Source of the DNA: Actinomycetota bacterium
GTDB lineage: Bacteria; Actinomycetota; Thermoleophilia; Gaiellales; Gaiellaceae
Reading direction: 5' to 3'
Length of the DNA: 64,000 nt
Assembly (NCBI GenBank): GCA_003162055.1
Contig: PMNA01000005.1
Location: forward strand, 1 to 64,000
Part shown: piece after piece, positions 1 through 64,000 of the stretch
How the letters are laid out: the number at the start of each line of letters is the position of its first letter
Position numbering within the stretch: position 1 is the first letter of the stretch
The notes under the pieces: model-generated
The model's database searches: none
Told to the model about the DNA's origin: nothing
The model's input: only the letters and a program-made list of their open reading frames with translations
Translations under genes and position numbers: made by a program

Positions 1-454
1 GACGAGATGCGGGCGTAGATACCAGCACGAGGCATACGAGTAACATACACGCATACTCGCCTGGGCAACGCTCGCAACGCTTGACCTGCGTAGCAGAGCT
101 TCCGTTGACCGGCACGCATCGCGAACGGGTCGACGGCCGCCTTAGCTCCTCGTGTGTTCACGGAAGGGCCGCGAGGGGCCTCTCCGGCCACGTCGTTAGG
201 GCACCCCCCCATATGGGGGGTCGGGCCAGAGAGTCCCCTTCCTATCGCTCTCTCCCGCACCCGGCACCGTCTTGGTCACAGACCGATATACACCAGCGTG
301 TCTCCGCGCGTGTACGCGCGCGCGTTTTCTACGGATTTGCCGACGCTAACTCTGTTGACCGTCTGAGGGAATCGGGCGAACCCGTGCGTGAACGCAGCCT
401 ACGATCGGGCGTGTCCTGGTGGACACGGGACCGCAGGAGCGAGAGAATGCCGCC
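1..454. other. Gene-poor left edge with palindromes
   Basis: I see no convincing gene here: the open frames have low-complexity Arg/Ser/Pro compositions typical of spurious high-GC reading. It contains a perfect 16-base palindrome, CCCCCCATATGGGGGG, at 205-220, and the first copy of a GCGCGT/ACGCGC repeat at about 298-345 (described separately). Confidence 0.5.
298..345 (+). repeat. Palindromic GCGCGTAC repeat, copy A (pair with 734-777)
   Basis: Copy A reads GTCTCCGCGCGTGTACGCGC followed by GCGCGTTTTC and GGATTTGCC. Copy B at about 734-777 has GTCTCCTCGCGCGTACGCGC followed by a GCACGTTTTT run and GGATTTGCC. The two are clearly related, lie in the same orientation and flank the small membrane-protein gene at 455-658. 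Each has a self-complementary GCGCGT..ACGCGC core followed by four or five T, so each could act as a rho-independent terminator on the plus strand. They could instead be a mobile repeat or protein-binding sites. Confidence 0.55.
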
Positions 455-658
455 ATGAACCTACTTGCAATCACACACCACGGAGGGATCCGGATCGCCG
501 AGCTTGGCTTCCTACTCGGAGCCGTCGCCGGCGCTTTACTCGCGCTCGGCGCCGTTACGCCATTCGGCAAGAGGGGCGGGAATCTCCTCGCCGGCATAGC
601 GCTTGCCGCCGGTTCGGTGCTCCTGATCGTCGCCGTGCGCTGGGGCCACTTCAGTTAG
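455..658 (+). CDS. Small two-helix membrane protein
   Basis: The 67-residue product has two hydrophobic stretches, at about residues 17-35 and 44-63, separated by a short basic loop (FGKRGGN), so a small inner-membrane hairpin protein is likely. I chose the ATG at 455 because it follows a purine-rich GGAGCGAGAGA stretch about 10 bases upstream; an upstream GTG at 419 would add 12 unremarkable residues. The gene is flanked by the palindromic repeats at 298-345 and 734-777. No family is recognised and no function is assigned. The coding call rests on composition and start context only. Confidence 0.45.
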   Translation: MNLLAITHHGGIRIAELGFLLGAVAGALLALGAVTPFGKRGGNLLAGIALAAGSVLLIVAVRWGHFS

Positions 659-1021
659 CTGTTCTGTAAGTGAGCGTCTAGCGAAGCGGCCTTCGGTCGC
701 GTGGCGTGAAGACCGCCGAGTCGCCCGATAGCCTGTCTCCTCGCGCGTACGCGCGCACGTTTTTGTGGATTTGCCCTCACTCGACCGGTCCGCGTTTGAG
801 GCCTAGCCCCCAGCCCTTCTCTCCGGCTTTCCTTTAACCCGTAACCCGAGCCCCGGCCCGGGAGGCGCCTCGCCGCCCTCTCGGTCAAGGGAAGCCCTCC
901 GAGAGGCCTCTCCGGGGACGCGAGCACCGGGCGGAATACCGGGATTGGACCTTCCGCACTTAGGCAAGCGCGTGCCCGACGAGTACCTTTAGTGCCGCGC
1001 CGTGAAGCCGATTAGGTTCAT
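659..1021. other. Intergenic region with second palindromic repeat
   Basis: This stretch of about 360 bases has no supported gene. It holds copy B of the GCGCGTAC repeat (about 734-777) with its T5 run, then a GC-rich stretch with short inverted repeats around 855-920. It presumably contains the promoter of the gene starting at 1022, but I could not place -35/-10 boxes with confidence. Confidence 0.4.
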
Positions 1022-1876
1022 ATGGAGCGGTTGACGCTCAAGGAGCTACTAGGGGTTGCGAAAGAGGGTGGCCTCGCCGCCTGTGAACGCTGCCCTTCGA
1101 GTCCGCGAAACACGTTTCGTCCAGCGTGGGGTGAGAGCTGTCTCGAGCACGGCATCGACTGGACGTCTCCGACTTCTGCTGTGAGCATGTGGGTCTTTCG
1201 CGATCCCGCCAACACGACGCCAGAAAAAACAGGGAAGTTGTGCTCGGTCTGTAATAGCCGCAATCCCACCGATCGATCGGCGCAACACATATTCGCTCTT
1301 TGGAGAGCCGGGGTTGCGCCCGACGACGAGGGCCAACGCTACCTCGATCGCCACTACTTCACCAATGCGGCCATGCACGGCTCAGATATCGCGAATCTCA
1401 AAGCGGCGCTGCGATGCTGCACTGCCGTCCTACGGGGACAGATCGAAGCACTATCGCCGGGCGTTCTCATCACTGGTGGAGGAGAAGCGGCAGAATCTCT
1501 ATATACGATCGGGTTACTCAAGAGGCGGTGGCATCAGTTTCGAAATCGCCTGGCGACCGGCCCATATTCAGAGAAGGCTGAGTTGCCAGACCACTCAGTC
1601 GTGCAGATCTTCTGCACGTATCACACGTCTGCGACAGCGGTGAATTGCTCGGTCGCGCCTCTCTATCGGTCGAATCGGGATTCGATTGAGAACTTGATCG
1701 CCCAAGGACGCGAAGCCAGCCCCAACCCGCGTGCCGTCGACCAATTCCTAACTCGGTTCCACGGCGTAGGCGATGCGTATAGGAAGGGCAACGCCGAGCA
1801 CCAAGGCATGCGCGTGTTGCTTCTGCATTGGCTGGAGATCGGCGAAGCAATCCGCCAGGCGCACGAGCGCGTGTGA
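1022..1876 (+). CDS. Uracil-DNA glycosylase-like fold protein
   Basis: The 284-residue product resembles the cysteine-rich UDG superfamily (families 4/5-like). It has a paired Cys motif near the N-terminus (ACERCP, residues about 20-25), a glycine/proline-rich segment where the UDG active-site loop would lie (FRDPANTTPEKTGKLC), a CSVCNSRN motif, a TNAAMHG segment resembling the family's N-x-V/M-x-x motif, and LITGGGEAAESL resembling the A-L-G-x-x-A strand-loop. Family members remove uracil from DNA, but the usual GEAPG motif is not seen, so catalysis is uncertain. The ATG at 1022 starts a compact cluster with a second UDG-fold gene at 3177. Assignment is by motif recognition only. Confidence 0.55.
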   Translation: MERLTLKELLGVAKEGGLAACERCPSSPRNTFRPAWGESCLEHGIDWTSPTSAVSMWVFRDPANTTPEKTGKLCSVCNSRNPTDRSAQHIFALWRAGVAPDDEGQRYLDRHYFTNAAMHGSDIANLKAALRCCTAVLRGQIEALSPGVLITGGGEAAESLYTIGLLKRRWHQFRNRLATGPYSEKAELPDHSVVQIFCTYHTSATAVNCSVAPLYRSNRDSIENLIAQGREASPNPRAVDQFLTRFHGVGDAYRKGNAEHQGMRVLLLHWLEIGEAIRQAHERV

Positions 1877-1973
1877 CTTCGGTATTGGAGCCGCCCGGCG
1901 GCACATCGCGGCCTGCGGCCGCGCGAGACACCCGATGCTTTGATTGGCGTGCTTGGTCGTGGATACTTCTGTG

Positions 1974-2288
1974 ATGTGGAGTTGGGCTGAGAGAGAGGTC
2001 GCGCGCGAGCAGCCGCATCTCATGCTCTCCCACGACGAGCATGACGCACCTGTGGCGCTTGTCGGCGCTCCGGTCGGTGGCATCTTCCCGGTGCAGTTTC
2101 TCGTTTCGCGCGGAAGCGATGACGAGGTGATGCGGAGGGTCGTGGCGGACACGGTCCGCGAGCTTGACTATTACTTGATTGAACTGGGGGAGCCCGACCC
2201 GTGGGCGTACGCCGGCTACCACTGCGGTACTGCGGCCAACTTGTACTCGCGCGTGCATTGGGGCTACGTCGATTCGAAGGAGACCTGA
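1974..2288 (+). CDS. Small conserved-looking hypothetical protein
   Basis: The product is 104 residues from the ATG at 1974; an in-frame TTG at 1944 would add 10. It is acidic, with a central strand-like segment (APVALVGAPV..IFPVQFLV) and an aromatic C-terminal part (LDYYLIELG, WAYAGYHCG), and looks like a soluble globular protein. I do not recognise a family. It ends 4 bases before the ATG at 2293, and the following two genes overlap, so it is probably cotranscribed with them. This context suggests a shared role with the UDG-fold proteins, but nothing in its sequence shows what that is. Confidence 0.55.
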   Translation: MWSWAEREVAREQPHLMLSHDEHDAPVALVGAPVGGIFPVQFLVSRGSDDEVMRRVVADTVRELDYYLIELGEPDPWAYAGYHCGTAANLYSRVHWGYVDSKET

Positions 2289-2292
2289 GGCC

Positions 2293-3180
2293 ATGCCTGA
2301 TGTCGTCCAGTTCATCCATCCCGGCGGCGAGCACGGTCAGGACGTAGCTGGTCACAAGCGCTGGAACACCAGCGACCACGACCACAGGCGGAAGTTCCTG
2401 TGCGTGCCCGGTGAGTACGTCGACGCGCCTGACGCGCCACCGCTCAAAGACGAGTTGGTGTTCTGGGGCGAGTGGGAGCCGGAATCAGAAGTTGAACCGG
2501 TGCCGTCACCGGTCGCGGGCGGCCCGAGGTGGTTGCACCGTCCCTACTACGTCACGCCGAACAGCTACGCGCCAGCACCGCAGGTCGTCTTACAGAACAC
2601 CGATCCCTTCGTCTTCGGCGACTCGTTTCAGTACACGCTCTGTCGCCAGCTTCGGCGTCACAGAAAAGAAGGCCCTTTCTTCCCGACGGCTCTACGAGAC
2701 CTCGCGCCCGGCTCTTTGATCCTGTTCGGGTCGCCCAAGAAGACGGAGGGGTTCCTGCTCGACACCGTATTCGTCGTCGCCGACGAAGGCGTCCTCCACG
2801 ACCTCCGCTCATGGCCGCAGAAACTTCACGGGCGGATCTCGGATGTCTACGAAGACGTGACGATGCGCGCAACCTATGCCTGGGAGGCGGATCAGCCCGC
2901 GCTGCGGCACTACATCGGAGCGACACCGCAGTCTCGGGTCGGCGGGATGTTCAGCTTCGTCCCGGCGTTGCCCGCGAGCGCCGGCGGTAACGGCTTTGCG
3001 CGACCGAGCATCCGCCTAGACGGCGTCATCAAGCCATCGCTGCCGATGGGCGCCAAGCGCACGCGCGACTTGGCGGCGGAGCGAGTGCGCGAGTTGTGGG
3101 AAGAAGTGGTCGCTCAGGTCGGGAGTACGAATTGCGTGCTCGGCACGCACTTCGATCTCCCGCCGAAGCGGGACTCATGA
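2293..3180 (+). CDS. Hypothetical protein with HPGGEH / FWGEWEPES motifs
   Basis: The 295-residue product has several motifs that look conserved: FIHPGGEHG (residues 7-15), a basic DHDHRRKFL stretch, ELVFWGEWEPESE, RPYYVTP, DPFVFGDSFQYTLC and LDTVFVVAD. Dense Trp/His/Asp use suggests an enzyme or nucleic-acid-binding fold, but I cannot name the family and no known catalytic signature is certain. The ATG at 2293 was chosen over the longer frame from 2179 because it follows the upstream stop by 4 bases and the extra N-terminus is composition noise. Its TGA overlaps the ATG of the next gene (ATGA at 3177-3180), indicating translational coupling to the second UDG-fold protein. Confidence 0.6.
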   Translation: MPDVVQFIHPGGEHGQDVAGHKRWNTSDHDHRRKFLCVPGEYVDAPDAPPLKDELVFWGEWEPESEVEPVPSPVAGGPRWLHRPYYVTPNSYAPAPQVVLQNTDPFVFGDSFQYTLCRQLRRHRKEGPFFPTALRDLAPGSLILFGSPKKTEGFLLDTVFVVADEGVLHDLRSWPQKLHGRISDVYEDVTMRATYAWEADQPALRHYIGATPQSRVGGMFSFVPALPASAGGNGFARPSIRLDGVIKPSLPMGAKRTRDLAAERVRELWEEVVAQVGSTNCVLGTHFDLPPKRDS

Positions 3181-4280
3181 GTTCGGAGACGCCGCCGGAC
3201 GACGTTCCCGGATACGTCGCTAAGCGCATCCGCACCCCGCCGCCTAGTGTTTGCCGCGTGCTACCCGGTTCGACGCCCGTTGTCGCCTTCGGCGATCCGC
3301 GCCACTCGACGGTCGCCACGCTCGGGCTCAACCCAAGTAAGCGCGAGTTCGTCATGAACGACCGCGAACTTGACGGGTCAAGGCGGCGGTTCGAGACACT
3401 CCAATCGCTCGGCTTGGAGTGCCTTGACAACGCCCCAGACGAAGCAGTCGCGCGTGTCTGGCGCCGCTGCAGCGGCTACTTCCACGGGAACCCGTACTTC
3501 TGGTTCAAACAACTTGAGGAGATGCTGGCCTCCGTCAGCTCCTCCTACTTCGGTGACACCGCCTGTCATCTCGATCTCAGCCATTGGGCCACGGACCCAA
3601 TCTGGAACGAACTCACTCCCGAGGAGAGGAAGCGGCTCGTTGCCGACGACGAGGAGTTCTTGCGCGTACAGCTTCGTGCTGAGCCGATTCGTCAACTTCT
3701 CCTCAACGGACGCGCTGTCGTCAACGCCTTCCAGTCAGTTCTCGGCGGGCGACTCGAACAACAACCACCGGCAGTGGCCGACGGTACGGCCACCACTCGT
3801 CTCTATTCGGGTAGCTATGAGGGCATACCAGCTATTGGTTGGAGCACCAACCTCCAGTCGTCCCGCGGCGTGACGAAGCTGTTGCGGCAGAAACTCGCGG
3901 CACGCGTCGCACAGCCTGAGCCGGTACTGCGACGCGATGGAAGCCGCCTTCGGCGATCGTCCGGACACAGCCTCATGGCTTTCGTGGGCCCGCGTCTACG
4001 CTCGCAAGCTCGATCCCTTGAGCAATCCTCCCAATATTCCGGAGGATCCGGAGTTCACGCCGGAAGCGCTGCAGAAGTTTCTCCCAGCCAGATGGAGTGC
4101 GCTTGGCCCCGAAAACACGCACTCCCCGAGTTGGAGAGCGAAGGTGACTTAGGACGATCGAACTCGATGGCGCTCAGTCTCTCCGCCGTGGTCTACGACG
4201 GTTTCGCAGTTCCGAGACTCCTCATATACTCCGGGCAAGTGGTGAGTTCACGCCCCTCGAGAAATGCCAGCGATCGATGA
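3177..4280 (+). CDS. Second UDG-like protein, probable run-on C-terminus
   Basis: From the ATG at 3177 (ATGA-coupled to the upstream gene) the first about 245 residues look like a UDG/MUG-superfamily protein: ATLGLNPSKREF (the G-x-N-P-S active-site loop), HLDLSHWAT, LLLNGRAVV (the second conserved strand) and IPAIGWSTNLQSS near the expected end. The family excises damaged or mismatched pyrimidines from DNA. After about position 3910 the reading becomes Ser/Arg-rich and unlike a folded protein, while the +1 frame of the same DNA (3901-4152) reads well. The native end has therefore probably been lost by a frameshift or junction, and the frame runs on until 4280, overlapping the next start at 4277. 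A sequencing error is an alternative. Confidence 0.6.
   Translation: MSSETPPDDVPGYVAKRIRTPPPSVCRVLPGSTPVVAFGDPRHSTVATLGLNPSKREFVMNDRELDGSRRRFETLQSLGLECLDNAPDEAVARVWRRCSGYFHGNPYFWFKQLEEMLASVSSSYFGDTACHLDLSHWATDPIWNELTPEERKRLVADDEEFLRVQLRAEPIRQLLLNGRAVVNAFQSVLGGRLEQQPPAVADGTATTRLYSGSYEGIPAIGWSTNLQSSRGVTKLLRQKLAARVAQPEPVLRRDGSRLRRSSGHSLMAFVGPRLRSQARSLEQSSQYSGGSGVHAGSAAEVSPSQMECAWPRKHALPELESEGDLGRSNSMALSLSAVVYDGFAVPRLLIYSGQVVSSRPSRNASDR
3901..4152 (+). pseudogene. C-terminal remnant of another protein
   Basis: In the frame shifted relative to the UDG-like gene, this stretch reads as a plausible protein C-terminus (SLSRYCDAMEAAFGDRP, then SWLSWARVYARKLDPLSNPP) ending at the TAG at 4150-4152. The pattern of a helical segment followed by W-x-x-W-A-x-x-Y-A-x-x-L-D-P-L resembles the ends of various nuclease or transposition-linked proteins. 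I cannot name the parent. It has an internal ATG at 3937 but no ribosome site, so it is best read as a fragment left by recombination. Confidence 0.4.
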
Positions 4281-7200
4281 GCTCGAAAAAGAGCAGCGAG
4301 CATCCAATTGAGCGCGCGGAATCCGCGATCGCCACCGAGCCTCTCCTCGCAGTCGACATTGCTCTTTTAGCTTTCGGTCAGACTCGCGGTCACCGTTCGA
4401 CTTGGGAAACGAATCACTACTACGACGTGCTGGGCCGAGCGGTCTGCAGGGCAAGCGGACTCAGCTCTCCTCCTAAGGGAGAGGGATTCCGCCTGATGCT
4501 CAACGAACCGATCTGCCACGGTCTCGCTTGCGCCGCCCTGCTCCGCCTGTTGGCTCTGGATGAGGAGGCGCTCGAAGGCGAGGGTCTAAGGGGTACGGTC
4601 CCTCTCTTCGATCGCGTTGCCGGCACAAGACTGTATGGCGCGCTATCGATCTCGAAGAAGTCCCAGACATATGAGAAGACTGAGGCGCTTCGGGGCGCCA
4701 TGGCCAGGTCCGAAGCGGCGATCCAGGAGCACATCGACTCCCTCAGCACGCTGGGGGCGCTTAGCGCTTTTCAAGGGGAGCTAAAACGGCTCCTGAACGA
4801 CAAGGTCGCGCAGTTTGCGATTGCGCCGTTCCTACCTTCTCAGATCACCTCTCACACGATCTCGGAATTGATCGCGTCTGTCCAAGCCGTGGTCGGTTCA
4901 CCCGATTCGGATCTTCTCGAGCATGCTGAGTCGGCCGTCGAAGTCTGCGAGCACTTCCGAGAAACGGCCGCAGCTCTCCCGACTGCATACAGCACATCGA
5001 TGCTCGTCTCCCTCGCCGACAAGCTACTTGCACTTGTCAGAGTTTTCATCAGAGAAAAGGGCCTCACAGATCCGGCTTCGGTCGACTTTGCCATTTCCGA
5101 GAAGCATTACCCACTCCACCATGTCGGGAGCGACATCGTTCTGCGCCTTGACATCACCAACTCTGGCAAGGGGTTGGCCAGAGACGTCGTCGTCTCGATC
5201 GAACACGACCCGGTTGTTGCGTTTCAAGAGACAGTCCGGTTTCTAGACCAACTGCCTCCGAGCTCTAGACGGGTTGACTTTCCCGGCTCCATTGTTGCTT
5301 CCTCCGGCGACACAGCTGTCGAAGTTCGCGTCACTTGGAAAGACCCGGACGGATCGGAGCACGAGAACTCACGCATAGAAGACCTCACCGCCTCTCCCCA
5401 TATCGTCAAGTGCGAGGAACTGGCTAACGAAAATCCCTACCCTCTCAGCCCAGTGAGCAAAGTGGGTCTGTTCGTCGGACGTGAGACTATCCTCGCCACG
5501 CTAACGAAGCTCGTACTCGGAGCAACCCCAGACAATGCGCGGATCGTCGGTCAGCGCCGGGTCGGAAAGACGTCGATCGTACGAACTCTCGAGGAGCGGC
5601 TCCGAGAGCAACATCCCGGAACGTTCATCTTCATATACGTGGAGTCCGGCGACTTCACAGCGAACACAGCCGAGAAAACGATCGAGGCTCTGGGTTCAGT
5701 AATAGCGCGACGGATCCTCAAGTCTGACTCTCGATTTTCGGGCATCACGATCCCCTCTTTCGAGAATGGCCTCGCGCCCCTCACGGAAGTGATCGAACGC
5801 GCCGCGGAGCTCGCGCCGGATAAAAAACTCATCATCGCCCTTGATGAGTTCGACGTGATGCCGCAACCGGAACTCTACGGCCGCGGTCCCATCGCAACTG
5901 CTCTCTTCCAGACGCTGAGGAGCCTAGGTGGCAAAGAAAACGCAGGCATCATCATCATCGGCGGCGAGCGGATGCGATTCATCCTCGCTGACCAAGGGAC
6001 TCCACTCAACCTCTTCAAGCACATACCCGTCGGGGACTTCACCGAAGATCAGTTCGATGACTATCGAGCACTTCTCGTGGAGCCGGTGAAGGATTGGCTC
6101 CACTACGACGAACCAGCCGTGCGTCTTCTCTTTCACGAAACCGGCGGGAATCCGTGGATCACCAAACATATTGCTCGGGAGATCTTCCAGCGGGCGATCG
6201 CAAACCACGACTGCGATATCCGCGCCGAAGATGTCGAATCGGCGATTATCGCTGTCATTCCGGCCCTCGGCGCTTCGAGCTTCCAGCACTACTGGGAAGA
6301 CGCAATCAGCGGTGGCGAGAGCGAGCAGCAGTTCGTTTCGCTAACTCGTCGGAAGGTGCTACTCGCTCTGGGAAGCTGCCTTCGAAGCGCCGAAAGGGTG
6401 ACTGAACAAGATGTGGTCACCACCGCCCAGAAGTACAACGTAGAAAGGAACACAGCCGCGGAAGTCCTCAGCGGGTTTCGCGATCGGCAGATTCTTGTCG
6501 ACGGTCTAGGAGTAGAGGCACGGTCCCCGGTCTTCCTACGCTGGCTTCGCGACGAGGGCGCTAACGAAATCATCGTTTCGATGGGCGACGACGATGTCCT
6601 GATCAAGCGACAACGCTACCTCGAAACACTCCGTCCGAAGCCGCGCGAGCTGGAGTCGATGATCGAGAGATGGCGCACATATCAAGGTCGCCTTCTCACG
6701 GTCGACCAGGTAAGGAGCTGGCTCTGCCAATTCGGCGATCCGAGTAACCAGCGGTTGATGTACGCGTTTCTTAACGGCCTTCGCTACTTCGGCTCTGGAG
6801 AGATCCGCGAGCGGCTCCGAGAGCTTCACAACTTCGCCCTACGCGATCTTGCTGAACGCGGGTACACATACACGTTCCGCGAACGTCAAAGATCGCGAGA
6901 CGACCTAGTCGTCTGCGCACTAGAAGGTGGCGGAAGTGGAGCCGCGCACCTACTTCAACCCTACAGGGACGAAAACAAGATCTTCGCGAGGTGTGTGGTG
7001 GAGTTACCCCAAGTCCCGTCGCTTGTTAATGAGCCCGGCAATCACGTACGAGCCGTCCTCATACTTGAGGACTTCATAGCGACGGGCACTAACTGCAAAG
7101 GGAGGCTGCGAGAGGTAACCCGAAAGTGGACAGAAGGTGGAGACTGGCCAGAGGGCATCGATGTCTACCTCTTGGCTATTACCGGCTTCGATACAGGCGT

Positions 7201-7507
7201 CGACGCAGTCGCACGGTCAGTCGAAGACCTGCTCGTGCCTTTCCGTGTCCACGTAGCTGCAGCGTTAGATGACGGAGACCGATGTTTTCACGAACGGTCC
7301 CGCATCTTTACTGAGCCGGAAGATCGAGAGCGGGCCCGATCACTCTGCTACGACCGAGGGATCGATCTCGAGCCGAAACACCCGCTCGGCTACAACGACT
7401 CCGAGGCGGCGGTGTGCTTCGAAAACCGCTGCCCGAACAACACCCTACCTGTGCTCTGGAAGGATGGGACGAACTGGCGAGCGCTGTTTCCTCGGATGCC
7501 GCGCTAG
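4277..7507 (+). CDS. P-loop NTPase fused to a phosphoribosyltransferase-like domain
   Basis: This 1076-residue cytosolic protein has an architecture typical of conflict systems. An alpha-helical N-terminus (about 1-270) is followed by an Ig/CARDB-like beta domain (about 275-380), then an AAA/STAND-type NTPase with Walker A GQRRVGKTS at 425-433 and Walker B LIIALDEFD with Asp523/Glu524. A helical/winged-helix stretch follows, and the C-terminal about 220 residues resemble a phosphoribosyltransferase: AVLILEDFIATGTN (926-939) matches the PRPP-binding loop, and the end carries CPNNTLPVLW. Such PRTase-like domains are known from computational surveys of prokaryotic immunity as effectors coupled to NTPase sensors. 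The ATG at 4277 overlaps the upstream frame's stop. Inferred role: nucleotide-gated sensor-effector, perhaps with the UDG-fold genes upstream. Confidence 0.65.
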   Translation: MSSKKSSEHPIERAESAIATEPLLAVDIALLAFGQTRGHRSTWETNHYYDVLGRAVCRASGLSSPPKGEGFRLMLNEPICHGLACAALLRLLALDEEALEGEGLRGTVPLFDRVAGTRLYGALSISKKSQTYEKTEALRGAMARSEAAIQEHIDSLSTLGALSAFQGELKRLLNDKVAQFAIAPFLPSQITSHTISELIASVQAVVGSPDSDLLEHAESAVEVCEHFRETAAALPTAYSTSMLVSLADKLLALVRVFIREKGLTDPASVDFAISEKHYPLHHVGSDIVLRLDITNSGKGLARDVVVSIEHDPVVAFQETVRFLDQLPPSSRRVDFPGSIVASSGDTAVEVRVTWKDPDGSEHENSRIEDLTASPHIVKCEELANENPYPLSPVSKVGLFVGRETILATLTKLVLGATPDNARIVGQRRVGKTSIVRTLEERLREQHPGTFIFIYVESGDFTANTAEKTIEALGSVIARRILKSDSRFSGITIPSFENGLAPLTEVIERAAELAPDKKLIIALDEFDVMPQPELYGRGPIATALFQTLRSLGGKENAGIIIIGGERMRFILADQGTPLNLFKHIPVGDFTEDQFDDYRALLVEPVKDWLHYDEPAVRLLFHETGGNPWITKHIAREIFQRAIANHDCDIRAEDVESAIIAVIPALGASSFQHYWEDAISGGESEQQFVSLTRRKVLLALGSCLRSAERVTEQDVVTTAQKYNVERNTAAEVLSGFRDRQILVDGLGVEARSPVFLRWLRDEGANEIIVSMGDDDVLIKRQRYLETLRPKPRELESMIERWRTYQGRLLTVDQVRSWLCQFGDPSNQRLMYAFLNGLRYFGSGEIRERLRELHNFALRDLAERGYTYTFRERQRSRDDLVVCALEGGGSGAAHLLQPYRDENKIFARCVVELPQVPSLVNEPGNHVRAVLILEDFIATGTNCKGRLREVTRKWTEGGDWPEGIDVYLLAITGFDTGVDAVARSVEDLLVPFRVHVAAALDDGDRCFHERSRIFTEPEDRERARSLCYDRGIDLEPKHPLGYNDSEAAVCFENRCPNNTLPVLWKDGTNWRALFPRMPR

Positions 7508-7593
7508 CGATGTGCTGCTGAACCCAATGCTCACTTGACCGGCTGGCAAGCACTAGGACGTGGCCCAGATAAAGGAGGGTCGGACAGTCAGTA

Positions 7594-7788
7594 TCAGCGG
7601 CTTTTCCCGGTACCGAAAGAGCCGGGCAAGCGCTTCAGCATTGCGTCGCCGCCCTTGGCGGGCTGCCGCGCGTAGTGCGTCCCCGTCCAGCGTGATTCGC
7701 ACTCGGCACAAAGCGATCGCTTGCGGCTCATCGGTCCGCCGCAGCGAGGGCATAAGGTCTTCGGCTTACTCGTACCTTTCGCCACCAA
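7594..7788 (-). CDS. Small zinc-ribbon protein
   Basis: The 64-residue product has CPRCGGPMSRKRSLCAECES, i.e. two CxxC pairs 13 residues apart, which is the standard zinc-ribbon arrangement, followed by a basic tail. Proteins of this size and type occur in actinobacterial mobile elements, probably binding nucleic acid. It lies convergent to the NTPase-PRTase gene. The start was taken at the frame's first Met; no strong ribosome site was identified. Zinc binding is inferred from the cysteine spacing; the biological role is unknown. Confidence 0.55.
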   Translation of the reverse strand: MVAKGTSKPKTLCPRCGGPMSRKRSLCAECESRWTGTHYARQPAKGGDAMLKRLPGSFGTGKSR

Positions 7789-7870
7789 CGTAATACTAGG
7801 TCGCGGGCTCCGGCGAGGCGTGACGTAAGGCAGCTCTCCTCCTGGATGCGGGCACTAGACGAAGCAGAGC

Positions 7871-8179
7871 TCATCGCTCATCGAGCTTCCCCTCCCCGAA
7901 AGTGCTGGCTGCTATCCGTACTCCGGCCGGTTCCTGCCGCCCGATAGGACGGACGCGGTCGTCACGGTAGGTGGAGCGCTCGACCAGCTCCAAGTAGTCG
8001 CAGACGCGGATCAACGGCCGCGAATACCCCGGCAGCGAAATCACGGGGCAAGCGCGGAAGACCGCATCGACTGCCCTGCGCTCAAGTCCGAGTTGGGCAA
8101 GGTCGCTGCGACTTAAGAATGCTGCCGGGTTCTCCAGCCTTTCGGCGGGCGAGGGGCGAGTGGACGTACGCTTCCGCAC
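7871..8179 (-). CDS. Excisionase/HTH-like small DNA-binding protein
   Basis: The 102-residue product contains FLSRSDLAQLGLERRAVDAV, a helix-turn-helix-like segment similar to MerR/excisionase-type proteins, followed by a beta hairpin (VISLPGYSRPLIRVCDYLELV) that places an Arg-rich wing before a helix. Such proteins regulate excision or transcription of integrated elements. It lies 82 bases from the zinc-ribbon gene on the same strand and may be cotranscribed with it. Start choice is uncertain because an Arg/Ser-rich N-terminal stretch may be untranslated. Confidence 0.5.
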   Translation of the reverse strand: MRKRTSTRPSPAERLENPAAFLSRSDLAQLGLERRAVDAVFRACPVISLPGYSRPLIRVCDYLELVERSTYRDDRVRPIGRQEPAGVRIAASTFGEGKLDER

Positions 8180-8719
8180 GGTGCCGCTCGACTCGACGTT
8201 GACCGGCCCCCGTTATCTGGTCCACCTCGAGTGTCGTAGCGTCCGATCTTGAGAGACCGAATAGAAGGATAGATGGCAGCGCGAGGTGTCCATGAAAGCG
8301 GGGGAATCGAATTGCCATGCTCGTGCTCGTCGCCGGAAAACGGGAACTAAGTCGAGAGCGAGAAGCGCCTCCGTCTACCAGGAGCCGACGGAGCCCAAGG
8401 GACTCGGTTCGTCTCCACGTACGCCATGCCGCGTCGGAACGGGACGGAGCGTACTGGTGGGTACACGCCGAACACCGTTCGCCTCACCCGGATCGTTTCC
8501 TAAACCACGTGCGCAGGTCCGATTCGTGCCGGGGGCAGTCGGCCGTCTTTCCCAACGTTTCTGCGATTACCGCAGAATCGGCGGGAAGCGGCCTTCCCCC
8601 CTCGATGGAGCCGCCAGGTGTGGCTTCTCGGGCCGCACACGCCTCGAGCTCGTCGTTGCAACAGCCCTGAGAGCAAGCCGAAGCCCAGGAGGGCTCCTGC
8701 CTCCTGGGCGTCTCGACTG
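8180..8719. other. Gene-poor stretch
   Basis: About 540 bases with overlapping spurious frames on both strands and no convincing gene. The only clear structure is the hairpin at 8682-8708 at its right end. Confidence 0.45.
8682..8708 (-). terminator. Hairpin 3' of the 8720-9187 gene
   Basis: A perfect 10-bp stem, GCCCAGGAGG (8682-8691) with CCTCCTGGGC (8699-8708), and a 7-base loop lies just past the stop codon of the minus-strand gene at 8720. The position fits transcription termination, although no clear U-run follows. Confidence 0.55.
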
Positions 8720-9187
8720 TTAGAAGGTGAACGAGCCGTCAGGGTTCGGCTCGGGCGGCGGGTCTGGCGGTCGCCCGACTCGCCTGAGCTCCGGCGGCGG
8801 GCCGGCACGCTTCAGGCCGAAGCGGATCGCGGCCTCGCCGTAGGGAAGATCGAGATAGCGCTCGCGCCGATTCTTCAGCATCCCGAAGAAGCTCTTCGAC
8901 CCGGAGCCGTTGCGTGGGAAGGGCGCCTCATCGCGGACGTTCTTGTGGCCGGCAAGCCAGCCGTGACGCAAGCAGAGCCGGAACCACTCGAGGAAGCGAG
9001 CCGCCTGTGCGCGCAGCCGCTGCGCGGCGAGCGACTGCGACCAGCGCTTCAGGCAGAGCGTTTTATCGTCGCCGAAGACGCAGTAGCCCGAGCGCCAGGC
9101 TCCGTGCATCCGCTCTGCCGCTGCCATATGGGTCGCATGCAGGTCGTAGTAGAGCGGGTGCAGTCGATGCTCAAACGCACCGTTCAT
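8720..9187 (-). CDS. Hypothetical protein, mobile-element context
   Basis: The 155-residue product is rich in Arg, His, Trp and aromatic residues in a central helical region (HPLYYDLHATHMAAAERMHG, ARFLEWFRLCLRHGWLAGH) and ends in a Pro-rich tail (PPPELRRVGRPPDPPPEP). I do not recognise a family. The frame on the opposite strand is longer but reads as low-complexity composition, so the minus strand was preferred; a strong hairpin directly after its stop also supports this strand. No function is proposed. Confidence 0.45.
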   Translation of the reverse strand: MNGAFEHRLHPLYYDLHATHMAAAERMHGAWRSGYCVFGDDKTLCLKRWSQSLAAQRLRAQAARFLEWFRLCLRHGWLAGHKNVRDEAPFPRNGSGSKSFFGMLKNRRERYLDLPYGEAAIRFGLKRAGPPPELRRVGRPPDPPPEPNPDGSFTF

Positions 9188-9361
9188 TGGGAGAGCGTGC
9201 CGCGGGAGAGGAGATCGAGCTGCGCGAAATGGTCTGCGACGCTACTGTCACCCACGTGGTTAGGCAGGTTCCGACCGGTGACGTGGTGGTCTACATCTCG
9301 CCGGGCGCGCATCTACGTTTCAGCTCCGGTTGGGTCAGGCTGCCTTGCGCCGGCGCCTGGT

Positions 9362-9421
9362 GGGTATATTACTGAGTATCTTAGTGAGTAGATAAACGGG
9401 TATACAACCGGGTAGATTGTG
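9362..9421 (+). repeat. Five 12-bp tandem repeats in a promoter region
   Basis: The pentamer G(G/A)GTA recurs at 9362, 9374, 9386, 9398 and 9410, an exact 12-base period over five units, with a further AT-rich half (TATTA, TCTTA, GATAA, TACAA, GATTG). The array ends 2 bases before the ATG at 9424. A 12-bp period is close to one helical turn, so all sites would lie on roughly the same DNA face. This fits an operator for cooperative binding by the HTH protein encoded immediately downstream, or an iteron set. Confidence 0.7.
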
Positions 9422-9423
9422 CT

Positions 9424-10173
9424 ATGGTGAATGCGATGAGCACTGTCCTCGACAAAGCTCCCGTCGTTCTCCGCCCTCCACGGGCGGCGTTGAAGCGGCT
9501 CGTAAAGGTGGCTCCTAGCGACCGTGCGCTCGCTGACGTGCTCGGTACTGACAACCACTCGATCGCCGCATGGAAGAAGGGAACCCGGAGGATACGGCAC
9601 CCCTACGTCGATGTGCTCCCGTTTATGGATGCAGTCGTGGAACGACTTGCAGCTGCCGGCCTTGAGGAGGATGACATCGTCTACATCCTGCGTCAGCCGT
9701 GGCCGTCACTTGGCTCGAAGCCACCGGCCGAGGCGCTGAAGGAGGGAAAGCTCGCGCCGGTGCTTGAAGCGGTGCCGATGATCACGGGCAGAGTCGTGGC
9801 GCCTGCGACCGAGCCCCAGGAGGTTGAGATGCCGGCGTGGAAGCTTGAGTTGCAGGATGAGCTCGACGCGTCCCTCGCAGCGCGCGTAACGGGCGAGCCG
9901 CTGTATGAGGACTTCGTCTTCATCCGTAGCCTCAGCGACGCCGAGGTATCTGCATTCGCGCAGGCAGCGCGGGGAGCACTCGCCACCGTCGAAGATGAGG
10001 AGGCATGGGAACGCTTCCTCGATCCGTACTGGGTTGCGTTCACTCCGCCGCCGCGTCCCGCCCCAACCGTCGCCGCTCCGGTCGACGATGAGGGCGTCGA
10101 CGAGAGCGAGCTCGATGAGCTGATGCTCCCGATCGGCGCGATGGTTTCCGCCCGCTACCCGCGACTCGCGTAG
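9424..10173 (+). CDS. Antitoxin-like HTH protein with Xre/MbcA/ParS-like domain
   Basis: The 249-residue product has an N-terminal HTH-like segment (ALADVLGTDNHSIAAWKKG, residues about 36-54) followed by a helical segment ending WPSLGSKPPAEALKEGKLAPVL, which resembles the toxin-binding region of Xre/MbcA/ParS antitoxins (G-x-x-P-x-x-x-L-x-x-G). A second, acidic domain (about 130-249) is unusual for that family. The ATG at 9424 follows the five-repeat array; an ATG at 9436 is an alternative. The next gene starts 9 bases after its stop, giving a two-gene unit of antitoxin-system form, but the partner is not a RES-domain toxin. Autoregulation through the array is inferred. Confidence 0.6.
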   Translation: MVNAMSTVLDKAPVVLRPPRAALKRLVKVAPSDRALADVLGTDNHSIAAWKKGTRRIRHPYVDVLPFMDAVVERLAAAGLEEDDIVYILRQPWPSLGSKPPAEALKEGKLAPVLEAVPMITGRVVAPATEPQEVEMPAWKLELQDELDASLAARVTGEPLYEDFVFIRSLSDAEVSAFAQAARGALATVEDEEAWERFLDPYWVAFTPPPRPAPTVAAPVDDEGVDESELDELMLPIGAMVSARYPRLA

Positions 10174-10182
10174 GCATCCAGC

Positions 10183-11055
10183 GTGGCGAGGCCGCTCTAC
10201 GTGAAGCCGCCGAAGGACGTGCCCGTCCTCTTCGGCGACCTTTTTGTCGCGGACTTCCTATTCGACGCCTGGCTCGAGGAGGATGCAACGCGCCTCGGCG
10301 CGCTGAACCTCCACGGCAGGCGAACTGCCTACGGTACGCACGCGGTCACGGAGGAGGATACGCACCTCCTCGCCCACGGGCGCACGCCGATCGCCGCGAT
10401 GCTCGTCAACGATGACTGCTACGTGGAGCGCGTCTTCAAGCGCAAGGACAGCAGCCGCCTCCAGTTCGTGCCCGTGTTCGCGCTAGACAAAGACGAGGAG
10501 AAGCGCGCAAGCCAACTCTCGAGCAGCGACTACACCCTCTTCCCACTCCGCCCAGCTCCACCCGTCTTCCAGGGTGGCGTCGCGTACCTGAACTGCCCGT
10601 TCGGCTTCGACGTGATGGGCGACGCGGCGCGCGACAGCCTCCGCGAAAAGCGAGTCGCGCAGATAAGCCAGAAGGTTGGGCTTCAGCTCGAGCACCGTGT
10701 CGGTGCGCACAACACACGACGCGGGATGCTCGTAGCGAGCACGACACGGCGGAAGCTCGAGGCGCTTCTTGTCGACACGCCCGAGGGCAAGGCTACGGCG
10801 AAGAGCGTCTCGAAGCTACTCTCGACAGCCTGGGCGATCGAGGGCGGCATTGTCGACCGCATCGACATCGCCGTCGAACGCGGCGAGACTCCCGATGCCT
10901 TCCTCAGTCAGCTGGTGACCTGGACAGAGAATCTGGCGTGTACCGCGGCCGACGCGCGTCGCGCGCTCGCAGCTACCATGCCCCACAGCACTGCCCCCGA
11001 ACAGGCTTCTACTGCTCAGCCGTTGTCCGAAAACGCCGCCGCGAACGGCGGATAG
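10183..11055 (+). CDS. Unknown partner protein of the HTH gene
   Basis: The 290-residue product starts with GTG at 10183, 9 bases after the HTH gene, so the two are almost certainly cotranscribed. It is a soluble, mixed alpha/beta protein with a basic middle (VERVFKRKDSSRLQFVPVF), a possible domain around LNCPFGFDVMGD, and a helical C-terminus (VTWTENLACTAADARRALA). I do not recognise any family, and the RES-domain pattern expected next to an MbcA/ParS-type antitoxin is absent. It could be a novel toxin, an enzyme, or a co-repressor; nothing in the sequence decides. Confidence 0.55.
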   Translation: MARPLYVKPPKDVPVLFGDLFVADFLFDAWLEEDATRLGALNLHGRRTAYGTHAVTEEDTHLLAHGRTPIAAMLVNDDCYVERVFKRKDSSRLQFVPVFALDKDEEKRASQLSSSDYTLFPLRPAPPVFQGGVAYLNCPFGFDVMGDAARDSLREKRVAQISQKVGLQLEHRVGAHNTRRGMLVASTTRRKLEALLVDTPEGKATAKSVSKLLSTAWAIEGGIVDRIDIAVERGETPDAFLSQLVTWTENLACTAADARRALAATMPHSTAPEQASTAQPLSENAAANGG

Positions 11056-11277
11056 CGCCATCCAGCCCAGCGGCGAACCTAGCTCCCTGAGCGGCATCCG
11101 AGGAACTCCATAAACGCCCCAGTCTCGACGCACTGGCCGTCCGCTCGCGGCGCGAGCGGACGGCAGCTCGAAGCCGCGCCCTAGTTCGCGACCAAAAGCG
11201 AACGACGAACCGGTCATCCGCGTCGCCTAGGATGGACATGTTCGGTCCGGACATGTCGGCAGAGAGTGCAGGGCCCT
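11056..11277 (+). promoter_or_regulatory. Leader of the hsd operon with GGACATGT repeats
   Basis: The intergenic region ahead of hsdM contains GGACATGT at 11234-11241 and again at 11249-11256. Each contains the palindrome ACATGT and they are 15 bases apart, an arrangement suited to binding of a dimeric regulator. The pair lies 22-44 bases upstream of the hsdM start, where it would overlap a promoter or leader. The regulator is unknown; the HTH protein encoded just upstream is one candidate. Confidence 0.45.
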
Positions 11278-13677
11278 ATGGCGTTGAAGAAATCTGAGCT
11301 ATACAGCTCGCTTTGGAGCAGCTGCGACGAGCTACGCGGCGGCATGGACGCCAGCCAGTACAAGGACTACATCCTCGTTCTGCTCTTCATCAAGTACGTC
11401 AGCGACAAGTACGCAGGCGTGCCGTTTGCGCCGATCAAGATTCCTATTGGCGGCGGATTTGCGGGGATGGTCTCGCTTAAGGGCACGAGCGACATTGGTG
11501 ATCAGATCAACAAGCGGATCATCGCCCCGCTCGCGAGCGCGAACAAGCTTTCCGACTTTCCGGACTTCAACGACGCCACGAAGCTCGGCAGCGGCAAGGA
11601 GATGGTCGACCGGCTGACCAACCTGATCGCCATCTTCGAGAACCCGGCGCTCGACTTTTCGAAGAACCAAGCCGAGGGCGACGACATTCTTGGCGACGCC
11701 TACGAGTACCTGATGCGGCACTTCGCCACCGAGAGCGGCAAGAGCAAGGGGCAGTTCTACACTCCGGCCGAGGTCAGCCGAATCATGGCGCAGGTCATCG
11801 GAATTCGCGAGGCGCAGACGTCCAACGACACCACCGTCTACGACCCGACCTGCGGCTCCGGCTCGCTGCTCTTGAAGGTTGGCGACGAGGCCAGCGCGGA
11901 CGTCACGCTCTATGGTCAGGAGAAGGACTCCGCCACCGCCAGCCTGGCGCGGATGAACATGATCCTGCACGACAATCCAACCGCGTTGATCGCGCGGGAC
12001 AACACTCTGACGAATCCGGAGTTCAAAGACGGAGACACGCTCAAGACTTTCGACTACGTCGTCGCCAATCCGCCCTTCTCGGACAAGCGTTGGAGCACCG
12101 GCCTCGATCCGCTCCACGACGCGTACGAGCGCTTCCAGCCCTTTGGAACGCCGCCCGCCAGGCAGGGCGATTACGCCTACCTCCTGCACATCATCCGCTC
12201 GCTCAAGAGCACCGGCTCGGGCGCCTGCATCCTGCCGCACGGGGTGCTCTTCCGCGGCAACGCCGAGGCCGAGATTCGGCGCAATCTCGTCCGCCGCGGC
12301 TACATCAAGGGCATCATCGGCCTGCCGGCCAACCTCTTCTACGGCACCGGCATTCCGGCCTGCATCGTGGTTGTCGACAAGCGTGACGCCCATGCCCGCA
12401 AGGCCGTGTTCATGATCGATGCCAGCCGGGGCTTCATGAAAGACGGCCCCAAGAACCGCCTGCGCGCCCAAGACATCCACAAGATCGTCGACGTATTCAA
12501 CCGGCGGCTCGAAGTCGACAAGTACTCGCGAATGGTGCCGGTCGAGGAGATCGAGCGGAACGAGTTCAACCTGAACCTGCCGCGCTATATCGATAGCCAA
12601 CAGCCGGAGGACATCCAGGACATCGAGGGCCACCTGCGCGGCGGCATCCCCGCCGCCGATATCGACGCGCTCCAGCGCTACTGGGACATCTGCCCGCAGC
12701 TCCGGCACACGCTGTTCAAGGAGAACCGTACCGGCTACCTCGATCTCGCCGTGGAGAAGGCGGCCATCAAACCCGCCATCTACGAGCACCCGGAGTTCGC
12801 GGCCTTCATCGCCGGCATGAACGACCATTTCGCCGCTTGGCGGCAGAGAAGCGTCGTGACGCTCAAGGCGCTGCAAGCCGGTTGCCATCCAAAGGAGGTC
12901 ATCGCGGCACTGGCCGAGAGCCTGCTCGCCCACTACGCCGACAAGCCGCTGATCGACGCTTACGACATCTACCAGCACCTCATGGACTACTGGGCCGAGA
13001 CGATGCAGGACGATTGCTACCTGATCGCCGCCGACGGCTGGAAGGCCGAGACTAGCCGCATCATCGAGAAAGACAAGAAGGGCAAGGAGAAGGACAAGGG
13101 CTGGACCTGCGACCTCGTCCCCAAGGCGCTCATCATCGCTCGCTATTGCGCCGAGGAGCAGGCAGCCATCGACCAGCTCACCGTCGAACTGGAGAGCGTC
13201 AGCGCCAGCCTCGTCGAGCTAGAGGAAGAGCAGAGCGGCGAAGACGGGGCATTCGCCGACTTCGAGAAGGTGGCGAAGGCCGGCGTCGCCACCCAGCTGA
13301 AGGAGATCAAAGGCGACGCGGATGCCAGAGACGAAGCCGCCGTGCTGAGCGACTGGCTGAAGCTCGAGAGCGAAAAGGTCGGACTGAAGAAGCGCCTCAA
13401 GGAAGCCGAAGCCGAGCTCGACGCCAAGGCTTGCGCCAGGTATCCGAAGCTCAGCGAGACCGAGATCAAGACGCTGGTGGTGGACGATAAGTGGCTCGCC
13501 GCGCTCGACGCCGCCATCCACGGCGAGATGGACAGCGTGAGCCAGCAGCTCACCCAGCGCGTGAAGGAGCTGGCCGAGCGCTACGAGACGTCTCTGCCGG
13601 AGATGGCCATCCATGTGGCCGAGCTGGAAGCCAAGGTGGACCATCACTTGGAGACGATGGGGTTCGAATGGAAGTGA
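11278..13677 (+). CDS. hsdM: Type I restriction-modification methyltransferase subunit
   Basis: This 799-residue protein is the N6-adenine methyltransferase subunit of a type I system. It has an N-terminal helical HsdM domain (residues 1-150), AdoMet-binding motif DPTCGSGSLL at 189-198 and catalytic NPPF at 264-267. A long C-terminal extension with charged helices (about 560-799) makes it larger than the usual 500-550 residues; this is known for one HsdM subgroup. It acts with two copies per HsdS to methylate the host recognition site. ATG 11278 was preferred to the GTG at 11266. Its end overlaps hsdS by 10 bases, so the two are coupled. Confidence 0.93.
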   Translation: MALKKSELYSSLWSSCDELRGGMDASQYKDYILVLLFIKYVSDKYAGVPFAPIKIPIGGGFAGMVSLKGTSDIGDQINKRIIAPLASANKLSDFPDFNDATKLGSGKEMVDRLTNLIAIFENPALDFSKNQAEGDDILGDAYEYLMRHFATESGKSKGQFYTPAEVSRIMAQVIGIREAQTSNDTTVYDPTCGSGSLLLKVGDEASADVTLYGQEKDSATASLARMNMILHDNPTALIARDNTLTNPEFKDGDTLKTFDYVVANPPFSDKRWSTGLDPLHDAYERFQPFGTPPARQGDYAYLLHIIRSLKSTGSGACILPHGVLFRGNAEAEIRRNLVRRGYIKGIIGLPANLFYGTGIPACIVVVDKRDAHARKAVFMIDASRGFMKDGPKNRLRAQDIHKIVDVFNRRLEVDKYSRMVPVEEIERNEFNLNLPRYIDSQQPEDIQDIEGHLRGGIPAADIDALQRYWDICPQLRHTLFKENRTGYLDLAVEKAAIKPAIYEHPEFAAFIAGMNDHFAAWRQRSVVTLKALQAGCHPKEVIAALAESLLAHYADKPLIDAYDIYQHLMDYWAETMQDDCYLIAADGWKAETSRIIEKDKKGKEKDKGWTCDLVPKALIIARYCAEEQAAIDQLTVELESVSASLVELEEEQSGEDGAFADFEKVAKAGVATQLKEIKGDADARDEAAVLSDWLKLESEKVGLKKRLKEAEAELDAKACARYPKLSETEIKTLVVDDKWLAALDAAIHGEMDSVSQQLTQRVKELAERYETSLPEMAIHVAELEAKVDHHLETMGFEWK

Positions 13678-14933
13678 AGCTCAGCCGCAAGCAGACCGAG
13701 GTCGGGTTGATCCCAGAAGATTGGGGCACTGGCCCCATTCGTTCGTTTGCAGAAGTTCGCGGAAGGGTTGGATGGAGGGGCTACACGAAGAAAGATCTCG
13801 TGGCATACGGTCCATACGCGATTGGCGCTAAACATATAGACAGCAGTAATCGGTTGGACCTTTCAGAACCCACTTGTATATCGCGGTCGAAATACGTCGA
13901 GTCTCCAGAGATCATGGTGTGCACTGGGGATGTCCTGATCGTTCAGCGAGGAACAATCGGAAAGCTAGTTCTGGTTGACCGGCCCATTGGCGACGCGACG
14001 ATAAACCCAAGCATGGTCATCATCAGAACCCACAAAGTCTCGCCCAGGTTCGTCGCGTACTACCTGCTGTCGCATTCGGGGCAGAGGCAAATCCTCGCTG
14101 ACACATCGACCACCGGCGTTCCGATGATCAGCCAACGGCAGATAGAGAGCTTTCTAGTCCCTCTCCCACCCACCAAAGCCGAGCAAGAAGCCATCGCCGA
14201 GGCGTTGGGTGATGCGGATGCCCTCATCGAATCCCTGGAGCGGCTCGTCGCTAAGAAGCGCCAGCTCAAACAAGGCGCCATGCGGGAATTGCTCACCGGC
14301 AAGAAGCGCCTACCTGGCTTCAGTGGGAAGTGGGAGGTGAAGCGGCTGGGAACAATTGGCGATATCTCAAGCGCTGGCGTTGACAAGAAAAGCCGCCCCG
14401 GCGAAACCCCGATTCGGCTAGTGAACTACCTCGACGTTTATCGAAAGGACTTCCTTTATTCAGATGACCCGTGTCAGTGGGTCACAGCTCCGCCGCTTCA
14501 AGCAAGACGATGCTCGGTTAAAAAGGGCGACGTTTTCTTCACTCCATCTTCGGAGACACGAGACGACATCGGTATATCAGCCGTCGCGATGGAAGACATT
14601 CCTGATGCGGCTTACAGCTACCACGTTGTCCGGTTGCGCTTAACAGAACAGTGGGATTTACGCTTCCGCAACTATGCATTCAAGACCCGGGCGTTTCTCG
14701 ATCAAGCAGAGACGCTCTGCGACGGGAGCGGCACACGCTACGTCATTTCACAGGACAAGTTCAAGGGCATGACGGTGAATGTTCCGTGTATACGCGAGCA
14801 AACCGCTATCGCCACGATTCTCTTCGACATGGACGCCGAGATCGCCGGGTTGGAAACCAAACTCGCCAAGACCCGCCAGCTCAAGCAGGGAATGATGCAG
14901 GAACTCCTCACCGGCAGGATTCGGCTCGTATGA
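13668..14933 (+). CDS. hsdS: Type I restriction-modification specificity subunit
   Basis: The 421-residue product has the duplicated architecture of HsdS. Each half is a target-recognition domain followed by a coiled-coil spacer: PTKAEQEAIAEALGDADALI..KRQLKQGAMRELLTGK in the first half and REQTAIATILFDMDAEIAGL..RQLKQGMMQELLTGR in the second. The opening QTEVGLIPEDW is the family's N-terminal signature. It determines the bipartite DNA sequence recognised by the HsdM and HsdR subunits; the site cannot be read from sequence. ATG 13668 overlaps the hsdM end; GTG 13675 is out of frame. Its TGA overlaps the hsdR ATG (ATGA). Confidence 0.92.
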   Translation: MEVKLSRKQTEVGLIPEDWGTGPIRSFAEVRGRVGWRGYTKKDLVAYGPYAIGAKHIDSSNRLDLSEPTCISRSKYVESPEIMVCTGDVLIVQRGTIGKLVLVDRPIGDATINPSMVIIRTHKVSPRFVAYYLLSHSGQRQILADTSTTGVPMISQRQIESFLVPLPPTKAEQEAIAEALGDADALIESLERLVAKKRQLKQGAMRELLTGKKRLPGFSGKWEVKRLGTIGDISSAGVDKKSRPGETPIRLVNYLDVYRKDFLYSDDPCQWVTAPPLQARRCSVKKGDVFFTPSSETRDDIGISAVAMEDIPDAAYSYHVVRLRLTEQWDLRFRNYAFKTRAFLDQAETLCDGSGTRYVISQDKFKGMTVNVPCIREQTAIATILFDMDAEIAGLETKLAKTRQLKQGMMQELLTGRIRLV

Positions 14934-17900
14934 GCGATGTCGGCAAGCCCGAGCGCGTCACGCAAGACCGTGTCATCTCGCTCTTCTGCGGTGAGCTGGA
15001 ATACGACTACCTCGGCGATTGGAGTGACGGCGACCGCAACTCCAACCTCGAAGAGGCGCAGCTTCGGAATTACCTGTCCGGGCGCGGCTACACCTCCGAG
15101 CAGATCAACGTAGCCCTCCACAAGCTGCGCAGCGAGGCGAACAATCACAGCCGGGGGCTGTACGAGAACAACAAGGCCGTCTACAGCCTGCTGCGCTACG
15201 GCGTGCCGGTGAAGATCGAGGCGGGCAAGGTCACCGAGACCGTTCACCTGATCGACTGGAACGCTCCGAAGAAAAACGACTTCGGCATCGCCGAGGAAGT
15301 CACGCTGCGCGGCGGTAGCGAGCGACGGCCCGACATCGTGCTCTATGTGAACGGCATCGCCGTCGGCGTGCTGGAGCTGAAGAAGAGCCGGGTGTCGATC
15401 GGCGAGGGTATCCGCCAGAACCTGTCCAATCAGCTGCCGGAGTTCAACGAGTGGTTCTTCTCGACCGTGCAGCTCGTCTTCGCCGGCAACGACTCCGAGG
15501 GCCTGAAATACGGCGCCATCGGCACGCCGGAGAAGTACTTCCTGGAGTGGAAGGAAGACGAGCTGGACAACAGCGGCTTCAAGCTGGACAAGTACCTGGC
15601 GAAGATCTGCGCCAAGCCGCGGTTGATCGAGCTGATGCACGACTTCGTGCTCTTCGACGGCGGCGTCAAGAAGCTGCCGCGGGCGCACCAGTACTTCGGC
15701 GTCAAGGCGGCCCAGCAGCACGCCCGCGAGCGCAAGGGCGGCATCATCTGGCACACGCAAGGCAGCGGCAAAAGTATCGTCATGGTGCTGCTGGCCAGGT
15801 GGATCCTGGAGAACAACCCGAACGCCCGCGTGGCGATCATCACCGACCGCGACGAGCTGGACAAACAGATCGAGCGGGTGTTCAGCGGCTCGGGCGAGGA
15901 TATCTATCGCACCAGCAGCGGCCGCGACCTGATGAGCCAGCTCGCCCAGGCCAAGCCGCGGCTGCTCTGCTCGCTGGTACACAAGTTCGGGCGCAAGGAC
16001 GTGGACGACTTCGACGCCTACCTCGAGGAGTTGAAAGCGCAGCCGAGCCAGACGGTCGGAGAGGTGTTCGTCTTCGTTGACGAGTGCCACCGGACCCAGA
16101 CCGGCAAGCTGCACCGCGTCATGAAAGCCCTAATGCCGAACGCCGTCTTCATCGGCTTCACCGGCACGCCGCTCCTGAAGAAGGACAAGAAGACCAGCCT
16201 GGAGGTCTTCGGTGGCTACATCCACACCTACAAGTTCAGCGAGGGTGTCGAGGACGGAGTCGTGCTCGATCTCGTCTACGAGGCGCGCGATATCGACCAG
16301 CGGCTTGGCTCCGAAGACAAGATCGACGCCTGGTTCGAGGCCAAGACCCGCGGCCTGAACGACTGGCAGAAGGAAGAGCTGAAGGCGCAGTGGGGCACGA
16401 TGCAGAAGGTGCTCAGCTCGAGGTCGCGGATGGAGCGGGTAGTAAGGGACGTCGTGTTCGATTTCAGCGTCAAGCCGCGTCTTTCCAGCGAGCGAGGCAA
16501 TGCGATCCTGGTGGCGTCGAGCATTTATGAGGCGTGCAGGTACTTCTCCCTGTTCCAGGAGACGCCGCTCAGGGGCAAGTGCGCGGTGGTGACCTCGTAC
16601 AACCCGCAGGCCGGTGACGTGAGCAAGGAAGAGGTCGGGGCGAACACCGAGACCGACAGGCAGCTCGTCTACAACACCTACACCCGGCTGCTCGAAGGCG
16701 TAACGGCCAAGCCGGGTATGAGCAAGACCGAGACCTACGAGGAGCGAGCGAAGGATCTGTTCGTCAAGGAGCCGGCGAACATGAGGCTGCTCGTGGTGGT
16801 GGACAAGCTGCTCACCGGATTCGACGCGCCGCCCTGCACCTACCTCTACATCGACAAGTCGATGCAGGACCACGGCCTGTTCCAGGCGATCTGTCGGGTC
16901 AATCGGCTGGACGGAGACGACAAGGTCTTCGGCTACGTCGTCGACTACAAGGATCTGTTCAAGAAGGTCGAGAACGCCGTCGCGGTTTATACCTCCGAGC
17001 TGGATCACAGCGCAGGCGGCGTCGAGCCGGAGGTGCTGATCCACGACCGGCTGAAGATAGGGCGCGAGCGCCTCGACAATGCGCTAGAGGTTCTGGCTCT
17101 GCTCTGCGAGCCGGTCGAGCCGCCGAAGGGCGAGCTGGAGCACATCCACTACTTCTGCGGCAACACCGAGATCGCGGAGGATCTGCAAGAGCGCGAGCCG
17201 AAGCGCGCCGCGCTCTACAAGGCGACGGTCACGCTGGTTCGCGCCTACGCCAACATCGCCGATGAGCTGGAAGCGGCGGGCTACGGCAATGAAGACATCA
17301 GCCGCATCAAATGGCAGCTCGAGCGCTACCTGAACATCCGCGAGATCATCCGCAGGGCCAGCGGCGAGAGCCTCGACTCGAAAGCCTACGAAGCCGACAT
17401 GAGGCACCTCATCGACACGTACATCGAGGCCGACGAGCCACGGAAGATCTCGCCGTTCGAGAACATCGGTCTGCTCGACTTGATCGTCAAGAGCGGGATC
17501 GGCGAGGCGGTTGCGGCCCAGCTCGGCGGCCTGAGAGGAGACAAGGACGCGATCGCCGAGACGATCGAAAACAACGTTAGACGCAAGATCATCGAAGAGC
17601 ATCTGAACGATCCGGCCTACTACGAGAAGATGTCGAAGCTGCTCGGCGAGATCATCTCGGCCCGGAAAGCCAAGGCGCTTGCCTACGAGGACTACCTGAA
17701 ACGGATCGCCGAGCTGGCGAAGCAGGTTGGGACAGGAACGTCGGACGAGACACCGAGGCGGCTGGACACGCGAGGGAAACGTGCCCTCTACAACAACCTC
17801 GATCAGAACGAAGAACTGGCGCTGGCGATCGACGAGACGGTGAGGACGATCCGCCCGGACGACTGGCGGGACATTCAGGCGCGCGAGAACACCATCAAGC

Positions 17901-17983
17901 AGGCGCTCCTGCCGTTACTCGGAAACGACGAAGCCGAAGTCGAGCGCATCTTCCCCATCATCAAGGCGCAGAGCGAGTACTGA
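14930..17983 (+). CDS. hsdR: Type I restriction endonuclease/translocase subunit
   Basis: This 1017-residue protein is the motor and nuclease of the type I complex. The N-terminal PD-(D/E)xK nuclease has Asp135 (RRPDIVLY) and Glu149-x-Lys151 (GVLELKKS). The SF2 motor has Walker A TQGSGKS at 276-282, DECH at 384-387, GFTGTPL and the C-terminal motor motif DKLLTGFDAP. A helical C-terminal domain (about 750-1010) would contact the methyltransferase. Unmethylated sites trigger ATP-driven translocation and distant cleavage. ATG 14930 overlaps the hsdS stop, so translation is coupled. All catalytic motifs are intact and no frameshift is seen, so the system appears functional. Confidence 0.94.
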   Translation: MSDVGKPERVTQDRVISLFCGELEYDYLGDWSDGDRNSNLEEAQLRNYLSGRGYTSEQINVALHKLRSEANNHSRGLYENNKAVYSLLRYGVPVKIEAGKVTETVHLIDWNAPKKNDFGIAEEVTLRGGSERRPDIVLYVNGIAVGVLELKKSRVSIGEGIRQNLSNQLPEFNEWFFSTVQLVFAGNDSEGLKYGAIGTPEKYFLEWKEDELDNSGFKLDKYLAKICAKPRLIELMHDFVLFDGGVKKLPRAHQYFGVKAAQQHARERKGGIIWHTQGSGKSIVMVLLARWILENNPNARVAIITDRDELDKQIERVFSGSGEDIYRTSSGRDLMSQLAQAKPRLLCSLVHKFGRKDVDDFDAYLEELKAQPSQTVGEVFVFVDECHRTQTGKLHRVMKALMPNAVFIGFTGTPLLKKDKKTSLEVFGGYIHTYKFSEGVEDGVVLDLVYEARDIDQRLGSEDKIDAWFEAKTRGLNDWQKEELKAQWGTMQKVLSSRSRMERVVRDVVFDFSVKPRLSSERGNAILVASSIYEACRYFSLFQETPLRGKCAVVTSYNPQAGDVSKEEVGANTETDRQLVYNTYTRLLEGVTAKPGMSKTETYEERAKDLFVKEPANMRLLVVVDKLLTGFDAPPCTYLYIDKSMQDHGLFQAICRVNRLDGDDKVFGYVVDYKDLFKKVENAVAVYTSELDHSAGGVEPEVLIHDRLKIGRERLDNALEVLALLCEPVEPPKGELEHIHYFCGNTEIAEDLQEREPKRAALYKATVTLVRAYANIADELEAAGYGNEDISRIKWQLERYLNIREIIRRASGESLDSKAYEADMRHLIDTYIEADEPRKISPFENIGLLDLIVKSGIGEAVAAQLGGLRGDKDAIAETIENNVRRKIIEEHLNDPAYYEKMSKLLGEIISARKAKALAYEDYLKRIAELAKQVGTGTSDETPRRLDTRGKRALYNNLDQNEELALAIDETVRTIRPDDWRDIQARENTIKQALLPLLGNDEAEVERIFPIIKAQSEY

Positions 17984-18699
17984 TGGTCACGCAGATTGAG
18001 TTGGGCGACATTGCCGTGGAGGTCGTACTCAAGGACATCAAGAACGTCCATCTAAGCGTTCACCCGCCGTCTGGTCGCGTTCGTATCTCGGCGCCGAAGC
18101 GCATGAGCATGGACACCATTCGCTCCTTCGCTGTCTCGAAACTCGGCTGGATCAAGAAACAGCAGGCGCGCCTCCAAGCGCAGGAGCGCGAGACCCGCCG
18201 AGAGTTTGTCGATCGCGAAAGTCACTTCGTTTGGGGGCGGCGCTATCTACTAAACGTCATCGAGGAAGAGCGAGCGCCAGCCGTCGCTCTGGAGCACGGT
18301 CGCATGCTCCTGACAGTTCGCCCGGGAGCAAATGAGGCGAGAAGGCGAGAAGTCGCAGAGGCTTGGTACCGCGAAGAGCTGAAGAAAGCCATCCCGCCAC
18401 TTCTCGCCAAGTGGGAGCCGCTGATCGGCGTCGGAGTGGAGCGCTTCTACGCGCAGCGAATGAAGACCAAGTGGGGAAGCTGCAATCCCTTAGCTCGCAG
18501 CATTCGCCTTAACACCGACCTCGCGAAGAAACCACGCGAATGCCTCGAGTACGTGGTCGTCCACGAGATGGTTCACATACTGGAGCCAACGCACAATGCC
18601 CGTTTCGTCGCGCTGATGGATCAGGCTATGCCGCAGTGGCGCGCATACAAGGAGCAGCTCAATCGGCTGCCTATTAGCCATGGCGCGTGGGGTTACTAA
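17983..18699 (+). CDS. YgjP/DUF45-like zinc metallopeptidase
   Basis: The 238-residue product belongs to the YgjP/SprT-like family (DUF45). The signature HEMVH lies at residues 194-198, with downstream LEPTHNARF giving a third likely zinc ligand, and WGSCNPLARSIRLN is the family's typical motif before it. The ATG overlaps the hsdR stop (TGATG), making it the fourth gene of the hsd operon. YgjP-family genes are repeatedly found with type I restriction systems. A role in controlling or turning over the restriction complex is an attractive inference but is not demonstrated by sequence. Confidence 0.8.
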   Translation: MVTQIELGDIAVEVVLKDIKNVHLSVHPPSGRVRISAPKRMSMDTIRSFAVSKLGWIKKQQARLQAQERETRREFVDRESHFVWGRRYLLNVIEEERAPAVALEHGRMLLTVRPGANEARRREVAEAWYREELKKAIPPLLAKWEPLIGVGVERFYAQRMKTKWGSCNPLARSIRLNTDLAKKPRECLEYVVVHEMVHILEPTHNARFVALMDQAMPQWRAYKEQLNRLPISHGAWGY

Positions 18700-19146
18700 A
18701 CGGGGTTCGTAGGAAGGTGTCCTGCTCGTTGTCTCACGTTGCGCCGGATAGCTAAAGCTCGCGACACACGGAAGTTCGTGATCGCTTCACCGAAGGAGCT
18801 CTGATGCTCGACGGGATCGGGCTCGAGGGCCTTCTGATAGGTCGCGAAGGCGCGGCAGCGGTGTCCAGAACCGCGTGCGCGGCACCGGCGTTTGTTCCGA
18901 ACTCGGCTTCCGGCGCGGCTTGAGAGGTCTAGGGGCGATGCCCGAGTGCACTTCGTCTACCCGGCGTCTACCAGGAAGCGGAAAGGCGGATAGTCCAGCG
19001 CCCCAGACTTGCCTGCCGCGCACCTTTTGATCCATACGGAGTTCAATCTTCTCTCGCGGTGTTCGTTCGCCATTCTGAACATCTGGGCCAGTTACGGACG
19101 ATTCGTGGGGCGGCGCCACTCACGTCTAGCTGTGTTCGTTACATGC
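18700..19146. other. Gene-poor stretch after the hsd operon
   Basis: About 450 bases between convergent operons. The frames here are low-complexity and not credible. No strong hairpin with a T-run was found. Confidence 0.4.
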
Positions 19147-19383
19147 CTACGCGGCACGGGTTGCTCCTTTCGGCTTTACGACCCGGCCGCCGCGCGGCAG
19201 CTCCGCTGCCTCGAGCTTCGCTCCGTCGAGCCAAGCGTCGAGTTCGTCCCGAACGAACAGGCAGCGGCGCGTGCCACTTATCCGCCGATGCGGGATCGTC
19301 GCCGTCCGGGTCAGCTCATGCACTGTCCGGATCGAGCAGCGGAGTAGTTCGGCGACATCCTCGACGGTCAAGTACGGGCTCAC
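19147..19383 (-). CDS. Excisionase-family HTH DNA-binding protein
   Basis: The 78-residue product is a standard excisionase-type (MerR-like HTH_17) protein: YLTVEDVAELLRCSIRTVHE is the helix-turn-helix, RRISGTRRCLFVRDELDAWL the wing and following helix. Proteins of this type direct integrase-mediated excision or regulate mobile-element genes. The GTG start overlaps the stop of the 31-residue mini-ORF upstream (GTGA), so it is the last gene of a four-gene chain led by the gene at 20862. Confidence 0.8.
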   Translation of the reverse strand: MSPYLTVEDVAELLRCSIRTVHELTRTATIPHRRISGTRRCLFVRDELDAWLDGAKLEAAELPRGGRVVKPKGATRAA

Positions 19384-19475
19384 GATGCCTCCCGCTCGAG
19401 CCGCACCGGTCTCCCGATGGCGGGCTTCGGTAGCTCCGTCACCACGCCCGCTGTGAGAAGCGGTTGCTCGGTCAT
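19380..19475 (-). CDS. 31-residue mini-ORF linking repA and excisionase
   Basis: This short frame begins with MTEQPLLTAGVVTELPKP and ends REAS. Its ATG overlaps the stop of the RepA-like gene (ATGA) and its TGA overlaps the GTG of the excisionase gene, so overlapping stop/start pairs on both sides join the three frames. That exact fit supports translation, either as a peptide or as a coupling device passing ribosomes to the excisionase gene. The peptide has no recognised domain. Confidence 0.5.
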   Translation of the reverse strand: MTEQPLLTAGVVTELPKPAIGRPVRLEREAS

Positions 19476-20671
19476 TGCCCGAAATCCTCGAATAGTTGTT
19501 GCGGACGGCTTACTTCGGCGTCGTCTTCTTCAACCGCTTCCGGAGCTGGGCGCAGTTCCGCATGTGCGCCAGCGCCCACGTCTTCTACAGACGTGGGCGC
19601 AGTGGGAGCACATGCTTCGGAAACGATGTTCGGCCCATGTGCGCCCGACTGCGCCCGAGCGGTGGGAGTAGTTCGGTAGCAGTTCGCGGATGACTTCCTT
19701 CCGGGCGGCCCGACCTTATTCTCGACATGGCCGGATTCGATGAGTTGATCGAGCAGTTCGCGAGTGCGCTGCTCGCGGATGCGGAGCTTGGCGGCCCATT
19801 CCTTGACGGTGCGCCATTCGCCGCCGTCGGCGAGGATGCGCTGCTCAATCTCCTCGGCGCTGTGTTCGTCCTTTGGGTTGAGCTTGAATCCTTCGCCGCG
19901 GGTGAAGATCAGCGGCCACGCTTCGCCGACGGGTAGGTCTGAGTCGCGGTCTTTCAGGATGCGGAGTCGCGCGTAACCGTGAGAGAGCCGTTCGATCCCG
20001 ATCACGACTTCGGCGCCACGTACGACGGCGCCTGAGCCGGAGACGTCGTGCAGCGTGAGCCTGCGGGCGCCGTTCGAAGATGGATCCTTGCGCGGGTGCG
20101 CCGGCAGGATCAGTGCGAATCCGTAGCGGCTACGGAGCGCGTCGAGGCAGCGCATGAGGTCGACAATAGGGCGCTCCTCGTTCGCGTCGCCGCGGTGCGC
20201 CTTGTAGTACGGGTCGAGGATCAGGACAGCGGGGCGATGCCGGTCGACGACGCGTTCGAGCTCGGCTAGATGCGTGGGGTCGGAATCGAGCGCGAGCCCG
20301 TCAGGGACGGGGATATAGATCACGTCGTCGCGGTCGTCGAGGCTGGCTTCGCGGAGAGCGCGCTTGATCGACCGAATGCCCTGCTCCAGGTCGATCACCA
20401 TCACCGGGCCTGTGCTGGCTCCCTGGTAGCCGAGCACATCGGCGCCGGTCAGGATGGCGGCGGCAATCTGCAACGACAGCGCAGTCTTGCCGTGCCCGGT
20501 GTCGCCGACAATGATGGTGCGTGCGCCGCGGATGACAAGTGGGCCGGCGAGCGTCGCGTCCTCGGCCGGCTCCGGAAGCGCCATCAGCTCGCGGGCGGTC
20601 ATGTCATAGAGATGGAACTCCCCGTCCTGCCTCGGCTCGGGCGACTCCGCTGCGAAACACAAGCCGCTCAT
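19472..20671 (-). CDS. RepA-like / RecA-fold ATPase (AAA_25)
   Basis: The 399-residue product is a RecA-fold NTPase of the plasmid/phage RepA helicase type: Walker A GDTGHGKT at 56-63, Walker B VLILDPYY with Asp153, and PAHPRKDP as the sensor region, followed by a winged-helix-like segment (about 270-320: REQRTRELLDQLIESGHVENK). Such proteins serve as hexameric replicative helicases or loaders of mobile elements. The Ala/Pro-rich C-terminal tail (about 330-399) is encoded by DNA that forms a strong hairpin (19560-19615). The ATG overlaps the upstream small gene's stop. Confidence 0.78.
   Translation of the reverse strand: MSGLCFAAESPEPRQDGEFHLYDMTARELMALPEPAEDATLAGPLVIRGARTIIVGDTGHGKTALSLQIAAAILTGADVLGYQGASTGPVMVIDLEQGIRSIKRALREASLDDRDDVIYIPVPDGLALDSDPTHLAELERVVDRHRPAVLILDPYYKAHRGDANEERPIVDLMRCLDALRSRYGFALILPAHPRKDPSSNGARRLTLHDVSGSGAVVRGAEVVIGIERLSHGYARLRILKDRDSDLPVGEAWPLIFTRGEGFKLNPKDEHSAEEIEQRILADGGEWRTVKEWAAKLRIREQRTRELLDQLIESGHVENKVGPPGRKSSANCYRTTPTARAQSGAHGPNIVSEACAPTAPTSVEDVGAGAHAELRPAPEAVEEDDAEVSRPQQLFEDFGQ
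19560..19615. repeat. Strong nested inverted repeat inside the RepA-like gene
   Basis: The core is a perfect 12-bp stem, GCGCCCACGTCT (19572-19583) with AGACGTGGGCGC (19589-19600), and a 5-base loop. An outer pair, GCATGTGC (19560-19567) and GCACATGC (19608-19615), flanks it. A further CATGTGCGCC recurs at 19635-19644. This lies in the low-complexity C-terminal coding part of a replication gene, where origins of rep-type replicons are often nested. Confidence 0.65.
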
Positions 20672-20862
20672 GCACCGGCCTCCCTATGCGGTTCAAGCGC
20701 GGCGGCGAGACTGCGCTCGGCGCCTGCGACCGTCTCCCACAGCTCTCGTTCGAGATCGTCGAGCGCGACCGCGACGAACTCGTGGTCTCCATCGCGGAAC
20801 GCCTCACCGAGGCGCACAACCCGTGCCTGCGCGTCTCGGAGAACCTCAATGAAATGCTCCAT
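20668..20862 (-). CDS. Small helical protein upstream of repA-like gene
   Basis: The 64-residue product is almost entirely predicted helix (FIEVLRDAQARVVRLGEAF, LDDLERELWETVAGAERSL) and acidic. Its stop overlaps the start of the RepA-like gene (ATGA), so it opens the four-gene minus-strand chain. The opposite-strand and shifted frames over the same DNA are low-complexity, so this frame is preferred. The family is unknown; a small replication accessory or coiled-coil partner is possible. Confidence 0.55.
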   Translation of the reverse strand: MEHFIEVLRDAQARVVRLGEAFRDGDHEFVAVALDDLERELWETVAGAERSLAAALEPHREAGA

Positions 20863-20961
20863 AACACGGAGAGTGCCACCAGCTCCGCCGAGTCGCTATA
20901 ACCTCTCACTATAACGTGGGCGGTCATAATCATCGTCTGTTAGCGTGTTTACCATCCAGTC
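20863..20961. promoter_or_regulatory. Divergent promoter region with CTATAAC repeats
   Basis: The 99-base gap separates the minus-strand repA chain from the plus-strand gene at 20962. CTATAAC occurs at 20896-20902 and 20909-20915, 13 bases apart. On the minus strand this reads GTTATAG, close to a -10 box. The segment is locally AT-richer than its surroundings. It presumably drives both directions; exact promoters cannot be fixed. Confidence 0.45.
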
Positions 20962-22284
20962 ATGACGAGAACACGGGAGTCCTACGTCGTTGCGGGCAAA
21001 CTAGCCGCCGAGACGGCACGGCACCGCTACGGGGACGATTTTCACCACCACCGTGGGAAGCAAGCAATCGCAAGCGCCCGTGCGAATGGGAAATTCCCCG
21101 ATCCGCTCGTCGTCGTTTGCATCGTCTGCAGCGCCTATCCCGAGACGTGTGATGCCGAGTGTGACGAGCGCGGCCACACCTTCGAGGTGCCGCCTTCTCG
21201 GTCGCGGATGCGCCGCTGTCCCTCGTGCGTCGCACGCGGGCTGGCCGTCTGTGGCGCATGCGGCGCCCTGGTGAAGACGGAACCTGGTCGAAGCGGTCGC
21301 GCTCGCTGCGAAGTTTGCAGCGCCGACGGGCGGCGCGGGCCAGGGACAAAGCGGAAGCCGCGGATAGAGGTCAGCTGCCGCGGCCCCGAGAAGATGAATC
21401 GGGGCACGACTGCGGCCCCGCGCTGGGTCAAGCTGCCATGGAAGGTTCCCCGCCACCCGCGATGCGCCGGTACGCGCTCGCACACGCTCGCGCAGGCGAA
21501 GAAGCTCGGCCGTTACGACGCGAAGACATCCTCGGCGGTCTGTCGTGCGTGTTCTGGCCGTGAGAACGTGGTCCGCCTCTGGTTGCCGCGCGTGGAGAAG
21601 GCGGGTTACCGGCCGTCTTCCTATGACGACTTCGTCGCCATGCAGAAACGGGTCGCGAGGAGCCATCTGGCGAGGGTGCCAGCGTGGACGGAACGACGGG
21701 ACATAGTTCGTCAGCTGTCGAGCGCGGACGCCACCTCGATGAACAGTCGCCGCAGCGAGTCGGGCCGGAAAGCGCAGGCGCAAGCAGTGCGTCTCGCATC
21801 GTTGATCGATCCGTGGCTGCCCGCGGAGAAGAGGCATCGTTTGCAGCAGCCGACCCACTGGGAACTCGATCTCTGCGCGGGTTGCGGGAAGCTGCTGATG
21901 CGATCAACGGCACCGACGGCGAGGCGAGTGGAGTTCCACCATGTGTGTTTCGACGCCTACCGCCGCGACCGGCGAGAGCGTATCTCGGCGCTGCGCGAGA
22001 TCGGCATCGACGAGCGCAGGATCCCGGGCCTGCTCATGCCGCCCCCGTTCAAGAACGATCGGCACCGGAGCGACACGCTCACAAAGCACTTCTCATGGGC
22101 CATTCGCCACCTCGTGTGCGGAGAGACGCAAGAGGCAATCGCTGGCGCACGATCTCAGGCGGCCGTCTCGCGCGCAATCGCGAGCATCATCGACCTGCTT
22201 CCTGATCCGGCGCTCGCCGATGCGCGTTTCCGGCCGCACGTGCTGCTGCTACTAGAGAGCCGACCCAGGATGTCCGCGGACTAG
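20962..22284 (+). CDS. Cysteine-rich zinc-ribbon protein with C-terminal HTH
   Basis: The 440-residue product has several CxxC clusters: CIVCSAYPETCDAEC, CPSCVARGLAVCGACG, CEVC, CRACSG and CAGCGKLL. At least three zinc-binding ribbons are therefore likely. Near the C-terminus ETQEAIAGARSQAAVSRAIASI resembles a sigma-70 region-4-like or MarR-like HTH (Q-E-x-I-A-x-x-x-x-x-x-x-V-S-R-A), suggesting DNA binding. It is basic overall. The ATG at 20962 was used; the divergent repA chain lies 99 bases away. Inferred role: a mobile-element nucleic-acid-binding or regulatory protein. I do not recognise a named family. Confidence 0.6.
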   Translation: MTRTRESYVVAGKLAAETARHRYGDDFHHHRGKQAIASARANGKFPDPLVVVCIVCSAYPETCDAECDERGHTFEVPPSRSRMRRCPSCVARGLAVCGACGALVKTEPGRSGRARCEVCSADGRRGPGTKRKPRIEVSCRGPEKMNRGTTAAPRWVKLPWKVPRHPRCAGTRSHTLAQAKKLGRYDAKTSSAVCRACSGRENVVRLWLPRVEKAGYRPSSYDDFVAMQKRVARSHLARVPAWTERRDIVRQLSSADATSMNSRRSESGRKAQAQAVRLASLIDPWLPAEKRHRLQQPTHWELDLCAGCGKLLMRSTAPTARRVEFHHVCFDAYRRDRRERISALREIGIDERRIPGLLMPPPFKNDRHRSDTLTKHFSWAIRHLVCGETQEAIAGARSQAAVSRAIASIIDLLPDPALADARFRPHVLLLLESRPRMSAD

Positions 22285-22393
22285 CAGTCCGTAGTCGTAC
22301 TCGCAATATGGCTATTATGCAGGTACTTTTGGTGAGCGCGCGTACGCTGCACGTACCGCTGTGGCCGATCGTCGCTTCGGCACGTACGTGGTA

Positions 22394-22789
22394 TTAGCCC
22401 TCGTCACCCTGCCCGCCGGCCTGGCGCTCTCGCGCCCGCGCCCGGACCTGCTCGAATAACTCGCCGAGTCCGAGCTCGCCGCTCACCTCGACACGCTTCG
22501 TCCAGCGCTCCGGGTAGGCGTGCTGCAGCTTCCACGCAGCCGCTCGCCAGTTGCCCGCCTGCTCAGCCTGGACGAGGACGGCGACGCTGCGCATCTCGCC
22601 TTCGGCGCGCGCCTGCTCGACCGCGTCGGAAAAGTCGGAAAACTCCCTACGCCACTCGTTCAGTGTGTCCCGGTGGATGCCCGCGTAAGCGGCTGCGGTC
22701 TCGAGGTAGGCGCCGGTGCGGAGCGCGTCCAGGATCTTCTTCTCGACTTCTGGGTTGCGCTTGCTGGGGCGTCCGGGTCGCTTGCTCAT
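22394..22789 (-). CDS. Phage terminase small-subunit-like HTH protein
   Basis: The 131-residue product matches the pattern of small-terminase-like HTH proteins: GRPSKRNPEVEKKILDAL, then a helix-turn-helix (AAAYAGIHRDTLNEWRRE), a helical stretch (FSDAVEQARAEGEMRSVAVL) and AAWKLQHAYPERWTKR. In phages this type recognises packaging DNA. Its ATG overlaps the stop of the ParB-methyltransferase gene (ATGA). No large terminase follows on this strand; the next gene runs in the opposite direction, so packaging is unlikely to be intact and it may act as a regulator or be a remnant. Confidence 0.65.
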   Translation of the reverse strand: MSKRPGRPSKRNPEVEKKILDALRTGAYLETAAAYAGIHRDTLNEWRREFSDFSDAVEQARAEGEMRSVAVLVQAEQAGNWRAAAWKLQHAYPERWTKRVEVSGELGLGELFEQVRARARERQAGGQGDEG

Positions 22790-23973
22790 TGGGGCACGTA
22801 GTCGGACTGGCCGGTGAAGTCCGCATAGCGCTGACGGATCACGTCGCAGTAGCGCGGGTCGATCTCCATCAGGAAGGCGCGACGCTTGAGTTGGTCGGCT
22901 GCGATCAGGGTTGTGCCGGAGCCTGCGAAGAGATCGAGCACGAGGCCTCCTACAAGCGTGGAGTTGCCCAAGCAGTAGGAGACCAGCGCCTCCGGCTTCA
23001 TGGTCGGGTGTTCCTCGGATCGTTTCGGGCGATCGAAGTTGAGCACGCTCGACTGGCTGTGATCGCCGTGCCAGTGTGTCCCTTCATGGTTACCTCGTCC
23101 AGGTCGGCCACGGCCTGGCGCGTAGCCGTAGAAGATGGGTTCGTGTTGGTAGTGGTAATCACTGTGACCGAGAACGAACACGTCCTTCACCCAAACGAGT
23201 TCCTGGTGCAAGCGCCAACCAGCGTCGACGAGAGATTGCGCGTAGGCGGGCATTCGCGGTCCCGCCGGGCCCGCGCAGTAGAAAGGGGCACCGTCAACTA
23301 CCACAGCGAGCGCGTTCTCGAAGGACGTTCGGACGAGTGCTGAGGCGTCGCCTGCGTCTCCCCTGATGGTGAGGGCTTTCTTAGTCCCGCCGACATAGGA
23401 AACGCCATAGGGCGGATCTGTCCAGATGCAGTCCGCTTGCTCACCTCCCATTAAGAGCGTCAAATCCTCGGTCTTCGTCGCGTCCCCGCACATGAGCCGG
23501 TGTGGCCCCAGCTCGTACAGCTCGCCCTGTCGCGACTTCGGCTCGGCTGGAAGCTCTGGAGCCTCGTCCGGATCCCGCGCCGCTTGTGCGAGCGGGCGCA
23601 AGAGGTCATCGAGGAATTCGGGCGCGAAGCCGGTCAGCTCTAGCTCGACTCCGTCAGTCGCCAGCTCGGCCAGGAACTCGGGCAAGAGATCCGTGTCCCA
23701 CTCGCCGTAGCCGTTGTTGTCCCGGAGCACCCAAGTGCGGGCTCTTACATCGTCTAGCTCGACGTAGAGCGTAGGGATCGTCTGCCAGCCCAGCTCCTGG
23801 GCTGCCCGCAGGCGCATGTTGCCGCAGATCACCCGGCCGTCTGGTAGCGCGATCAGCGGCCTCGCCTCGAGCATATCCGGGTCTTTTGTAAGCGAGCGCT
23901 TGAGCGCGTCCAGCCGCTCGGCGCCGATCCGGCGCGGGTTACGCGCATACTCGCGCAGTCGGGACAGCTCCAC
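22786..23973 (-). CDS. ParB-like domain fused to DNA methyltransferase
   Basis: The 395-residue product joins an N-terminal ParB/sulfiredoxin-like domain (ELSRLREYARNPRRIG, VICGNMRLRAAQELGW, VLRDNNGYGEWD) to a beta-class N6/N4 DNA methyltransferase with catalytic DPPY (IWTDPPYGVSYVGG), EEHPTMKPEAL and AdoMet motif DLFAGSGTTL. This fusion is common in phages and integrative elements, where it modifies element DNA. The GTG at 23973 gives a start just before ELSRL, but the upstream in-frame sequence (SGRPRVVDV) also looks coding back to about 24090, so the true N-terminus may be longer (see findings). It is translationally coupled to the HTH gene downstream. Confidence 0.82.
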   Translation of the reverse strand: MELSRLREYARNPRRIGAERLDALKRSLTKDPDMLEARPLIALPDGRVICGNMRLRAAQELGWQTIPTLYVELDDVRARTWVLRDNNGYGEWDTDLLPEFLAELATDGVELELTGFAPEFLDDLLRPLAQAARDPDEAPELPAEPKSRQGELYELGPHRLMCGDATKTEDLTLLMGGEQADCIWTDPPYGVSYVGGTKKALTIRGDAGDASALVRTSFENALAVVVDGAPFYCAGPAGPRMPAYAQSLVDAGWRLHQELVWVKDVFVLGHSDYHYQHEPIFYGYAPGRGRPGRGNHEGTHWHGDHSQSSVLNFDRPKRSEEHPTMKPEALVSYCLGNSTLVGGLVLDLFAGSGTTLIAADQLKRRAFLMEIDPRYCDVIRQRYADFTGQSDYVPQ

Positions 23974-24425
23974 ATCTACGACCCGCGGCCGGCCGCTCTC
24001 AGCGCGCTCCGAGGCTTCGAGCAGGCCGCGCTGGATAAACCTGGGTGTTACCTCTGACTTCTCGGCTGGGCTAGGCGCATCAACTGCAGCTATATCGCTC
24101 CTTTGTTTGGTTCGTTAATACCTCGGCCACTGACTGTCCGGTTAACCCTGGAGGAACCGTTTACTCGACTCCTCCCTGAGGAACGAATAGGAAGCGACCG
24201 ATAATCTTTATCTTCATTATATTCCGCGACACAGCGTCTTCTCAACATCTCTTATCTTATTACCGTATACGTTGTGCAAACGCAGCAGTAAAGGCGTCTG
24301 CCGCGTGTTCTCCTCTCTTTAGTAGCAGCCCGTTAGACGCCCTTGTGCGCCACGCTCATGCGAAACGAGCCCTTGCGCGGGTCATTTGTGCCACAAATCG
24401 CAGAACGGCTCCTACGCGCTCGTCC
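23974..24425. promoter_or_regulatory. AT-rich regulatory stretch
   Basis: These about 450 bases separate the methyltransferase gene from the secreted-protein gene downstream. Roughly 24190-24280 is notably AT-rich for this genome (ATAATCTTTATCTTCATTAT, then CTTATCTTATTACCGTATAC) and probably contains promoters for the minus-strand methyltransferase operon. The part nearest 23974 probably encodes a longer methyltransferase N-terminus. No other gene is seen. Confidence 0.5.
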
Positions 24426-25442
24426 TCATGGCGTCCAAGGACCATCGACGGATACGCTGGCCGATGCCACATTGGGAAATGGGATCGAGCTGACACCAAT
24501 CTCTATATCGAAGCCGATGCTAGTTCCCGCCGGTACGTCCGCATCCGGATAGGTGATATCGCCGCCGACTATTTTCCCTGAGGCATCAAAGACCACTGCC
24601 GAGATCTCCGTCGTCAGCGAGACGACTGCCCCGGTGGTGTTCGACAGTTCCCCGACAACATGCAGCCCATTGAACCCGTTGTCCTGAGAGAAGGCGACAT
24701 TAGTGATCGAGGGGAGTGCAACACTCTTGTACACGCTCTGCCCGGTCTGGACGATGAGTTGGAGCGCCGTGACCGTTCCGGGGCGCGATGGCCAGGCGTC
24801 GTCACCAAGGTAGAAGTGGGAACTCGGGTTAATAACATGGATGTACTCAGTGTCTGTGCCGAGGATCAGGTTCGAGGCGTCGAGCATGTTGACGGTGACG
24901 GTCGTATCGGCGGCGGCGGCATCGGGGGAGGTGTTCTCTAGCACTGCTCCCCACGACACGTCGGTCTCGCCCGTCGCGTACGGGTCGGCGACGGCCGTGA
25001 AGCCATCCTGGTCAACAACGATTTTCGCCGGCTCGGGGACGGGCGCCGCAGCAACGACCTTGAAGCCGAGGAGCGTCCTGCCCGAGTCGGCGGAGAGCTT
25101 GAGCCGATAACTACCAACCTTGATCGACTTACCGGCGAAGACCTTCTTGACGGTCGTCGATTTGGAGCCCTTGAAGCTTCCGTTCTTCTTGACGCTCTTG
25201 ACCGTCTGCCACTTGGAGCCCTTCTTGAAGCTGAGCAGGTAGGAAAACCGCGTGCTCTTTGCCGAGAACTTGTAGATGAGCTTGACGGAGCCTGCCTGCG
25301 AACTCTTGAAGCTCGTCTTCGTTAGGTGGGCGGAGATCCTCGCTGCGGAGGCTTTGCTAGAGGTAGCGCCAGCGAGACTGCAGGTACCAACAAGCGCCAG
25401 GGCGCAGATCGAGCCGACGAGGAAGCGCGAGAGGAATCCCAC
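24426..25442 (-). CDS. Secreted protein, shared N-domain, C-domain type 1
   Basis: The 338-residue product has a signal peptide (FLVGSICALALVGTCSLAGA, cleavage near residue 26) and a Lys/Ser-rich beta domain (about 30-130: AHLTKTSFKSSQAGSVKLIY, FKKGSKWQTVKSVKK). The C-terminal domain (about 135-338) has an Ig/fibronectin-like look (VSWGAVLENTSPDA, VPAGTSIGFDIEIG). The N-terminal 130 residues and their DNA are nearly the same as in the gene at 29627-30661, but the C-terminal halves are unrelated. The GTG at 25442 was used. An extracellular, possibly surface-associated role is inferred; I do not know its function. Confidence 0.7.
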   Translation of the reverse strand: MGFLSRFLVGSICALALVGTCSLAGATSSKASAARISAHLTKTSFKSSQAGSVKLIYKFSAKSTRFSYLLSFKKGSKWQTVKSVKKNGSFKGSKSTTVKKVFAGKSIKVGSYRLKLSADSGRTLLGFKVVAAAPVPEPAKIVVDQDGFTAVADPYATGETDVSWGAVLENTSPDAAAADTTVTVNMLDASNLILGTDTEYIHVINPSSHFYLGDDAWPSRPGTVTALQLIVQTGQSVYKSVALPSITNVAFSQDNGFNGLHVVGELSNTTGAVVSLTTEISAVVFDASGKIVGGDITYPDADVPAGTSIGFDIEIGVSSIPFPNVASASVSVDGPWTP

Positions 25443-25650
25443 CCGCCTAGCCTACGCCTGTCCGCTTCGGCCATCTAGGCAGAGAGCACGGGAAGCCCTA
25501 GGCTCTCGCTCAGGCCGACCCGGAAGCACCCTCGCTAGCAGGTGCTCGTCCGTCTCGGTCAAGGCCGCGAAGAGGGCTCCGACGGGAGCCCTCTTTCGTT
25601 TCTTTGGGAGAAGGAGTAGACAAGAGGCAACGGTTTTCCCGCGGAGGAGG
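25060..25650 (+). repeat. Duplicated module, copy 1
   Basis: This stretch is repeated in direct orientation at about 30280-30870. It spans the first about 130 codons of the minus-strand secreted gene, the intergenic structured element, and the GGAGGTATC ribosome-site region before the plus-strand gene. Similarity is high in the coding part and lower but clear between genes, where GCCTACGCCTGTCC, GGCCATCTAGGCA, CGACCCGGAAGC and GGCCGCGAAG are shared. Boundaries are estimated by eye. Confidence 0.75.
25525..25605 (+). ncRNA. Putative structured RNA with terminator, copy 1
   Basis: Two hairpins are visible. The first is AGCACC (25525-25530) with GGTGCT (25541-25546); the second is a 10-bp stem AGAGGGCTCC (25571-25580) with GGAGCCCTCT (25585-25594) closed by GACG and followed by TTCGTTTCTTT, an intrinsic-terminator form on the plus strand. 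In copy 2 (30744-30825) both stems are kept by paired changes. It lies about 60 bases upstream of the plus-strand gene at 25656, so it could be a cis-acting leader/attenuator or the 3' end of a small RNA. The upstream limit may reach about 25455. Confidence 0.55.
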
Positions 25651-25655
25651 TATCG

Positions 25656-25994
25656 ATGCGTCGTGTCGTTCTAATCGTCGCTGTCGCTCTGGCGCTCGTA
25701 GTAACGGCGGCAGCTTCAGCGAGCGTTCGTCTTGTCTCTAAAACATCGTCAGTCAAAGCGGGCGCGAAGGCGACACTGACTGTCAAGGTGAGCCCGTCTC
25801 AGCGTTGCTCGATCAGCGTCTACTACAAGACTGTCGTATCGAAGGCGAAAGGTCTGAACAAGAAAACGCCGAAAGGCGGGCGCGTTACTTGGACGTGGAA
25901 TGTCGGAAGCAACACGACCTCAGGGCGGCACCGTATCGTCGTTTCGTGCGGCTCGGCCGGGAAGCTGAACACTTCGTTCGTCACGACGCGATAA
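25656..25994 (+). CDS. Small secreted beta-rich protein
   Basis: The 112-residue product begins with a signal peptide (MRRVVLIVAVALALVVTAAASASV, cleavage after ASA near residue 22). The mature part has alternating hydrophobic residues typical of an Ig-like beta sandwich (SSVKAGAKATLTVKVSPSQ, GRVTWTWNVGSNTTSGRHRI), with two cysteines that could form a disulfide. The ATG at 25656 follows a strong GGAGGAGG ribosome site. It is preceded by the terminator-like RNA element and followed 13 bases later by the secreted nuclease gene, so the two may form an operon. No specific function is known. Confidence 0.72.
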   Translation: MRRVVLIVAVALALVVTAAASASVRLVSKTSSVKAGAKATLTVKVSPSQRCSISVYYKTVVSKAKGLNKKTPKGGRVTWTWNVGSNTTSGRHRIVVSCGSAGKLNTSFVTTR

Positions 25995-26007
25995 ATCGGG
26001 AGGGTTC

Positions 26008-26700
26008 GTGGTGAGACGTTGGTACGCGATGATCGCCGTTGCCCTGACGTTCGGGCTAGCGGTCGCGATTTCAAGCGCTAGTTCGGCACCGCCAGGCGCG
26101 ACCGCCCGCTGTTACGACGGCACCTACAGCTACTCGCAGCACCGACAGGGAACTTGTTCTCACCACGGCGGCGTCGCCGTTTGGCTGAACGGAGGCTCGA
26201 CCGCGACCAAGAAGAGTTCCGGCGCAAGCGCCGGGACAGTCGATGTCGGCAAGACGGTGCTGCTCAAGAAGCGGTCAAAGACCTCGGGTTGCAAACTCGG
26301 GCCGAACCCTGACCGGCGCTGCTCGCCCGGCGCCTACTACTCAAAGCTCACGAAGGCCGTTATCTGCTCTTCGAGCTTCCACACGGGCTCGATCCGGAAC
26401 GTCCCGCAGTCTGAGAAATACGCCGTCGAAACGGAGTACGGGATGGCAGAGAAGCTCTACGGCCGCACGCTAGAGATCGACCACATCATCTCGCTCGAGC
26501 TCGGTGGCTCTAACGACATCGCGAACCTGTACCCGGAGAGAGCGAGCCCCGCTCCCGGCTACCACGTGAAAGACAAGCTAGAGAACAAGCTCCACAGCCT
26601 CGTTTGCTCAGGGCAGATGACCCTCAGTAGCGCCCGCGTCGGGATCGCTTCGAACTGGCAGAAGCTCTACCGCACGGTGTACGGGACGGCTCCCGCTTAG
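26008..26700 (+). CDS. Secreted HNH nuclease with DUF3761-like domain
   Basis: The 230-residue product has a signal peptide (about 1-27), then a DUF3761-like motif (ARCYDGTYSYSQHRQGTCSHHGGVAVWL, shortened here to CYDGTYSYSQHRQGTCSHHG), a linker, and a C-terminal HNH-type nuclease signature, EIDHIISLELGGSNDIANL, giving His and Asn ligands for a beta-beta-alpha metal site. Extracellular nucleic-acid degradation is the likely activity. GTG at 26008 follows a GGGAGGG ribosome site. It runs in the same direction as the preceding secreted gene and its stop overlaps that of the convergent HEPN-like gene by 4 bases. Confidence 0.78.
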   Translation: MVRRWYAMIAVALTFGLAVAISSASSAPPGATARCYDGTYSYSQHRQGTCSHHGGVAVWLNGGSTATKKSSGASAGTVDVGKTVLLKKRSKTSGCKLGPNPDRRCSPGAYYSKLTKAVICSSSFHTGSIRNVPQSEKYAVETEYGMAEKLYGRTLEIDHIISLELGGSNDIANLYPERASPAPGYHVKDKLENKLHSLVCSGQMTLSSARVGIASNWQKLYRTVYGTAPA

Positions 26701-27506
26701 TGGTCGTTTGTTACAACGGCGTACGGGTATTTTTCGCGGATCGCAGCTCCGGCGAGCGTGTGCAGCAGAGTCGATTCCATATCGAGACGCATACGATCGT
26801 AGGCCTCGTCAGGGTCGATGGTGGTTTTTCCGCGCCGACGTAGAACATGGGCGATTGCGTGCCGCGAGTCATCCCGCAGAGCCTTGGCCAGGTTTTTCGG
26901 GAATAGGTAGTGATCATTCCAAGCAGCGGCAAACCGTGGCGCGGCCGCATTGAGGAAGCTGTCGCGAGCCGGAGAGTCCGATTCGGCGTCGAAGACGACG
27001 TCTAGGGAGTTCCAAAAAGCGAGGAACCGGTAGAACGGACTATCCGCGTTGAGCCCTTCTCGGAAGTAGGCAATTGCTAACCGGACGTTCTTCTCGGGGC
27101 GGAGAGAGATCTCCGAGTACGGTTCGCTAATCGTCCAGACCGCGTGAGTCCGTCGTTCCCGCCATATCGCCGGGTGATACGGATCTGTCTCCCCAGAGCC
27201 CCCGTAGCTCACGGCCTCAGCCGGCTGGTCGTGGTGAAACGCTAGCGCTGAGAGAAATCGTTGAAGATCGGTTGCGACGGCGCTCTCGTCACTCTCATCC
27301 TCTAGAACGGTAGTGACGGACGGCCCATCCTCCTCGTGACCGAAGATCGGATCATCTCGCGGTTCGAAGACATGCCAGACGAAGAGACGCCCCTCGAACT
27401 TGATCCCCACAGTCTCAGGGGGTTGTTTGAGACATTCGGTAGATAGCCGCCCCACACTGCGCCGAAAGGCGATTGGGGATCGAACGGCCGCTTCGAACCG
27501 CGCCAT
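26697..27506 (-). CDS. HEPN-like protein with RHAIAH motif
   Basis: The 269-residue product has a helical C-terminal region with RFLAFWNSLDVVFDAES, NDHYLFPKNLAKALRDDS and RHAIAHV. The R-x4-H pattern is the catalytic signature of HEPN-fold ribonucleases, and its placement after two long helices fits. The N-terminal half is beta-rich and unknown. HEPN proteins of this form are often toxins, defence effectors or RNA-processing enzymes. The ATG at 27506 was used. A small gene ends 10 bases upstream, so the two form a likely operon of toxin-antitoxin-like layout; which partner would neutralise it is not clear. Confidence 0.6.
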   Translation of the reverse strand: MARFEAAVRSPIAFRRSVGRLSTECLKQPPETVGIKFEGRLFVWHVFEPRDDPIFGHEEDGPSVTTVLEDESDESAVATDLQRFLSALAFHHDQPAEAVSYGGSGETDPYHPAIWRERRTHAVWTISEPYSEISLRPEKNVRLAIAYFREGLNADSPFYRFLAFWNSLDVVFDAESDSPARDSFLNAAAPRFAAAWNDHYLFPKNLAKALRDDSRHAIAHVLRRRGKTTIDPDEAYDRMRLDMESTLLHTLAGAAIREKYPYAVVTNDH

Positions 27507-27516
27507 CTATCTGCGC

Positions 27517-27768
27517 TCAATCGCCGGACTCTCGAACCGCCTCGTCACGATTGACGATGAGCCTGCGTGGCAGCGATTTGTCGGACAAACACGGCCGTAG
27601 CGCCTTCAGAGCTACGCGCGCCGACCCCGGACGACCTCCGGCAGCAAATTCAACGGTCGTCTCCGTTCGTTGAGTTCCGCGAGTGAGGATGAATGCTCTT
27701 GCGTATGCGCGGTCGCTTCCTGGCACAGGCGCGCAGTCCCACGCCTTTTCGATCTTCCACGGTTCCAT
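27517..27768 (-). CDS. Small protein upstream of the HEPN-like gene
   Basis: The 83-residue product (start ATG 27768; a longer frame to 27819 is possible) contains AYARAFILTRGTQRTETTVEFAAGG and a basic ALKALRPCLSDKSLPRRLIV segment. It is a short alpha/beta protein without a recognised family. It is 10 bases upstream of the HEPN-like gene on the same strand and is probably cotranscribed, so an antitoxin or partner role is possible but unproven. Length and arrangement are compatible with a HEPN/MNT-type or novel pair, although no nucleotidyltransferase motif is seen. Confidence 0.5.
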   Translation of the reverse strand: MEPWKIEKAWDCAPVPGSDRAYARAFILTRGTQRTETTVEFAAGGRPGSARVALKALRPCLSDKSLPRRLIVNRDEAVRESGD

Positions 27769-28331
27769 GTCGTAAGCGTACGGCTCCGCCTGGACGGGAG
27801 TGTGCGGAACGGCTCCCATTGGCTAGGTACTCGCGCCTGTCGCGAGGGTGTCGTAGACGAATTGAGCGCCCCGGTTCAGGGGTGCTGGAAGCGGCGGTTG
27901 CAGCGCTCCGGGCCGGGCTATAGAAGAAAGCCGCCTGACTCTCGCGCGATGGGGGGCTGGCATTTGATCCAGACTCCTCGATAGATAGGACCGTTGGCCC
28001 TGCGCCAGTCTGCGGGGGTACCCACCCCTCCCGGTCTCGGGTTCGGGATCTCGCATCAAGGCAACGAGAGCCTCATAAACCCTCCGGTTAGGCACTCCTC
28101 GTGCCTGCCGATCAAGGGATGTAACTCACCTACATCCCGTGCCAACAGCAACCCAGCAGGTTACGTACTACCTGCATATCAGCATGTTTTAGGAAGGGGA
28201 GGGGATTCATAGTCCCCATCCCATAACGCCCGCGCACACGATCGCTTTACTTTCTGAAGCCGCTAGAGCACCACTTGAAGCCGCCGCGGCGTCGGGTCGG
28301 TAGCAGTCAAAGGCGCTGTGTGGGGGCCGGC
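27769..28331. other. Intergenic region with hairpin array
   Basis: About 560 bases without a supported gene. Its right half (28049-28222) is packed with perfect hairpins, listed separately. A further GGGGT/ACCCC stem lies at 28015-28028. The region separates the HEPN-like operon from the alpha/beta hydrolase gene. Confidence 0.55.
28049..28222. repeat. Array of six consecutive hairpins
   Basis: In 174 bases I find six adjacent stems: TCTCG/CGAGA (28049-28069); AACC-CTCC-GGTT (28078-28089); AGGCAC-TCCTC-GTGCCT (28090-28106); GGGATGTA-ACTCACC-TACATCCC (28116-28138); GCAGGT/ACCTGC with an 8-base loop (28156-28175); and a 9-pair stem with one mismatch around GGGGA/TCCCC (28196-28222). All but the last are perfect. 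On the minus strand three loops read GGAG, GAGGA and GGTGAGT. This suggests a structured RNA or a single-stranded-DNA element; no known family was recognised. Confidence 0.55.
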
Positions 28332-29051
28332 TCAGCTGGTTGCCGTTACCCGGTCGAGCAGTGCGGCGAGCGCGGCGTGAGCGGCGGCCGGCTGCTCTTG
28401 CGGGAGCATGTGGCCGGCGCGATCGACGAGAGTCAGGACAGCGCCGGGGATCGCGTCAGCGGTCTCGGCGGCGTTGTCGGGGGTGATGAGCCGGTCTCCC
28501 GTGCCGTGGATGACGGCGGTGGGGCAGGTGATCGCGACCAGCCCGGGGCGTGAGTCTGGTCGCGCCATCACGGCGTCGAGCTGGGACACGAACGCCTCCG
28601 CGCCGACCTCTTGGGCCATCAGCCGCCACCCCGCCCGCAGTTGTTCGTCTGCCGCGTTGGCCGGGTCGGGAAGGACCGGGAAGACAGCCTCAACCAGCTC
28701 GTCGAACCGGCCGTCGAGCACGGCCTGCCGTTGGCGTTGCCGGTTCTCGAGTTGTTCGGCTGAGTCGGGTCGCGCGGAGGTGCTGATCAATGCCAGCCCA
28801 CTGACCCGTTCGGGCGCCTGGCGCATGACCTCGTGGGCGACGTAACCGCCCATGCTCAGCCCGACGAGCACGAACCGTTCCGGCGCGTCGTAGAGTAGCC
28901 GGGCTGCCATGCCGTGGATCGTGTCGTCACGGCGACTGTCGGCCACCGTCACCGCGCCGTACGCCCAGGCGGTGGGCAGCACGGGGTCGTAGAGCCGCGC
29001 CGAGCAGAGCAGTCCGGGAATGAAGACGGTGTGCAGTCCGGGGGTCGCCAT
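28332..29051 (-). CDS. Alpha/beta-hydrolase
   Basis: The 239-residue product is an alpha/beta-hydrolase-fold enzyme: HTVFIPGLLCSARLYDPVL gives the oxyanion-loop region, FVLVGLSMGGYVAHEVM the nucleophile elbow (G-L-S-M-G, catalytic Ser), HGTGDRLITPDN the acid region (Asp), and DRAGHMLPQEQP the catalytic His. The family hydrolyses esters, lactones or similar substrates; the specific substrate is not evident. The ATG at 29051 was chosen over a GTG at 29063. It stands alone between the hairpin array and a small plus-strand gene. Confidence 0.85.
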   Translation of the reverse strand: MATPGLHTVFIPGLLCSARLYDPVLPTAWAYGAVTVADSRRDDTIHGMAARLLYDAPERFVLVGLSMGGYVAHEVMRQAPERVSGLALISTSARPDSAEQLENRQRQRQAVLDGRFDELVEAVFPVLPDPANAADEQLRAGWRLMAQEVGAEAFVSQLDAVMARPDSRPGLVAITCPTAVIHGTGDRLITPDNAAETADAIPGAVLTLVDRAGHMLPQEQPAAAHAALAALLDRVTATS

Positions 29052-29276
29052 GATCCCCAACACTAGCGGGACATTCCTGGCTACGTCAGCCTTCGGAGAG
29101 AAACGTGCAGGTCACGAACTGATGCCTCATCGCGCAACGGCGATTCTGAGGTAACACCTAACACGCAGTTTTCTATCGGCGCAGATTTAGCGCAATAACT
29201 TGCGGCGATTTCTCTCGATTCTCGGCGTAGTGTCGGTGGCGTACTTAGAGGCACACCGCCAATCGAAAGGGAAACG

Positions 29277-29567
29277 ATGCGGACTTCTGCCAAAGCAATC
29301 CTCTCCATAGATCGCCTAGATTCAATAGACGACCGCCTCGCTTCGGTCGTAAGTGACCTTGATGAGATCGCTTCCGTGTTGGAGAGCAGCCGGACAGACG
29401 AAAGCGAGCAGCTCATTAACGAACTCGCGGCCGACCGAGACGCGATCTCCCGGCTTGTCACGTTCGTGTGCGACGTAGAGACAATGGCCGCGTCCGTGCT
29501 GGCGTATTGCGCCCAGATCAAGTCCGTCTCGCTAGGGATCTACTCAGAGCTTCGAGACGCTGCCTAG
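29277..29567 (+). CDS. Small coiled-coil hypothetical protein
   Basis: The 96-residue product is predicted to be almost wholly helical with heptad-like hydrophobic spacing (IDRLDSIDDRLASVVSDLDE, then LINELAADRDAISRLV). The ATG at 29277 follows GAAAGGGAAACG, an acceptable ribosome site. The minus-strand frame over the same DNA is longer but Ser/Arg-rich and not credible. No family is recognised; a small structural or regulatory coiled-coil is plausible. Confidence 0.5.
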   Translation: MRTSAKAILSIDRLDSIDDRLASVVSDLDEIASVLESSRTDESEQLINELAADRDAISRLVTFVCDVETMAASVLAYCAQIKSVSLGIYSELRDAA

Positions 29568-29626
29568 GTCGGGCGCCTGCTCCCGGCATGGCGGCGAGAG
29601 TGAGCCGGACTGTCCTGAAGAGGCAT

Positions 29627-30661
29627 CTAGCCCGGCAGTGTCGGGGTGCGTACGCTAGACGGTAAGCGAGCCACTACGGCTGTTTGCGCCGAGATCGCAC
29701 TCGCATATTTAACGACAGAGCACTCAAAGTGATCGCAATAGAAGATGAACTTAGCCGTGACAACGACACGGATGGTGGAGCCGACATCTGCGAGAACGAG
29801 AGTGTAAGAGTTCGATGTTGCGCCCGGGATTTCCGAGCAGCTCACACCGAAGCTGTCACAGCGGCTCCACTGGTAGGCATACGAGAGAGGTGTGTAATAC
29901 CAGGAGCCGGTCGAAGAAGCGAGCGTCTGACCCTGAGTGGTGCTGCCCGAGATGATCGGAACGGTGTTCGGAATCGGCGGCACAATGGAGACGACCGCCG
30001 TATGGATCGAGGTGGCGATCGCCGAGCCATAGGAGTTCCGGGCCGTGACGACGAAGCGGATGGTGGAGCCAACGTCGGCAGCCTTGAGGATGTAGTGCCT
30101 TGAGATTGCAAGCGAGATGTCAGAGCAGGCCGCACCGGAGTGGTTACAGCGGCGCCAGTCGATAATGTGCGAAGTTGGCGAGTTGCTCCAAACGCCGATT
30201 ATGGCAGTGAGCTCCTGGCCCTCCGCAGTCGCGCCCAAGATGATCGGACGAGAGGTGTTAGTGGGCTTGTTGCCCACTTTGAAGCTGAGGAGCTTTCTCC
30301 CTCCGTCGGCGGAGAGCTCGAGCCGATAGCGACCGACCTTGACCGGCTTCCCCGCGAAGACCTTCCTGACGGTCATCGATTTGGAGCCCTTGAAGGTTCC
30401 TTTCTTCTTGACGCTCTTGACCGTCCGCCACTTGGGACCCTTCTTGAAGGTGAGCAGGTAGCCGAAGCTTTTGCTCGTAGCCGAGAAGCTGTAGATGAGC
30501 TTGACCGCGCCTGCCTGTGAACTCTTGAAGCTCGTCTTAGTCAGATGGGCAGAGATCCTGGCACTGGAGGCTTTGCTAGACGCAGCGCCAGCGAGACCGC
30601 CGGTGTCGACAAGCGCTAGGGCGCAAATCGAGCTGACGAGGAAGCGCGAGAGGAATCCCAC
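29627..30661 (-). CDS. Secreted protein, shared N-domain, two Ig-like repeats
   Basis: The 344-residue product has a signal peptide (GFLSRFLVSSICALALVDTG) and the same about 130-residue N-terminal domain as the gene at 24426-25442. Its C-terminus is different: two Ig-like repeats of the actinobacterial type, each with a G-x-W core, a W-R-R-C or W-S-R-C motif and A-D-V-G-S-T-I-R (about 140-230 and 235-325). Such repeats occur in extracellular adhesive or wall-associated proteins. The GTG at 30661 matches the paralogue's start. The pair is a clear case of domain exchange after duplication. Confidence 0.75.
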   Translation of the reverse strand: MGFLSRFLVSSICALALVDTGGLAGAASSKASSARISAHLTKTSFKSSQAGAVKLIYSFSATSKSFGYLLTFKKGPKWRTVKSVKKKGTFKGSKSMTVRKVFAGKPVKVGRYRLELSADGGRKLLSFKVGNKPTNTSRPIILGATAEGQELTAIIGVWSNSPTSHIIDWRRCNHSGAACSDISLAISRHYILKAADVGSTIRFVVTARNSYGSAIATSIHTAVVSIVPPIPNTVPIISGSTTQGQTLASSTGSWYYTPLSYAYQWSRCDSFGVSCSEIPGATSNSYTLVLADVGSTIRVVVTAKFIFYCDHFECSVVKYASAISAQTAVVARLPSSVRTPTLPG

Positions 30662-30870
30662 CCACACAGCCTACGCCTGTCCACTGAGGCCATCTAGGCA
30701 CGGAGCTGCCGATCGTCTAGCCTCGCCAGTAGGTCGACCCGGAAGCGCTCTAGCTAGCGAGCGCTCGACCGTCTTGGCTTAGGCCGCGAAGGGGACTCCG
30801 ACGGGAGTCTTCTTTCGTTTCTCAGGGAGACAGACTGGAACGAGGCTAGTTCCTGCTGGATATGGAGGTA
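30280..30870 (+). repeat. Duplicated module, copy 2
   Basis: This is the direct repeat of about 25060-25650, described there. In this copy GGAGGTATC (30864-30872) is not followed by a start codon at the right distance, so the downstream gene (ATG 30895) uses another site. Similarity ends on the left where the Ig-like repeats begin, giving the point of domain exchange near 30270-30290. Confidence 0.75.
30744..30825 (+). ncRNA. Putative structured RNA with terminator, copy 2
   Basis: The stems of copy 1 are kept: AGCGCTC (30744-30750) with GAGCGCT (30759-30765), and AGGGGACTCC (30790-30799) with GGAGTCTTCT (30804-30813), closed by GACG and followed by TTCGTTTCTC. Compared with copy 1, two pairs in the first stem change A-T to G-C and C-G to T-A, and one pair in the second changes G-C to A-T, while two others become G-U. 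All pairs are kept. The element lies about 80 bases upstream of the plus-strand gene at 30895. Confidence 0.55.
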
Positions 30871-30894
30871 TCCTCTCGTCGGAAGTGAGCGGAT

Positions 30895-31980
30895 ATGCAT
30901 GTGTGTCTTAGGCGCGGTCTGTCGGTCATCGCCGCCGTGTTCGTCGCGGCCATTGCCGCTCCGCAGGCGGTTGCGTCGTATGGGATAGTCGGCTTCTCTC
31001 CCGGCGACGGGGAGACAGTCACGACAAAGACTCCGACCTTCACGATCTCCACCGCCGGATTCGACGCGTCCTCCGCCGACGCGAATCCGTGGGTTGCGGT
31101 TTCGACGAGCTTCCAGGTCGGTACGGACGGGACGCTTGCGAACACCTTCGGGTGCTTGTTCGACGCGACGCCAACAGGGCCGAGCTCGAGCACATATGTG
31201 GCTGCTGCGGACGCGGTTAGTTGGACATATTGCTCGCTTAACTCTGGCGCTACGTACTATTGGCAGATCTGGTTCTACACGGCGAGTCCGAGTTCGGTAG
31301 ACACGCCACTAGTTACCTGTAGCGGCGCCACATGTCACACGAAAGTAATGACGCTCGTTGTGGCACAAACCGCGCCCGATTTCACCCTTGCCGCCGCGCC
31401 AGTTGATGCGACCGTGGATGCTCCGGGCTCAGCCTCCTACACGATTGCTGCCTGGGCGCTGAACGGTTTCGACAGTACGATCAACCTCACGGTGGCGGGT
31501 GTGCCAACCGGCGCATATTCCTCATGGTCGCCCGTGTCAGGCGGCCAGACACTCAATATCTCGGTGCCGCGCAACGCTGTTCGTGGCACGTACCCGCTGA
31601 CCGTCACCGGCAATGGTGGCGGTATCACGCACTCGGTGGGTCTATCGCTAACCATCGTTCCAGCGAAGCCCATAGTTGCCGCGCCGCCCGACGTAAAGCG
31701 GCCAACTGTGCGTGCGTTTCGCGCGACCGCGAAGCTGGGGAAGTTGGTGCGGCTCAAGTACTTCGTAAGCGACAACTCTGGTAGGGCGAAAGTGACGGTC
31801 AGTGTCTTTAAGGGGAAGAAGAGGATTGCTCGACACGTCTCCCAGCTGGGCTCGCTCCCCCGTCACCACTCGTACGCGTGGCGCGCGTCCAAGCGCGGCC
31901 GCTTCAAATTCTGTGTGATCGCCCGCGACGCAGCCGGAAACAAGAGCGCCATGAAGTGCGCCCGCGTGACCGTCAAGTAA
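30895..31980 (+). CDS. Secreted Ig/fibronectin-like protein
   Basis: The 361-residue product has a signal peptide (GLSVIAAVFVAAIAAPQAVA) and a mature region of beta domains. The first (about 30-165) starts with FSPGDGETVTTKTPTFTIS and contains a cysteine pair; the second (about 165-255) resembles a DUF11/Ig-like fold (ASYTIAAWALNGFDSTINLT); the third (about 265-361) is a basic fibronectin/Ig-like repeat ending FCVIARDAAGNKSAMKC. It is exported and probably wall- or matrix-associated. ATG 30895 has only a modest GGAAG ribosome site. It lies downstream of structured RNA copy 2, as the gene at 25656 lies after copy 1. Confidence 0.75.
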   Translation: MHVCLRRGLSVIAAVFVAAIAAPQAVASYGIVGFSPGDGETVTTKTPTFTISTAGFDASSADANPWVAVSTSFQVGTDGTLANTFGCLFDATPTGPSSSTYVAAADAVSWTYCSLNSGATYYWQIWFYTASPSSVDTPLVTCSGATCHTKVMTLVVAQTAPDFTLAAAPVDATVDAPGSASYTIAAWALNGFDSTINLTVAGVPTGAYSSWSPVSGGQTLNISVPRNAVRGTYPLTVTGNGGGITHSVGLSLTIVPAKPIVAAPPDVKRPTVRAFRATAKLGKLVRLKYFVSDNSGRAKVTVSVFKGKKRIARHVSQLGSLPRHHSYAWRASKRGRFKFCVIARDAAGNKSAMKCARVTVK

Positions 31981-32351
31981 CTTCAAGGACGACGAGTTCT
32001 CCCCGACGAGCGTGTACTAAAGTAGTTGTTCGATCCTGGCCCCGGTGTCGGCCTGCCCGTACGGTGCGCGTACGGGCGTGTCTTCGAAGGCCGCTCCGCT
32101 AGAGGCTCCGCGAACTCTCGGACGCGTCGTCACGCGGTAGCCGACTTAGTGTTGACGCCGACGCGATCGGTGACGTTCGAGCCGCTGTTCGTCCTCGGTC
32201 TGGTCCACGCGTCTTTCATCGTTGCGCTCACGCACCGTGACGACCTGGGCGGGAGCTTCTGAAGGGCGAGCATCTGGGTCGGACTGAGCCCACCGCCGAT
32301 GATCAGGCGTCTGCGCGAGTTGAGTTGATTGAAGCGGGATCATCATTCTCC
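31981..32351. other. Intergenic stretch with hairpin
   Basis: About 370 bases with no supported gene between convergent genes. A perfect 9-bp hairpin lies at 32055-32077. Confidence 0.45.
32055..32077 (+). terminator. Hairpin downstream of the secreted protein gene
   Basis: GCCCGTACG (32055-32063) pairs with CGTACGGGC (32069-32077) around a 5-base loop, 75 bases past the stop of the 30895-31980 gene. It may terminate transcription, but no long U-run follows. Confidence 0.4.
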
Positions 32352-33134
32352 TCAGAGCGTGTGCATGATTCGAGGTTCGGGACGTGCGACCCACGTGAAA
32401 CCGATATCGGCCAGAATCGTGGCGACCTGAAGAGGATAGCCACAGCCTGGTACCCCAGCGTGGAACGTCGTGTAGCCGATCGTCGTTTCGAGGATGTACT
32501 CGCAGAAATTGACGGCGTCCTGAACCGGCATACCGTCGTAAACCACGGGAGTCTCTAGACCGTCGAATATCTTCTTCTGGTCTTCTTCGCCGATACCAGC
32601 CTCCGTGAGACGCTCAATAAGACGAGGGTCGAAGCCTTTGTAGAGGCGAGTGAACGCGATATCGATCCCACGCCAGCTCGCACCAAACACTTGAGCCGGT
32701 CTGGGAGCGAAAGGTGCGGTGTCCCGCGGGAGCAAGAATTCGAACTCTTCCGGAAAGGGCTCGCGATGGGAGTAACCTGCGATGTAGAAGCCGAGCGGGG
32801 GACGCCCTTCGGTTTCCACACTCTCGAAGGCTCCTTCGTACAGGGGAGTGACGAATTCGTACAGGCCTTGCGCGACTTCACCGACCTTCAGACGACCAAC
32901 AGGTTGAGACGAACAGAAGTCGAGCACCACGCCCTCGATGGAGCGCTGACCCACGTTTCCTAATCCGTAGCACGCAACCCCAATCGGACGATCCTTGATC
33001 TGGAAGAGCTTACGGGCGTTGCTGTACGCCTTCAGGAATTGAGGACCTTCAGGCGTGTTCTGGGAGATCTGCGTCATGCTGTCCGTGCCGAGAATGAGAC
33101 CGTCACGGACTTTGACGCTCGCAACAATGGTCAT
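32352..33134 (-). CDS. Orphan proteasome-beta-like Ntn hydrolase
   Basis: From the ATG at 33134 the 260-residue product begins MTIVASVKVRDGLILGTDSM. After Met removal the N-terminal residue is Thr1, with Asp17 in GTDS and a Lys at about 41 in NARKLFQI, followed by RPIGVACYGLGNVGQRSIEG. This is the catalytic layout of proteasome beta/HslV-type Ntn hydrolases. The expected neighbours (alpha subunit, ATPase, Pup ligase, or HslU) are absent here. The longer frame to 33251 would hide the nucleophile and was rejected. It could be a self-activating peptidase of the orphan proteasome-like type. Substrate is unknown. Confidence 0.72.
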   Translation of the reverse strand: MTIVASVKVRDGLILGTDSMTQISQNTPEGPQFLKAYSNARKLFQIKDRPIGVACYGLGNVGQRSIEGVVLDFCSSQPVGRLKVGEVAQGLYEFVTPLYEGAFESVETEGRPPLGFYIAGYSHREPFPEEFEFLLPRDTAPFAPRPAQVFGASWRGIDIAFTRLYKGFDPRLIERLTEAGIGEEDQKKIFDGLETPVVYDGMPVQDAVNFCEYILETTIGYTTFHAGVPGCGYPLQVATILADIGFTWVARPEPRIMHTL

Positions 33135-33731
33135 GCTGTGATGACCATAAATGACCTCGAGGGCGATTACCACTTCGAGCGCCGCACTGGGGAGGTATGA
33201 CCACGTTTCGATTGGGCACAAAACCCATTCCAGTGCCCGAATCGCCTCCAATCGCCCGGAAATGGCGGGTATCTGCGACCGAGGACAGAGCAGACCGAGA
33301 GCGTAGGTTTCCGCGTAGCCATGCGGTTTCCGACGCTCTCCGAGCCGCTCTCACGACCCGCCTTACAAGCAGGAGGTCGGTGGTTCGAATCCGCGTGTCG
33401 CGCCTAGGAAAAAAGAGCGCGGTCGAACGCAGGGTTTGCTACCCGTTGTTGCCCCGTCTGTTGCCCCTTCGCTACGCAGAGTCCTCGCAGGGAGAGAAGC
33501 GACCGGCTTACTCACCGCGCTTTGCAGGTACTTCTGAGATGGGCCGTACCTTGCACAATGCGAACCGGGTGCTCATCAGCTTCGAGCCTCTGCCGGTGAC
33601 AGAAGTCCAAGGTTTTGCCCGATCTAGAACCTGACGTTGACGAGTATCCGTGAGGGGATTAGGTTCCGCTTAGCATCGGTAGCCCTCTGCGTGCGCCTAT
33701 TTGGGCGGCCCTCCGAGAAAGCGAGAAACTC
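33135..33731. other. Intergenic region with tRNA remnant
   Basis: About 600 bases with no convincing gene. A tRNA-like 3' half lies at 33363-33403 (listed separately). After it comes a stretch with TTGTTGCCCC and TGTTGCCCC repeats near 33440-33470, and the leader of the collagen-like gene. Confidence 0.45.
33363..33403 (+). mobile_element. tRNA-Val-like 3' remnant (possible attachment scar)
   Basis: TTACAAGCAGGAGGTCGG, then TGGTTCGAATCCGCG and TGTCGCGCC, reads like the anticodon-loop to acceptor half of a tRNA-Val(TAC) with an intact GGTTCGAATCC T-arm. The upstream sequence does not form a D-arm or matching acceptor strand, so it is incomplete. Such 3' halves are left by integrases that use tRNA genes as targets. 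No integrase lies immediately beside it. Confidence 0.5.
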
Positions 33732-34487
33732 ATGAAACTCAAGTTTCGGCGACCATCGCCGGCGATGGTCGTAGCCTGCCTGACGCTGTTCGTGGCGTCG
33801 ACGGGAACGAGCATTGCCGCGAGCCACTACCTGATCACCTCGACCAAGCAGATCAAGCCGAGCGTGCTCAAGCAACTCAAAGGCGCCAGGGGACCGCGGG
33901 GCGCCACCGGAGCTACCGGCTCACAGGGTGCTCAAGGACTGAAGGGCGACACCGGCTTGCAAGGTTCGAAAGGAGACACCGGAACGACCGGCCCTCAGGG
34001 GCTGAAGGGTGATACCGGAGCTAGCGGTGCCACAGGTGAGACGGGGCCGCAGGGACCGAGCGGTGTAGTCACCACCGTGACTTTCGTAGGCTCCATCGAC
34101 GAGATCCCCGGAGACTCCGGGCTCGTCTTCGCCGGTCCTACGGCCACTGTCACCACCACAGCCGATCAGCGGCTCACCGGCGCCGCCGAGGCGCCGCTTT
34201 ATTCGGGAGATTCCACGGCCGCGAGTTTCTACTACGCTCTCTGCTATCAGTCGCACGGCGGGGGAGGCCTACTCACCAGCTTCGCCCCCACAGGCTCACT
34301 CGGCTATGCCTTCCCGCTCTACCCGACAAATCCGGCGACCCTGCCGGGCCCGACGGTGTTTACCGCGACGGCATCCGTTGTTCCAGGTGCGGGAACCTGG
34401 AACGTAGGCTTCTGTGTTTACAACATGTTCAGTCAGAAGATCGAGAGCGACAGCGTGGTGAACGGCTGGGTGCAGGTCACGAACTGA
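33732..34487 (+). CDS. Collagen-like secreted/surface protein
   Basis: The 251-residue product starts MKLKFRRPSPAMVVACLTLF, an export leader common in Thermoleophilia collagen-like proteins, followed by a short linker (ITSTKQIKPSVLKQLK) and a Gly-x-y collagen repeat (about residues 52-114: GARGPRGATGATG, GLKGDTG, GETGPQGPSG). The C-terminal about 135 residues form a globular beta domain with two cysteines. Collagen-like stretches trimerise and act as stalks, so a surface adhesin-like role is inferred. The ATG at 33732 was used. A strong hairpin follows the stop. Confidence 0.85.
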   Translation: MKLKFRRPSPAMVVACLTLFVASTGTSIAASHYLITSTKQIKPSVLKQLKGARGPRGATGATGSQGAQGLKGDTGLQGSKGDTGTTGPQGLKGDTGASGATGETGPQGPSGVVTTVTFVGSIDEIPGDSGLVFAGPTATVTTTADQRLTGAAEAPLYSGDSTAASFYYALCYQSHGGGGLLTSFAPTGSLGYAFPLYPTNPATLPGPTVFTATASVVPGAGTWNVGFCVYNMFSQKIESDSVVNGWVQVTN

Positions 34488-34494
34488 TCGCTCA

Positions 34495-34542
34495 GCGCGA
34501 AGCGGGCGCCTTTTCTACATCTGGAGGGCGCCTGTTTCGCGC
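34495..34542 (+). terminator. Long terminator hairpin after the collagen-like gene
   Basis: GCGCGAAGCGGGCGCC (34495-34510) pairs with GGCGCCTGTTTCGCGC (34527-34542), 16 pairs including two G-U, around a 16-base loop. It starts 7 bases after the stop at 34487. Confidence 0.65.
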
Positions 34543-34565
34543 TTGGCGTCCAGCGCGGCCACGAG

Positions 34566-34597
34566 ATGGGCCGTGCAGGAATCGAACCTGCGACCTT
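34566..34597 (-). mobile_element. Diverged copy of the tRNA-Lys 3' end (att-like)
   Basis: On the minus strand this reads AAGGTCGCAGG, TTCGATT, CCTGCACGGCCCAT, i.e. the T-arm and acceptor 3' strand of a tRNA-Lys. It differs from the 3' end of the intact tRNA-Lys at 35989-36060 at three of 32 positions, two of which compensate in the T-stem. The rest of a tRNA is missing. With the intact tRNA it brackets the integrase gene, as expected for attachment-site duplicates. Confidence 0.65.
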
Positions 34598-34687
34598 CTA
34601 TTCGCGCTGCACTACCTCAAAGCAGCTGTCGTGGTAGAACCTCTTCTGTCGCGAATCATTGCCCCGCAGCGCTTACAAACGCGCCCG

Positions 34688-35887
34688 CTAAAGCGGGAAC
34701 ACGCCGGCGAGCTTCTCGGCCTGCGACTTCTCCGCCGTCCGCGCCCAGGAGCCGTACGTGTCTACCGTGAGCGTGATCGACGAGTGTCCGAGCTGCCGTT
34801 GCACCCACACGATCTCGGCGCCGCCCTCTAGCGCGATGCGGGCGAAGGAGTGTCGGAACGAGTGGAAGTCGCGCTTGCGGCCGCGCTCGCCCATGCGCGG
34901 GATGCCGGCCCGTTTGAGCGCCGGGTAGAGCACCTGCCGGGTCACGTAGCTCGAGCTCAGGTGGCCGCCCTGCTCGCGTTCGAACACGAGCCCATCGTCG
35001 CCGCTCTCGGCGTACCAGCGCTCGAGCAGCGCCGCCGCTTGTGGCGTCAGGTCGACGGTGCGGGGTTCGTTCGACTTGGTCGTTTGTTCGCCGATCCCGT
35101 CGACGAACGTGCGGGCGACATGCAGCTCGCGGTTGAGCAGGTCGACGTCCGTCCAGCGGAGCGCCGCCAGCTCGCCGGAGCGCAGCCCGGTCGCGACCGC
35201 GGTCTTGCAGAGCGCGAGCATAACCGGCCGACAGGCGAGCTCCGGCCAGAGGCGAGCGAGCTCGTCGTCGGTGTAGTAGACGGGCCGGCTCTTCGCGACC
35301 TTCGGCCGCGCCGTCTTGTGCAGCAGCCGGACCGGATTCTCGTGCGCGTAGCCCTCGCTGATCGCCGCCTGCAGGCAGGCGCCGAGCTGGCGCAGGTGCT
35401 TCGCCAAGGTCGCGGGCGAAACCTCCGGCGGCGGTCCGTCCTCGGGCCGCCTTTTGCGCGAGCGGCGCTTGCGGTTGTCGGCGCGGATCAGGTCGAGGAA
35501 GTGGCGCACGTCTGTCGCGGTCAGGTCGCGCACCTTCGCCCGGCCGAACGCGTGCTTGGCGTACGCGATCGTCGAGCTGTAGGAGCGGACACTGTTTGCC
35601 TTCCCCGTGAACGACTCGAGCCACTGGTCCGCCCACTTGTCGAAGGGGATGTCCTCGAGCACTCGGTAGGTGCGTCGGGCGATGTCGCCGCGGCGCGCGT
35701 CGAGCGCCCGCTCGGCCTCTTTTCGGTTGTGGCCGACCGGCTCGCGGATCAGTCGGCCGCTGCTGCGAAGGACGACGTGATAGAGCGGCGTACAGGTGCA
35801 GCCCTGCTGCTTGGTCGCCTCGGCGAACGTCGTCCAGGGACGCTTCAGCCGGCAGCTGCGGGAGTGGCGGGCTTGGAGACTGGCCAT
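34688..35887 (-). CDS. int: Tyrosine recombinase/phage-type integrase
   Basis: The 399-residue product is a tyrosine integrase. An N-terminal arm-binding region (about 1-75) and a core-binding SAM-like domain (about 80-190, with WADQWLESFTGKANSVRSY) precede the catalytic domain with Arg236 (ATGLRSGELAALRW), His342-x-x-Arg345 (FHSFRHSF), His368 (QLGHSSITLT) and nucleophile Tyr378 (VDTYGS). All catalytic residues are present. It lies 101 bases from the 3' end of the intact tRNA-Lys, with a diverged tRNA 3' copy on its other side. The ATG at 35887 was used; GTG at 35890 is adjacent. No excisionase is next to it. Confidence 0.93.
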   Translation of the reverse strand: MASLQARHSRSCRLKRPWTTFAEATKQQGCTCTPLYHVVLRSSGRLIREPVGHNRKEAERALDARRGDIARRTYRVLEDIPFDKWADQWLESFTGKANSVRSYSSTIAYAKHAFGRAKVRDLTATDVRHFLDLIRADNRKRRSRKRRPEDGPPPEVSPATLAKHLRQLGACLQAAISEGYAHENPVRLLHKTARPKVAKSRPVYYTDDELARLWPELACRPVMLALCKTAVATGLRSGELAALRWTDVDLLNRELHVARTFVDGIGEQTTKSNEPRTVDLTPQAAALLERWYAESGDDGLVFEREQGGHLSSSYVTRQVLYPALKRAGIPRMGERGRKRDFHSFRHSFARIALEGGAEIVWVQRQLGHSSITLTVDTYGSWARTAEKSQAEKLAGVFPL

Positions 35888-35988
35888 CACGGAGAACCTG
35901 AGCCAAGTGTACGTCCCCTGGTACGCACACGCCAGTTTTAGCGCAACCGCTGAAACAAAAGAGCCGCTGTTTGCGGCTCTTTCAAGAT

Positions 35989-36060
35989 GGGCCGTACAGG
36001 ATTCGAACCTGTGACCTTGGGATTAAAAGTCCCCTGCTCTACCAACTGAGCTAACGGCCC
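35989..36060 (-). tRNA. tRNA-Lys(TTT)
   Basis: The minus strand reads GGGCCGTTAGCTCAGTTGG, then TAGAGCAGGGGACTTTTAAT, and T-arm ACAGGTTCGAATCCTGT with acceptor ACGGCCC. The seven-base acceptor stem GGGCCGT/ACGGCCC pairs fully and the anticodon loop CTTTTAA has anticodon TTT. CCA is not encoded. One outer anticodon-stem pair is G-A. The integrase lies past its 3' end, so this gene is the probable attachment site, restored by the element. Confidence 0.93.
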
Positions 36061-36154
36061 GCGCCCGGCCTAGCCTGACCGTTTCGAGTATACGGGTGGT
36101 GTGAATGCCTTTCGGCTGTTAGGGGGACGCCCGTAGCACGAAGGCTAGTGAGAA

Positions 36155-36173
36155 GGGGGAGCTACGACCCCCC
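36155..36173 (-). terminator. Hairpin downstream of the DipZ-like gene
   Basis: GGGGG (36155-36159) pairs with CCCCC (36168-36172) around an 8-base loop, just after the stop of the minus-strand gene at 36186. Confidence 0.4.
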
Positions 36174-36185
36174 TGGAGCGATGCG

Positions 36186-37835
36186 CTAACCGAAGGTGAA
36201 GCTGAAGGCCTCGACGCCCGGCGAGAAGCGCAACTCGAGCAGCCCGTCGCGCGGTTTGCTCGATTGGAGGACTGTGTAGAGGCGGTCGGATTTGACGCCG
36301 ATCGAGCCGAGCGGCCGACCGTTCAGCAGCGTCGTGACTCGCCCTCTTCCGCCGAGCACGATATAGACGTCGCGCGCCTGGAAGTGAAGCTTCAGGCGCG
36401 CGCCGGCGCCCGCGCGAGCCGTTTGCCCCGAGAGGGCCCAATGCCCGCCGAAAGAGATCGAGTCCGGCGGCACCGTGGTGGCGAGCTTGTACTCGGCCGC
36501 CTTCCCCCTGGCGACCGGCGAGCCGACGTAGCGACCGGGATCTATCCGATCGGGGCCGAGATAGGTCTCCGGCGTGGTCGCCCCGGTCGGGGTCACGTCG
36601 GGGATAGATGCGGCCGCGCCGCTGATACCGAGCAGGGCCCGGATATCGGCCTCGGTTTTCGCGTAGTCGCCTTCGCCGAAGTGAACGCTCCGAATCTGTC
36701 CGGTCTTGTCGACGAGGTAGTCGGCGGGCCAGTACTGGTTCGAGTACGCGCTCCAGGTCGAGTAGTTGTTGTCGAGCGCCACCGGCCAGGTCACGCCCAA
36801 CCTGCGAACGGCGTCGCGAACGTTCGAGAGGACGTGCTCGAAGGCGAACTCCGGCGTGTGCACGCCGACGATCGTGAAGCCGTCCCGATGATAGGCGGTG
36901 TACCAGGCGCGTAGGTGCGGCAGCGTGCGCAGGCAATTGATGCACGAGTAAGTCCAGAAATCGACCAGCACGACGTGGCCGCGCAGACGGGGTAGCGAGA
37001 CGGGTTTGTTCTGCGTCGTATTGAGCCAGTCCGCGATCCCTTGGAAGTCGGGGGCGGTTCCGATGTCGGGAAGATTGACACCCGCCTGCTTCGTGTGCCC
37101 GGCCTTTGGAAGCGTGCCGCCGCCGCGCAGCTGCGCGAGCCGACGCGACGCGAAGCTGGACTGCTCCGTGTGGCGCTGAAGCGCGCTCGTATACGAGCCC
37201 AGGTCTGTCTGCAACGTCTGGTCGAGGTTGAACACGATCGCGAACGCGGACGCGGCCATGACCAGCCCGAGCACGGGGCGGAACCAGCGCGTGCTTGCGC
37301 GCAGGCGCCGCGACACTCGCTGCCCGCCGATCGCAACCAGCAGCAGCACCATGCCGGCGCCCAGCGCGTAGAAGAGCGTGAGAAATACGGTGTCCACTCC
37401 TACCCTGTGCTGCGCCGCAAGCACCGTCACGGTCGCCAGCACCGGGCCCGCGCAGGGCACGAAGACAAGACCCAGGCTGGCACCGAGCAGGAAGCCGCCG
37501 CCCAGGTCACCGCCGCGGCGCCGGCTGAGGCGCGAGAGTGGCGCCTCGATCAGCATTCCGAGTCGGGGCACCAGCAGCGACGCCGCGACTACAAACAGCA
37601 GCGCCACGGCGATGTTGCGGAGCAGGTCCTGAGACAGTCCCAGCGCCGAGAGCAACGCCGTCGCCGTGAGCGTGAAGACGGTGAAGCTTGCGACGAGGCC
37701 GACGATGATCGCGTACGGCCGCCGCTGGCCACCGGCCGCTCCACCGGCCAGCACGATCGGAAGCACCGGCAACACGCAGGGCGAGACAGCGGTGATGACT
37801 CCCGCGACGAACCCGATCAGAAGAAGTAGAACCAC
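36186..37835 (-). CDS. DipZ-type CcdA-thioredoxin fusion protein
   Basis: The 549-residue product combines a CcdA/DsbD transmembrane domain (about 1-205, six helices, with redox Cys20 in SPCVLP and Cys128 in VPCAGPV) with a periplasmic/extracytoplasmic thioredoxin-like domain (about 255-405) carrying CINC (Cys298/Cys301) and a C-terminal beta domain (about 420-549) like that of mycobacterial DipZ. It moves electrons from the cytoplasm to exported proteins for disulfide reduction or cytochrome c maturation. The ATG at 37835 begins directly with the first helix. It is divergent from the subtilisin gene. Confidence 0.88.
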   Translation of the reverse strand: MVLLLLIGFVAGVITAVSPCVLPVLPIVLAGGAAGGQRRPYAIIVGLVASFTVFTLTATALLSALGLSQDLLRNIAVALLFVVAASLLVPRLGMLIEAPLSRLSRRRGGDLGGGFLLGASLGLVFVPCAGPVLATVTVLAAQHRVGVDTVFLTLFYALGAGMVLLLVAIGGQRVSRRLRASTRWFRPVLGLVMAASAFAIVFNLDQTLQTDLGSYTSALQRHTEQSSFASRRLAQLRGGGTLPKAGHTKQAGVNLPDIGTAPDFQGIADWLNTTQNKPVSLPRLRGHVVLVDFWTYSCINCLRTLPHLRAWYTAYHRDGFTIVGVHTPEFAFEHVLSNVRDAVRRLGVTWPVALDNNYSTWSAYSNQYWPADYLVDKTGQIRSVHFGEGDYAKTEADIRALLGISGAAASIPDVTPTGATTPETYLGPDRIDPGRYVGSPVARGKAAEYKLATTVPPDSISFGGHWALSGQTARAGAGARLKLHFQARDVYIVLGGRGRVTTLLNGRPLGSIGVKSDRLYTVLQSSKPRDGLLELRFSPGVEAFSFTFG

Positions 37836-38063
37836 CGATATTCAAACGACGCAGAGCGCTCTGCCATTTCACGATTCCCGGGAAAGGCGGGACCTAGCCC
37901 ACCTCTCGCATGGCACGCGACTCGCTGTCTGTGCTGCGCCGGCTCTCTGAAGAGCGAGCTAAACCCTGGATGAGAATCTGCGCGCGGGGTAGTTATTCAC
38001 TCAAACAGGGCTAACTCGGGCCTGAAGCCCTACCGATAGCTAGATCGAGTGATGCCTGCAGCC
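37836..38063. promoter_or_regulatory. Divergent promoter region
   Basis: About 230 bases between the DipZ-like gene and the subtilisin gene, presumably with promoters for both. No clear operator was recognised. Confidence 0.4.
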
Positions 38064-40064
38064 ATGCAGAGAAAGCTGTTCCTCCTCGTTTCCCTGGCGC
38101 TTGTCGCGCCCTTTGCGCTGCCCCAGACCGCCGCGGCGGCGAAGACGGCGCGCATCCTCGTTCACTTCGGTAAGCACACCGGCGCAGCCAGGCAAGAGGC
38201 GTTGATCGGGCGCGTCGACGGGCACCGGCTGGCGACCGTGCACCGGCTCGGGACGGCGGTGGTGCGCGTGCCGGCCGCCGAGAAGCGGCGGGCGTTGGCG
38301 CTACTCAGGCGCCAACCCGGCGTCAGCTACGCCGAGGTGGACGGAATCGTCCACGCCTCTGCCCTGGCGATCAACGATCCGGATTCCCTCTTCGGCTCCT
38401 CGCCGATCTGGCCGCTTGCCAATCCGCTCTTCCCGGATGCCTGGGACCTCACGACCGGCGACTCGAGCGTGATCGTGGCCGTTGTCGACAGCGGCGTCCA
38501 GTCGGGCCATCCCGACCTGGGAACGCTCACCGCCGGCTACGACTACGTCAACGGCGACAGCGACCCGGCCGACGACAACGGGCACGGCACGTCCGTAGCG
38601 GGAATCATCGCGGCGCAGGGAAACAACGGCATCGGCATCGCGGGGGTCTGCTGGAAGTGCGAGATCATGCCGGTGAAGGTGCTCGACTATTCCGGTTCCG
38701 GCACCGACAGCTGGGTCGCATCCGGCATCACCTGGGCGGTCGATCACGGCGCCGACGTGATCAATATGTCGCTCGGCGGTCCGGATCCGTCGACGACGCT
38801 ACAAGACGCGGTCGATTACGCCCTGGCAAACGGCGTGGTCGTGGTCGCCGCGGCGGGGAACGATGGTGTGACTGCGCTCAACTACCCGGCCGCCTACAGC
38901 GGCGTGATCTCGGTTGGAGCTGTCGACGCGAGCAACACCAGATATCCGTGGTCGAATTACGGCTCCTGGGTTCAGGTCGACGCGCCCGGTTGCACGAATT
39001 CGACCACGATAGGAAGCGCTTATGGGAGTTTCTGCGGGACTTCAGCCGCCACCCCCTTTGTCGCCGGTCTCGCCGGGCTGGCCCGTTCCTTCAACCTCGC
39101 GGCCAGCTCCTCGAGCGTGACTTCGGCGATCGAAGGCAGCACTCAAACGCTCGCGTCCGGAAATTCCGTTCATGGCTTGATCGACGCCCAGGCCACGCTC
39201 GCGAGCGTGGCGCCCGCGTCGGCGGGCCCGGTTGCATCCTTCACCCCCAGCGCCGTCTCGGGCACGGCGCCGCTCACGGTCGTTTTCACCAACACCTCGG
39301 CGAACGCGACCTCCTACGCCTGGTCATTCGGAGACGGGACGAGCTCGACGGCCACCTCGCCCACTCACACCTTTGCGGCGGCGGGCAGCTACAACGTCAC
39401 GCTAGTGGCGAGCGACGGATCGAACAGTCGGCTCGAGAACGCGATCATCACCGTCGCTGCGCCCAAGCCCGTGATTTCCTTCACCGCGAGCAAGAACTCC
39501 GGCCGCGCGCCTCTCAGCGTGAGCTTCAGCAGCAAGTCGAGCAACACAACTTCCTACCTCTGGTCGTTTGGCGACGACAGCGCCGGCTCGAGCGACGCGT
39601 CGCCCACTCACACCTTCGAATATGCGGGAACGTTCACCGTCACGCTGACCGCCACCGGCCCGGGCGGCACGGCGACGGCGACGAGGACGATCGAGGTCTC
39701 CAAGCCGCTGCCCGACCTCGCGCTGAGCCTGTCCAGAAAGACGAGCAAGCTACAAAGCGGGTATCGCCTCAGCTCGTTTGTCGCCAGGCTCAAGAACCGC
39801 GGCGGAGCGGCCGACGGCCGCGTGACGGTCACGATCAGGCTGCCCGGCGGAGCGAGTTTTTCGAGCGTCTCGAGCCGCGGCCGCAAGTGCGCATGGACAC
39901 GGAGCCGAGCCGTCTGCTCCTTCGGGACGCTTGCGGCGGGGAAGAGCGCGAAGCTCTCGTTCGTCGCCAGAGTCACCAGGAGGGCGAGTGTGAAGGCCAC
40001 CGCCGCGGGGCGGGGAACCGAAACCTCGCTCGCGAACAACGTCGCGCGCGCCAAGACTCGCTAG
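38064..40064 (+). CDS. Secreted subtilisin-like protease with PKD domains
   Basis: The 666-residue product (start ATG 38064) has a signal peptide (KLFLLVSLALVAPFALPQTAAA), an I9-like propeptide (about 27-100, ARILVHFGKH), and an S8 catalytic domain with Asp142 (AVVDSGV), His174 (NGHGTSVAG) and Ser327 (GTSAATPFVAG). Two PKD domains follow (about 386-465 and 468-548; each with YAWSFGDG or YLWSFGDD), then a DUF11-like C-terminal beta domain. It is an exported serine protease, probably self-processed, with PKD modules for polymer or wall binding. GTG 38049 and ATG 38052 are alternative starts. All catalytic residues are intact. Confidence 0.92.
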   Translation: MQRKLFLLVSLALVAPFALPQTAAAAKTARILVHFGKHTGAARQEALIGRVDGHRLATVHRLGTAVVRVPAAEKRRALALLRRQPGVSYAEVDGIVHASALAINDPDSLFGSSPIWPLANPLFPDAWDLTTGDSSVIVAVVDSGVQSGHPDLGTLTAGYDYVNGDSDPADDNGHGTSVAGIIAAQGNNGIGIAGVCWKCEIMPVKVLDYSGSGTDSWVASGITWAVDHGADVINMSLGGPDPSTTLQDAVDYALANGVVVVAAAGNDGVTALNYPAAYSGVISVGAVDASNTRYPWSNYGSWVQVDAPGCTNSTTIGSAYGSFCGTSAATPFVAGLAGLARSFNLAASSSSVTSAIEGSTQTLASGNSVHGLIDAQATLASVAPASAGPVASFTPSAVSGTAPLTVVFTNTSANATSYAWSFGDGTSSTATSPTHTFAAAGSYNVTLVASDGSNSRLENAIITVAAPKPVISFTASKNSGRAPLSVSFSSKSSNTTSYLWSFGDDSAGSSDASPTHTFEYAGTFTVTLTATGPGGTATATRTIEVSKPLPDLALSLSRKTSKLQSGYRLSSFVARLKNRGGAADGRVTVTIRLPGGASFSSVSSRGRKCAWTRSRAVCSFGTLAAGKSAKLSFVARVTRRASVKATAAGRGTETSLANNVARAKTR

Positions 40065-40137
40065 CGACGCCACGTCGGCGCAGCAACGGGCCGGGCGTGC
40101 GCTGTTCGCGTTCTCAACAATCGATAGTAGCTATGAT

Positions 40138-40166
40138 TTGACAGCGACTACCAATTAGTAGTTACT
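40138..40166 (+). promoter_or_regulatory. Promoter with TetR-type operator for the MFS gene
   Basis: A -35 match TTGACA is at 40138-40143 and a -10-like GTTACT at 40161-40166, 17 bases apart. Between them the inverted repeat ACTAC-caatta-GTAGT (40147-40162) fits a TetR-family operator. The MFS start (40178) lies only about 12 bases after the -10, so the transcript would be nearly leaderless. The likely regulator is encoded by the second gene of the same operon. Confidence 0.65.
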
Positions 40167-40177
40167 AGCAGTAAGCG

Positions 40178-41740
40178 ATGGCCGGACTGGGAAACAAGCG
40201 TTGGTGGATTCTGGTGGCTCTGGTGCCGGCCACGCTGGCGCTCGGGCTCGACGCCACGGTGCTGAGCGTGGCGCTGCCGACTCTGGCCGCGAAACTGCAT
40301 GCCACGACCGGCCAGCTGCAGTGGTTCTTCGCCGCCTACACGCTCGTCTTCGCCGCGGCGATGGTTCCGGGCGGGATGCTGGGCGACCGTTTCGGGCGCA
40401 AGAAGCTGCTCCTGATCGCACTGGTCATCTTCGGGCTCGGCTCGCTCGCCTGCGCCTACTCCGACTCGCTCGCTTCGCCCCTCGGCCTCTCGGCGGCCGG
40501 CGCCTTCATCGGCGCCAGGATCCTGCTAGGGCTCGGGGCGGCGATCGCGACGCCGGTCATTCTCGGCACGCTGCCGGTGCTCTTCTCCGACGAGGAGCGG
40601 CCGAAGGCGATCGCGGCGATCATGGCCGCCACCATGCTCGGCTACCCGATCGGCCCGATTCTCGGCGGCTGGCTGCTCAGCAACTACTGGTGGGGCTGGG
40701 TCTTTTTGATGAACCTGCCGGTCGTCGCGATAGCGCTCGTTGCCGTGATCGCGTTCGTTCCGGAGTCCCGCAGCGAAAAAATCCAGCGCTTCGACCCGCT
40801 CGGAATCGCTACCTGCTCTTCAGGGCTTGCCGTTCTGACCTACGGCATGATCGAGGCCGGGCAGAAGGGCTGGGGAGATACGGCCGCTCTCGCCGAGATG
40901 ATCGGTGGGCTGCTTCTGCTGGGAGTCTTCGTGCTCTGCGAGCAGCGAGTACGCGATCCGCTCGTCGATCTCGGACTCTTTCATTCGCCCGGCTACCGCT
41001 GGGGCACGATCTTGGCCGTTGTGATCTCCTTCGCCATGTTCGGGCTCCTTTTCTCGGTGCCGGCCTTTTTCCAGGAGATCTTCGCTGTGGACGCCATGGG
41101 CAGCGGCATGCGCCTGCTACCGATGATCGGAGGGCTGGTAGTCGCGGCGGCGCTCGGTACGCGGCTGGCGGCGCAGGTTGGCGCCAAGATCACGGTCTCG
41201 CTTGGTTTCGCGCTCTTCACTGTCGCCATGGGCATGGGCGCGACCTCGAGCGCCTCGAGCGGCGAGCTGTTTATGGCCAGCTGGATCGCCCTTTGTGGCG
41301 CCGGTATCGGCCTGGCGATGCCCACGGCCATGGACGCGGCGCTGGGCGCGCTCTCGCCCGACCGAGCCGGAGCGGGCTCCGGGATGATGCAGGCGCTGCG
41401 GATGGTCGGCGGCACTTTCGGAGCGGCGGTGCTCGGCTCGGTCGTGAACACGATCTATCGCGGCGGTCTGGACCTAGCCGGGGTCCCCGCCTCCGCGGCG
41501 CAGGGTGCTCGCCAGAGCGTCGTCGCCGGGGTCGCCGTGGCGCACAAGCTTGGCTCGTCTTCGCTGCTCTACTCGGTCCAACATTCATTCGTGCACGGGA
41601 TGGACGTCATGCTCCTGGTCTGCGCCGTTGTAGCGGCGCTCGGGATCGTGCTGGCGCTCGTCTACCTTCCGGGCCGGGCAAAGCGGGATATTCATGAGCC
41701 GTCAACTCAGTCAGAATTGGGCCATGAGCTCACTCGCTGA
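40178..41740 (+). CDS. MFS drug-exporter (DHA2 / EmrB-like)
   Basis: The 520-residue product is a 14-helix major facilitator. It has the start WWILVALVPATLALGLDATV, the motif-A-like GDRFGRKKLLL loop between helices 2 and 3, and the antiporter motif region (GPILGGWLLSNYWWGWVFLM). The family exports drugs and other small molecules using the proton gradient. Overlap of its end with a TetR regulator gene and the operator-like repeat in its promoter suggest repression relieved by the exported compound. The substrate cannot be deduced. Confidence 0.9.
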   Translation: MAGLGNKRWWILVALVPATLALGLDATVLSVALPTLAAKLHATTGQLQWFFAAYTLVFAAAMVPGGMLGDRFGRKKLLLIALVIFGLGSLACAYSDSLASPLGLSAAGAFIGARILLGLGAAIATPVILGTLPVLFSDEERPKAIAAIMAATMLGYPIGPILGGWLLSNYWWGWVFLMNLPVVAIALVAVIAFVPESRSEKIQRFDPLGIATCSSGLAVLTYGMIEAGQKGWGDTAALAEMIGGLLLLGVFVLCEQRVRDPLVDLGLFHSPGYRWGTILAVVISFAMFGLLFSVPAFFQEIFAVDAMGSGMRLLPMIGGLVVAAALGTRLAAQVGAKITVSLGFALFTVAMGMGATSSASSGELFMASWIALCGAGIGLAMPTAMDAALGALSPDRAGAGSGMMQALRMVGGTFGAAVLGSVVNTIYRGGLDLAGVPASAAQGARQSVVAGVAVAHKLGSSSLLYSVQHSFVHGMDVMLLVCAVVAALGIVLALVYLPGRAKRDIHEPSTQSELGHELTR

Positions 41741-42332
41741 CAACGCCCTACCTCCATTAGGCCTGCGCGAGCGCAAGAAGGCGAAGACGCTCGCCGCGAT
41801 TCAGGCCGCAGCGCTCAAGCTCTTTCGCAAGCAGGGCTACGACGCGACGACGATCGAGCAGATCGCCGCCGCGGCGGAGGTGTCGCCGAGCACCTTCTTC
41901 CGCTACTTCCCGACCAAGGAAGACGTCGTCCTGCTCGACCTGACCGACCCGCTGGTCATCGAGGCTTTCAGAGCGCAACCACCGGAGCTGAGCGCGATAC
42001 AGGCGCTGCGGAACGCGGTGCGCAGCGTCTTCGACCAGCTTCCTGACGACGAGTTCGAAGTTATTCGGCAGCGCGAGGAGCTGATCCTCGCCAACCCGGA
42101 GCTGCAAGCGCGCATGCTCGGCGAGATCGCCGGGATGGTGAGGCTGGTCGCCGACGTCGCCGCGGAGCGCACGGGCCGGCGCGCGGACGAGTTCGAGCTG
42201 CGAGTGGCCGCCGGCGCGCTGATGGGAGTCGCCTTCGGCCTCATGCTGACCGAGCTGGACGCCTCGCCGCGAGACCTGATCGCTCTCTTCGACGCCGGCC
42301 TCGAGCAGCTGGAGACGGGGATCAAGCTCTAG
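41724..42332 (+). CDS. TetR-family transcriptional regulator
   Basis: The 202-residue product has an N-terminal TetR HTH (TLAAIQAAALKLFRKQGYDA, then TTIEQIAAAAEVSPSTFFRY FPTKED region) and a helical ligand-binding domain. The start may be ATG 41694 or ATG 41724; both overlap the MFS gene's end, so the genes are cotranscribed and coupled. It most likely represses its own operon by binding the ACTAC/GTAGT palindrome at 40147-40162. Confidence 0.88.
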   Translation: MSSLADNALPPLGLRERKKAKTLAAIQAAALKLFRKQGYDATTIEQIAAAAEVSPSTFFRYFPTKEDVVLLDLTDPLVIEAFRAQPPELSAIQALRNAVRSVFDQLPDDEFEVIRQREELILANPELQARMLGEIAGMVRLVADVAAERTGRRADEFELRVAAGALMGVAFGLMLTELDASPRDLIALFDAGLEQLETGIKL

Positions 42333-42338
42333 TGGTTC

Positions 42339-42776
42339 TTAGTCCTCGGCGCCGGGCGGACGGCGCAGGCGCTTGGTGAAAGAGCGATGCCGTTTCCCCG
42401 TCAGGCGTTTCAAGATCGCCGAGCGCGAGGGTCTCGTGGCAGTGCGCTTCGCTCTTGGCTCGAGCGCAAGCCGGATCTTCTTCAGCAGGCGCTCGAGCGC
42501 GAGCTCGCGGTTGCGTAGCTGACTGCGCTCGTCCTGCGAGACGGCGTGCACGGTGCGGCCGAAGCGCTCGCGCAGGCGCTCTTTCGCCGTCTCGTCGAGC
42601 GAGCACGAGTCAATCTCGAGGTAGGCCTCGATGCGCGTCTCGTTTTTCTGGGCGTGCTGGCCGCCGGGCCCGCTCGAGCGCGAGGCACGGTAGCCGGCCT
42701 CGGCGCGCGCCGTCTCCAGCGCCCGCCGGAGCATTTCCTCGACCGCTGCTCGCCCGTCTGGCTTTCTGAACTCCAT
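42339..42776 (-). CDS. arfB: ArfB-like peptidyl-tRNA hydrolase (RF-1 domain)
   Basis: The 145-residue product carries the release-factor GGQ motif at 38-40 (RSSGPGGQHAQKNETRIEAY) followed by the class I release-factor core (SQDERSQLRNRELALERLL) and a basic C-terminal tail (KRTATRPSRSAILKRLTGKR) as in ArfB/YaeJ, which inserts into the empty mRNA channel. It rescues ribosomes stalled on non-stop messages by hydrolysing peptidyl-tRNA. The ATG at 42776 was chosen over an upstream frame to 42836 because MEFRKPDG matches the usual short N-terminus. It converges on the TetR gene. Confidence 0.87.
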   Translation of the reverse strand: MEFRKPDGRAAVEEMLRRALETARAEAGYRASRSSGPGGQHAQKNETRIEAYLEIDSCSLDETAKERLRERFGRTVHAVSQDERSQLRNRELALERLLKKIRLALEPRAKRTATRPSRSAILKRLTGKRHRSFTKRLRRPPGAED

Positions 42777-42981
42777 TCCCTGGATGATCGCAGGGCAGGC
42801 GCACGTCTCGAGCGCCGGGTTGTGATCATTTGTCACAGTACCTTGACTGAGGGATATATCGGAACCTCTTGGGGCCGATCAATGGCTTACTCCCGTGGCC
42901 GCCGCAGTTCACCAGTAGCCCGGCTCGCTGAACGCAAGTCCTGGGAGTAAGTAGCCGTGTGATTATTCAAGGAGGGATGCC

Positions 42982-43302
42982 GTGTCCCGTATCGAGAACC
43001 AGACCGAAACCGGTAGCCGCCCCGGCAGCCTTCAGGCAGCATTAGCCCAGCTAAAAGCACAACGATCCGATCCGGCACTCGCCATGCCGGCGGGCTCCTT
43101 CCGCGGCGAGGCGCTATTCAAGGCCCGCGACGTTGTGCGTCTGAAAAGAGATTTGGACGGAGCGCCGCTTGGATCGGAAGGCGTGATCCTCGGTTGGTAT
43201 GCCAACGAGCCCGAGAACGTCGTTGTCAGCCTAAGCGAGGGCGGAGTCGAGAAACTGCCGCGTACGGCGCTCGAGCTGATCGAGGTCCAGTCGGCTGCCT
43301 AG
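42982..43302 (+). CDS. Hypothetical protein, small
   Basis: The 106-residue product uses a GTG start at 42982 after a strong AAGGAGG ribosome site. It has a helical N-terminal region (SLQAALAQLKAQR) and a beta-rich C-terminal half (RDVVRLKRDLDGAPLGSEGVILGWYANEPE) resembling an SH3-like or DUF4926-type barrel, which in small proteins often precedes a C-terminal Leu-rich strand (VEKLPRTALELIEV). No function is assigned. A bidirectional hairpin terminator follows. Confidence 0.65.
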   Translation: MSRIENQTETGSRPGSLQAALAQLKAQRSDPALAMPAGSFRGEALFKARDVVRLKRDLDGAPLGSEGVILGWYANEPENVVVSLSEGGVEKLPRTALELIEVQSAA

Positions 43303-43341
43303 GGCAGCATCGCGAGCTCGGCCGAGAGCGACTTAACTACG

Positions 43342-43375
43342 GAGCGGGAGAGCCGGCGGGCCGGCGCTCCCGCTC
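43342..43375. terminator. Bidirectional terminator hairpin
   Basis: GAGCGGGAG (43342-43350) pairs with CTCCCGCTC (43367-43375), with CCGG repeats extending pairing inside the loop. It sits between the convergent genes ending at 43302 and 43384. Confidence 0.7.
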
Positions 43376-43383
43376 AGCTGTCT

Positions 43384-44622
43384 TTAGTTGGTGTCGTTGT
43401 CGATCAGTCCCGAGGCGCCGCGCGAGAAGTCGGCGGCGATCGCGAGATAGACCTTGCTCAGGTCGCCCGAGCTGGGCTCGACGTAGAACTGGTCGCTCGA
43501 AGTGGCGATCGATAGTATCGCCGAGTAGGCGGTGATCGACGGCGTCTCCAGCGGCCCGCTGGCGCCGTTGTAGCGACAGGTGTTGGCACCGCCGTCCACG
43601 GCATTCAGGTCGTAGCCGATCGAGTAGATGATTGTTCCACCCGACTTGACGGTCGCGGCCGAGGCCACGCCCTGGTGGCAGGGCTGTTTGCGGTAGGGGG
43701 AGCTCGCCGCGTAGTAGGTCGGGCCGATGTTTGCCGCGCCGTCCGAGAAGAAGACGATCACGCGATCGACTCCGGTTCTCCCGTGGGCGGTCAGCTCGGC
43801 CTGCGCCTTCTCGATCGCGGTTGCGTAGGACGTGTTACCCGCGGCCTTGATGCAGTTGATCGTCGAGACAAGCTGCGACGAGGTGTTGAGCTCGCCCGCC
43901 TTGGTGGCGTAGTCGTTCGAAAGCGGAACGACTACGTACGGGCTCGAGGTCGAGTTGTAGTTCGTGTCGGTGGGCGTGCTACAGCGGTTCGCCACGCTGG
44001 TTGCCGGTGGGAAGATGGCCAGCCCCACCCGCTGCCTGGCGGGCTCGAGGAGGGTGAGGAACTCCTTCAGCGCGGTCTTCTCGTTGTTCAGGTCAGTGCA
44101 GGCCGGATCGCTCTTCCCATAGTGGTCCTGGCACATCGAGCCCGTGCGGTCGACGACGAGCATGATGTCCAGCGGCTTGACACCGCAGTAGGAGCAGGCG
44201 GTTGCCTTGGCCTTGATGTTGAAGGACTTGATCCCGAGCACCCGGGCGAAGAAGGTCGGCACCTTGGCCGATTCCTCGGCCACGACGGCATTCGCCGGAT
44301 CGCAGCCGGGCAGGCTCGCCAGGCACTTGGTGCTGATCAACTCGGTGACAGTCCCGATGTTCTTGAGCTGGTTCTTGCCTACCGAGCTCGTCCCATACTC
44401 CTGCGCCGTGGCCGTGGCCGCGCTGGCATCGGGCAATTGCTGTGCGCCCGCCAGTGCTGCAGCGTCGGCTGAGGCCTGTAGCGAGCGGTGCGCGTAGTAG
44501 ACGTAACCGACGTCGATCGCGAACGCGGCGAGGGCGAGTAGCGCCACGATCGCGATCACCGCGAGCACTATCGTCTGCCCGTCCTCGCCCGATCGGCGTC
44601 GGAGGCGAGTGTGCAGTTGCAT
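43384..44622 (-). CDS. TadG-like pilus protein with von Willebrand A domain
   Basis: The 412-residue product (ATG 44622, with a GGGAGG ribosome site) has an N-terminal TadE/TadG-type segment with one transmembrane helix (GEDGQTIVLAVIAIVALLAL, residues 12-31) and YYAHRSLQASADAAALAGAQ, the TadG-like Flp assembly motif. A vWA domain follows with MIDAS Asp158-x-Thr-x-Ser (VVDRTGSM). Cysteine pairs in the extracytoplasmic part may form disulfides. It likely serves in the Tad/Flp pilus system whose other genes start at 47114. It is transcribed away from them in a minus-strand group with the next two genes. Confidence 0.82.
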   Translation of the reverse strand: MQLHTRLRRRSGEDGQTIVLAVIAIVALLALAAFAIDVGYVYYAHRSLQASADAAALAGAQQLPDASAATATAQEYGTSSVGKNQLKNIGTVTELISTKCLASLPGCDPANAVVAEESAKVPTFFARVLGIKSFNIKAKATACSYCGVKPLDIMLVVDRTGSMCQDHYGKSDPACTDLNNEKTALKEFLTLLEPARQRVGLAIFPPATSVANRCSTPTDTNYNSTSSPYVVVPLSNDYATKAGELNTSSQLVSTINCIKAAGNTSYATAIEKAQAELTAHGRTGVDRVIVFFSDGAANIGPTYYAASSPYRKQPCHQGVASAATVKSGGTIIYSIGYDLNAVDGGANTCRYNGASGPLETPSITAYSAILSIATSSDQFYVEPSSGDLSKVYLAIAADFSRGASGLIDNDTN

Positions 44623-44626
44623 CTCG

Positions 44627-45148
44627 TTACCTCCCTTCGGGAACTTGAATCGATAAGGCGAGTCGCGCCACGCCGATTCGAGTTCTGGGGTCGGCGGAGC
44701 CCGTCGGCTCCGTCTGGCTGTCGTTTCGAGGGGGCAAATCAAGCTCGTTCTCCGTGAGATACGCGTCGTGCGGAGAGATGAATCTCAACCGGTCGCCGGG
44801 CTCGATCCCGCGCGCCAGCGCGGCTCCCGCGGGAAGCTCCAGCACCGTCCTGGCGCCGCGCTTGGAAGCCGCCCGCCAGGGTGCGAGATCGTGCGCGATG
44901 TGAAGCACGATGCCGCCGCGATCAAGGAAGAGAGCGTCGATCGAGAAGTTCATGAAGGCCGTGTGGATTGCGCTGGCCGGACGCAGGAGCAGTGCCTCGC
45001 CGGCGCCAAGGTAGCGCCGCCCGAGCAATCCGCGCATGCGGCTGAGCGGTCGGTCGGCGACGCGGCAGCGGTCGCAGAGCATGCGGCCGGCCGCGTCACA
45101 GACGATGTAGACGCGGCTTTTCTCGGGTGTCGTGGATCTAGTAGCCAA
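44627..45148 (-). CDS. DUF192 family protein
   Basis: The product of about 173 residues belongs to the DUF192 family: it shows SRMRGLLGRRYLGAGEALLL, AIHTAFMNFSIDALFLDRGG, then GARTVLELPAGAALARGIEPGDRL. Family members are small beta-rich proteins, often secreted or near pilus loci; their activity is not known. The start is uncertain: a TTG at 45148 gives a 10-11 base overlap with the peptidase-like gene, and a TTG at 45175 a longer overlap. A two-Cys motif (MLCDRCRV) precedes the domain. It lies 4 bases upstream of the TadG-like gene, so the three minus-strand genes form an operon. Confidence 0.75.
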   Translation of the reverse strand: MATRSTTPEKSRVYIVCDAAGRMLCDRCRVADRPLSRMRGLLGRRYLGAGEALLLRPASAIHTAFMNFSIDALFLDRGGIVLHIAHDLAPWRAASKRGARTVLELPAGAALARGIEPGDRLRFISPHDAYLTENELDLPPRNDSQTEPTGSADPRTRIGVARLALSIQVPEGR

Positions 45149-46712
45149 TGTGGATGTGGTTGTAGTGGTCGGCAAGTGGGAAGGACGGGCCGCCGAACCC
45201 GAGCAGCGAGATCACCTGGCGCGGCAGCACCTCGGCCGGCAGCAGCAAGATCTGCTTGACGGCCCGCGCGGTCACGCTCGCTTGCTGTTGGTGCCCGAGG
45301 ATCGAGACACCGTCGAGGGCGCCGATATCCACGGCTCGCCCGTAGATGTGGGCCGAGATCACTCCCGGCCGCGCATACAGGCGGTGACCCGTGATCAGGC
45401 AGGAGACCCGGACATCACCGAAGGACTCGGCCAGGAACTCGATCATCGCCAGCACGCGCACGTCCACGCGTCCCGAAGAGATGTCTTCGCGGCCGCCCGG
45501 GTAGATCTCGATGCGCTGATCGGCCAGGATCTTGGCCGCGAGGAAGTCGCGACTGGCAGACAGGCCCTTTACGAGGGTCTCCAGCCCCAGCGCCTGATAG
45601 TAGTGCTCGAGCACCAGCACGCGTCGGCTGAACAGCCCATTCGAGTTGTATGCGCGCACCGCTTTTCGATCACCGACGAGAACGTGAAGCGGGCCGAGAA
45701 CGGCGGCCTTGCGTTGCAGCAGGGAGTGCGAGACCTGGCCCGAGCCGTTCAGCCGCTCGGCGCGTAAGACGGCGAGCAGGAAGGCCCAGTTAAGCCCCTG
45801 GGCCGAGCTGGCCGCACGAAGCTGCTGCGCAAACTCGCTCGTCAGCCGGAGCGATGCCGGAGTTGGGTCGGGCAGCGGCTGGTTGATCCAGTGCACGTTG
45901 CCCGTGGTTCCGCTCCCTCCGCCCTCCGGTTCGACCTCGCGCGGTTTCGGCGCCTTGTGCAGCGAGGCGTAGCTGGCCTTGGCCCGCTTTGTCTGCTTAT
46001 GCCCCGACGACTTCGTCGCCGGCTGCGGCCCGAGGACCTGTGTCGGCGTGGTCTCGGGCTTGCTGGCCGCGTCCGCGCCGGGAGCGTTTTGTGAGCCGTT
46101 CGAAACCGTGCTCGTGGTCGCGCCCGTCGCCGGCGGGGAGGCTGGCGCCGAAGCGGCGGTGGTTGTCGTGACCTGCGGCGCCGCGGCGCCATTGCCGGCG
46201 GGTTGATCGTTGGCCGGAGCTGCCGTCGTGGTAGTGGCGGCCGGGTCGGCCGCCGTTGTCGTGGCGGTTGTCGTGCTCTCGGTCGCGGTCGCGTCGGTCG
46301 CCGCTGTCGTGGCGGTTGTCGTTGCCGTTGTCGCGGTGTCGGTCGCACTGGTGTCGGTCGTCTGTGTCTCGACCGCCGCCGTCTCGGACGAGGAGGAAAC
46401 CATCGTGGCGACCTCGTTTCCGGCCGCCGCCGTCAGGGCGGCGCCGGTGAAGAAGAGGAAGGTGAAGAGGAAGGTTGTTGCGATGCGCCGCCGCGGCGGA
46501 GCCTTCTTCTCCGGCTCTCGTGGCCGGCGGCGCTCGACCTGTACGAGGCGCGGTCCCTCGGGCTCGCCCAGGCTGGTGGGCCAGAAGACGAGCCCGTCGT
46601 CCTCGAGCCCGGCTTCCGTTTCGTCGGTCCCCTGGTCGCGCCCAGGTTGCGTGGCGCGCCCGGACCGGTCGTCGTCCTCGCGCTTACGCGCGGGCCCTCG
46701 TCTCTTCCTCAT
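45138..46712 (-). CDS. Membrane-anchored M15-like peptidase with Thr-rich linker
   Basis: The 524-residue product has a basic cytoplasmic N-terminus (about 1-75), one transmembrane helix (TTFLFTFLFFTGAALTAAAG), a long Thr/Ala-rich disordered linker (about 110-240), and a C-terminal domain with the D-Ala-D-Ala peptidase-type zinc signature: His455 and Asp462 in SAHIYGRAVDI and His519/His521 in DHYNHIHIGY. M15-type enzymes cut peptidoglycan cross-links or stems. The linker would carry the domain across the wall. Its ATG begins the minus-strand operon with DUF192 and TadG-like genes; local wall opening for pilus passage is an inference. Confidence 0.7.
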   Translation of the reverse strand: MRKRRGPARKREDDDRSGRATQPGRDQGTDETEAGLEDDGLVFWPTSLGEPEGPRLVQVERRRPREPEKKAPPRRRIATTFLFTFLFFTGAALTAAAGNEVATMVSSSSETAAVETQTTDTSATDTATTATTTATTAATDATATESTTTATTTAADPAATTTTAAPANDQPAGNGAAAPQVTTTTAASAPASPPATGATTSTVSNGSQNAPGADAASKPETTPTQVLGPQPATKSSGHKQTKRAKASYASLHKAPKPREVEPEGGGSGTTGNVHWINQPLPDPTPASLRLTSEFAQQLRAASSAQGLNWAFLLAVLRAERLNGSGQVSHSLLQRKAAVLGPLHVLVGDRKAVRAYNSNGLFSRRVLVLEHYYQALGLETLVKGLSASRDFLAAKILADQRIEIYPGGREDISSGRVDVRVLAMIEFLAESFGDVRVSCLITGHRLYARPGVISAHIYGRAVDIGALDGVSILGHQQQASVTARAVKQILLLPAEVLPRQVISLLGFGGPSFPLADHYNHIHIGY

Positions 46713-47113
46713 CTACGGCTCCCCCTCATTCAAATCGGCGCCGAGATCACGCTCGGCTCGGATAGCTATCTGCTCCCAGCCGCGATGGGACTTTCACACT
46801 ATGCAATCACGAAAGCCATTAACGGTTCCCCCAATGAGGTGAATTACGGCCTGCGATCGCTAGAACGAGTGAAGAATCGTGCAAATCACTGCGATGAGGG
46901 ATTTTAGGTTGGTGTCGGTTTCTCGATTCTGACTTCGACCAAACACGGCGGCGCGGCCACGCCACAAGCCACTAGGGGGAGGTTTTGCGGCGTGATGTAT
47001 TCAAGCGCACCGCACGTGTTGAGCGAAGAGATGGATCTGGGGACTACTTTCCGTCTCTCGTTCTGCGCTGAAGCCTCTGCCTGCCGTGTAGAGAAAAGGG
47101 GGGTGCAGTACAC
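46713..47113. promoter_or_regulatory. Intergenic leader of the Tad/Flp operon
   Basis: About 400 bases between the divergent minus-strand operon and the Flp pilin gene. No supported gene. It should contain promoters for both, but I could not assign boxes with confidence. Confidence 0.45.
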
Positions 47114-47287
47114 ATGCGCATGATCGCGCGTTTGCATTTGTTCCTGATGCGTGAAGAGGGGCAGACGATGGCCGAGTACGGCGTCGTTCTGGCTGTAATT
47201 ACCGTCCTTACGGTCGCAGTGTTCATCGCGCTGTCTTCCGGAATTAGGGGAACGATCAACAGCGTTATCAGCGCGATGACGCCGTAG
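47114..47287 (+). CDS. flp: Flp-type pilin
   Basis: The 57-residue product, missed by length filters, reads MRMIARLHLFLMREEGQTMA then EYGVVLAVITVLTVAVFIAL. The EEGQTMAEYGVVLAVI segment is the standard Flp pilin signature: a prepilin cleavage/processing context followed by a hydrophobic helix with conserved Glu-Tyr. Flp pilin is the major subunit of the Tad pilus. The ATG at 47114 was used; an in-frame ATG at 47120 is possible. It heads the cluster with the assembly genes that follow. Confidence 0.88.
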   Translation: MRMIARLHLFLMREEGQTMAEYGVVLAVITVLTVAVFIALSSGIRGTINSVISAMTP

Positions 47288-47348
47288 TGAAACGAAGAAG
47301 TTTTGCTTCTTAAAAAGATCCGCCGGGGGGGGATGAGGGGGAACACGA

Positions 47349-47534
47349 ATGAATCCGATCTCGAAGACCTATTCGTCTAGTCGCTCAAGCCGCAAGCGCG
47401 AGGCTGGGCGAATGGCACCCGAGAAAGCGACCGTTCTCTTCGTGATTACGGTCAGCCTACCGGCGACCTTCGTGATCCTCTCCGGCGGTGTTACTCAGGT
47501 TATTGAGTGGGCGGCGGGGTCGATGACGGCCTAG
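47349..47534 (+). CDS. Short single-helix protein in the tad cluster
   Basis: The 61-residue product has a basic Ser/Arg-rich N-terminus (SKTYSSSRSSRKREAGR) and one hydrophobic helix (about 27-45: TVLFVITVSLPATFVILSGG). Its ATG at 47349 follows a GGGGGAAC leader in the same direction as flp, 61 bases later. It lacks the EY of Flp pilins, so it is either a diverged minor pilin-like subunit or an accessory membrane peptide. A strong hairpin terminator follows, suggesting that the pilin-like genes form their own transcript. Confidence 0.6.
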   Translation: MNPISKTYSSSRSSRKREAGRMAPEKATVLFVITVSLPATFVILSGGVTQVIEWAAGSMTA

Positions 47535-47547
47535 CCGCTCGAGGTCT

Positions 47548-47586
47548 GGGCGGGCCTTCTGGTGCGGAAGGCCCGCCCCGATGTTT
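47548..47586 (+). terminator. Terminator/attenuator between pilin genes and tadE
   Basis: GGGCGGGCCTT (47548-47558) pairs with AAGGCCCGCCC (47568-47578) around a 9-base loop, 11 perfect pairs, and is followed after a few bases by TTTT (47583-47586). Partial termination here would make more pilin than assembly machinery. Confidence 0.72.
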
Positions 47587-47599
47587 TGAGGGGGACGAA

Positions 47600-48004
47600 G
47601 TGAGGGGGAGAGCTAGATATCGAGGCAGGGCCGGCGGGGAGCGCGGCCAGGCGATGGTCGAGTTCGTCATCGTGCTGCCCATCCTCTGCATGCTCCTGTT
47701 CGGGATCGTGCAGTTCGGGATCACCTTCAATCACTACCTGACGCTGACCGACTCGGTCCGCGCCGGAGCTCGCAGGGCGGCAGTCTCCCGCGAGGCAAGC
47801 GATCCGGTTGCCGCAGCCGTCTCACAAGTTCGCTCCTCGGCCTCGGATCTCAAGCAGAGCGATCTCACAGTCACCGTCACGTCGAACTGGGCGCCCGGCG
47901 GCGATGTGACGGTTACGGCGAAATATCCCTACTCGATAAACATCATGGGAGTCGTCGTTCACTCCGGGCAGTTATCGAGCTCAACTACCGAGCGGGTCGA
48001 ATGA
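47600..48004 (+). CDS. tadE: TadE-like pseudopilin
   Basis: The 134-residue product has a short basic lead, then GERGQAMVEFVIVLPILCML, the TadE signature: a hydrophobic helix with a conserved Glu soon after a Gly-Gln-Ala processing context. The rest is an extracytoplasmic domain with YLTLTDSVRAGARRAAVSRE. TadE-type pseudopilins are processed like Flp pilins and needed for assembly. A GTG at 47600 was chosen after the GAGGGGG ribosome site; the longer frame would run through the terminator hairpin. Confidence 0.85.
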   Translation: MRGRARYRGRAGGERGQAMVEFVIVLPILCMLLFGIVQFGITFNHYLTLTDSVRAGARRAAVSREASDPVAAAVSQVRSSASDLKQSDLTVTVTSNWAPGGDVTVTAKYPYSINIMGVVVHSGQLSSSTTERVE

Positions 48005-48175
48005 GGGAAAGCGCTGCCTCTCCGAGAGGAGCGCGGCGCGCAACTAGCACCAATCCTGCACTGTCAATAACGCACGAGAGTTTTCGGAATATGAGACCAA
48101 CAAAGCAAGGCGAGACTCGAGCGAACTGAGCACAACGAGGCTCTCGCTTACGACAGAAAAAAGGACGCACCAAAT

Positions 48176-48946
48176 ATGACATATCGACTTCGAAACATTT
48201 TGATCGCTGTCGGGCTGGCGATTATCGCAGCCATCCTCGTGAGTGTCTACGTGACGCAGTACAAGAACCACGTCGAAAACGGCCAATCGGGCACTCAGGT
48301 GTACGTCGCGGCTCGCGACATCCCGCTCGGGACACCAGGCGATGAGCTGGTCGACGGAAAATACCTACACAAGGAGTCGGTCAAGCGCGTCAATCACGTC
48401 AGCGGTGCGATCACCGATCCAAAGCAGGTCGCCGGCCGGTACGTCACCGAGCCGATATACCAAGGCGACCAGCTTTCGCTGAGGCGCTTCGGCGAGGCCG
48501 GCGCAGCGGGCACGCGCGGGCAGTTGACGGGAAACCAGCGCGCCATCGAGGTCGACGCAACGCCGTCGCAGGTCCTGGCCGGGGAGCTCAAGAGCGGCGA
48601 TCACGTCGACGTCGTGGCGACCTGGAACGTGCCCGAAGGCGCGACGCACCACGTGGGCAAGGTAGTGCTCAGGAACCTGCTGGTTCTGGCAGCGCCCGAG
48701 GCCGGGTCGTCGAAATCGAGCGTGACAAGCAGCTCGAGCGGGACGACCACCGTGCAGCTGCGAGTCACCGACACCCAGGCGATCAAGTTCTTCTTCATGG
48801 TCAAGAACGGTGAGTGGACGTTGACTCTGCGCCCGCCCGTTCGGGCCGGAGACAGCGCCGAGACGCTCGAGGACGCCAGGACGATCGCCAAAGAAGGCGT
48901 CGGCGCGTCCGTCTATGCGAAAGCAATGGAGGGAACGACGCCATGA
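48176..48946 (+). CDS. cpaB: CpaB/RcpC-like pilus assembly protein (SAF domain)
   Basis: The 256-residue product has one N-terminal transmembrane helix (LIAVGLAIIAAILVSVYVTQ) and a SAF domain (TQVYVAARDIPLGTPGDELV, GRYVTEPIYQGDQLSLRRFG), followed by a RcpC-type region (EVDATPSQVLAGELKSGDHVDVVATW). The family is thought to act outside the membrane with the secretin or pilus channel. ATG 48176 has only a weak ribosome site. Its TGA overlaps the ATG of the next gene (ATGA), so TadZ is coupled. Confidence 0.86.
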   Translation: MTYRLRNILIAVGLAIIAAILVSVYVTQYKNHVENGQSGTQVYVAARDIPLGTPGDELVDGKYLHKESVKRVNHVSGAITDPKQVAGRYVTEPIYQGDQLSLRRFGEAGAAGTRGQLTGNQRAIEVDATPSQVLAGELKSGDHVDVVATWNVPEGATHHVGKVVLRNLLVLAAPEAGSSKSSVTSSSSGTTTVQLRVTDTQAIKFFFMVKNGEWTLTLRPPVRAGDSAETLEDARTIAKEGVGASVYAKAMEGTTP

Positions 48947-50112
48947 GCGAGCAAGCGCATGAATCCGCGCGCATCTTCGTAACCGGCACCTGTGACGGTC
49001 TGCAGCCGCTGCTCGAGGCGTTGGCAGAGAGCGACGAGCTCGAGCTGCTGGGCGCCAGCGAGCACATTGCCGCCGCCGCGCCGGTTCTGGCCGGAGGCCA
49101 TCTCGAGGTCGTCCTGCACGCCACGCGCAGCTCGATCCTGCCGATCAACGAGCTGGCCGCGATCCGCGAGCTGACACGTGCCCCGGTGATCTTGGTTTGC
49201 TCGAGCGAGGCCTCGGCCCTGCTCGACGAGGCGCTCGAGGCGAACGTGGCCGACGTCCTCGTCCTGCCGCAGTTCATCGAGAACGTCGTCTTCTCGATTC
49301 GCAAGGCCTGCCATTCGGGGCGCCACTCCGAGACGCCGGTCGGCAGCGAGGGCAAGATCGTCACCGTCTTCTCGCCCAAGGGCGGTACCGGCAAGACGGT
49401 GCTCGCCGCCAACCTGGGCGCGTCACTGGCGCACGGCGAGGGCAAGCGGGCGCTTCTGCTCGACCTCGACCTGCAGTTCGGCGACGCGGCGATCATGCTC
49501 GGGCTGGAGCCCGACAAGACGATCTTCGACCTGGTCGTCGCGCCGGGCGAGCTCGACGCCGACAAGCTGACCGGCTACACGGTCAAGCATTCCTGCGGGC
49601 TGGACATTTTGCCGGCGCCGCTTCGCCCCGAGGACGCCGAGCTGGTGACCGAGTCGAAGGTCGGGCGCCTGCTCGAGATAGCTCGCTACGCCTACGAGGT
49701 GATCGTCGTCGACACCTCGCCCTTCTTCCATGGGCCGATGCTCTCGACGCTCGATCGCACCGATCAGCTGCTGCTGGTGGCCAGTCTCGACATCCCGACG
49801 CTCAAGAACGTGCGCCTGGGGATGCAGACGCTCGAGCTCCTCTCGTTCCCGCGCGAGCGGGTGCGGGTGGTGCTGAACCGCGCCAACGACAAGGTCGGCA
49901 TCAAGCAGCGCCAGGTCGAGGAGGCGCTGGAGACCGAGGTCTGGAAGTCGGTTCCCGTCGATCACGCGGTGCCGTTGTCGGTGAACCGGGGCGTGCCGGT
50001 CGTGATCGCCGACCCGGGTTGCGATTTCTCGCGCGGAGTGCGCGAGCTGGCCAAGGCCCTGTTTCCCGACAAAGAGCGCGGGCGGCGCACGCTGAGCTCG
50101 CTCAGGGCGTGA
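48943..50112 (+). CDS. tadZ: TadZ/CpaE-like ParA-type ATPase
   Basis: The 389-residue product has an N-terminal receiver-like domain (about 10-120) without the full phospho-acceptor set, then a MinD/ParA ATPase with KGGTGKT (146-152) in FSPKGGTGKTVLAANLGASL and switch regions LLLDLDLQFGDA and VIVVDTSP. The family places the Tad machinery at the pole or membrane. ATG 48943 overlaps cpaB. The extra C-terminal segment ends FPDKERGRRTLSSLRA. Confidence 0.9.
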   Translation: MSEQAHESARIFVTGTCDGLQPLLEALAESDELELLGASEHIAAAAPVLAGGHLEVVLHATRSSILPINELAAIRELTRAPVILVCSSEASALLDEALEANVADVLVLPQFIENVVFSIRKACHSGRHSETPVGSEGKIVTVFSPKGGTGKTVLAANLGASLAHGEGKRALLLDLDLQFGDAAIMLGLEPDKTIFDLVVAPGELDADKLTGYTVKHSCGLDILPAPLRPEDAELVTESKVGRLLEIARYAYEVIVVDTSPFFHGPMLSTLDRTDQLLLVASLDIPTLKNVRLGMQTLELLSFPRERVRVVLNRANDKVGIKQRQVEEALETEVWKSVPVDHAVPLSVNRGVPVVIADPGCDFSRGVRELAKALFPDKERGRRTLSSLRA

Positions 50113-50119
50113 CGTAACG

Positions 50120-51550
50120 ATGGGCCTTCACGATCGCATCGCCACTCAGAAAGGGCTGACGGGCGGGCCCGAGCCGGGCTCCGCTCTCGAGGACGCGGAG
50201 CCGCGTCACGTCGATCCCTACGCCGAGCTGAAGACGAACATCCACAACGCCTGCATCAAGCAGCTCGGGGTGGAGCTGCTCAAGCGAGAGGGCGACGAAG
50301 ATCTCTCCGAGCGCGTGCTCAGAGCCGTCACCGAGCAGCTCGCGCTCGATCGCACGCCGCTCACCCGCGAGGAGCGCCACCGGCTGGTGCGCGAGATAGC
50401 CGACGACATCCTCGGCTACGGGCCGATCGAGCCGTTGCTCCAGGACGACTCCGTGACCGAGGTGATGGTCAACGCCTCCGACCGGATCTACGTCGAGCGC
50501 AGCGGCAAGATCGAGCGCGTCGACATCGCCTTCGTCGACGACGCCCACCTGCTCAGGATCATCGACAAGATCGTCTCGCAGGTGGGGCGCCGCATCGACG
50601 AGGCCTCGCCGATGGTCGACGCCCGCCTGCCGGACGGAAGCCGCGTCAACGCCATCATTCCTCCGCTCTCGCTGAAGGGCCCGTCACTGACGATCCGCAA
50701 GTTCTCGCGCGATCCCTACACGATGGACGATTTGATCAGCTTCGGCACGCTGACGCCCAAGACGGCCCAGTTCCTCGCCGCCTGCGTCCGCGGCAAGCTG
50801 AACGTCCTCATCTCGGGCGGAACCGGCACCGGCAAGACGACGACGCTGAACGCGATGAGCGCCTACATCCCCGGCGACGAGCGAATCGTCACGATCGAGG
50901 ACGCGGCCGAATTGCAGCTGCAGCAGGAGCACATCGTCTCGCTGGAGTCGCGACCGCCGAACATCGAGGGCAAGGGAGAGGTGCGGATCCGAGAGTTGGT
51001 GCGAAACGCCCTGCGCATGCGCCCCGACCGGATCATCGTCGGAGAGGTGCGCGGCGCCGAGACGGTCGACATGTTGCAGGCCATGAACACCGGCCACGAA
51101 GGGTCGCTGACCACCATTCACGCCAACTCGCCCCGGGACGCTCTCGCTCGTCTCGAGACGCTGGTCATGACCGCCGGGGTGGAGTTGCCGCTGCGCGCGA
51201 TCCGCGAGCAGATATCCAGCGCCTTCGACGTGCTGATCCAGATCGCCCGTTTGGTCGACGGCTCGCGCCGGGTCACGCAGATCACCGAGGTGCTGCACCT
51301 GGAGTCCGACGTGATCACGCTGCAGGACATCTTCGTGGCGCGGCCGCCGGACGAGGACGCGAACGGCTCTCGTCGCGGCGGCACGCTGCTCGAGCCGCTT
51401 CTGTGCACGGGACTCAAGCCGCACTTCCTCGAGAAGCTGGCCAGCAACAACGTGCTCGTGGCGCCGAACTTCTTCGAGAGCGAGCAGAAGCTGCCGGCCG
51501 GCGTTCGTCCCGGCTTTCAGGCGGCGGCCTTTGGAGGGAAGAGGGCGTGA
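50120..51550 (+). CDS. tadA: TadA/CpaF secretion ATPase
   Basis: The 476-residue product is the hexameric motor of the Tad pilus: Walker A GGTGTGKT at 233-240, Walker B in [11 protein letters not shown] (304-314) and the His box [12 protein letters not shown]. The N-terminal domain (about 35-200) carries the CpaF-type region before [20 protein letters not shown]. It powers pilin extraction or retraction at the inner face of the membrane. ATG 50120 lies 7 bases after tadZ; its stop overlaps the vWA-TadB start (GTGA). Confidence 0.93.
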
Positions 51551-53406
51551 ACAGGGTCTCCTGGATAATCAGCGGCGCGCTGCTCGCGGCGCTGGCTCTG
51601 GTGCCGTCGGCCGGCGCCGGGGTCGAGATCAGGGGCCTGGATACGAGCGGATACCCGGCCGTGCGACTGACCGTCGTCTCCTCGAAGCCGGTCGCGACCA
51701 AGCCGGCGCTGGCCGAGAACGGGCGAGTCGTAACGGGCCTCGAAGCGCAGAATCTGGGCCTGGCGAAGGCCGTCGTGCTGGCGCTCGACCACTCGCAGTC
51801 GATGACGGGCAGCTCGCTTTCCGACGCGCTGGCGGCGGCGCGGGAGTTCGTGAGCATCAAGGCCGCGGGCGATCGCCTCGGTCTGATCGCCTTCGGCGAG
51901 AGTGCGGACGAGCAGTCGGCGCCCTCGTCCAACAGCGGCGACCTGGTCACGAGCCTCGATTCGATGCAGGTTGATACACGCGGCGGCACCGCCCTCTACG
52001 ACGCCGTCGCGCAGGCCGCGCACGCGCTCCGCTCCGACCCGCTGGCGGGACGCGTGATCGTGCTCCTCACCGATGGTAAGAACGTCGGCTCGGGGACGAC
52101 GCTCGACGCTGCCGTCATTGCTGCCAAAAAGGCTGGCGCGATCGTCTACGCGGTGGGTATCAAGGGGCCGCAGTTCGACCCGGCGCCGCTCGAGACCCTG
52201 GCGCGCGAGACCGGCGGGCGCTATGTGCTCGCCAGCTCGAGCGCTCGACTGAGCGTGATCTATGCCGACATTGCCTCGGAGCTGGCGCGGAGCTGGCGCG
52301 TCTCCTACGTCAGCTCGGCCTCGCCCGGCGACAAGGTCTCGCTGCAGGCCTCGCTGGTAGGCGCCGGCTCGGCGAGCGCACGGCTGCAGATCGCGGGCTC
52401 CGAGGCCACGAGCGCGCACACCTTCCTGCCCTCGTTCCTCTTCTCGACAGCAGGCACCATCCTGATTGCGCTGATCGTCGCGGGGCTCGGTCTGGCCATG
52501 ATCGCCAATCTCGCCTCGGCGCGGAAGGGCTCCTGGGTGCAGGCGCGGTTGGCGCCACATATCGGCGCAAGCACGAGCAAGAAGAGCCTGGGAGCGCGCG
52601 AGCGGTTGAGCGCGGTGGCCACAGTCTTCAACGCCACCGAGAGCGTGTTCGGCCGCCTCAACGTCTGGCGACAGCTCACGCGCATGCTCGAGCGCGCGGA
52701 CATGCCGCTCAAGACGGTCGAGCTGGTCTGGGCGATCCTCGGCGTGGGCATCGGCTTCGGCCTGATCGTCTCGCTGTTCGGCGCCAGCGGGCTGGCCGTG
52801 CTCCTCTTCATGCTCATCGGCGGCGCTATTCCCTATAGCTTCGTCTGGCTGAGGGTGCGGCGGCGACTCGCCGCCTTCGAGGCGCAACTGCCCGACCTGC
52901 TCTCGACGATGGCCGCCTCGCTCAAGGTCGGTCACAGTTTCAAGCAAAGTCTGAAGGCCGCGATGGAGGAAGGTCAGGAGCCGGCCTCCAGCGAGTTCAG
53001 GCGCGTGCTCACGCAGTCTTCGCTGGGGCGCCCGATGGATGACGCGCTCAAGGAGATGAGCGATCGGCTCGGCTCGGCGAACTTCGAGTTCGTAATCACG
53101 GCCGTGACCATCCAGAGGCAGGTCGGGGGATCGCTGGCCCAGCTCTTCGACATGGTCGCCGACACCGTGCGCCAGCGGCAGCAGTTCGTGCGCAAGGTGC
53201 ATTCCCTGACGGCGATGGGGCGATTGTCCGCCTACGTGCTCGTGGCGCTGCCGTTCTTCCTCGCCGGCGTGCTCACGCTACTCAACTCGACCTACATGTC
53301 TCCGCTCTGGCACACGGGCACCGGCAAGGCGCTGGTGGCGTTCGGCATCGTCTCGATCGGGATCGGCTCGCTCATGCTCAGAAAAATCGTCTCCTTCAAG
53401 GGATAG
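51547..53406 (+). CDS. tadB: von Willebrand A-TadB fusion protein
   Basis: The 619-residue product joins two functions. A signal peptide (about 1-24) leads into an extracytoplasmic vWA domain (about 72-275) with MIDAS Asp81-x-Ser-x-Ser (LALDHSQSM) and a helper strand LLTDGKNVG. A transmembrane helix (about 300-322) then leads to a TadB-type membrane platform (T2SS F domain, about 440-600, with TMAASLKVGHSFKQSLKAAM). TadB normally lacks the vWA part. Fusion suggests that ligand or adhesion sensing outside is tied to the pilus platform. The GTG at 51547 is coupled to tadA; the next gene starts 5 bases after the stop. Confidence 0.87.
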   Translation: MNRVSWIISGALLAALALVPSAGAGVEIRGLDTSGYPAVRLTVVSSKPVATKPALAENGRVVTGLEAQNLGLAKAVVLALDHSQSMTGSSLSDALAAAREFVSIKAAGDRLGLIAFGESADEQSAPSSNSGDLVTSLDSMQVDTRGGTALYDAVAQAAHALRSDPLAGRVIVLLTDGKNVGSGTTLDAAVIAAKKAGAIVYAVGIKGPQFDPAPLETLARETGGRYVLASSSARLSVIYADIASELARSWRVSYVSSASPGDKVSLQASLVGAGSASARLQIAGSEATSAHTFLPSFLFSTAGTILIALIVAGLGLAMIANLASARKGSWVQARLAPHIGASTSKKSLGARERLSAVATVFNATESVFGRLNVWRQLTRMLERADMPLKTVELVWAILGVGIGFGLIVSLFGASGLAVLLFMLIGGAIPYSFVWLRVRRRLAAFEAQLPDLLSTMAASLKVGHSFKQSLKAAMEEGQEPASSEFRRVLTQSSLGRPMDDALKEMSDRLGSANFEFVITAVTIQRQVGGSLAQLFDMVADTVRQRQQFVRKVHSLTAMGRLSAYVLVALPFFLAGVLTLLNSTYMSPLWHTGTGKALVAFGIVSIGIGSLMLRKIVSFKG

Positions 53407-53411
53407 GAAAG

Positions 53412-54314
53412 ATGCTGCTAGTAATCGCCGTCGCCACACTCGGATTCGCCGCTTTCTTCGTCTTCGAGCTGGCCAGCCAGCCCGCGCGGGAGCGTAGGGA
53501 AGTGCTGGCCCGCGCCTCGCGTTACGGTCGCTCGCGGCCACAGGAGGCGCGCGAGGATCTGAGCTTCAGCAGGCGAGCACTCAAGCCGCTGATGGCGAAG
53601 TCGGCCCAGGCGATGATGAAGCTGAACCGGCGCACCTCGCTCGAGTCGCTGCAGTGGACGCTGCAGGGAGCCGGGATGCGCGACGTAACGTCCGAGGCAT
53701 TTTTAGCCGCCAAGGGGCTCTGCGGCGGCGGCGGCCTTCTGCTCGGACTGCTGTTCGGCGCAATGGGTGGCGGCGCTTCACTCCTGCTCTTTCCCGTCGG
53801 GCTCGGAGCGCTCGGCTACATCGCTCCCGGTTACATCGTCAACGGGCGCGCCCGTCGCCGTCGCGAGGCCGCGGCCTGCCAGCTTCCCGATGCGCTCGAC
53901 CTGCTGGCGGTCTCGGTCGAGGCCGGGCTTTCCTTCGATGCCGCGATCAACAAGCTGACCCAGCACATGCAGGGCCCGCTGGTCGAGGAGCTCGAGTTGA
54001 TGCTGGGCGAGATGCGCATCGGCTCGGGCCGCCCCGAGGCGCTCAAGAAGCTGGCTCAGCGCCTCGAAACGCGCGAGATCTCCGCCTTCACCCGCTCGCT
54101 CATCCAGGCCGACCAGCTCGGCATCTCGCTCGGTCGCATCCTGCGCGTGCAGGCCACCGACAGCCGGCTCAAGCGCCAGGCCGCCGCCGAGGAGAAGGCC
54201 GCCAAGGCTCCGATCAAGATGCTCTTCCCGACCGTGCTCTTCATCTTCCCGGCCATGTTCGTGGTCATCCTCGGGCCGGCGATGTTGCAGTTGTCGAAGA
54301 TTTTGGCGTTTTAA
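53412..54314 (+). CDS. tadC: TadC-like pilus platform protein
   Basis: The 300-residue product is a second T2SS F-type membrane protein: an N-terminal helix (VIAVATLGFAAFFVFELAS), a soluble segment, then ALDLLAVSVEAGLSFDAAIN, the cytoplasmic F-domain, and transmembrane helices at about 115-150 and 270-298. TadB and TadC together make the inner-membrane platform worked by TadA. The ATG at 53412 is 5 bases after the vWA-TadB stop. A large terminator hairpin follows, marking the operon's end. Confidence 0.9.
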   Translation: MLLVIAVATLGFAAFFVFELASQPARERREVLARASRYGRSRPQEAREDLSFSRRALKPLMAKSAQAMMKLNRRTSLESLQWTLQGAGMRDVTSEAFLAAKGLCGGGGLLLGLLFGAMGGGASLLLFPVGLGALGYIAPGYIVNGRARRRREAAACQLPDALDLLAVSVEAGLSFDAAINKLTQHMQGPLVEELELMLGEMRIGSGRPEALKKLAQRLETREISAFTRSLIQADQLGISLGRILRVQATDSRLKRQAAAEEKAAKAPIKMLFPTVLFIFPAMFVVILGPAMLQLSKILAF

Positions 54315-54359
54315 CCGACGAAAGTCCGCCGCCTTCGGCGGCATGACGACTTTCGTCGG
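54315..54359 (+). terminator. Terminator of the tad operon
   Basis: CCGACGAAAGTC (54315-54326) pairs perfectly with GACTTTCGTCGG (54348-54359), and the interior forms a second CCGCCG/CGGCGG hairpin. It begins at the tadC stop. Confidence 0.75.
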
Positions 54360-54473
54360 AGAGAGAAGCGGTTGGGGACAGCGTTGAGTGAGCCGCGCCC
54401 ACGCAGATCGGTCGCGGCGGCCGTGATGCTTGTTCCGAGAACGCGGCGGGAATCGATCTCGTAGGGTCAGATC

Positions 54474-55037
54474 ATGAGCAGAGCCGAACGAGCCGACGAG
54501 CAAGAATCCTACGAGGAGCTGGCGAGCGAGCCGCTGCGCTTCGTCGTCCAGAAGCACCAGGCCTCGCAGCTGCACTACGACTTCCGGCTCGAGCTGGACG
54601 GCGTGCTCAAAAGCTGGGCGATTCCCAAGGGGCCGTCGCTCGACCCGGGCGACAAGCGCCTGGCGATGATGGTCGACGACCATCCGCTCGACTACCGCAA
54701 CTTCGAGGGCGTGCTGCCGGAGGGCTACGGCGCCGGCACGGTGATGATCTGGGACGAGGGTACGTTCGTCGCTCTCAACCAGACCGATCGGGAAGCGAGC
54801 CAGGAGGCTTTTCGAGCGGGGCTGGAGCGCGGGCAGTTCAGCTTCATCCTCGCCGGCCGGAAGCTCAGGGGCGAGTTCGCGCTCGTGCGCTTCAAGCGCG
54901 CCGGCGAGAAGACCTGGCTGCTCTTGAAGAAGCGTGACAACTTCGCCTCGACAGGTGACGTGACCGGGCATGACCGCTCCGTCCGCTCGGACCGGAGCAT
55001 GGAGGAGATCCGGGGCGAGGCGCCTTCTTCGGCCTGA
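54474..55037 (+). CDS. Stand-alone LigD 3'-phosphoesterase domain protein
   Basis: The 187-residue product is the phosphoesterase module of LigD alone: RFVVQKHQASQLHYDFRLEL (with His34, Asp36, Arg38, Glu40), GVLKSWAIPKGPSLDP and VDDHPLDYRNFEGVLPEGYG (His70). The family trims 3'-phosphate or ribonucleotide ends in bacterial non-homologous end joining. The polymerase and ligase domains of LigD are absent from the window, so it would act in trans. ATG 54474 was used. It sits between the tad operon and a lipoprotein gene, with no evident functional link. Confidence 0.88.
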   Translation: MSRAERADEQESYEELASEPLRFVVQKHQASQLHYDFRLELDGVLKSWAIPKGPSLDPGDKRLAMMVDDHPLDYRNFEGVLPEGYGAGTVMIWDEGTFVALNQTDREASQEAFRAGLERGQFSFILAGRKLRGEFALVRFKRAGEKTWLLLKKRDNFASTGDVTGHDRSVRSDRSMEEIRGEAPSSA

Positions 55038-55089
55038 ACGCGAGTGACGTATGCAAGCCCCGGCGGCGTATAGATTGCGAGACATCGTG

Positions 55090-56073
55090 ATGCCTGGGCC
55101 ACGCAAGATGTTTTCCGAGCGCCTGGCGCGCTGCCTTTTCGCGCCCGGAATCCTGCTCGCCGCCGCGTTGCTCCTAAGCTCGTGCGCAGGCGGAGGAAGC
55201 GGTGCCGAGCCGAAGTCGAGCGCGGGCACGGCGAACCGCGTCTATCGAAGTAGCGATTTCGGCTTTCACTTTTCCTATCCGGCCGGGCTCCGAGCGCACG
55301 ACTTCCATCGCGACTACACGATGGTCTCGTTCAAGGGAGCCGTGGTTACCAACGAGGCTGTCGGGCGTGACTTCGTCGACGCCAATGCCCCCGACTTGAG
55401 CAAGCTGCCGCCGCGTTCGGTGCTGCTCTTGATCCAGCACTGGGAGGGTGGGCCAATACCGTCGCCGGACGAGCAAGAGGCGCGCTTCCCACTGAGAGCT
55501 TCGAGCTTTGCGCCCCTTCACCGCGTGAATCTTCCGGCGGGCGCATCTTGGCGCGAGCACCCGTTCTCGGCCAACGGCTGGAATTTCGTTGCCGACGTCT
55601 ACTTCGGTCCGCAGGCCGGCCGATCCGACCGCACTGCGATCTGGCGCATCGTCTCCTCGCTCCGCTTCCGGTCGCTCCGCACCGGTCAGCGAACGGGTCA
55701 CGGCTTTCGAGTATTGAAGAAGAAGGACAGCTACCCGGTCGGCTACGTCGGACGTTTGAGCGCGAACAGGTTCCTTATCAGGGCGCCGCACGGTTTCTAC
55801 GGCCTCGGTGGGATGGCGATGTCCATGCCCTCGAAGTTCCCCTGCCCGATCCGGTTCGAGCGCGCGAAGTTCGAGTTCGCTTGCAGGAACGGCTCGAAGC
55901 GCTGGGATCGGATGGGGCGGCCACTCTGGAAAGGCGCCTCCAACCGGGACTTCCTCGGCGTGCTCCCGGCGGTCAAGGTCGGGCAAGACGGACACGTTCT
56001 CTTCTCCCCCAACGAGTCGGCCTTTGGCTGGCGCCCGCTCGAGCGTCGGCTCTGGGGCAACTCTGCGCGCTAG
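55090..56073 (+). CDS. Lipoprotein of unknown function
   Basis: The 327-residue product has a basic N-terminus, a hydrophobic core (LFAPGILLAAALLLSSCAGG) and a lipobox LSSC, so it is predicted to be lipid-anchored. The exported part has a Ser/Gly-rich linker and a beta-rich domain (YRSSDFGFHFSYPAGL, then WREHPFSANGWNFVADVYFG) reminiscent of PsbP/DUF-type lipoproteins that begin with a YP-G-F motif. The start could be ATG 55051, 55090 or 55108; 55090 gives a usual leader length. Its stop overlaps the convergent methyltransferase gene by 4 bases. Confidence 0.7.
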   Translation: MPGPRKMFSERLARCLFAPGILLAAALLLSSCAGGGSGAEPKSSAGTANRVYRSSDFGFHFSYPAGLRAHDFHRDYTMVSFKGAVVTNEAVGRDFVDANAPDLSKLPPRSVLLLIQHWEGGPIPSPDEQEARFPLRASSFAPLHRVNLPAGASWREHPFSANGWNFVADVYFGPQAGRSDRTAIWRIVSSLRFRSLRTGQRTGHGFRVLKKKDSYPVGYVGRLSANRFLIRAPHGFYGLGGMAMSMPSKFPCPIRFERAKFEFACRNGSKRWDRMGRPLWKGASNRDFLGVLPAVKVGQDGHVLFSPNESAFGWRPLERRLWGNSAR

Positions 56074-56726
56074 CTCTTCCGCGCCAGCGCGATCACGAAG
56101 CCTTGCCGGTGTAGCCGGCGCAGGCTGATCTGTTCGAAGCCGGCCTCGCCCAGAAGGCGGACGAGCTCGTTCGCGTGGACGAAGCCGAGATGCCCGGGCT
56201 CGGTGCGCTTGAGGTGACGGTCGACCAGGCGCACGATCAGCTGCTCGGGGTTGGCGTCGCCGATGGCGATGCGTCCGCCCGGGGCGAGCACGCGCGCCAT
56301 CTCGGGCACGGCCTTGCCCGGTTGTGGATAGTGGTGGATCGAGGAGCTGCAGAGGACGGCCGTGAACTCGCCGTCGGCGAAAGGAAGGCGCTCGGCGTCG
56401 CCGACCGCGAACTCGACGTTGGGAAGATCTGTTGCCAGCCGCCGCGCCTCGTCGATCATGCCCGGCGACAGGTCGAGGCCGACCGCTCGGGCGACGAGCG
56501 GCGCCGTCTCGCGCAGAGCCGCCCCGGTTCCGCAGCCGATGTCGAGCAGGCGGTCGTCGGCCCGTAACTCGAGCGCGGCGAATGTCAGTGACTGCTGGCG
56601 CAGAATGCGGCGCCAGCGCCAATTAGTCTCGTAACGATCGGCAACGGCGTCGAAGTAGCCGCTGCTCGCGGCCTTCTGATCGCCCTCTCGCTGCGTGTGC
56701 ATCGTCGGCACTGTAGCCGCGCCCAT
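56070..56726 (-). CDS. SAM-dependent methyltransferase (UbiE-like)
   Basis: The 218-residue product is a class I methyltransferase: DRLLDIGCGTGAALRE is the AdoMet motif, GLDLSPGMIDEA motif II, FAVGDAERLPFADGEFTAVL and SSSIHHYPQPGKAVPEMARV the region before the LAPGGRIAIGDA strand. Substrates in this family vary from quinones to small metabolites; the substrate is not evident. Start ATG 56726 (or 56702). It lies convergent with the lipoprotein gene and 20 bases after the glycosidase gene on the same strand. Confidence 0.86.
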   Translation of the reverse strand: MGAATVPTMHTQREGDQKAASSGYFDAVADRYETNWRWRRILRQQSLTFAALELRADDRLLDIGCGTGAALRETAPLVARAVGLDLSPGMIDEARRLATDLPNVEFAVGDAERLPFADGEFTAVLCSSSIHHYPQPGKAVPEMARVLAPGGRIAIGDANPEQLIVRLVDRHLKRTEPGHLGFVHANELVRLLGEAGFEQISLRRLHRQGFVIALARKS

Positions 56727-56746
56727 TAGCCTGCCCGGTCTTCGCG

Positions 56747-57700
56747 CTACGCGTCGAGCGCGAGCTTTCCGTCCGCCGCGATCGTGACCGGCATCGGATC
56801 GGTCAGCTCGCCCTGGAAACGGCCGCGCTCGTCGTAGTTGCGTGAGGCGAAGAAGAGCAGTTGGCCGTTCCGCTCGAGCATGCGCCCGGCGAACAGGCTG
56901 GCCCTGGCGTCGCCAAAGAAAAACGGCTCGTCGACGAGCGAGTACGGCCCGAGCTTTTCCTGCCCGACGAGATAGTGCGTACCGCCGTGGGCGCCCGTAT
57001 CGCTTCTTGCGCGCCGGCCGGCGCTCTGCCCGCCCGGCGGGACGCTGAAGAGCACGCGCCACGTTCCACCGATCCGGATCAGCTGGGGCACTTCGAGGAA
57101 GATGAAATCGCCCGGCTCCGAAAGCGGCGCCTCGACACGCCAGTGGCTCAGGTCGTCCGAGACCGCATGACCGATGACGCCCCGTTCGTCGGACGGCCCG
57201 GCGTTTGCTCGCGCAGTGATCAGCATCTGAAACGAGCCGCTCTGCTCGTCGAAAAACACCCACGGATCGCGCCAGGCGACGTCGCCTTCAGTTTGGGTTG
57301 CGCTTTCGTACCAGCGCGGATCCGCCTCGACGACATCGGCCGTCTTCTCCCAGCTGTGCAAGTCCGGCGAGGTCGCGTGGAGGACGCGCTGGACGGCGCC
57401 TCGCTCTCGGCTCGAGATACCGGTGTAGAACATGTGCCACAGTCCGTCGTGCCGTAGCGCGCTGCCGGTCCAGGTTGCTAGATCGTCGTGACTGCCCGGC
57501 GGGCCCACGTCGAACGGAGGGGCGAGCGTCGTCCACTCCAGGAGGTCGCGCGAGACGGCGTGCCCGATGCGCGCCGCGCGGTGACGCAACTCGGGATCGC
57601 CAAGAACCCGCGGCGCGTGCAGGAAGAACACGTGAGTATCGGGCTCGTCCTGCGCGAACCAGAAATCCCAGATCCAGTAGTCGTCGAGCCGGAGACTCAT
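56747..57700 (-). CDS. GH32/GH68-like five-bladed propeller glycosidase
   Basis: The 317-residue product starts with LDDYWIWDFWFAQDEPDTHV, the position of the family's first acidic motif (W-x-x-D), and has VAWRDPWVFF, matching the RDP transition-state motif, and FLEVPQLIR, matching the EC(P)-type acid/base motif. Repeated VSRDLLEWTTL, TSPDLHSWEK and VSDDLSHWRV mark blades. Family enzymes cleave fructose-, arabinose- or related glycosides. The first motif is not the usual WMNDPNG, so substrate class is uncertain. No signal peptide is seen. It may be cotranscribed with the methyltransferase. Confidence 0.75.
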   Translation of the reverse strand: MSLRLDDYWIWDFWFAQDEPDTHVFFLHAPRVLGDPELRHRAARIGHAVSRDLLEWTTLAPPFDVGPPGSHDDLATWTGSALRHDGLWHMFYTGISSRERGAVQRVLHATSPDLHSWEKTADVVEADPRWYESATQTEGDVAWRDPWVFFDEQSGSFQMLITARANAGPSDERGVIGHAVSDDLSHWRVEAPLSEPGDFIFLEVPQLIRIGGTWRVLFSVPPGGQSAGRRARSDTGAHGGTHYLVGQEKLGPYSLVDEPFFFGDARASLFAGRMLERNGQLLFFASRNYDERGRFQGELTDPMPVTIAADGKLALDA

Positions 57701-57852
57701 TTGCTGTTCCTGACCTTGATCGCGCCGTTAAGCGGCACTGTAGTAGTAGCCGCGCGCGCAAAGGGTTCAGCTCGAACGGGTGCAGGCTCGTCGAGTGCGC
57801 TCTAGGATGCGCCCCGAGCGGGACTTCAAAGCTGAGCGAAAAGCCGAGCGGC

Positions 57853-58281
57853 CTAGGCGGCCGCCAGCCCCTGGTCGCCGTACGGTGTCGGGTTGAGCAG
57901 GGCCTGCACGTAGAACTCCGAGGCCTGGTAGCCGCTCGGCAGAGCCTCGGAGATCGCCTCGCGCACGAACCAGGCGACGTCTCGATCGAAATTCCCGAGT
58001 GTGAACACCAGGTCAGCCGGTGCCTTCAGAACGACCCAGACCGGAGCATCGGCGTAGGCGGAAGCGTTGGTGACCTCCAGCCCGAGTTGGCAATAGTTCA
58101 GAACCGTAGCGGCCTCGAAACGGCTTCGCTCGAGCAAGATCGAGACGGCGTCGATCAGCACCGCCCTTCCGTCCAGCTCGGCTCGTTCTGGCGCTGCCTC
58201 TTGCTCCAGCCTCACGCCCAGAGCCGGGCCCGGCTCGCTGTCCAGGAAATAGACCTTACCTTCGTCACTCCACGCGTCCAT
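57853..58281 (-). CDS. Hypothetical acidic protein
   Basis: The 142-residue product has an N-terminal strand region (GKVYFLDSEPGPALGVRLEQ) and a central hydrophobic segment (VLNYCQLGLEVTNASAYADA) with VWVVLKAPADLVFTLGNFDR. It appears soluble and globular. I do not recognise the family. It begins 21 bases after the coiled-coil gene on the same strand and may be its partner. Confidence 0.55.
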   Translation of the reverse strand: MDAWSDEGKVYFLDSEPGPALGVRLEQEAAPERAELDGRAVLIDAVSILLERSRFEAATVLNYCQLGLEVTNASAYADAPVWVVLKAPADLVFTLGNFDRDVAWFVREAISEALPSGYQASEFYVQALLNPTPYGDQGLAAA

Positions 58282-58302
58282 CGTTCTCCCCCCACTGCGT
58301 TT

Positions 58303-59724
58303 TTATTTGATGGCCCGCAGCTTTCCGATCGCCGACTGCTTCGACGCCTTCTTCTCACTCGTCTGGCCTGTCTGGCCTAGTTGCTTCGCCCACCAGTCGC
58401 CCTCGCGATCACCCAGATCGCTCTGAAGCTGACCAACCCAGCCCTGCAGGTCCTGCTCTTTCTGGGTCAGCCGCTTTTCGGCCTCTTCCGCCAGGTGCTC
58501 GCGCCGCTCGAGGCGTTGCTCGTGCAGCTCAGACTCCGCTTCGATCGAGGCTGCTCGGCGCTCTCTCGCGTCGGCTTCGGCTTCGCGCTGTTCGAGATCG
58601 GCGACCCTTTCCGCGTAGCTGGCTTCGATCTGCTCGACTCGGCGCTCCTTGCGCTCGATCCGGCGCAGCCGCTCCTCGATCACCTTGTTGGTTCCTTCGA
58701 CGTCGTGCTCGCGCTCATCGAGGTCGTGCTCGCGGCGTTTGAGCGCAGCTTCCAGCCTGGTCGCCGCGTCGGCGCGCTGTTCGGCGTCGGCCAGTTTGCG
58801 GCGGGTTCGATCGGACTGTTTGGCGATCTCGGCTTCGCGCTCGTCAACGGCGCTCTCGCGCTCCTTCAGCGTGTCCAACGCCGCGGTCAGCTCGGACAGT
58901 CTCTCGAGATCGCCGCCGGTCGCCTTCTCGATTCGCTTGATGTCGTTCTGGACGGTCGCCCGTGACTCGTCGAGCTCCTCGCTGCGTGTGTCGAGCGCGA
59001 TCTCCAGGTCGCGCAGGCTGTCGTTCTTCTCGGCGATCTGGTCGATCGCCAGCGTCAGCGCACGCTCCTGAGCCGCCAGCTCGATGCTGTGAGTATCCAG
59101 TGCCTGCTCGCGTGCGTTAAGTCGAGTGGCTTCCTTCTCCAATGCTAGTTCGCGCTTCTCGAGCTCCTGCTTCTGGGCGGCCAGGCCCTTGTCGCCGGCG
59201 GCGATATCGGCTTCGCGCACGCGCAGCTCGCGCTCGAGCCGCTTGCGATCGTTGTCGGCCTCCTTGAGCTGCGTCACTTTCGTCTCGATCTGCTTCTCGA
59301 GCTCGTCGGAGCGCACCTTGGCTTGCGTCAGCTCGGCCTCGAGGTTGCCCAGCGTCGCCCGTTCCTCGGCCATCTGCTCACGCTCCTGGGCGAGCTCGCG
59401 CTCGCGTTCCTCCAGAGCAAGCTCGATAGCTCGTAAGTCGTTGCTGCTCGCGGCGGCGTCTTGGCCGGGGCTCGGCTCGAGCTTGGCCAGCGCGGTTTGC
59501 AGCGCCTGCTCGCGCGCGAAGGACGCCTCGAGCTCTGCGCGTAACTGCTCGACCACGGCCGAATCGACGTTCTGCCCCTCGAGCTGGGCGAGCGTCTCGG
59601 AGAGCGCGCCGGGTAGCCCGGCGCCGGGCGCCTCGTCGGCCGGCCGCCGAGCTGCGAGCTGCGCCCGCAATCCGGTGCCGAAACCCTTTTCGGCTGTTAC
59701 TTCAGTAGCTTTTCCAGCTGACAT
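58303..59724 (-). CDS. Long coiled-coil protein
   Basis: The 473-residue product is almost entirely heptad coiled coil between about 40 and 440, rich in Glu, Arg, Ala and Leu (LALEERERELAQEREQMAEE, VTQLKEADNDRKRLERELRV). There is no signal peptide or membrane segment. Such proteins act as scaffolds for cell shape, polarity or chromosome structures, but there is no identifying head domain. The ATG at 59724 was used; GTG at 59739 is an alternative. It probably forms an operon with the downstream gene at 57853. Confidence 0.72.
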   Translation of the reverse strand: MSAGKATEVTAEKGFGTGLRAQLAARRPADEAPGAGLPGALSETLAQLEGQNVDSAVVEQLRAELEASFAREQALQTALAKLEPSPGQDAAASSNDLRAIELALEERERELAQEREQMAEERATLGNLEAELTQAKVRSDELEKQIETKVTQLKEADNDRKRLERELRVREADIAAGDKGLAAQKQELEKRELALEKEATRLNAREQALDTHSIELAAQERALTLAIDQIAEKNDSLRDLEIALDTRSEELDESRATVQNDIKRIEKATGGDLERLSELTAALDTLKERESAVDEREAEIAKQSDRTRRKLADAEQRADAATRLEAALKRREHDLDEREHDVEGTNKVIEERLRRIERKERRVEQIEASYAERVADLEQREAEADARERRAASIEAESELHEQRLERREHLAEEAEKRLTQKEQDLQGWVGQLQSDLGDREGDWWAKQLGQTGQTSEKKASKQSAIGKLRAIK

Positions 59725-59876
59725 TGCACGGCTCCCCAAGCCCTCGCATTAAGCATCGTCCAGACGACCGGTAGGGCACATCCCCCGTAAGAGGAGAAAT
59801 GCGCCTTTCGTGGGTCGGAGAGCGGTATCCAAGGCCTATTTGAGGTCCCAAACGGCCCCTAGGACGGCGTCGGTTA

Positions 59877-60578
59877 TTAGGCCAGCGGTAAACGCAGCGC
59901 GAAGACGGTTCCCGCCGCCGCCGGGCGCAACTCGAGCGCGCCGCCGTGGCGGCGTGCGATCGCCTGTGCAGCGGCAAGTCCGATGCCGCTTCCGTGCTGG
60001 CCAAGCCTCGTCGTCTCGAACAGCTCGAAGACTTGCTCGGCCTGCTCGGGCGGTATTCCGGCGCCCTCGTCGCTGACCAATGCAACGGCCTCGTTGCCTT
60101 CCCGCACCAGCTCGAGCCTGACCGTGCCGCCGCTGGTCGATGCCAGGAAGCCGTTTGTGAGCATGTGCAGAAGGGCTTGGATCAGCTGCCCCTCGTTACC
60201 GCGCAGCATCAGATCCTCGTCGCAGTACTTGTCTTCGAAGTCGATGTCGCGCTGCAGGCGCAGGCGCCGCGTCAAGGCCGCCGCCGCTTGGCCCACCTCG
60301 ACCAGCGAGAGCTGCTCTTCACCCTCGAGCGGCGCGCGAGTAAAGCCGGCGAGCTGCGAGACGGCGTCGCGGATCTCGCCGCCGGCATCGCGCACCGTTT
60401 CCATCCGCTCGCGCTCCTTGCTGCCCTCGGGCAGCATCGCGAGCTCGAGGTCGGCCGTTCCCAGCAGGACGAGCAGTGAGTTGTTCAGTTCGTGGATGAG
60501 GGCCGGTGTCAGCCGGCCGATGGCGACCATTCGACCGCCTCTGATTAGTTGCTCTTCGGGAGGCTGCATCGCGTCCAT
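59877..60578 (-). CDS. Histidine kinase (HisKA-HATPase core)
   Basis: The 233-residue product lacks a sensor domain. An H-box-like segment LTPALIHELNNSLLVLLG carries the likely phospho-acceptor His29, followed by a HATPase domain with VSDEGAGIPPEQAEQVFELF (G1) and GSGIGLAAAQAIARRHGG (G2). It could be fed by another sensor or act as a phosphotransfer kinase. The start could be ATG 60578 or upstream codons to 60608. It is divergent from the LuxR-type regulator gene, its likely partner. Confidence 0.85.
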   Translation of the reverse strand: MDAMQPPEEQLIRGGRMVAIGRLTPALIHELNNSLLVLLGTADLELAMLPEGSKERERMETVRDAGGEIRDAVSQLAGFTRAPLEGEEQLSLVEVGQAAAALTRRLRLQRDIDFEDKYCDEDLMLRGNEGQLIQALLHMLTNGFLASTSGGTVRLELVREGNEAVALVSDEGAGIPPEQAEQVFELFETTRLGQHGSGIGLAAAQAIARRHGGALELRPAAAGTVFALRLPLA

Positions 60579-60722
60579 CGCTTGCCTTTCGGGGTCATTC
60601 CGGGGCACACTACGTCAAGTGCCCGGACTATTGTGGAATCTGTAGTAAACGTTTTCGGTTAAAACGACGATGAATAGAGCGGGAACGATATGTCCGCTCT
60701 ACACGCAGTAGCATCAGAACCA

Positions 60723-61343
60723 ATGGCGATCACTTGTCTAGTGGCAGATGACCACCCGGCCGTCGTGCAGGCGGTGTCCGAGGTGCTGATCGCGGGCGGG
60801 GTCGACGTCATCGCGCAGTCGCGCGACGGCGAGGAGGCGTTGGCTGCGATTCAGGAGAAGCAGCCGCGCGTTGCCCTGCTCGACCTGCGCATGCCGCGCC
60901 TGAGCGGAATCGAGGTCGCGCGTCGCTGTGCTCGTAGCACTCCCGAGACTTACGTGATCCTGTACACGGCCTACAGCGAGCAGGCGCTTTTGACCGAGGC
61001 GCTCGACGCGGGGGCTCGCGGCTTTGTCTCCAAAGAGGCGCCGCTGGCCGAGATCGTGCGGGCGGTTCAGTTGGTCGCCGACGGGCGAACCTACGTCGAT
61101 CCGGTACTCGCCGGCGTCATCTCCAGCCCGGCCGCCACGGCGAAGATCACCCAACTCACCCAGCGCGAGCGCGATGTTCTGCGCATGCTCTCCGACGGTC
61201 ATTCCAACGAAGAGATCGGCAAAGCCCTCTTCATCTCGCCCGAGACCGTGCGCACCCACGTGCGCAAGGCAATGGCCAAGCTGGACGCCGACACGCGTAC
61301 CGAAGCCGTCGCCACGGCAATACGCCAGTCGTTGATCGCCTAG
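60723..61343 (+). CDS. NarL/LuxR-type response regulator
   Basis: The 206-residue product has a receiver domain with ADDH near the N-terminus, phospho-acceptor Asp54 (ALLDLRMPRL), a Thr/Lys switch (ILYTAYSEQ, GFVSKEAPL), and a C-terminal LuxR HTH (LTQRERDVLRMLSDGHSNEE, then GKALFISPETVRTHVRKAMA). All key residues are present. The ATG at 60723 begins at the first receiver strand; ATG 60690 would add 11 residues. The histidine kinase gene is transcribed divergently 144 bases away. Confidence 0.9.
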   Translation: MAITCLVADDHPAVVQAVSEVLIAGGVDVIAQSRDGEEALAAIQEKQPRVALLDLRMPRLSGIEVARRCARSTPETYVILYTAYSEQALLTEALDAGARGFVSKEAPLAEIVRAVQLVADGRTYVDPVLAGVISSPAATAKITQLTQRERDVLRMLSDGHSNEEIGKALFISPETVRTHVRKAMAKLDADTRTEAVATAIRQSLIA

Positions 61344-62032
61344 TAGCCGGGAAAAGTCTGGCGATCCTCATCGCTTTGATTGCGCACGGGCCACCTCTGC
61401 GACGGCGACAGATCGACGGGCATTTTCGAGATTCGGCTCGATTCCGTTACACATTGGTGCGTAGCGCCTGAATACGCTGAAACCGGGTGGTGGGCTGGGG
61501 TGCCCCGGGCGAGATCCGCAAATTGCGTTAGTCGAAGCTCAAGACGGAAGTCCTTGCAGTTCCTGCCGCCGCGACCGACACGGCGGGCGCGGCTCACGCA
61601 ACGCCATCCCCCGACACCGGACACAACGAACACTGCTCACGACTCTGGTGAGCCGAGCACGCGTCTAGAAGCAGACGAGGCACTCGCGCCGAAGGCGCGC
61701 TGACTCGTACGCAGATTTCCGCCGCGAAAAGTTTTCGCCGGCCCAGCCGGCGGACTTTCCGCGGTAGAAAAACCGCAAGCCCCACCGAGAACGGTCCCCC
61801 AACCTCCCCGGCGAGGCCTTGCGGTCGCCATAGAGCCGGAATACGCCTCGAAAACGAGCAGCCGGCGCGTTACACGCCTTCGGTGGGCCGGCAATTTCAG
61901 CTCTTCGTCGCGTATTCGAACTCTTTTTTCTATCTTCGGCCGGGTATTCGACGGCGCGGGCTCGGGAATCATGCCCGCTCTCCAGTGGCTGCCCTCCCCG
62001 CTTTGAGTCGCCTCGCGCGCCGCAGAAACCAA
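61344..62032. other. Large non-coding stretch with hairpins
   Basis: Nearly 690 bases without a credible gene, unusual for this dense chromosomal part. The centre (61635-61776) is packed with hairpins (listed separately). A CTTTTTTC run lies at 61921-61929 after a GCCGGC/GCCGGC pair (about 61860-61892). Confidence 0.5.
61635..61776. repeat. Hairpin array in intergenic DNA
   Basis: Five adjacent stems: GCTCAC/GTGAGC (61635-61653), CGTCT/AGACG (61662-61677), CGCGCC-gaa-GGCGCG (61685-61699), a nested long stem with CGCCGGC-cca-GCCGGCG (61736-61752) inside imperfect CCGCGAAA/TTCCGCGG arms (about 61722-61763), and GCGGT/ACCGC (61761-61776). This suggests a structured RNA. I tested it by eye against RNase P RNA, tmRNA and SRP RNA hallmarks and found no match. 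Confidence 0.5.
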
Positions 62033-63241
62033 TTACCTGGAATTAGCAGGCGATTTAGCTGTACGAACGGTCTCGAAAAACCCGCTCAAGCGGTCGATCA
62101 GGCGCGGATCGAGCAGAACCTCGTCGCTCGAGACGAGCTGGTCGATTCCGCCGGTAAGGGTCGGTAGAAGCGGTTTAAGTTCTTCATCCACGATCTTCTC
62201 GGCCAGTGCGGCGGCGAAACGCTCGGCGTGGATGGTCAGGAAGTCCCTTGTCCCCCGCTCACTCATCGTCTCGAGCGGCGCCGTCAAGCCGAGGCTGTTG
62301 TGCAGCGCGGCCAGGATCGCGTAGGCATCGACCAGCCTCGACTCTCGCTGCGTCCAGTCGTAGGCCGCCAGGGCGCGCGAGAGCAGGGGCGTCAGGCGTG
62401 AGGCATGGCGGAGTCCGGCCAGACCGCGGGCCAGCCACTGATCCCAGGGCGCGTACTGGCGCTCGAGCAGGAAGGCGAGCCGCGCGATCTCGCGCACCAA
62501 TGCCGCGAGGACTATACGGGAGCCAAGATCGTCGCCGCCGACGCCGGTCCGGGCCACGATCTCCTCGCGCCGGGCGATCCGCTGCCACTGCGCCGCCATC
62601 AAGTAGATCCAGACCTGCTTCGGGTAGTAGCCGAGGCGCTCGCGCAGGTTCGTGAGCTCACCGACCGAATCTGCGAAAACCTCGCCGGCGGTCAGCTCGA
62701 GCAGGCGCTCCTGCGGCGCGAGCAGCCACTGCCTGGCGCTCATCCCGGCCAGTGGGTCGAAGCCGAGCAGCTTGCGGCTGTAGCGACCGACCGAGGCGAT
62801 CTCGACGAGGTGGCCGATCGGCGGGCCGGCGTCCGGCTGCGGATGCCTGTATCCGTTTGCGTCCGCCGCCGTAAAGGAGGTCGGAAAGCCCTGAAACTCG
62901 CTCGGCAGCTCGCTCGCCAGCACCCGATCGAGCAGGCCGGAGCGCTCGGGCAGCTCGCGCTCGGGTAGGAAGAGCTGGAGGCGCGGGCCCCAATCGTGGT
63001 CACGTGAGATTGGCGTGTCGAACCCGAGCACATCGGAGCCGGGGCCGATCAAGGCGGCGGCGTAGGGGATGCCCGGTGTTTTCTCGGCCAGAAGGGGCTT
63101 GATGATCTCGTCGAAAAAGTCGCGCGCCAGTGTGATCCCGGACGAGAACTCTTCTGGGGGAGGCGGCTCCTGACCGGAGGAGGGCTCGGAGTCTGGACCG
63201 GTCACGATCCCTGCGACTGCGCTCTCTTCCGCTGCGCCCAC
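62033..63241 (-). CDS. DUF4037 nucleotidyltransferase-fold protein
   Basis: The 402-residue product resembles DUF4037 proteins: AAALIGPGSDVLGFDTPISR and DHDWGPRLQLFL form the G-S-D-x-x-x-x-D nucleotidyltransferase-like motif, and the rest is a helical domain (WQRIARREEIVARTGVGGDD, VDAYAILAALHNSLGLTAPL). Family function is not established; nucleotidyl or phosphotransfer to small molecules is possible. GTG 63241 was used and overlaps the preceding gene by 40 bases, so a later start is possible. The array-bearing stretch follows its end. Confidence 0.7.
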   Translation of the reverse strand: MGAAEESAVAGIVTGPDSEPSSGQEPPPPEEFSSGITLARDFFDEIIKPLLAEKTPGIPYAAALIGPGSDVLGFDTPISRDHDWGPRLQLFLPERELPERSGLLDRVLASELPSEFQGFPTSFTAADANGYRHPQPDAGPPIGHLVEIASVGRYSRKLLGFDPLAGMSARQWLLAPQERLLELTAGEVFADSVGELTNLRERLGYYPKQVWIYLMAAQWQRIARREEIVARTGVGGDDLGSRIVLAALVREIARLAFLLERQYAPWDQWLARGLAGLRHASRLTPLLSRALAAYDWTQRESRLVDAYAILAALHNSLGLTAPLETMSERGTRDFLTIHAERFAAALAEKIVDEELKPLLPTLTGGIDQLVSSDEVLLDPRLIDRLSGFFETVRTAKSPANSR

Positions 63242-63483
63242 TCCCGAATCTCGAGCCAGTCGCCGCCGCTGAGCGCCACCGCGAGCTCGGGATAGGTGTG
63301 CTCGCTATAGAAGACGTGGTGATCCAGATCGCAGCAGATCTCGATGTTCGGCAGGGTGAGGTCCGGCACTTTCATTAGCACCTCGGCCGCGAGTCTCGCC
63401 TCGGCAGCCGTGTAGTGCTTGAACTGAAGCTCCGGATCGAGCTCCATCAAGGTCGGCCAATCTGGACAAGAGCGTGTGGTCAT
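63202..63483 (-). CDS. Small hypothetical protein upstream of DUF4037 gene
   Basis: The 93-residue product (ATG 63483) is acidic with LQFKHYTAAEARLAAEVLMK, CCDLDHHVFYSEHTY and WLEIREWAQRKRA. The pattern of His/Cys in IEICCDLDHHVF could bind metal. I do not recognise the family. The overlap with the DUF4037 gene indicates an operon and possibly a shared pathway. Confidence 0.6.
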   Translation of the reverse strand: MTTRSCPDWPTLMELDPELQFKHYTAAEARLAAEVLMKVPDLTLPNIEICCDLDHHVFYSEHTYPELAVALSGGDWLEIREWAQRKRAQSQGS

Positions 63484-63652
63484 ACGTGTACTACCTCCGA
63501 GAAGTCCGAATGATCCAGCCCCTCTGCGGCGGCTCGACGCAGTGGTTCTGCACACGCTCGAGTTGAAGGGACTCCATACCCACGACGTTAGCTCAAGCGA
63601 AGGGTCAGCGGGGGAGGAGCGTCAGCGACTCTCGCCTCGCGCGCTCATCCGG

Positions 63653-64000
63653 CTAGGAATTGGCCGCCGCGTCGCGCAGATCCTTCTTCAGCACTTTGCC
63701 CAGCGCGTTCTTCGGCAGTTCCTCCAGGAACACGACGTCGCGCGGCACCTTGTAGCTGGCCAGACTGGGGCGAGCGTGCGCGATCAGCTCTCGTGGCTTG
63801 ACGCTCGTGTCGGGCTCGAGCACGACGAAAGCGCGCACGCTCTCGTCGCCGCTCTCGTCGAGGATGCCCACCACGGCCACCTCCGCCACCGCCGGGTGGG
63901 TGATCAGCGCCGCCTCTACCTCCTGCGGGTAGATGTTCAGGCCCTTGGAGATGATCAGATCCTTCTTGCGGTCGACCAGGGTCAGGTATCCGTCGGAATC
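63653..64000 (-). CDS. Acyl-CoA synthetase / AMP-ligase (3' part, cut by window edge)
   Basis: The frame is open to the right edge, so only the C-terminal about 115 residues are seen. They contain DSDGYLTLVDRKKDLIISKG, then NIYPQEVEAALITHPAVAEV and a final PKNALGKVLKKDLRD. This is the adenylate-forming enzyme hinge (D-R-K-K-D) and the C-terminal catalytic Lys region (G-K-x-L-K). The family activates fatty acids or other carboxylates as acyl-CoA through acyl-AMP. Substrate cannot be set without the N-terminus. Confidence 0.92.
   Translation of the reverse strand, partial: DSDGYLTLVDRKKDLIISKGLNIYPQEVEAALITHPAVAEVAVVGILDESGDESVRAFVVLEPDTSVKPRELIAHARPSLASYKVPRDVVFLEELPKNALGKVLKKDLRDAAANS

Follow-up and report, generated by a model that had tools for sequence, protein, structure and literature searches.

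Genes and features of the locus

The window, that is, the whole 64,000-nt stretch of DNA analysed, contains two copies of a plus-strand element, copy 1 at 25511-25605 and copy 2 at 30730-30825. Each is a putative leader ending in a predicted intrinsic terminator, with a predicted promoter upstream, a plus-strand gene for a secreted protein downstream, and another secreted-protein gene encoded divergently on the minus strand (Table 1). The genome to which the window belongs (G000; 2.16 Mb in 34 contigs) is apparently a MAG, and the kinds of protein that it encodes point to Thermoleophilia.

The first ~134 amino acids of the minus-strand product beside copy 1 are 77% identical to those of the neighbour of copy 2 and of a third paralog in the same genome (G000:C14). 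The N-terminal ~130 amino acids of these minus-strand genes have 15 matches in their own genome and are common to many proteins of the genus, in which the C-terminal parts vary. On the plus strand, neither the product of 25656..25994 nor that of 30895..31980 matches any Pfam or PHROG family. The DUF3761 protein encoded second after copy 1 has a C-terminal half that, by eye, is HNH-like.

With regard to the wider window, a tyrosine integrase gene (34688-35890, minus strand) lies between a tRNA-Lys gene (35988-36060, minus strand) and a short tRNA-like 3'-end sequence near 34567-34600 that has the look of a duplicated attachment site. This arrangement, together with the genes for a terminase small subunit (22394-22789, minus strand) and a ParB-methyltransferase (22786-23973, minus strand), suggests an integrated phage-like island that makes up the left part of the window. 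The genes at 11266-13677 and 14651-17983 and a metalloprotease-like ORF (17983-18699) look, by eye, like a type I restriction-modification cluster (11266-18699).

Table 1. Features at the two copies; RNA and promoter features are predictions.
Feature	Position	Strand	Basis or remark
Secreted-protein gene, 338 aa, minus-strand neighbour of copy 1	24426..25442	-	ORF; GTG 6 nt after the -10 box, leaderless
-10 box TAGGCT of the minus-strand gene, copy 1 (earlier block AGCCTACGCC)	25449..25454	-	6/6 between copies 1 and 2
Plus-strand promoter, upstream box TTCGGCCATC and -35 TAGGCA (earlier block GGCCATCTAGGCA), copy 1	25466..25481	+	Pattern search
Plus-strand -10 box TAGGCT, copy 1	25499..25504	+	17 nt from the -35; predicted start near 25511
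5' structured domain of the leader, copy 1	25513..25560	+	P1 25513-25518 with 25555-25560, P2 arms within
Intrinsic terminator, stem-GACG-stem and T-rich tail, copy 1	25567..25605	+	-25.2 kcal/mol, z -4.8
Conserved box GGGAGAAGGAGTAGACAAGAGGCAAC after the terminator, copy 1	25606..25631	+	Four loci, three genomes
Small secreted-protein gene downstream of copy 1	25656..25994	+	ORF
Secreted DUF3761 protein, second gene downstream of copy 1	26008..26700	+	Pfam PF12587, E 1.6e-17
Secreted-protein gene, paralog beside copy 2	29627..30667	-	ORF
-10 box TAGGCT of the minus-strand gene, copy 2	30668..30673	-	Conserved with copy 1
Plus-strand promoter TAGGCA - 17 nt - TAGCCT, copy 2	30695..30723	+	
5' structured domain of the leader, copy 2	30732..30779	+	Fold and alignment
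Intrinsic terminator, copy 2	30786..30825	+	-19.5 kcal/mol, z -3.2
Secreted-protein gene downstream of copy 2	30895..31980	+	ORF

Distribution of the copies

There are exactly two copies in genome G000, and genuine copies are present in three of the six genomes of the genus. The full copy L022 and a second copy without the 5' half (L039) are in G002, and G001 has one split, decayed copy (L023/L040); no copy was found in the same-genus genomes G003-G005. The plus-strand gene that follows is for a DUF3761 protein alone at L022 and for a collagen-like protein at L039. Outside the genus no genuine copies were found by a search of 101 relatives, by a covariance model over 103 genomes of the family, or by an order-wide BLAST search of 129 genomes with the L022 leader, which returned matches only in G000, G001 and G002. 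Two distant covariance-model matches that were inspected (L044 and L046) were rejected as different GC-rich hairpins in unrelated surroundings. Viral contigs had no match to two copy-derived patterns or to the post-terminator box; a looser pattern matched two of them, both without the hairpin. The covariance model detected no leader at the DUF3761 homologs of other genera.

Among 4227 Rfam families, none scored above its gathering threshold in the window except one tRNA, and the relaxed threshold gave chance-level matches only, none of them relevant. The absence of a match to a riboswitch family, reported in an earlier sequence-only reading of the locus, therefore holds against Rfam.

Compensatory changes between the two copies

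The sequence-only reading had aligned 25525-25605 with 30744-30825 and described two stems kept across three double compensatory changes, with a shared GACG loop and T-rich tail. The alignment is correct, the loop and tail are common to both copies, and the changes are as described: A-T to G-C and C-G to T-A in the first stem, and G-C to A-T in the second, where an A-T and a G-C pair have also become G-U. Copies 1 and 2 differ at 19 of 95 positions. Their identity is 77% in the leader and 88% in the hairpin, compared with 41% in the promoter spacer and 11 of 12 positions in the promoter hexamers.

For the chance test, pairs were defined from the fold of a single copy, and the substitutions seen between the copies were redistributed at random 20,000 times. 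In both directions, double compensatory changes outnumber the expectation, with four observed against 0.74 expected from copy 1 to copy 2 (p = 0.0018), and three against 0.63 from copy 2 to copy 1 (p = 0.013). The plain count of pairs kept is not significant in the same test (p = 0.15 and 0.13, respectively). It is also to be considered that L022 has the states of copy 2 at the double changes, and these changes therefore represent few lineage events rather than many independent ones.

The fold is stronger on the plus strand than on the minus strand in both copy 1 (z = -5.2 vs -4.2) and copy 2 (z = -2.15 vs -0.94). The G-U pairs can form on the plus strand only, being A-C on the minus strand. 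A minus-strand RNA was rejected on account of the weaker fold and these mismatches.

Terminator hairpin and 5' domain

The features of an intrinsic terminator are present in the sequence, namely a GC-rich stem-loop that folds better than its shuffles and a T-rich tract on the transcribed strand. Directly after the stem the tail reads TTTCGTTTCTTT, an interrupted T tract that has no counterpart on the minus strand. The L022 terminator has a comparable fold (-21 kcal/mol, z -3.2). The terminators lie 50-75 nt before the start codons of genes of differing kinds, which bears out the earlier description of a plus-strand terminator form placed before plus-strand genes.

Across four copies, 98.2% of the cells of the terminator stem are paired, and two of its pairs have changed on both sides; pair 67-80, for example, is G-C in copy 1 and L039, and A-U in copy 2 and L022. 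When the 3' partners are slid by one to three columns, overall pairing falls from 94% to 40-51%. The flanks of the hairpin are less conserved than the hairpin itself, and the stem is decayed in G001. The predicted plus-strand terminator is judged to be real and under selection, and to this extent the earlier proposal of selection on RNA structure stands, given the excess of double changes and the pairing of the stem in the four copies.

The 5' domain is less secure than the 3' terminator stem. Here 89.6% of cells are paired, and both partners have changed in two pairs. The P1/P2 fold, including two covarying pairs, is kept in three copies (copies 1 and 2 and L022), and 75-81% of the leader sequence, loops included, is kept across the three. 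Several of its 16 pairs are, however, broken in L022, and the domain is broken or missing at the other loci. In L039 the 5' arms and the -10 box are absent, so that the domain is half-deleted, and in G001 it is replaced by a collagen-like gene lying between the promoter block and the terminator. The 5' stem is doubtful as a general feature of the copies. The collagen-like gene of G001 (L080:4890-5622) has its own ribosome-site region, and the arrangement suggests cassette-like insertion or loss of a gene at the site.

Divergent promoters and the post-terminator box

The upstream blocks GCCTACGCC and GGCCATCTAGGCA had been considered a possible sensor part of the RNA. This assignment is rejected on the grounds of the promoter hexamers, their 17-nt spacing, and a third paralog without the RNA; both blocks are better described as elements of two divergent promoters. 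GCCTACGCC corresponds to the -10 of the minus-strand gene, which is leaderless; on that strand AGCCTACGCC gives the hexamer TAGGCT, and the GTG codons of the secreted-protein genes encoded there follow 6 nt after it. This hexamer is identical in copies 1 and 2, compared with one position of six in L022, where there is no minus-strand gene. The third paralog (L141 on G000:C14) has the same GGCGTAGGCT before its GTG and no RNA element.

GGCCATCTAGGCA ends in TAGGCA, and TAGGCT or TAGCCT follows exactly 17 nt on, giving the consensus TAGGCA-17-TAGNCT. The plus-strand promoter looks to be under selection, because between copies 1 and 2 the spacer is only 41% identical but the hexamers agree at 11 of 12 positions. 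A search of the genus for the pattern with a TANNNT-like -10 gave six matches, among them one with a single altered -10 position and one weaker match with three mismatches; the reversed control gave none. TAGGCA-17-TAGTCT also occurs before an unrelated gene in G001:C10 (L170, G001:C10:32503-32541, with TTCGGCCATCTAGGCA-17-TAGTCT). Possibly the upstream box is the mark of a regulon that has an activator or sigma factor to itself.

Beyond the terminator, the box GAGARGGAGTARACAWRGGGCAA is kept at copy 1, L022, L039 and L023 and has diverged in copy 2; its reversed control gave no match. It contains AAGGAG, and no start codon follows. The box may be a promoter or an operator. By eye, no TANNNT -10 box is found between the terminator and the start codon in copy 1, L022, L039 or L023. 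The downstream genes may therefore depend on read-through, which speaks for a leader in which read-through is restricted by the terminator.

Interpretation

The preferred reading, to which we assign a rough probability of 0.45, is that each copy is a plus-strand 5' leader with an intrinsic terminator that exerts attenuator-type control over the downstream secreted-protein gene or genes. RNA polymerase would start at the TAGGCA-17-TAGNCT promoter, near 25511 in copy 1 and 30730 in copy 2, and the leader of ~50 nt would fold as P1/P2. Transcription would mostly stop at the GC-rich hairpin and T-rich tail ~90 nt from the start, and the gene 50-75 nt further on would be reached only by read-through transcripts, the extent of which may be regulated. 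The two copies in the window arose by duplication of the divergent promoter region plus the start of the minus-strand gene.

In support of attenuation, the terminator folds far better than shuffles and its stem is kept in four copies, and the promoter has retained its hexamers at a distance of 17 nt despite divergence of the spacer. The layout, with a promoter upstream and a terminator before the start codon, is the expected one, but the -10 box is lost in L039. Against it are the few copies, confined to a single genus, and the state of the 5' domain, which is imperfect in L022, half-missing in L039 and replaced by the collagen-like gene in G001; moreover, the post-terminator box could itself be a promoter or an operator. 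Folds with the 3' arm of the terminator withheld disagree among the copies and give no common antiterminator, and neither a conserved upstream ORF nor a ligand class was found for the leader. A leader peptide was rejected, as no start codon is common to the copies, and copy 1 alone has one (GTG) in the frame that runs through the hairpin.

It is somewhat unlikely that the hairpin is instead an insulating or leftover terminator, which ends transcription coming from upstream, for example from a collagen-like gene as in G001. The promoter, leader and terminator of copies 1 and 2 and L022 would then be the remnant left by the loss of such a gene, or an insertion site, and the downstream genes would use a non-canonical promoter of their own in the conserved box. 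In G001 the same predicted promoter indeed drives the collagen-like gene, with the terminator directly after its stop codon; this gene has its own ribosome-site region as other collagen-like genes do, however, so that insertion fits better than an ancestral state, and the terminator stem there is decayed. In L039 terminator and box are retained although the leader's 5' half and the -10 are missing, and the box is retained at four loci whatever gene is downstream; both are consistent with insulation, but in copies 1 and 2 the upstream gene is divergent and there is nothing upstream to terminate, and their hexamers and leader are conserved while the spacer drifts.

It is unlikely that the element encodes a stand-alone small RNA, ~90 nt long and with promoter and terminator to itself, that acts elsewhere in the cell. 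The ~90-nt distance between the two signals, the stable and partly covarying fold between them, and the conservation of the leader with its loops would suit such an RNA, but its position is always directly before a plus-strand gene, L039 retains the terminator without the -10 and half of the RNA, and three of the six genomes of the genus and all others searched are without it. That RNA-level function is lacking altogether, pairing having survived by chance in two diverged duplicates of a promoter region, is highly improbable: the number of kept pairs is not significant and the double changes are few lineage events, but those changes are more than chance gives (p = 0.002-0.013), 98% of the cells of the terminator stem are paired across four copies, and conservation is higher in the hairpin than in its flanks.

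Returning to the attenuator-type leader, it looks like a small, genus-specific on/off device and a familiar kind of control, not a new class. A stronger version is quite doubtful, namely that it is a new genus-specific, riboswitch-like or protein-responsive attenuator of Thermoleophilia-like actinobacteria, duplicated and re-used before several secreted-protein genes of a genomic island, with P1/P2 as the putative sensor. Should the leader prove to work as an attenuator, it would join the few regulatory RNAs described in a poorly cultivated actinobacterial group, and would show a promoter-plus-terminator leader copied between secreted-protein genes within a genomic island. As it stands, the locus is a solid but ordinary case of terminator-bearing leaders, and the assignment of the supposed sensor blocks is usefully corrected to two divergent promoters.

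Comparison with known systems

The hairpins have the GC-rich stem, tetraloop and T-rich tail, on the plus strand only, of intrinsic (Rho-independent) terminators. Unlike the usual intrinsic terminators, which follow genes, they lie between a promoter and a gene start, except in G001.

Leaderless genes and -10 boxes of the TANNNT type are familiar from actinobacteria and have been mapped in Mycobacterium tuberculosis (PMC3898074). The TAGGCT box predicted 6 nt before the GTG of the minus-strand genes resembles the leaderless TANNNT promoters of that species, and the plus-strand TAGNCT, likewise predicted from sequence, resembles its TANNNT -10 (PMC3898074).

The closest parallel to the whole arrangement is the attenuator in the rpfB 5' UTR of M. 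tuberculosis, the likeness being one of layout, with no sequence relatedness claimed (PMC6009663). The rpfB leader is a proposed RNA switch, whose termination and alternative antiterminated fold are backed by mutants, reporters, 3' RACE/3' ends and in vitro transcription (PMC6009663). It differs in this alternative fold from copies 1 and 2, for which no shared antiterminator fold was found and which are described from their sequence only. In common, the rpfB leader and the two copies are actinobacterial, are restricted to a narrow clade, have no known ligand, and carry an intrinsic terminator before a secreted-protein gene (PMC6009663). The two copies are attenuator-like in layout, and are putative members of that class.
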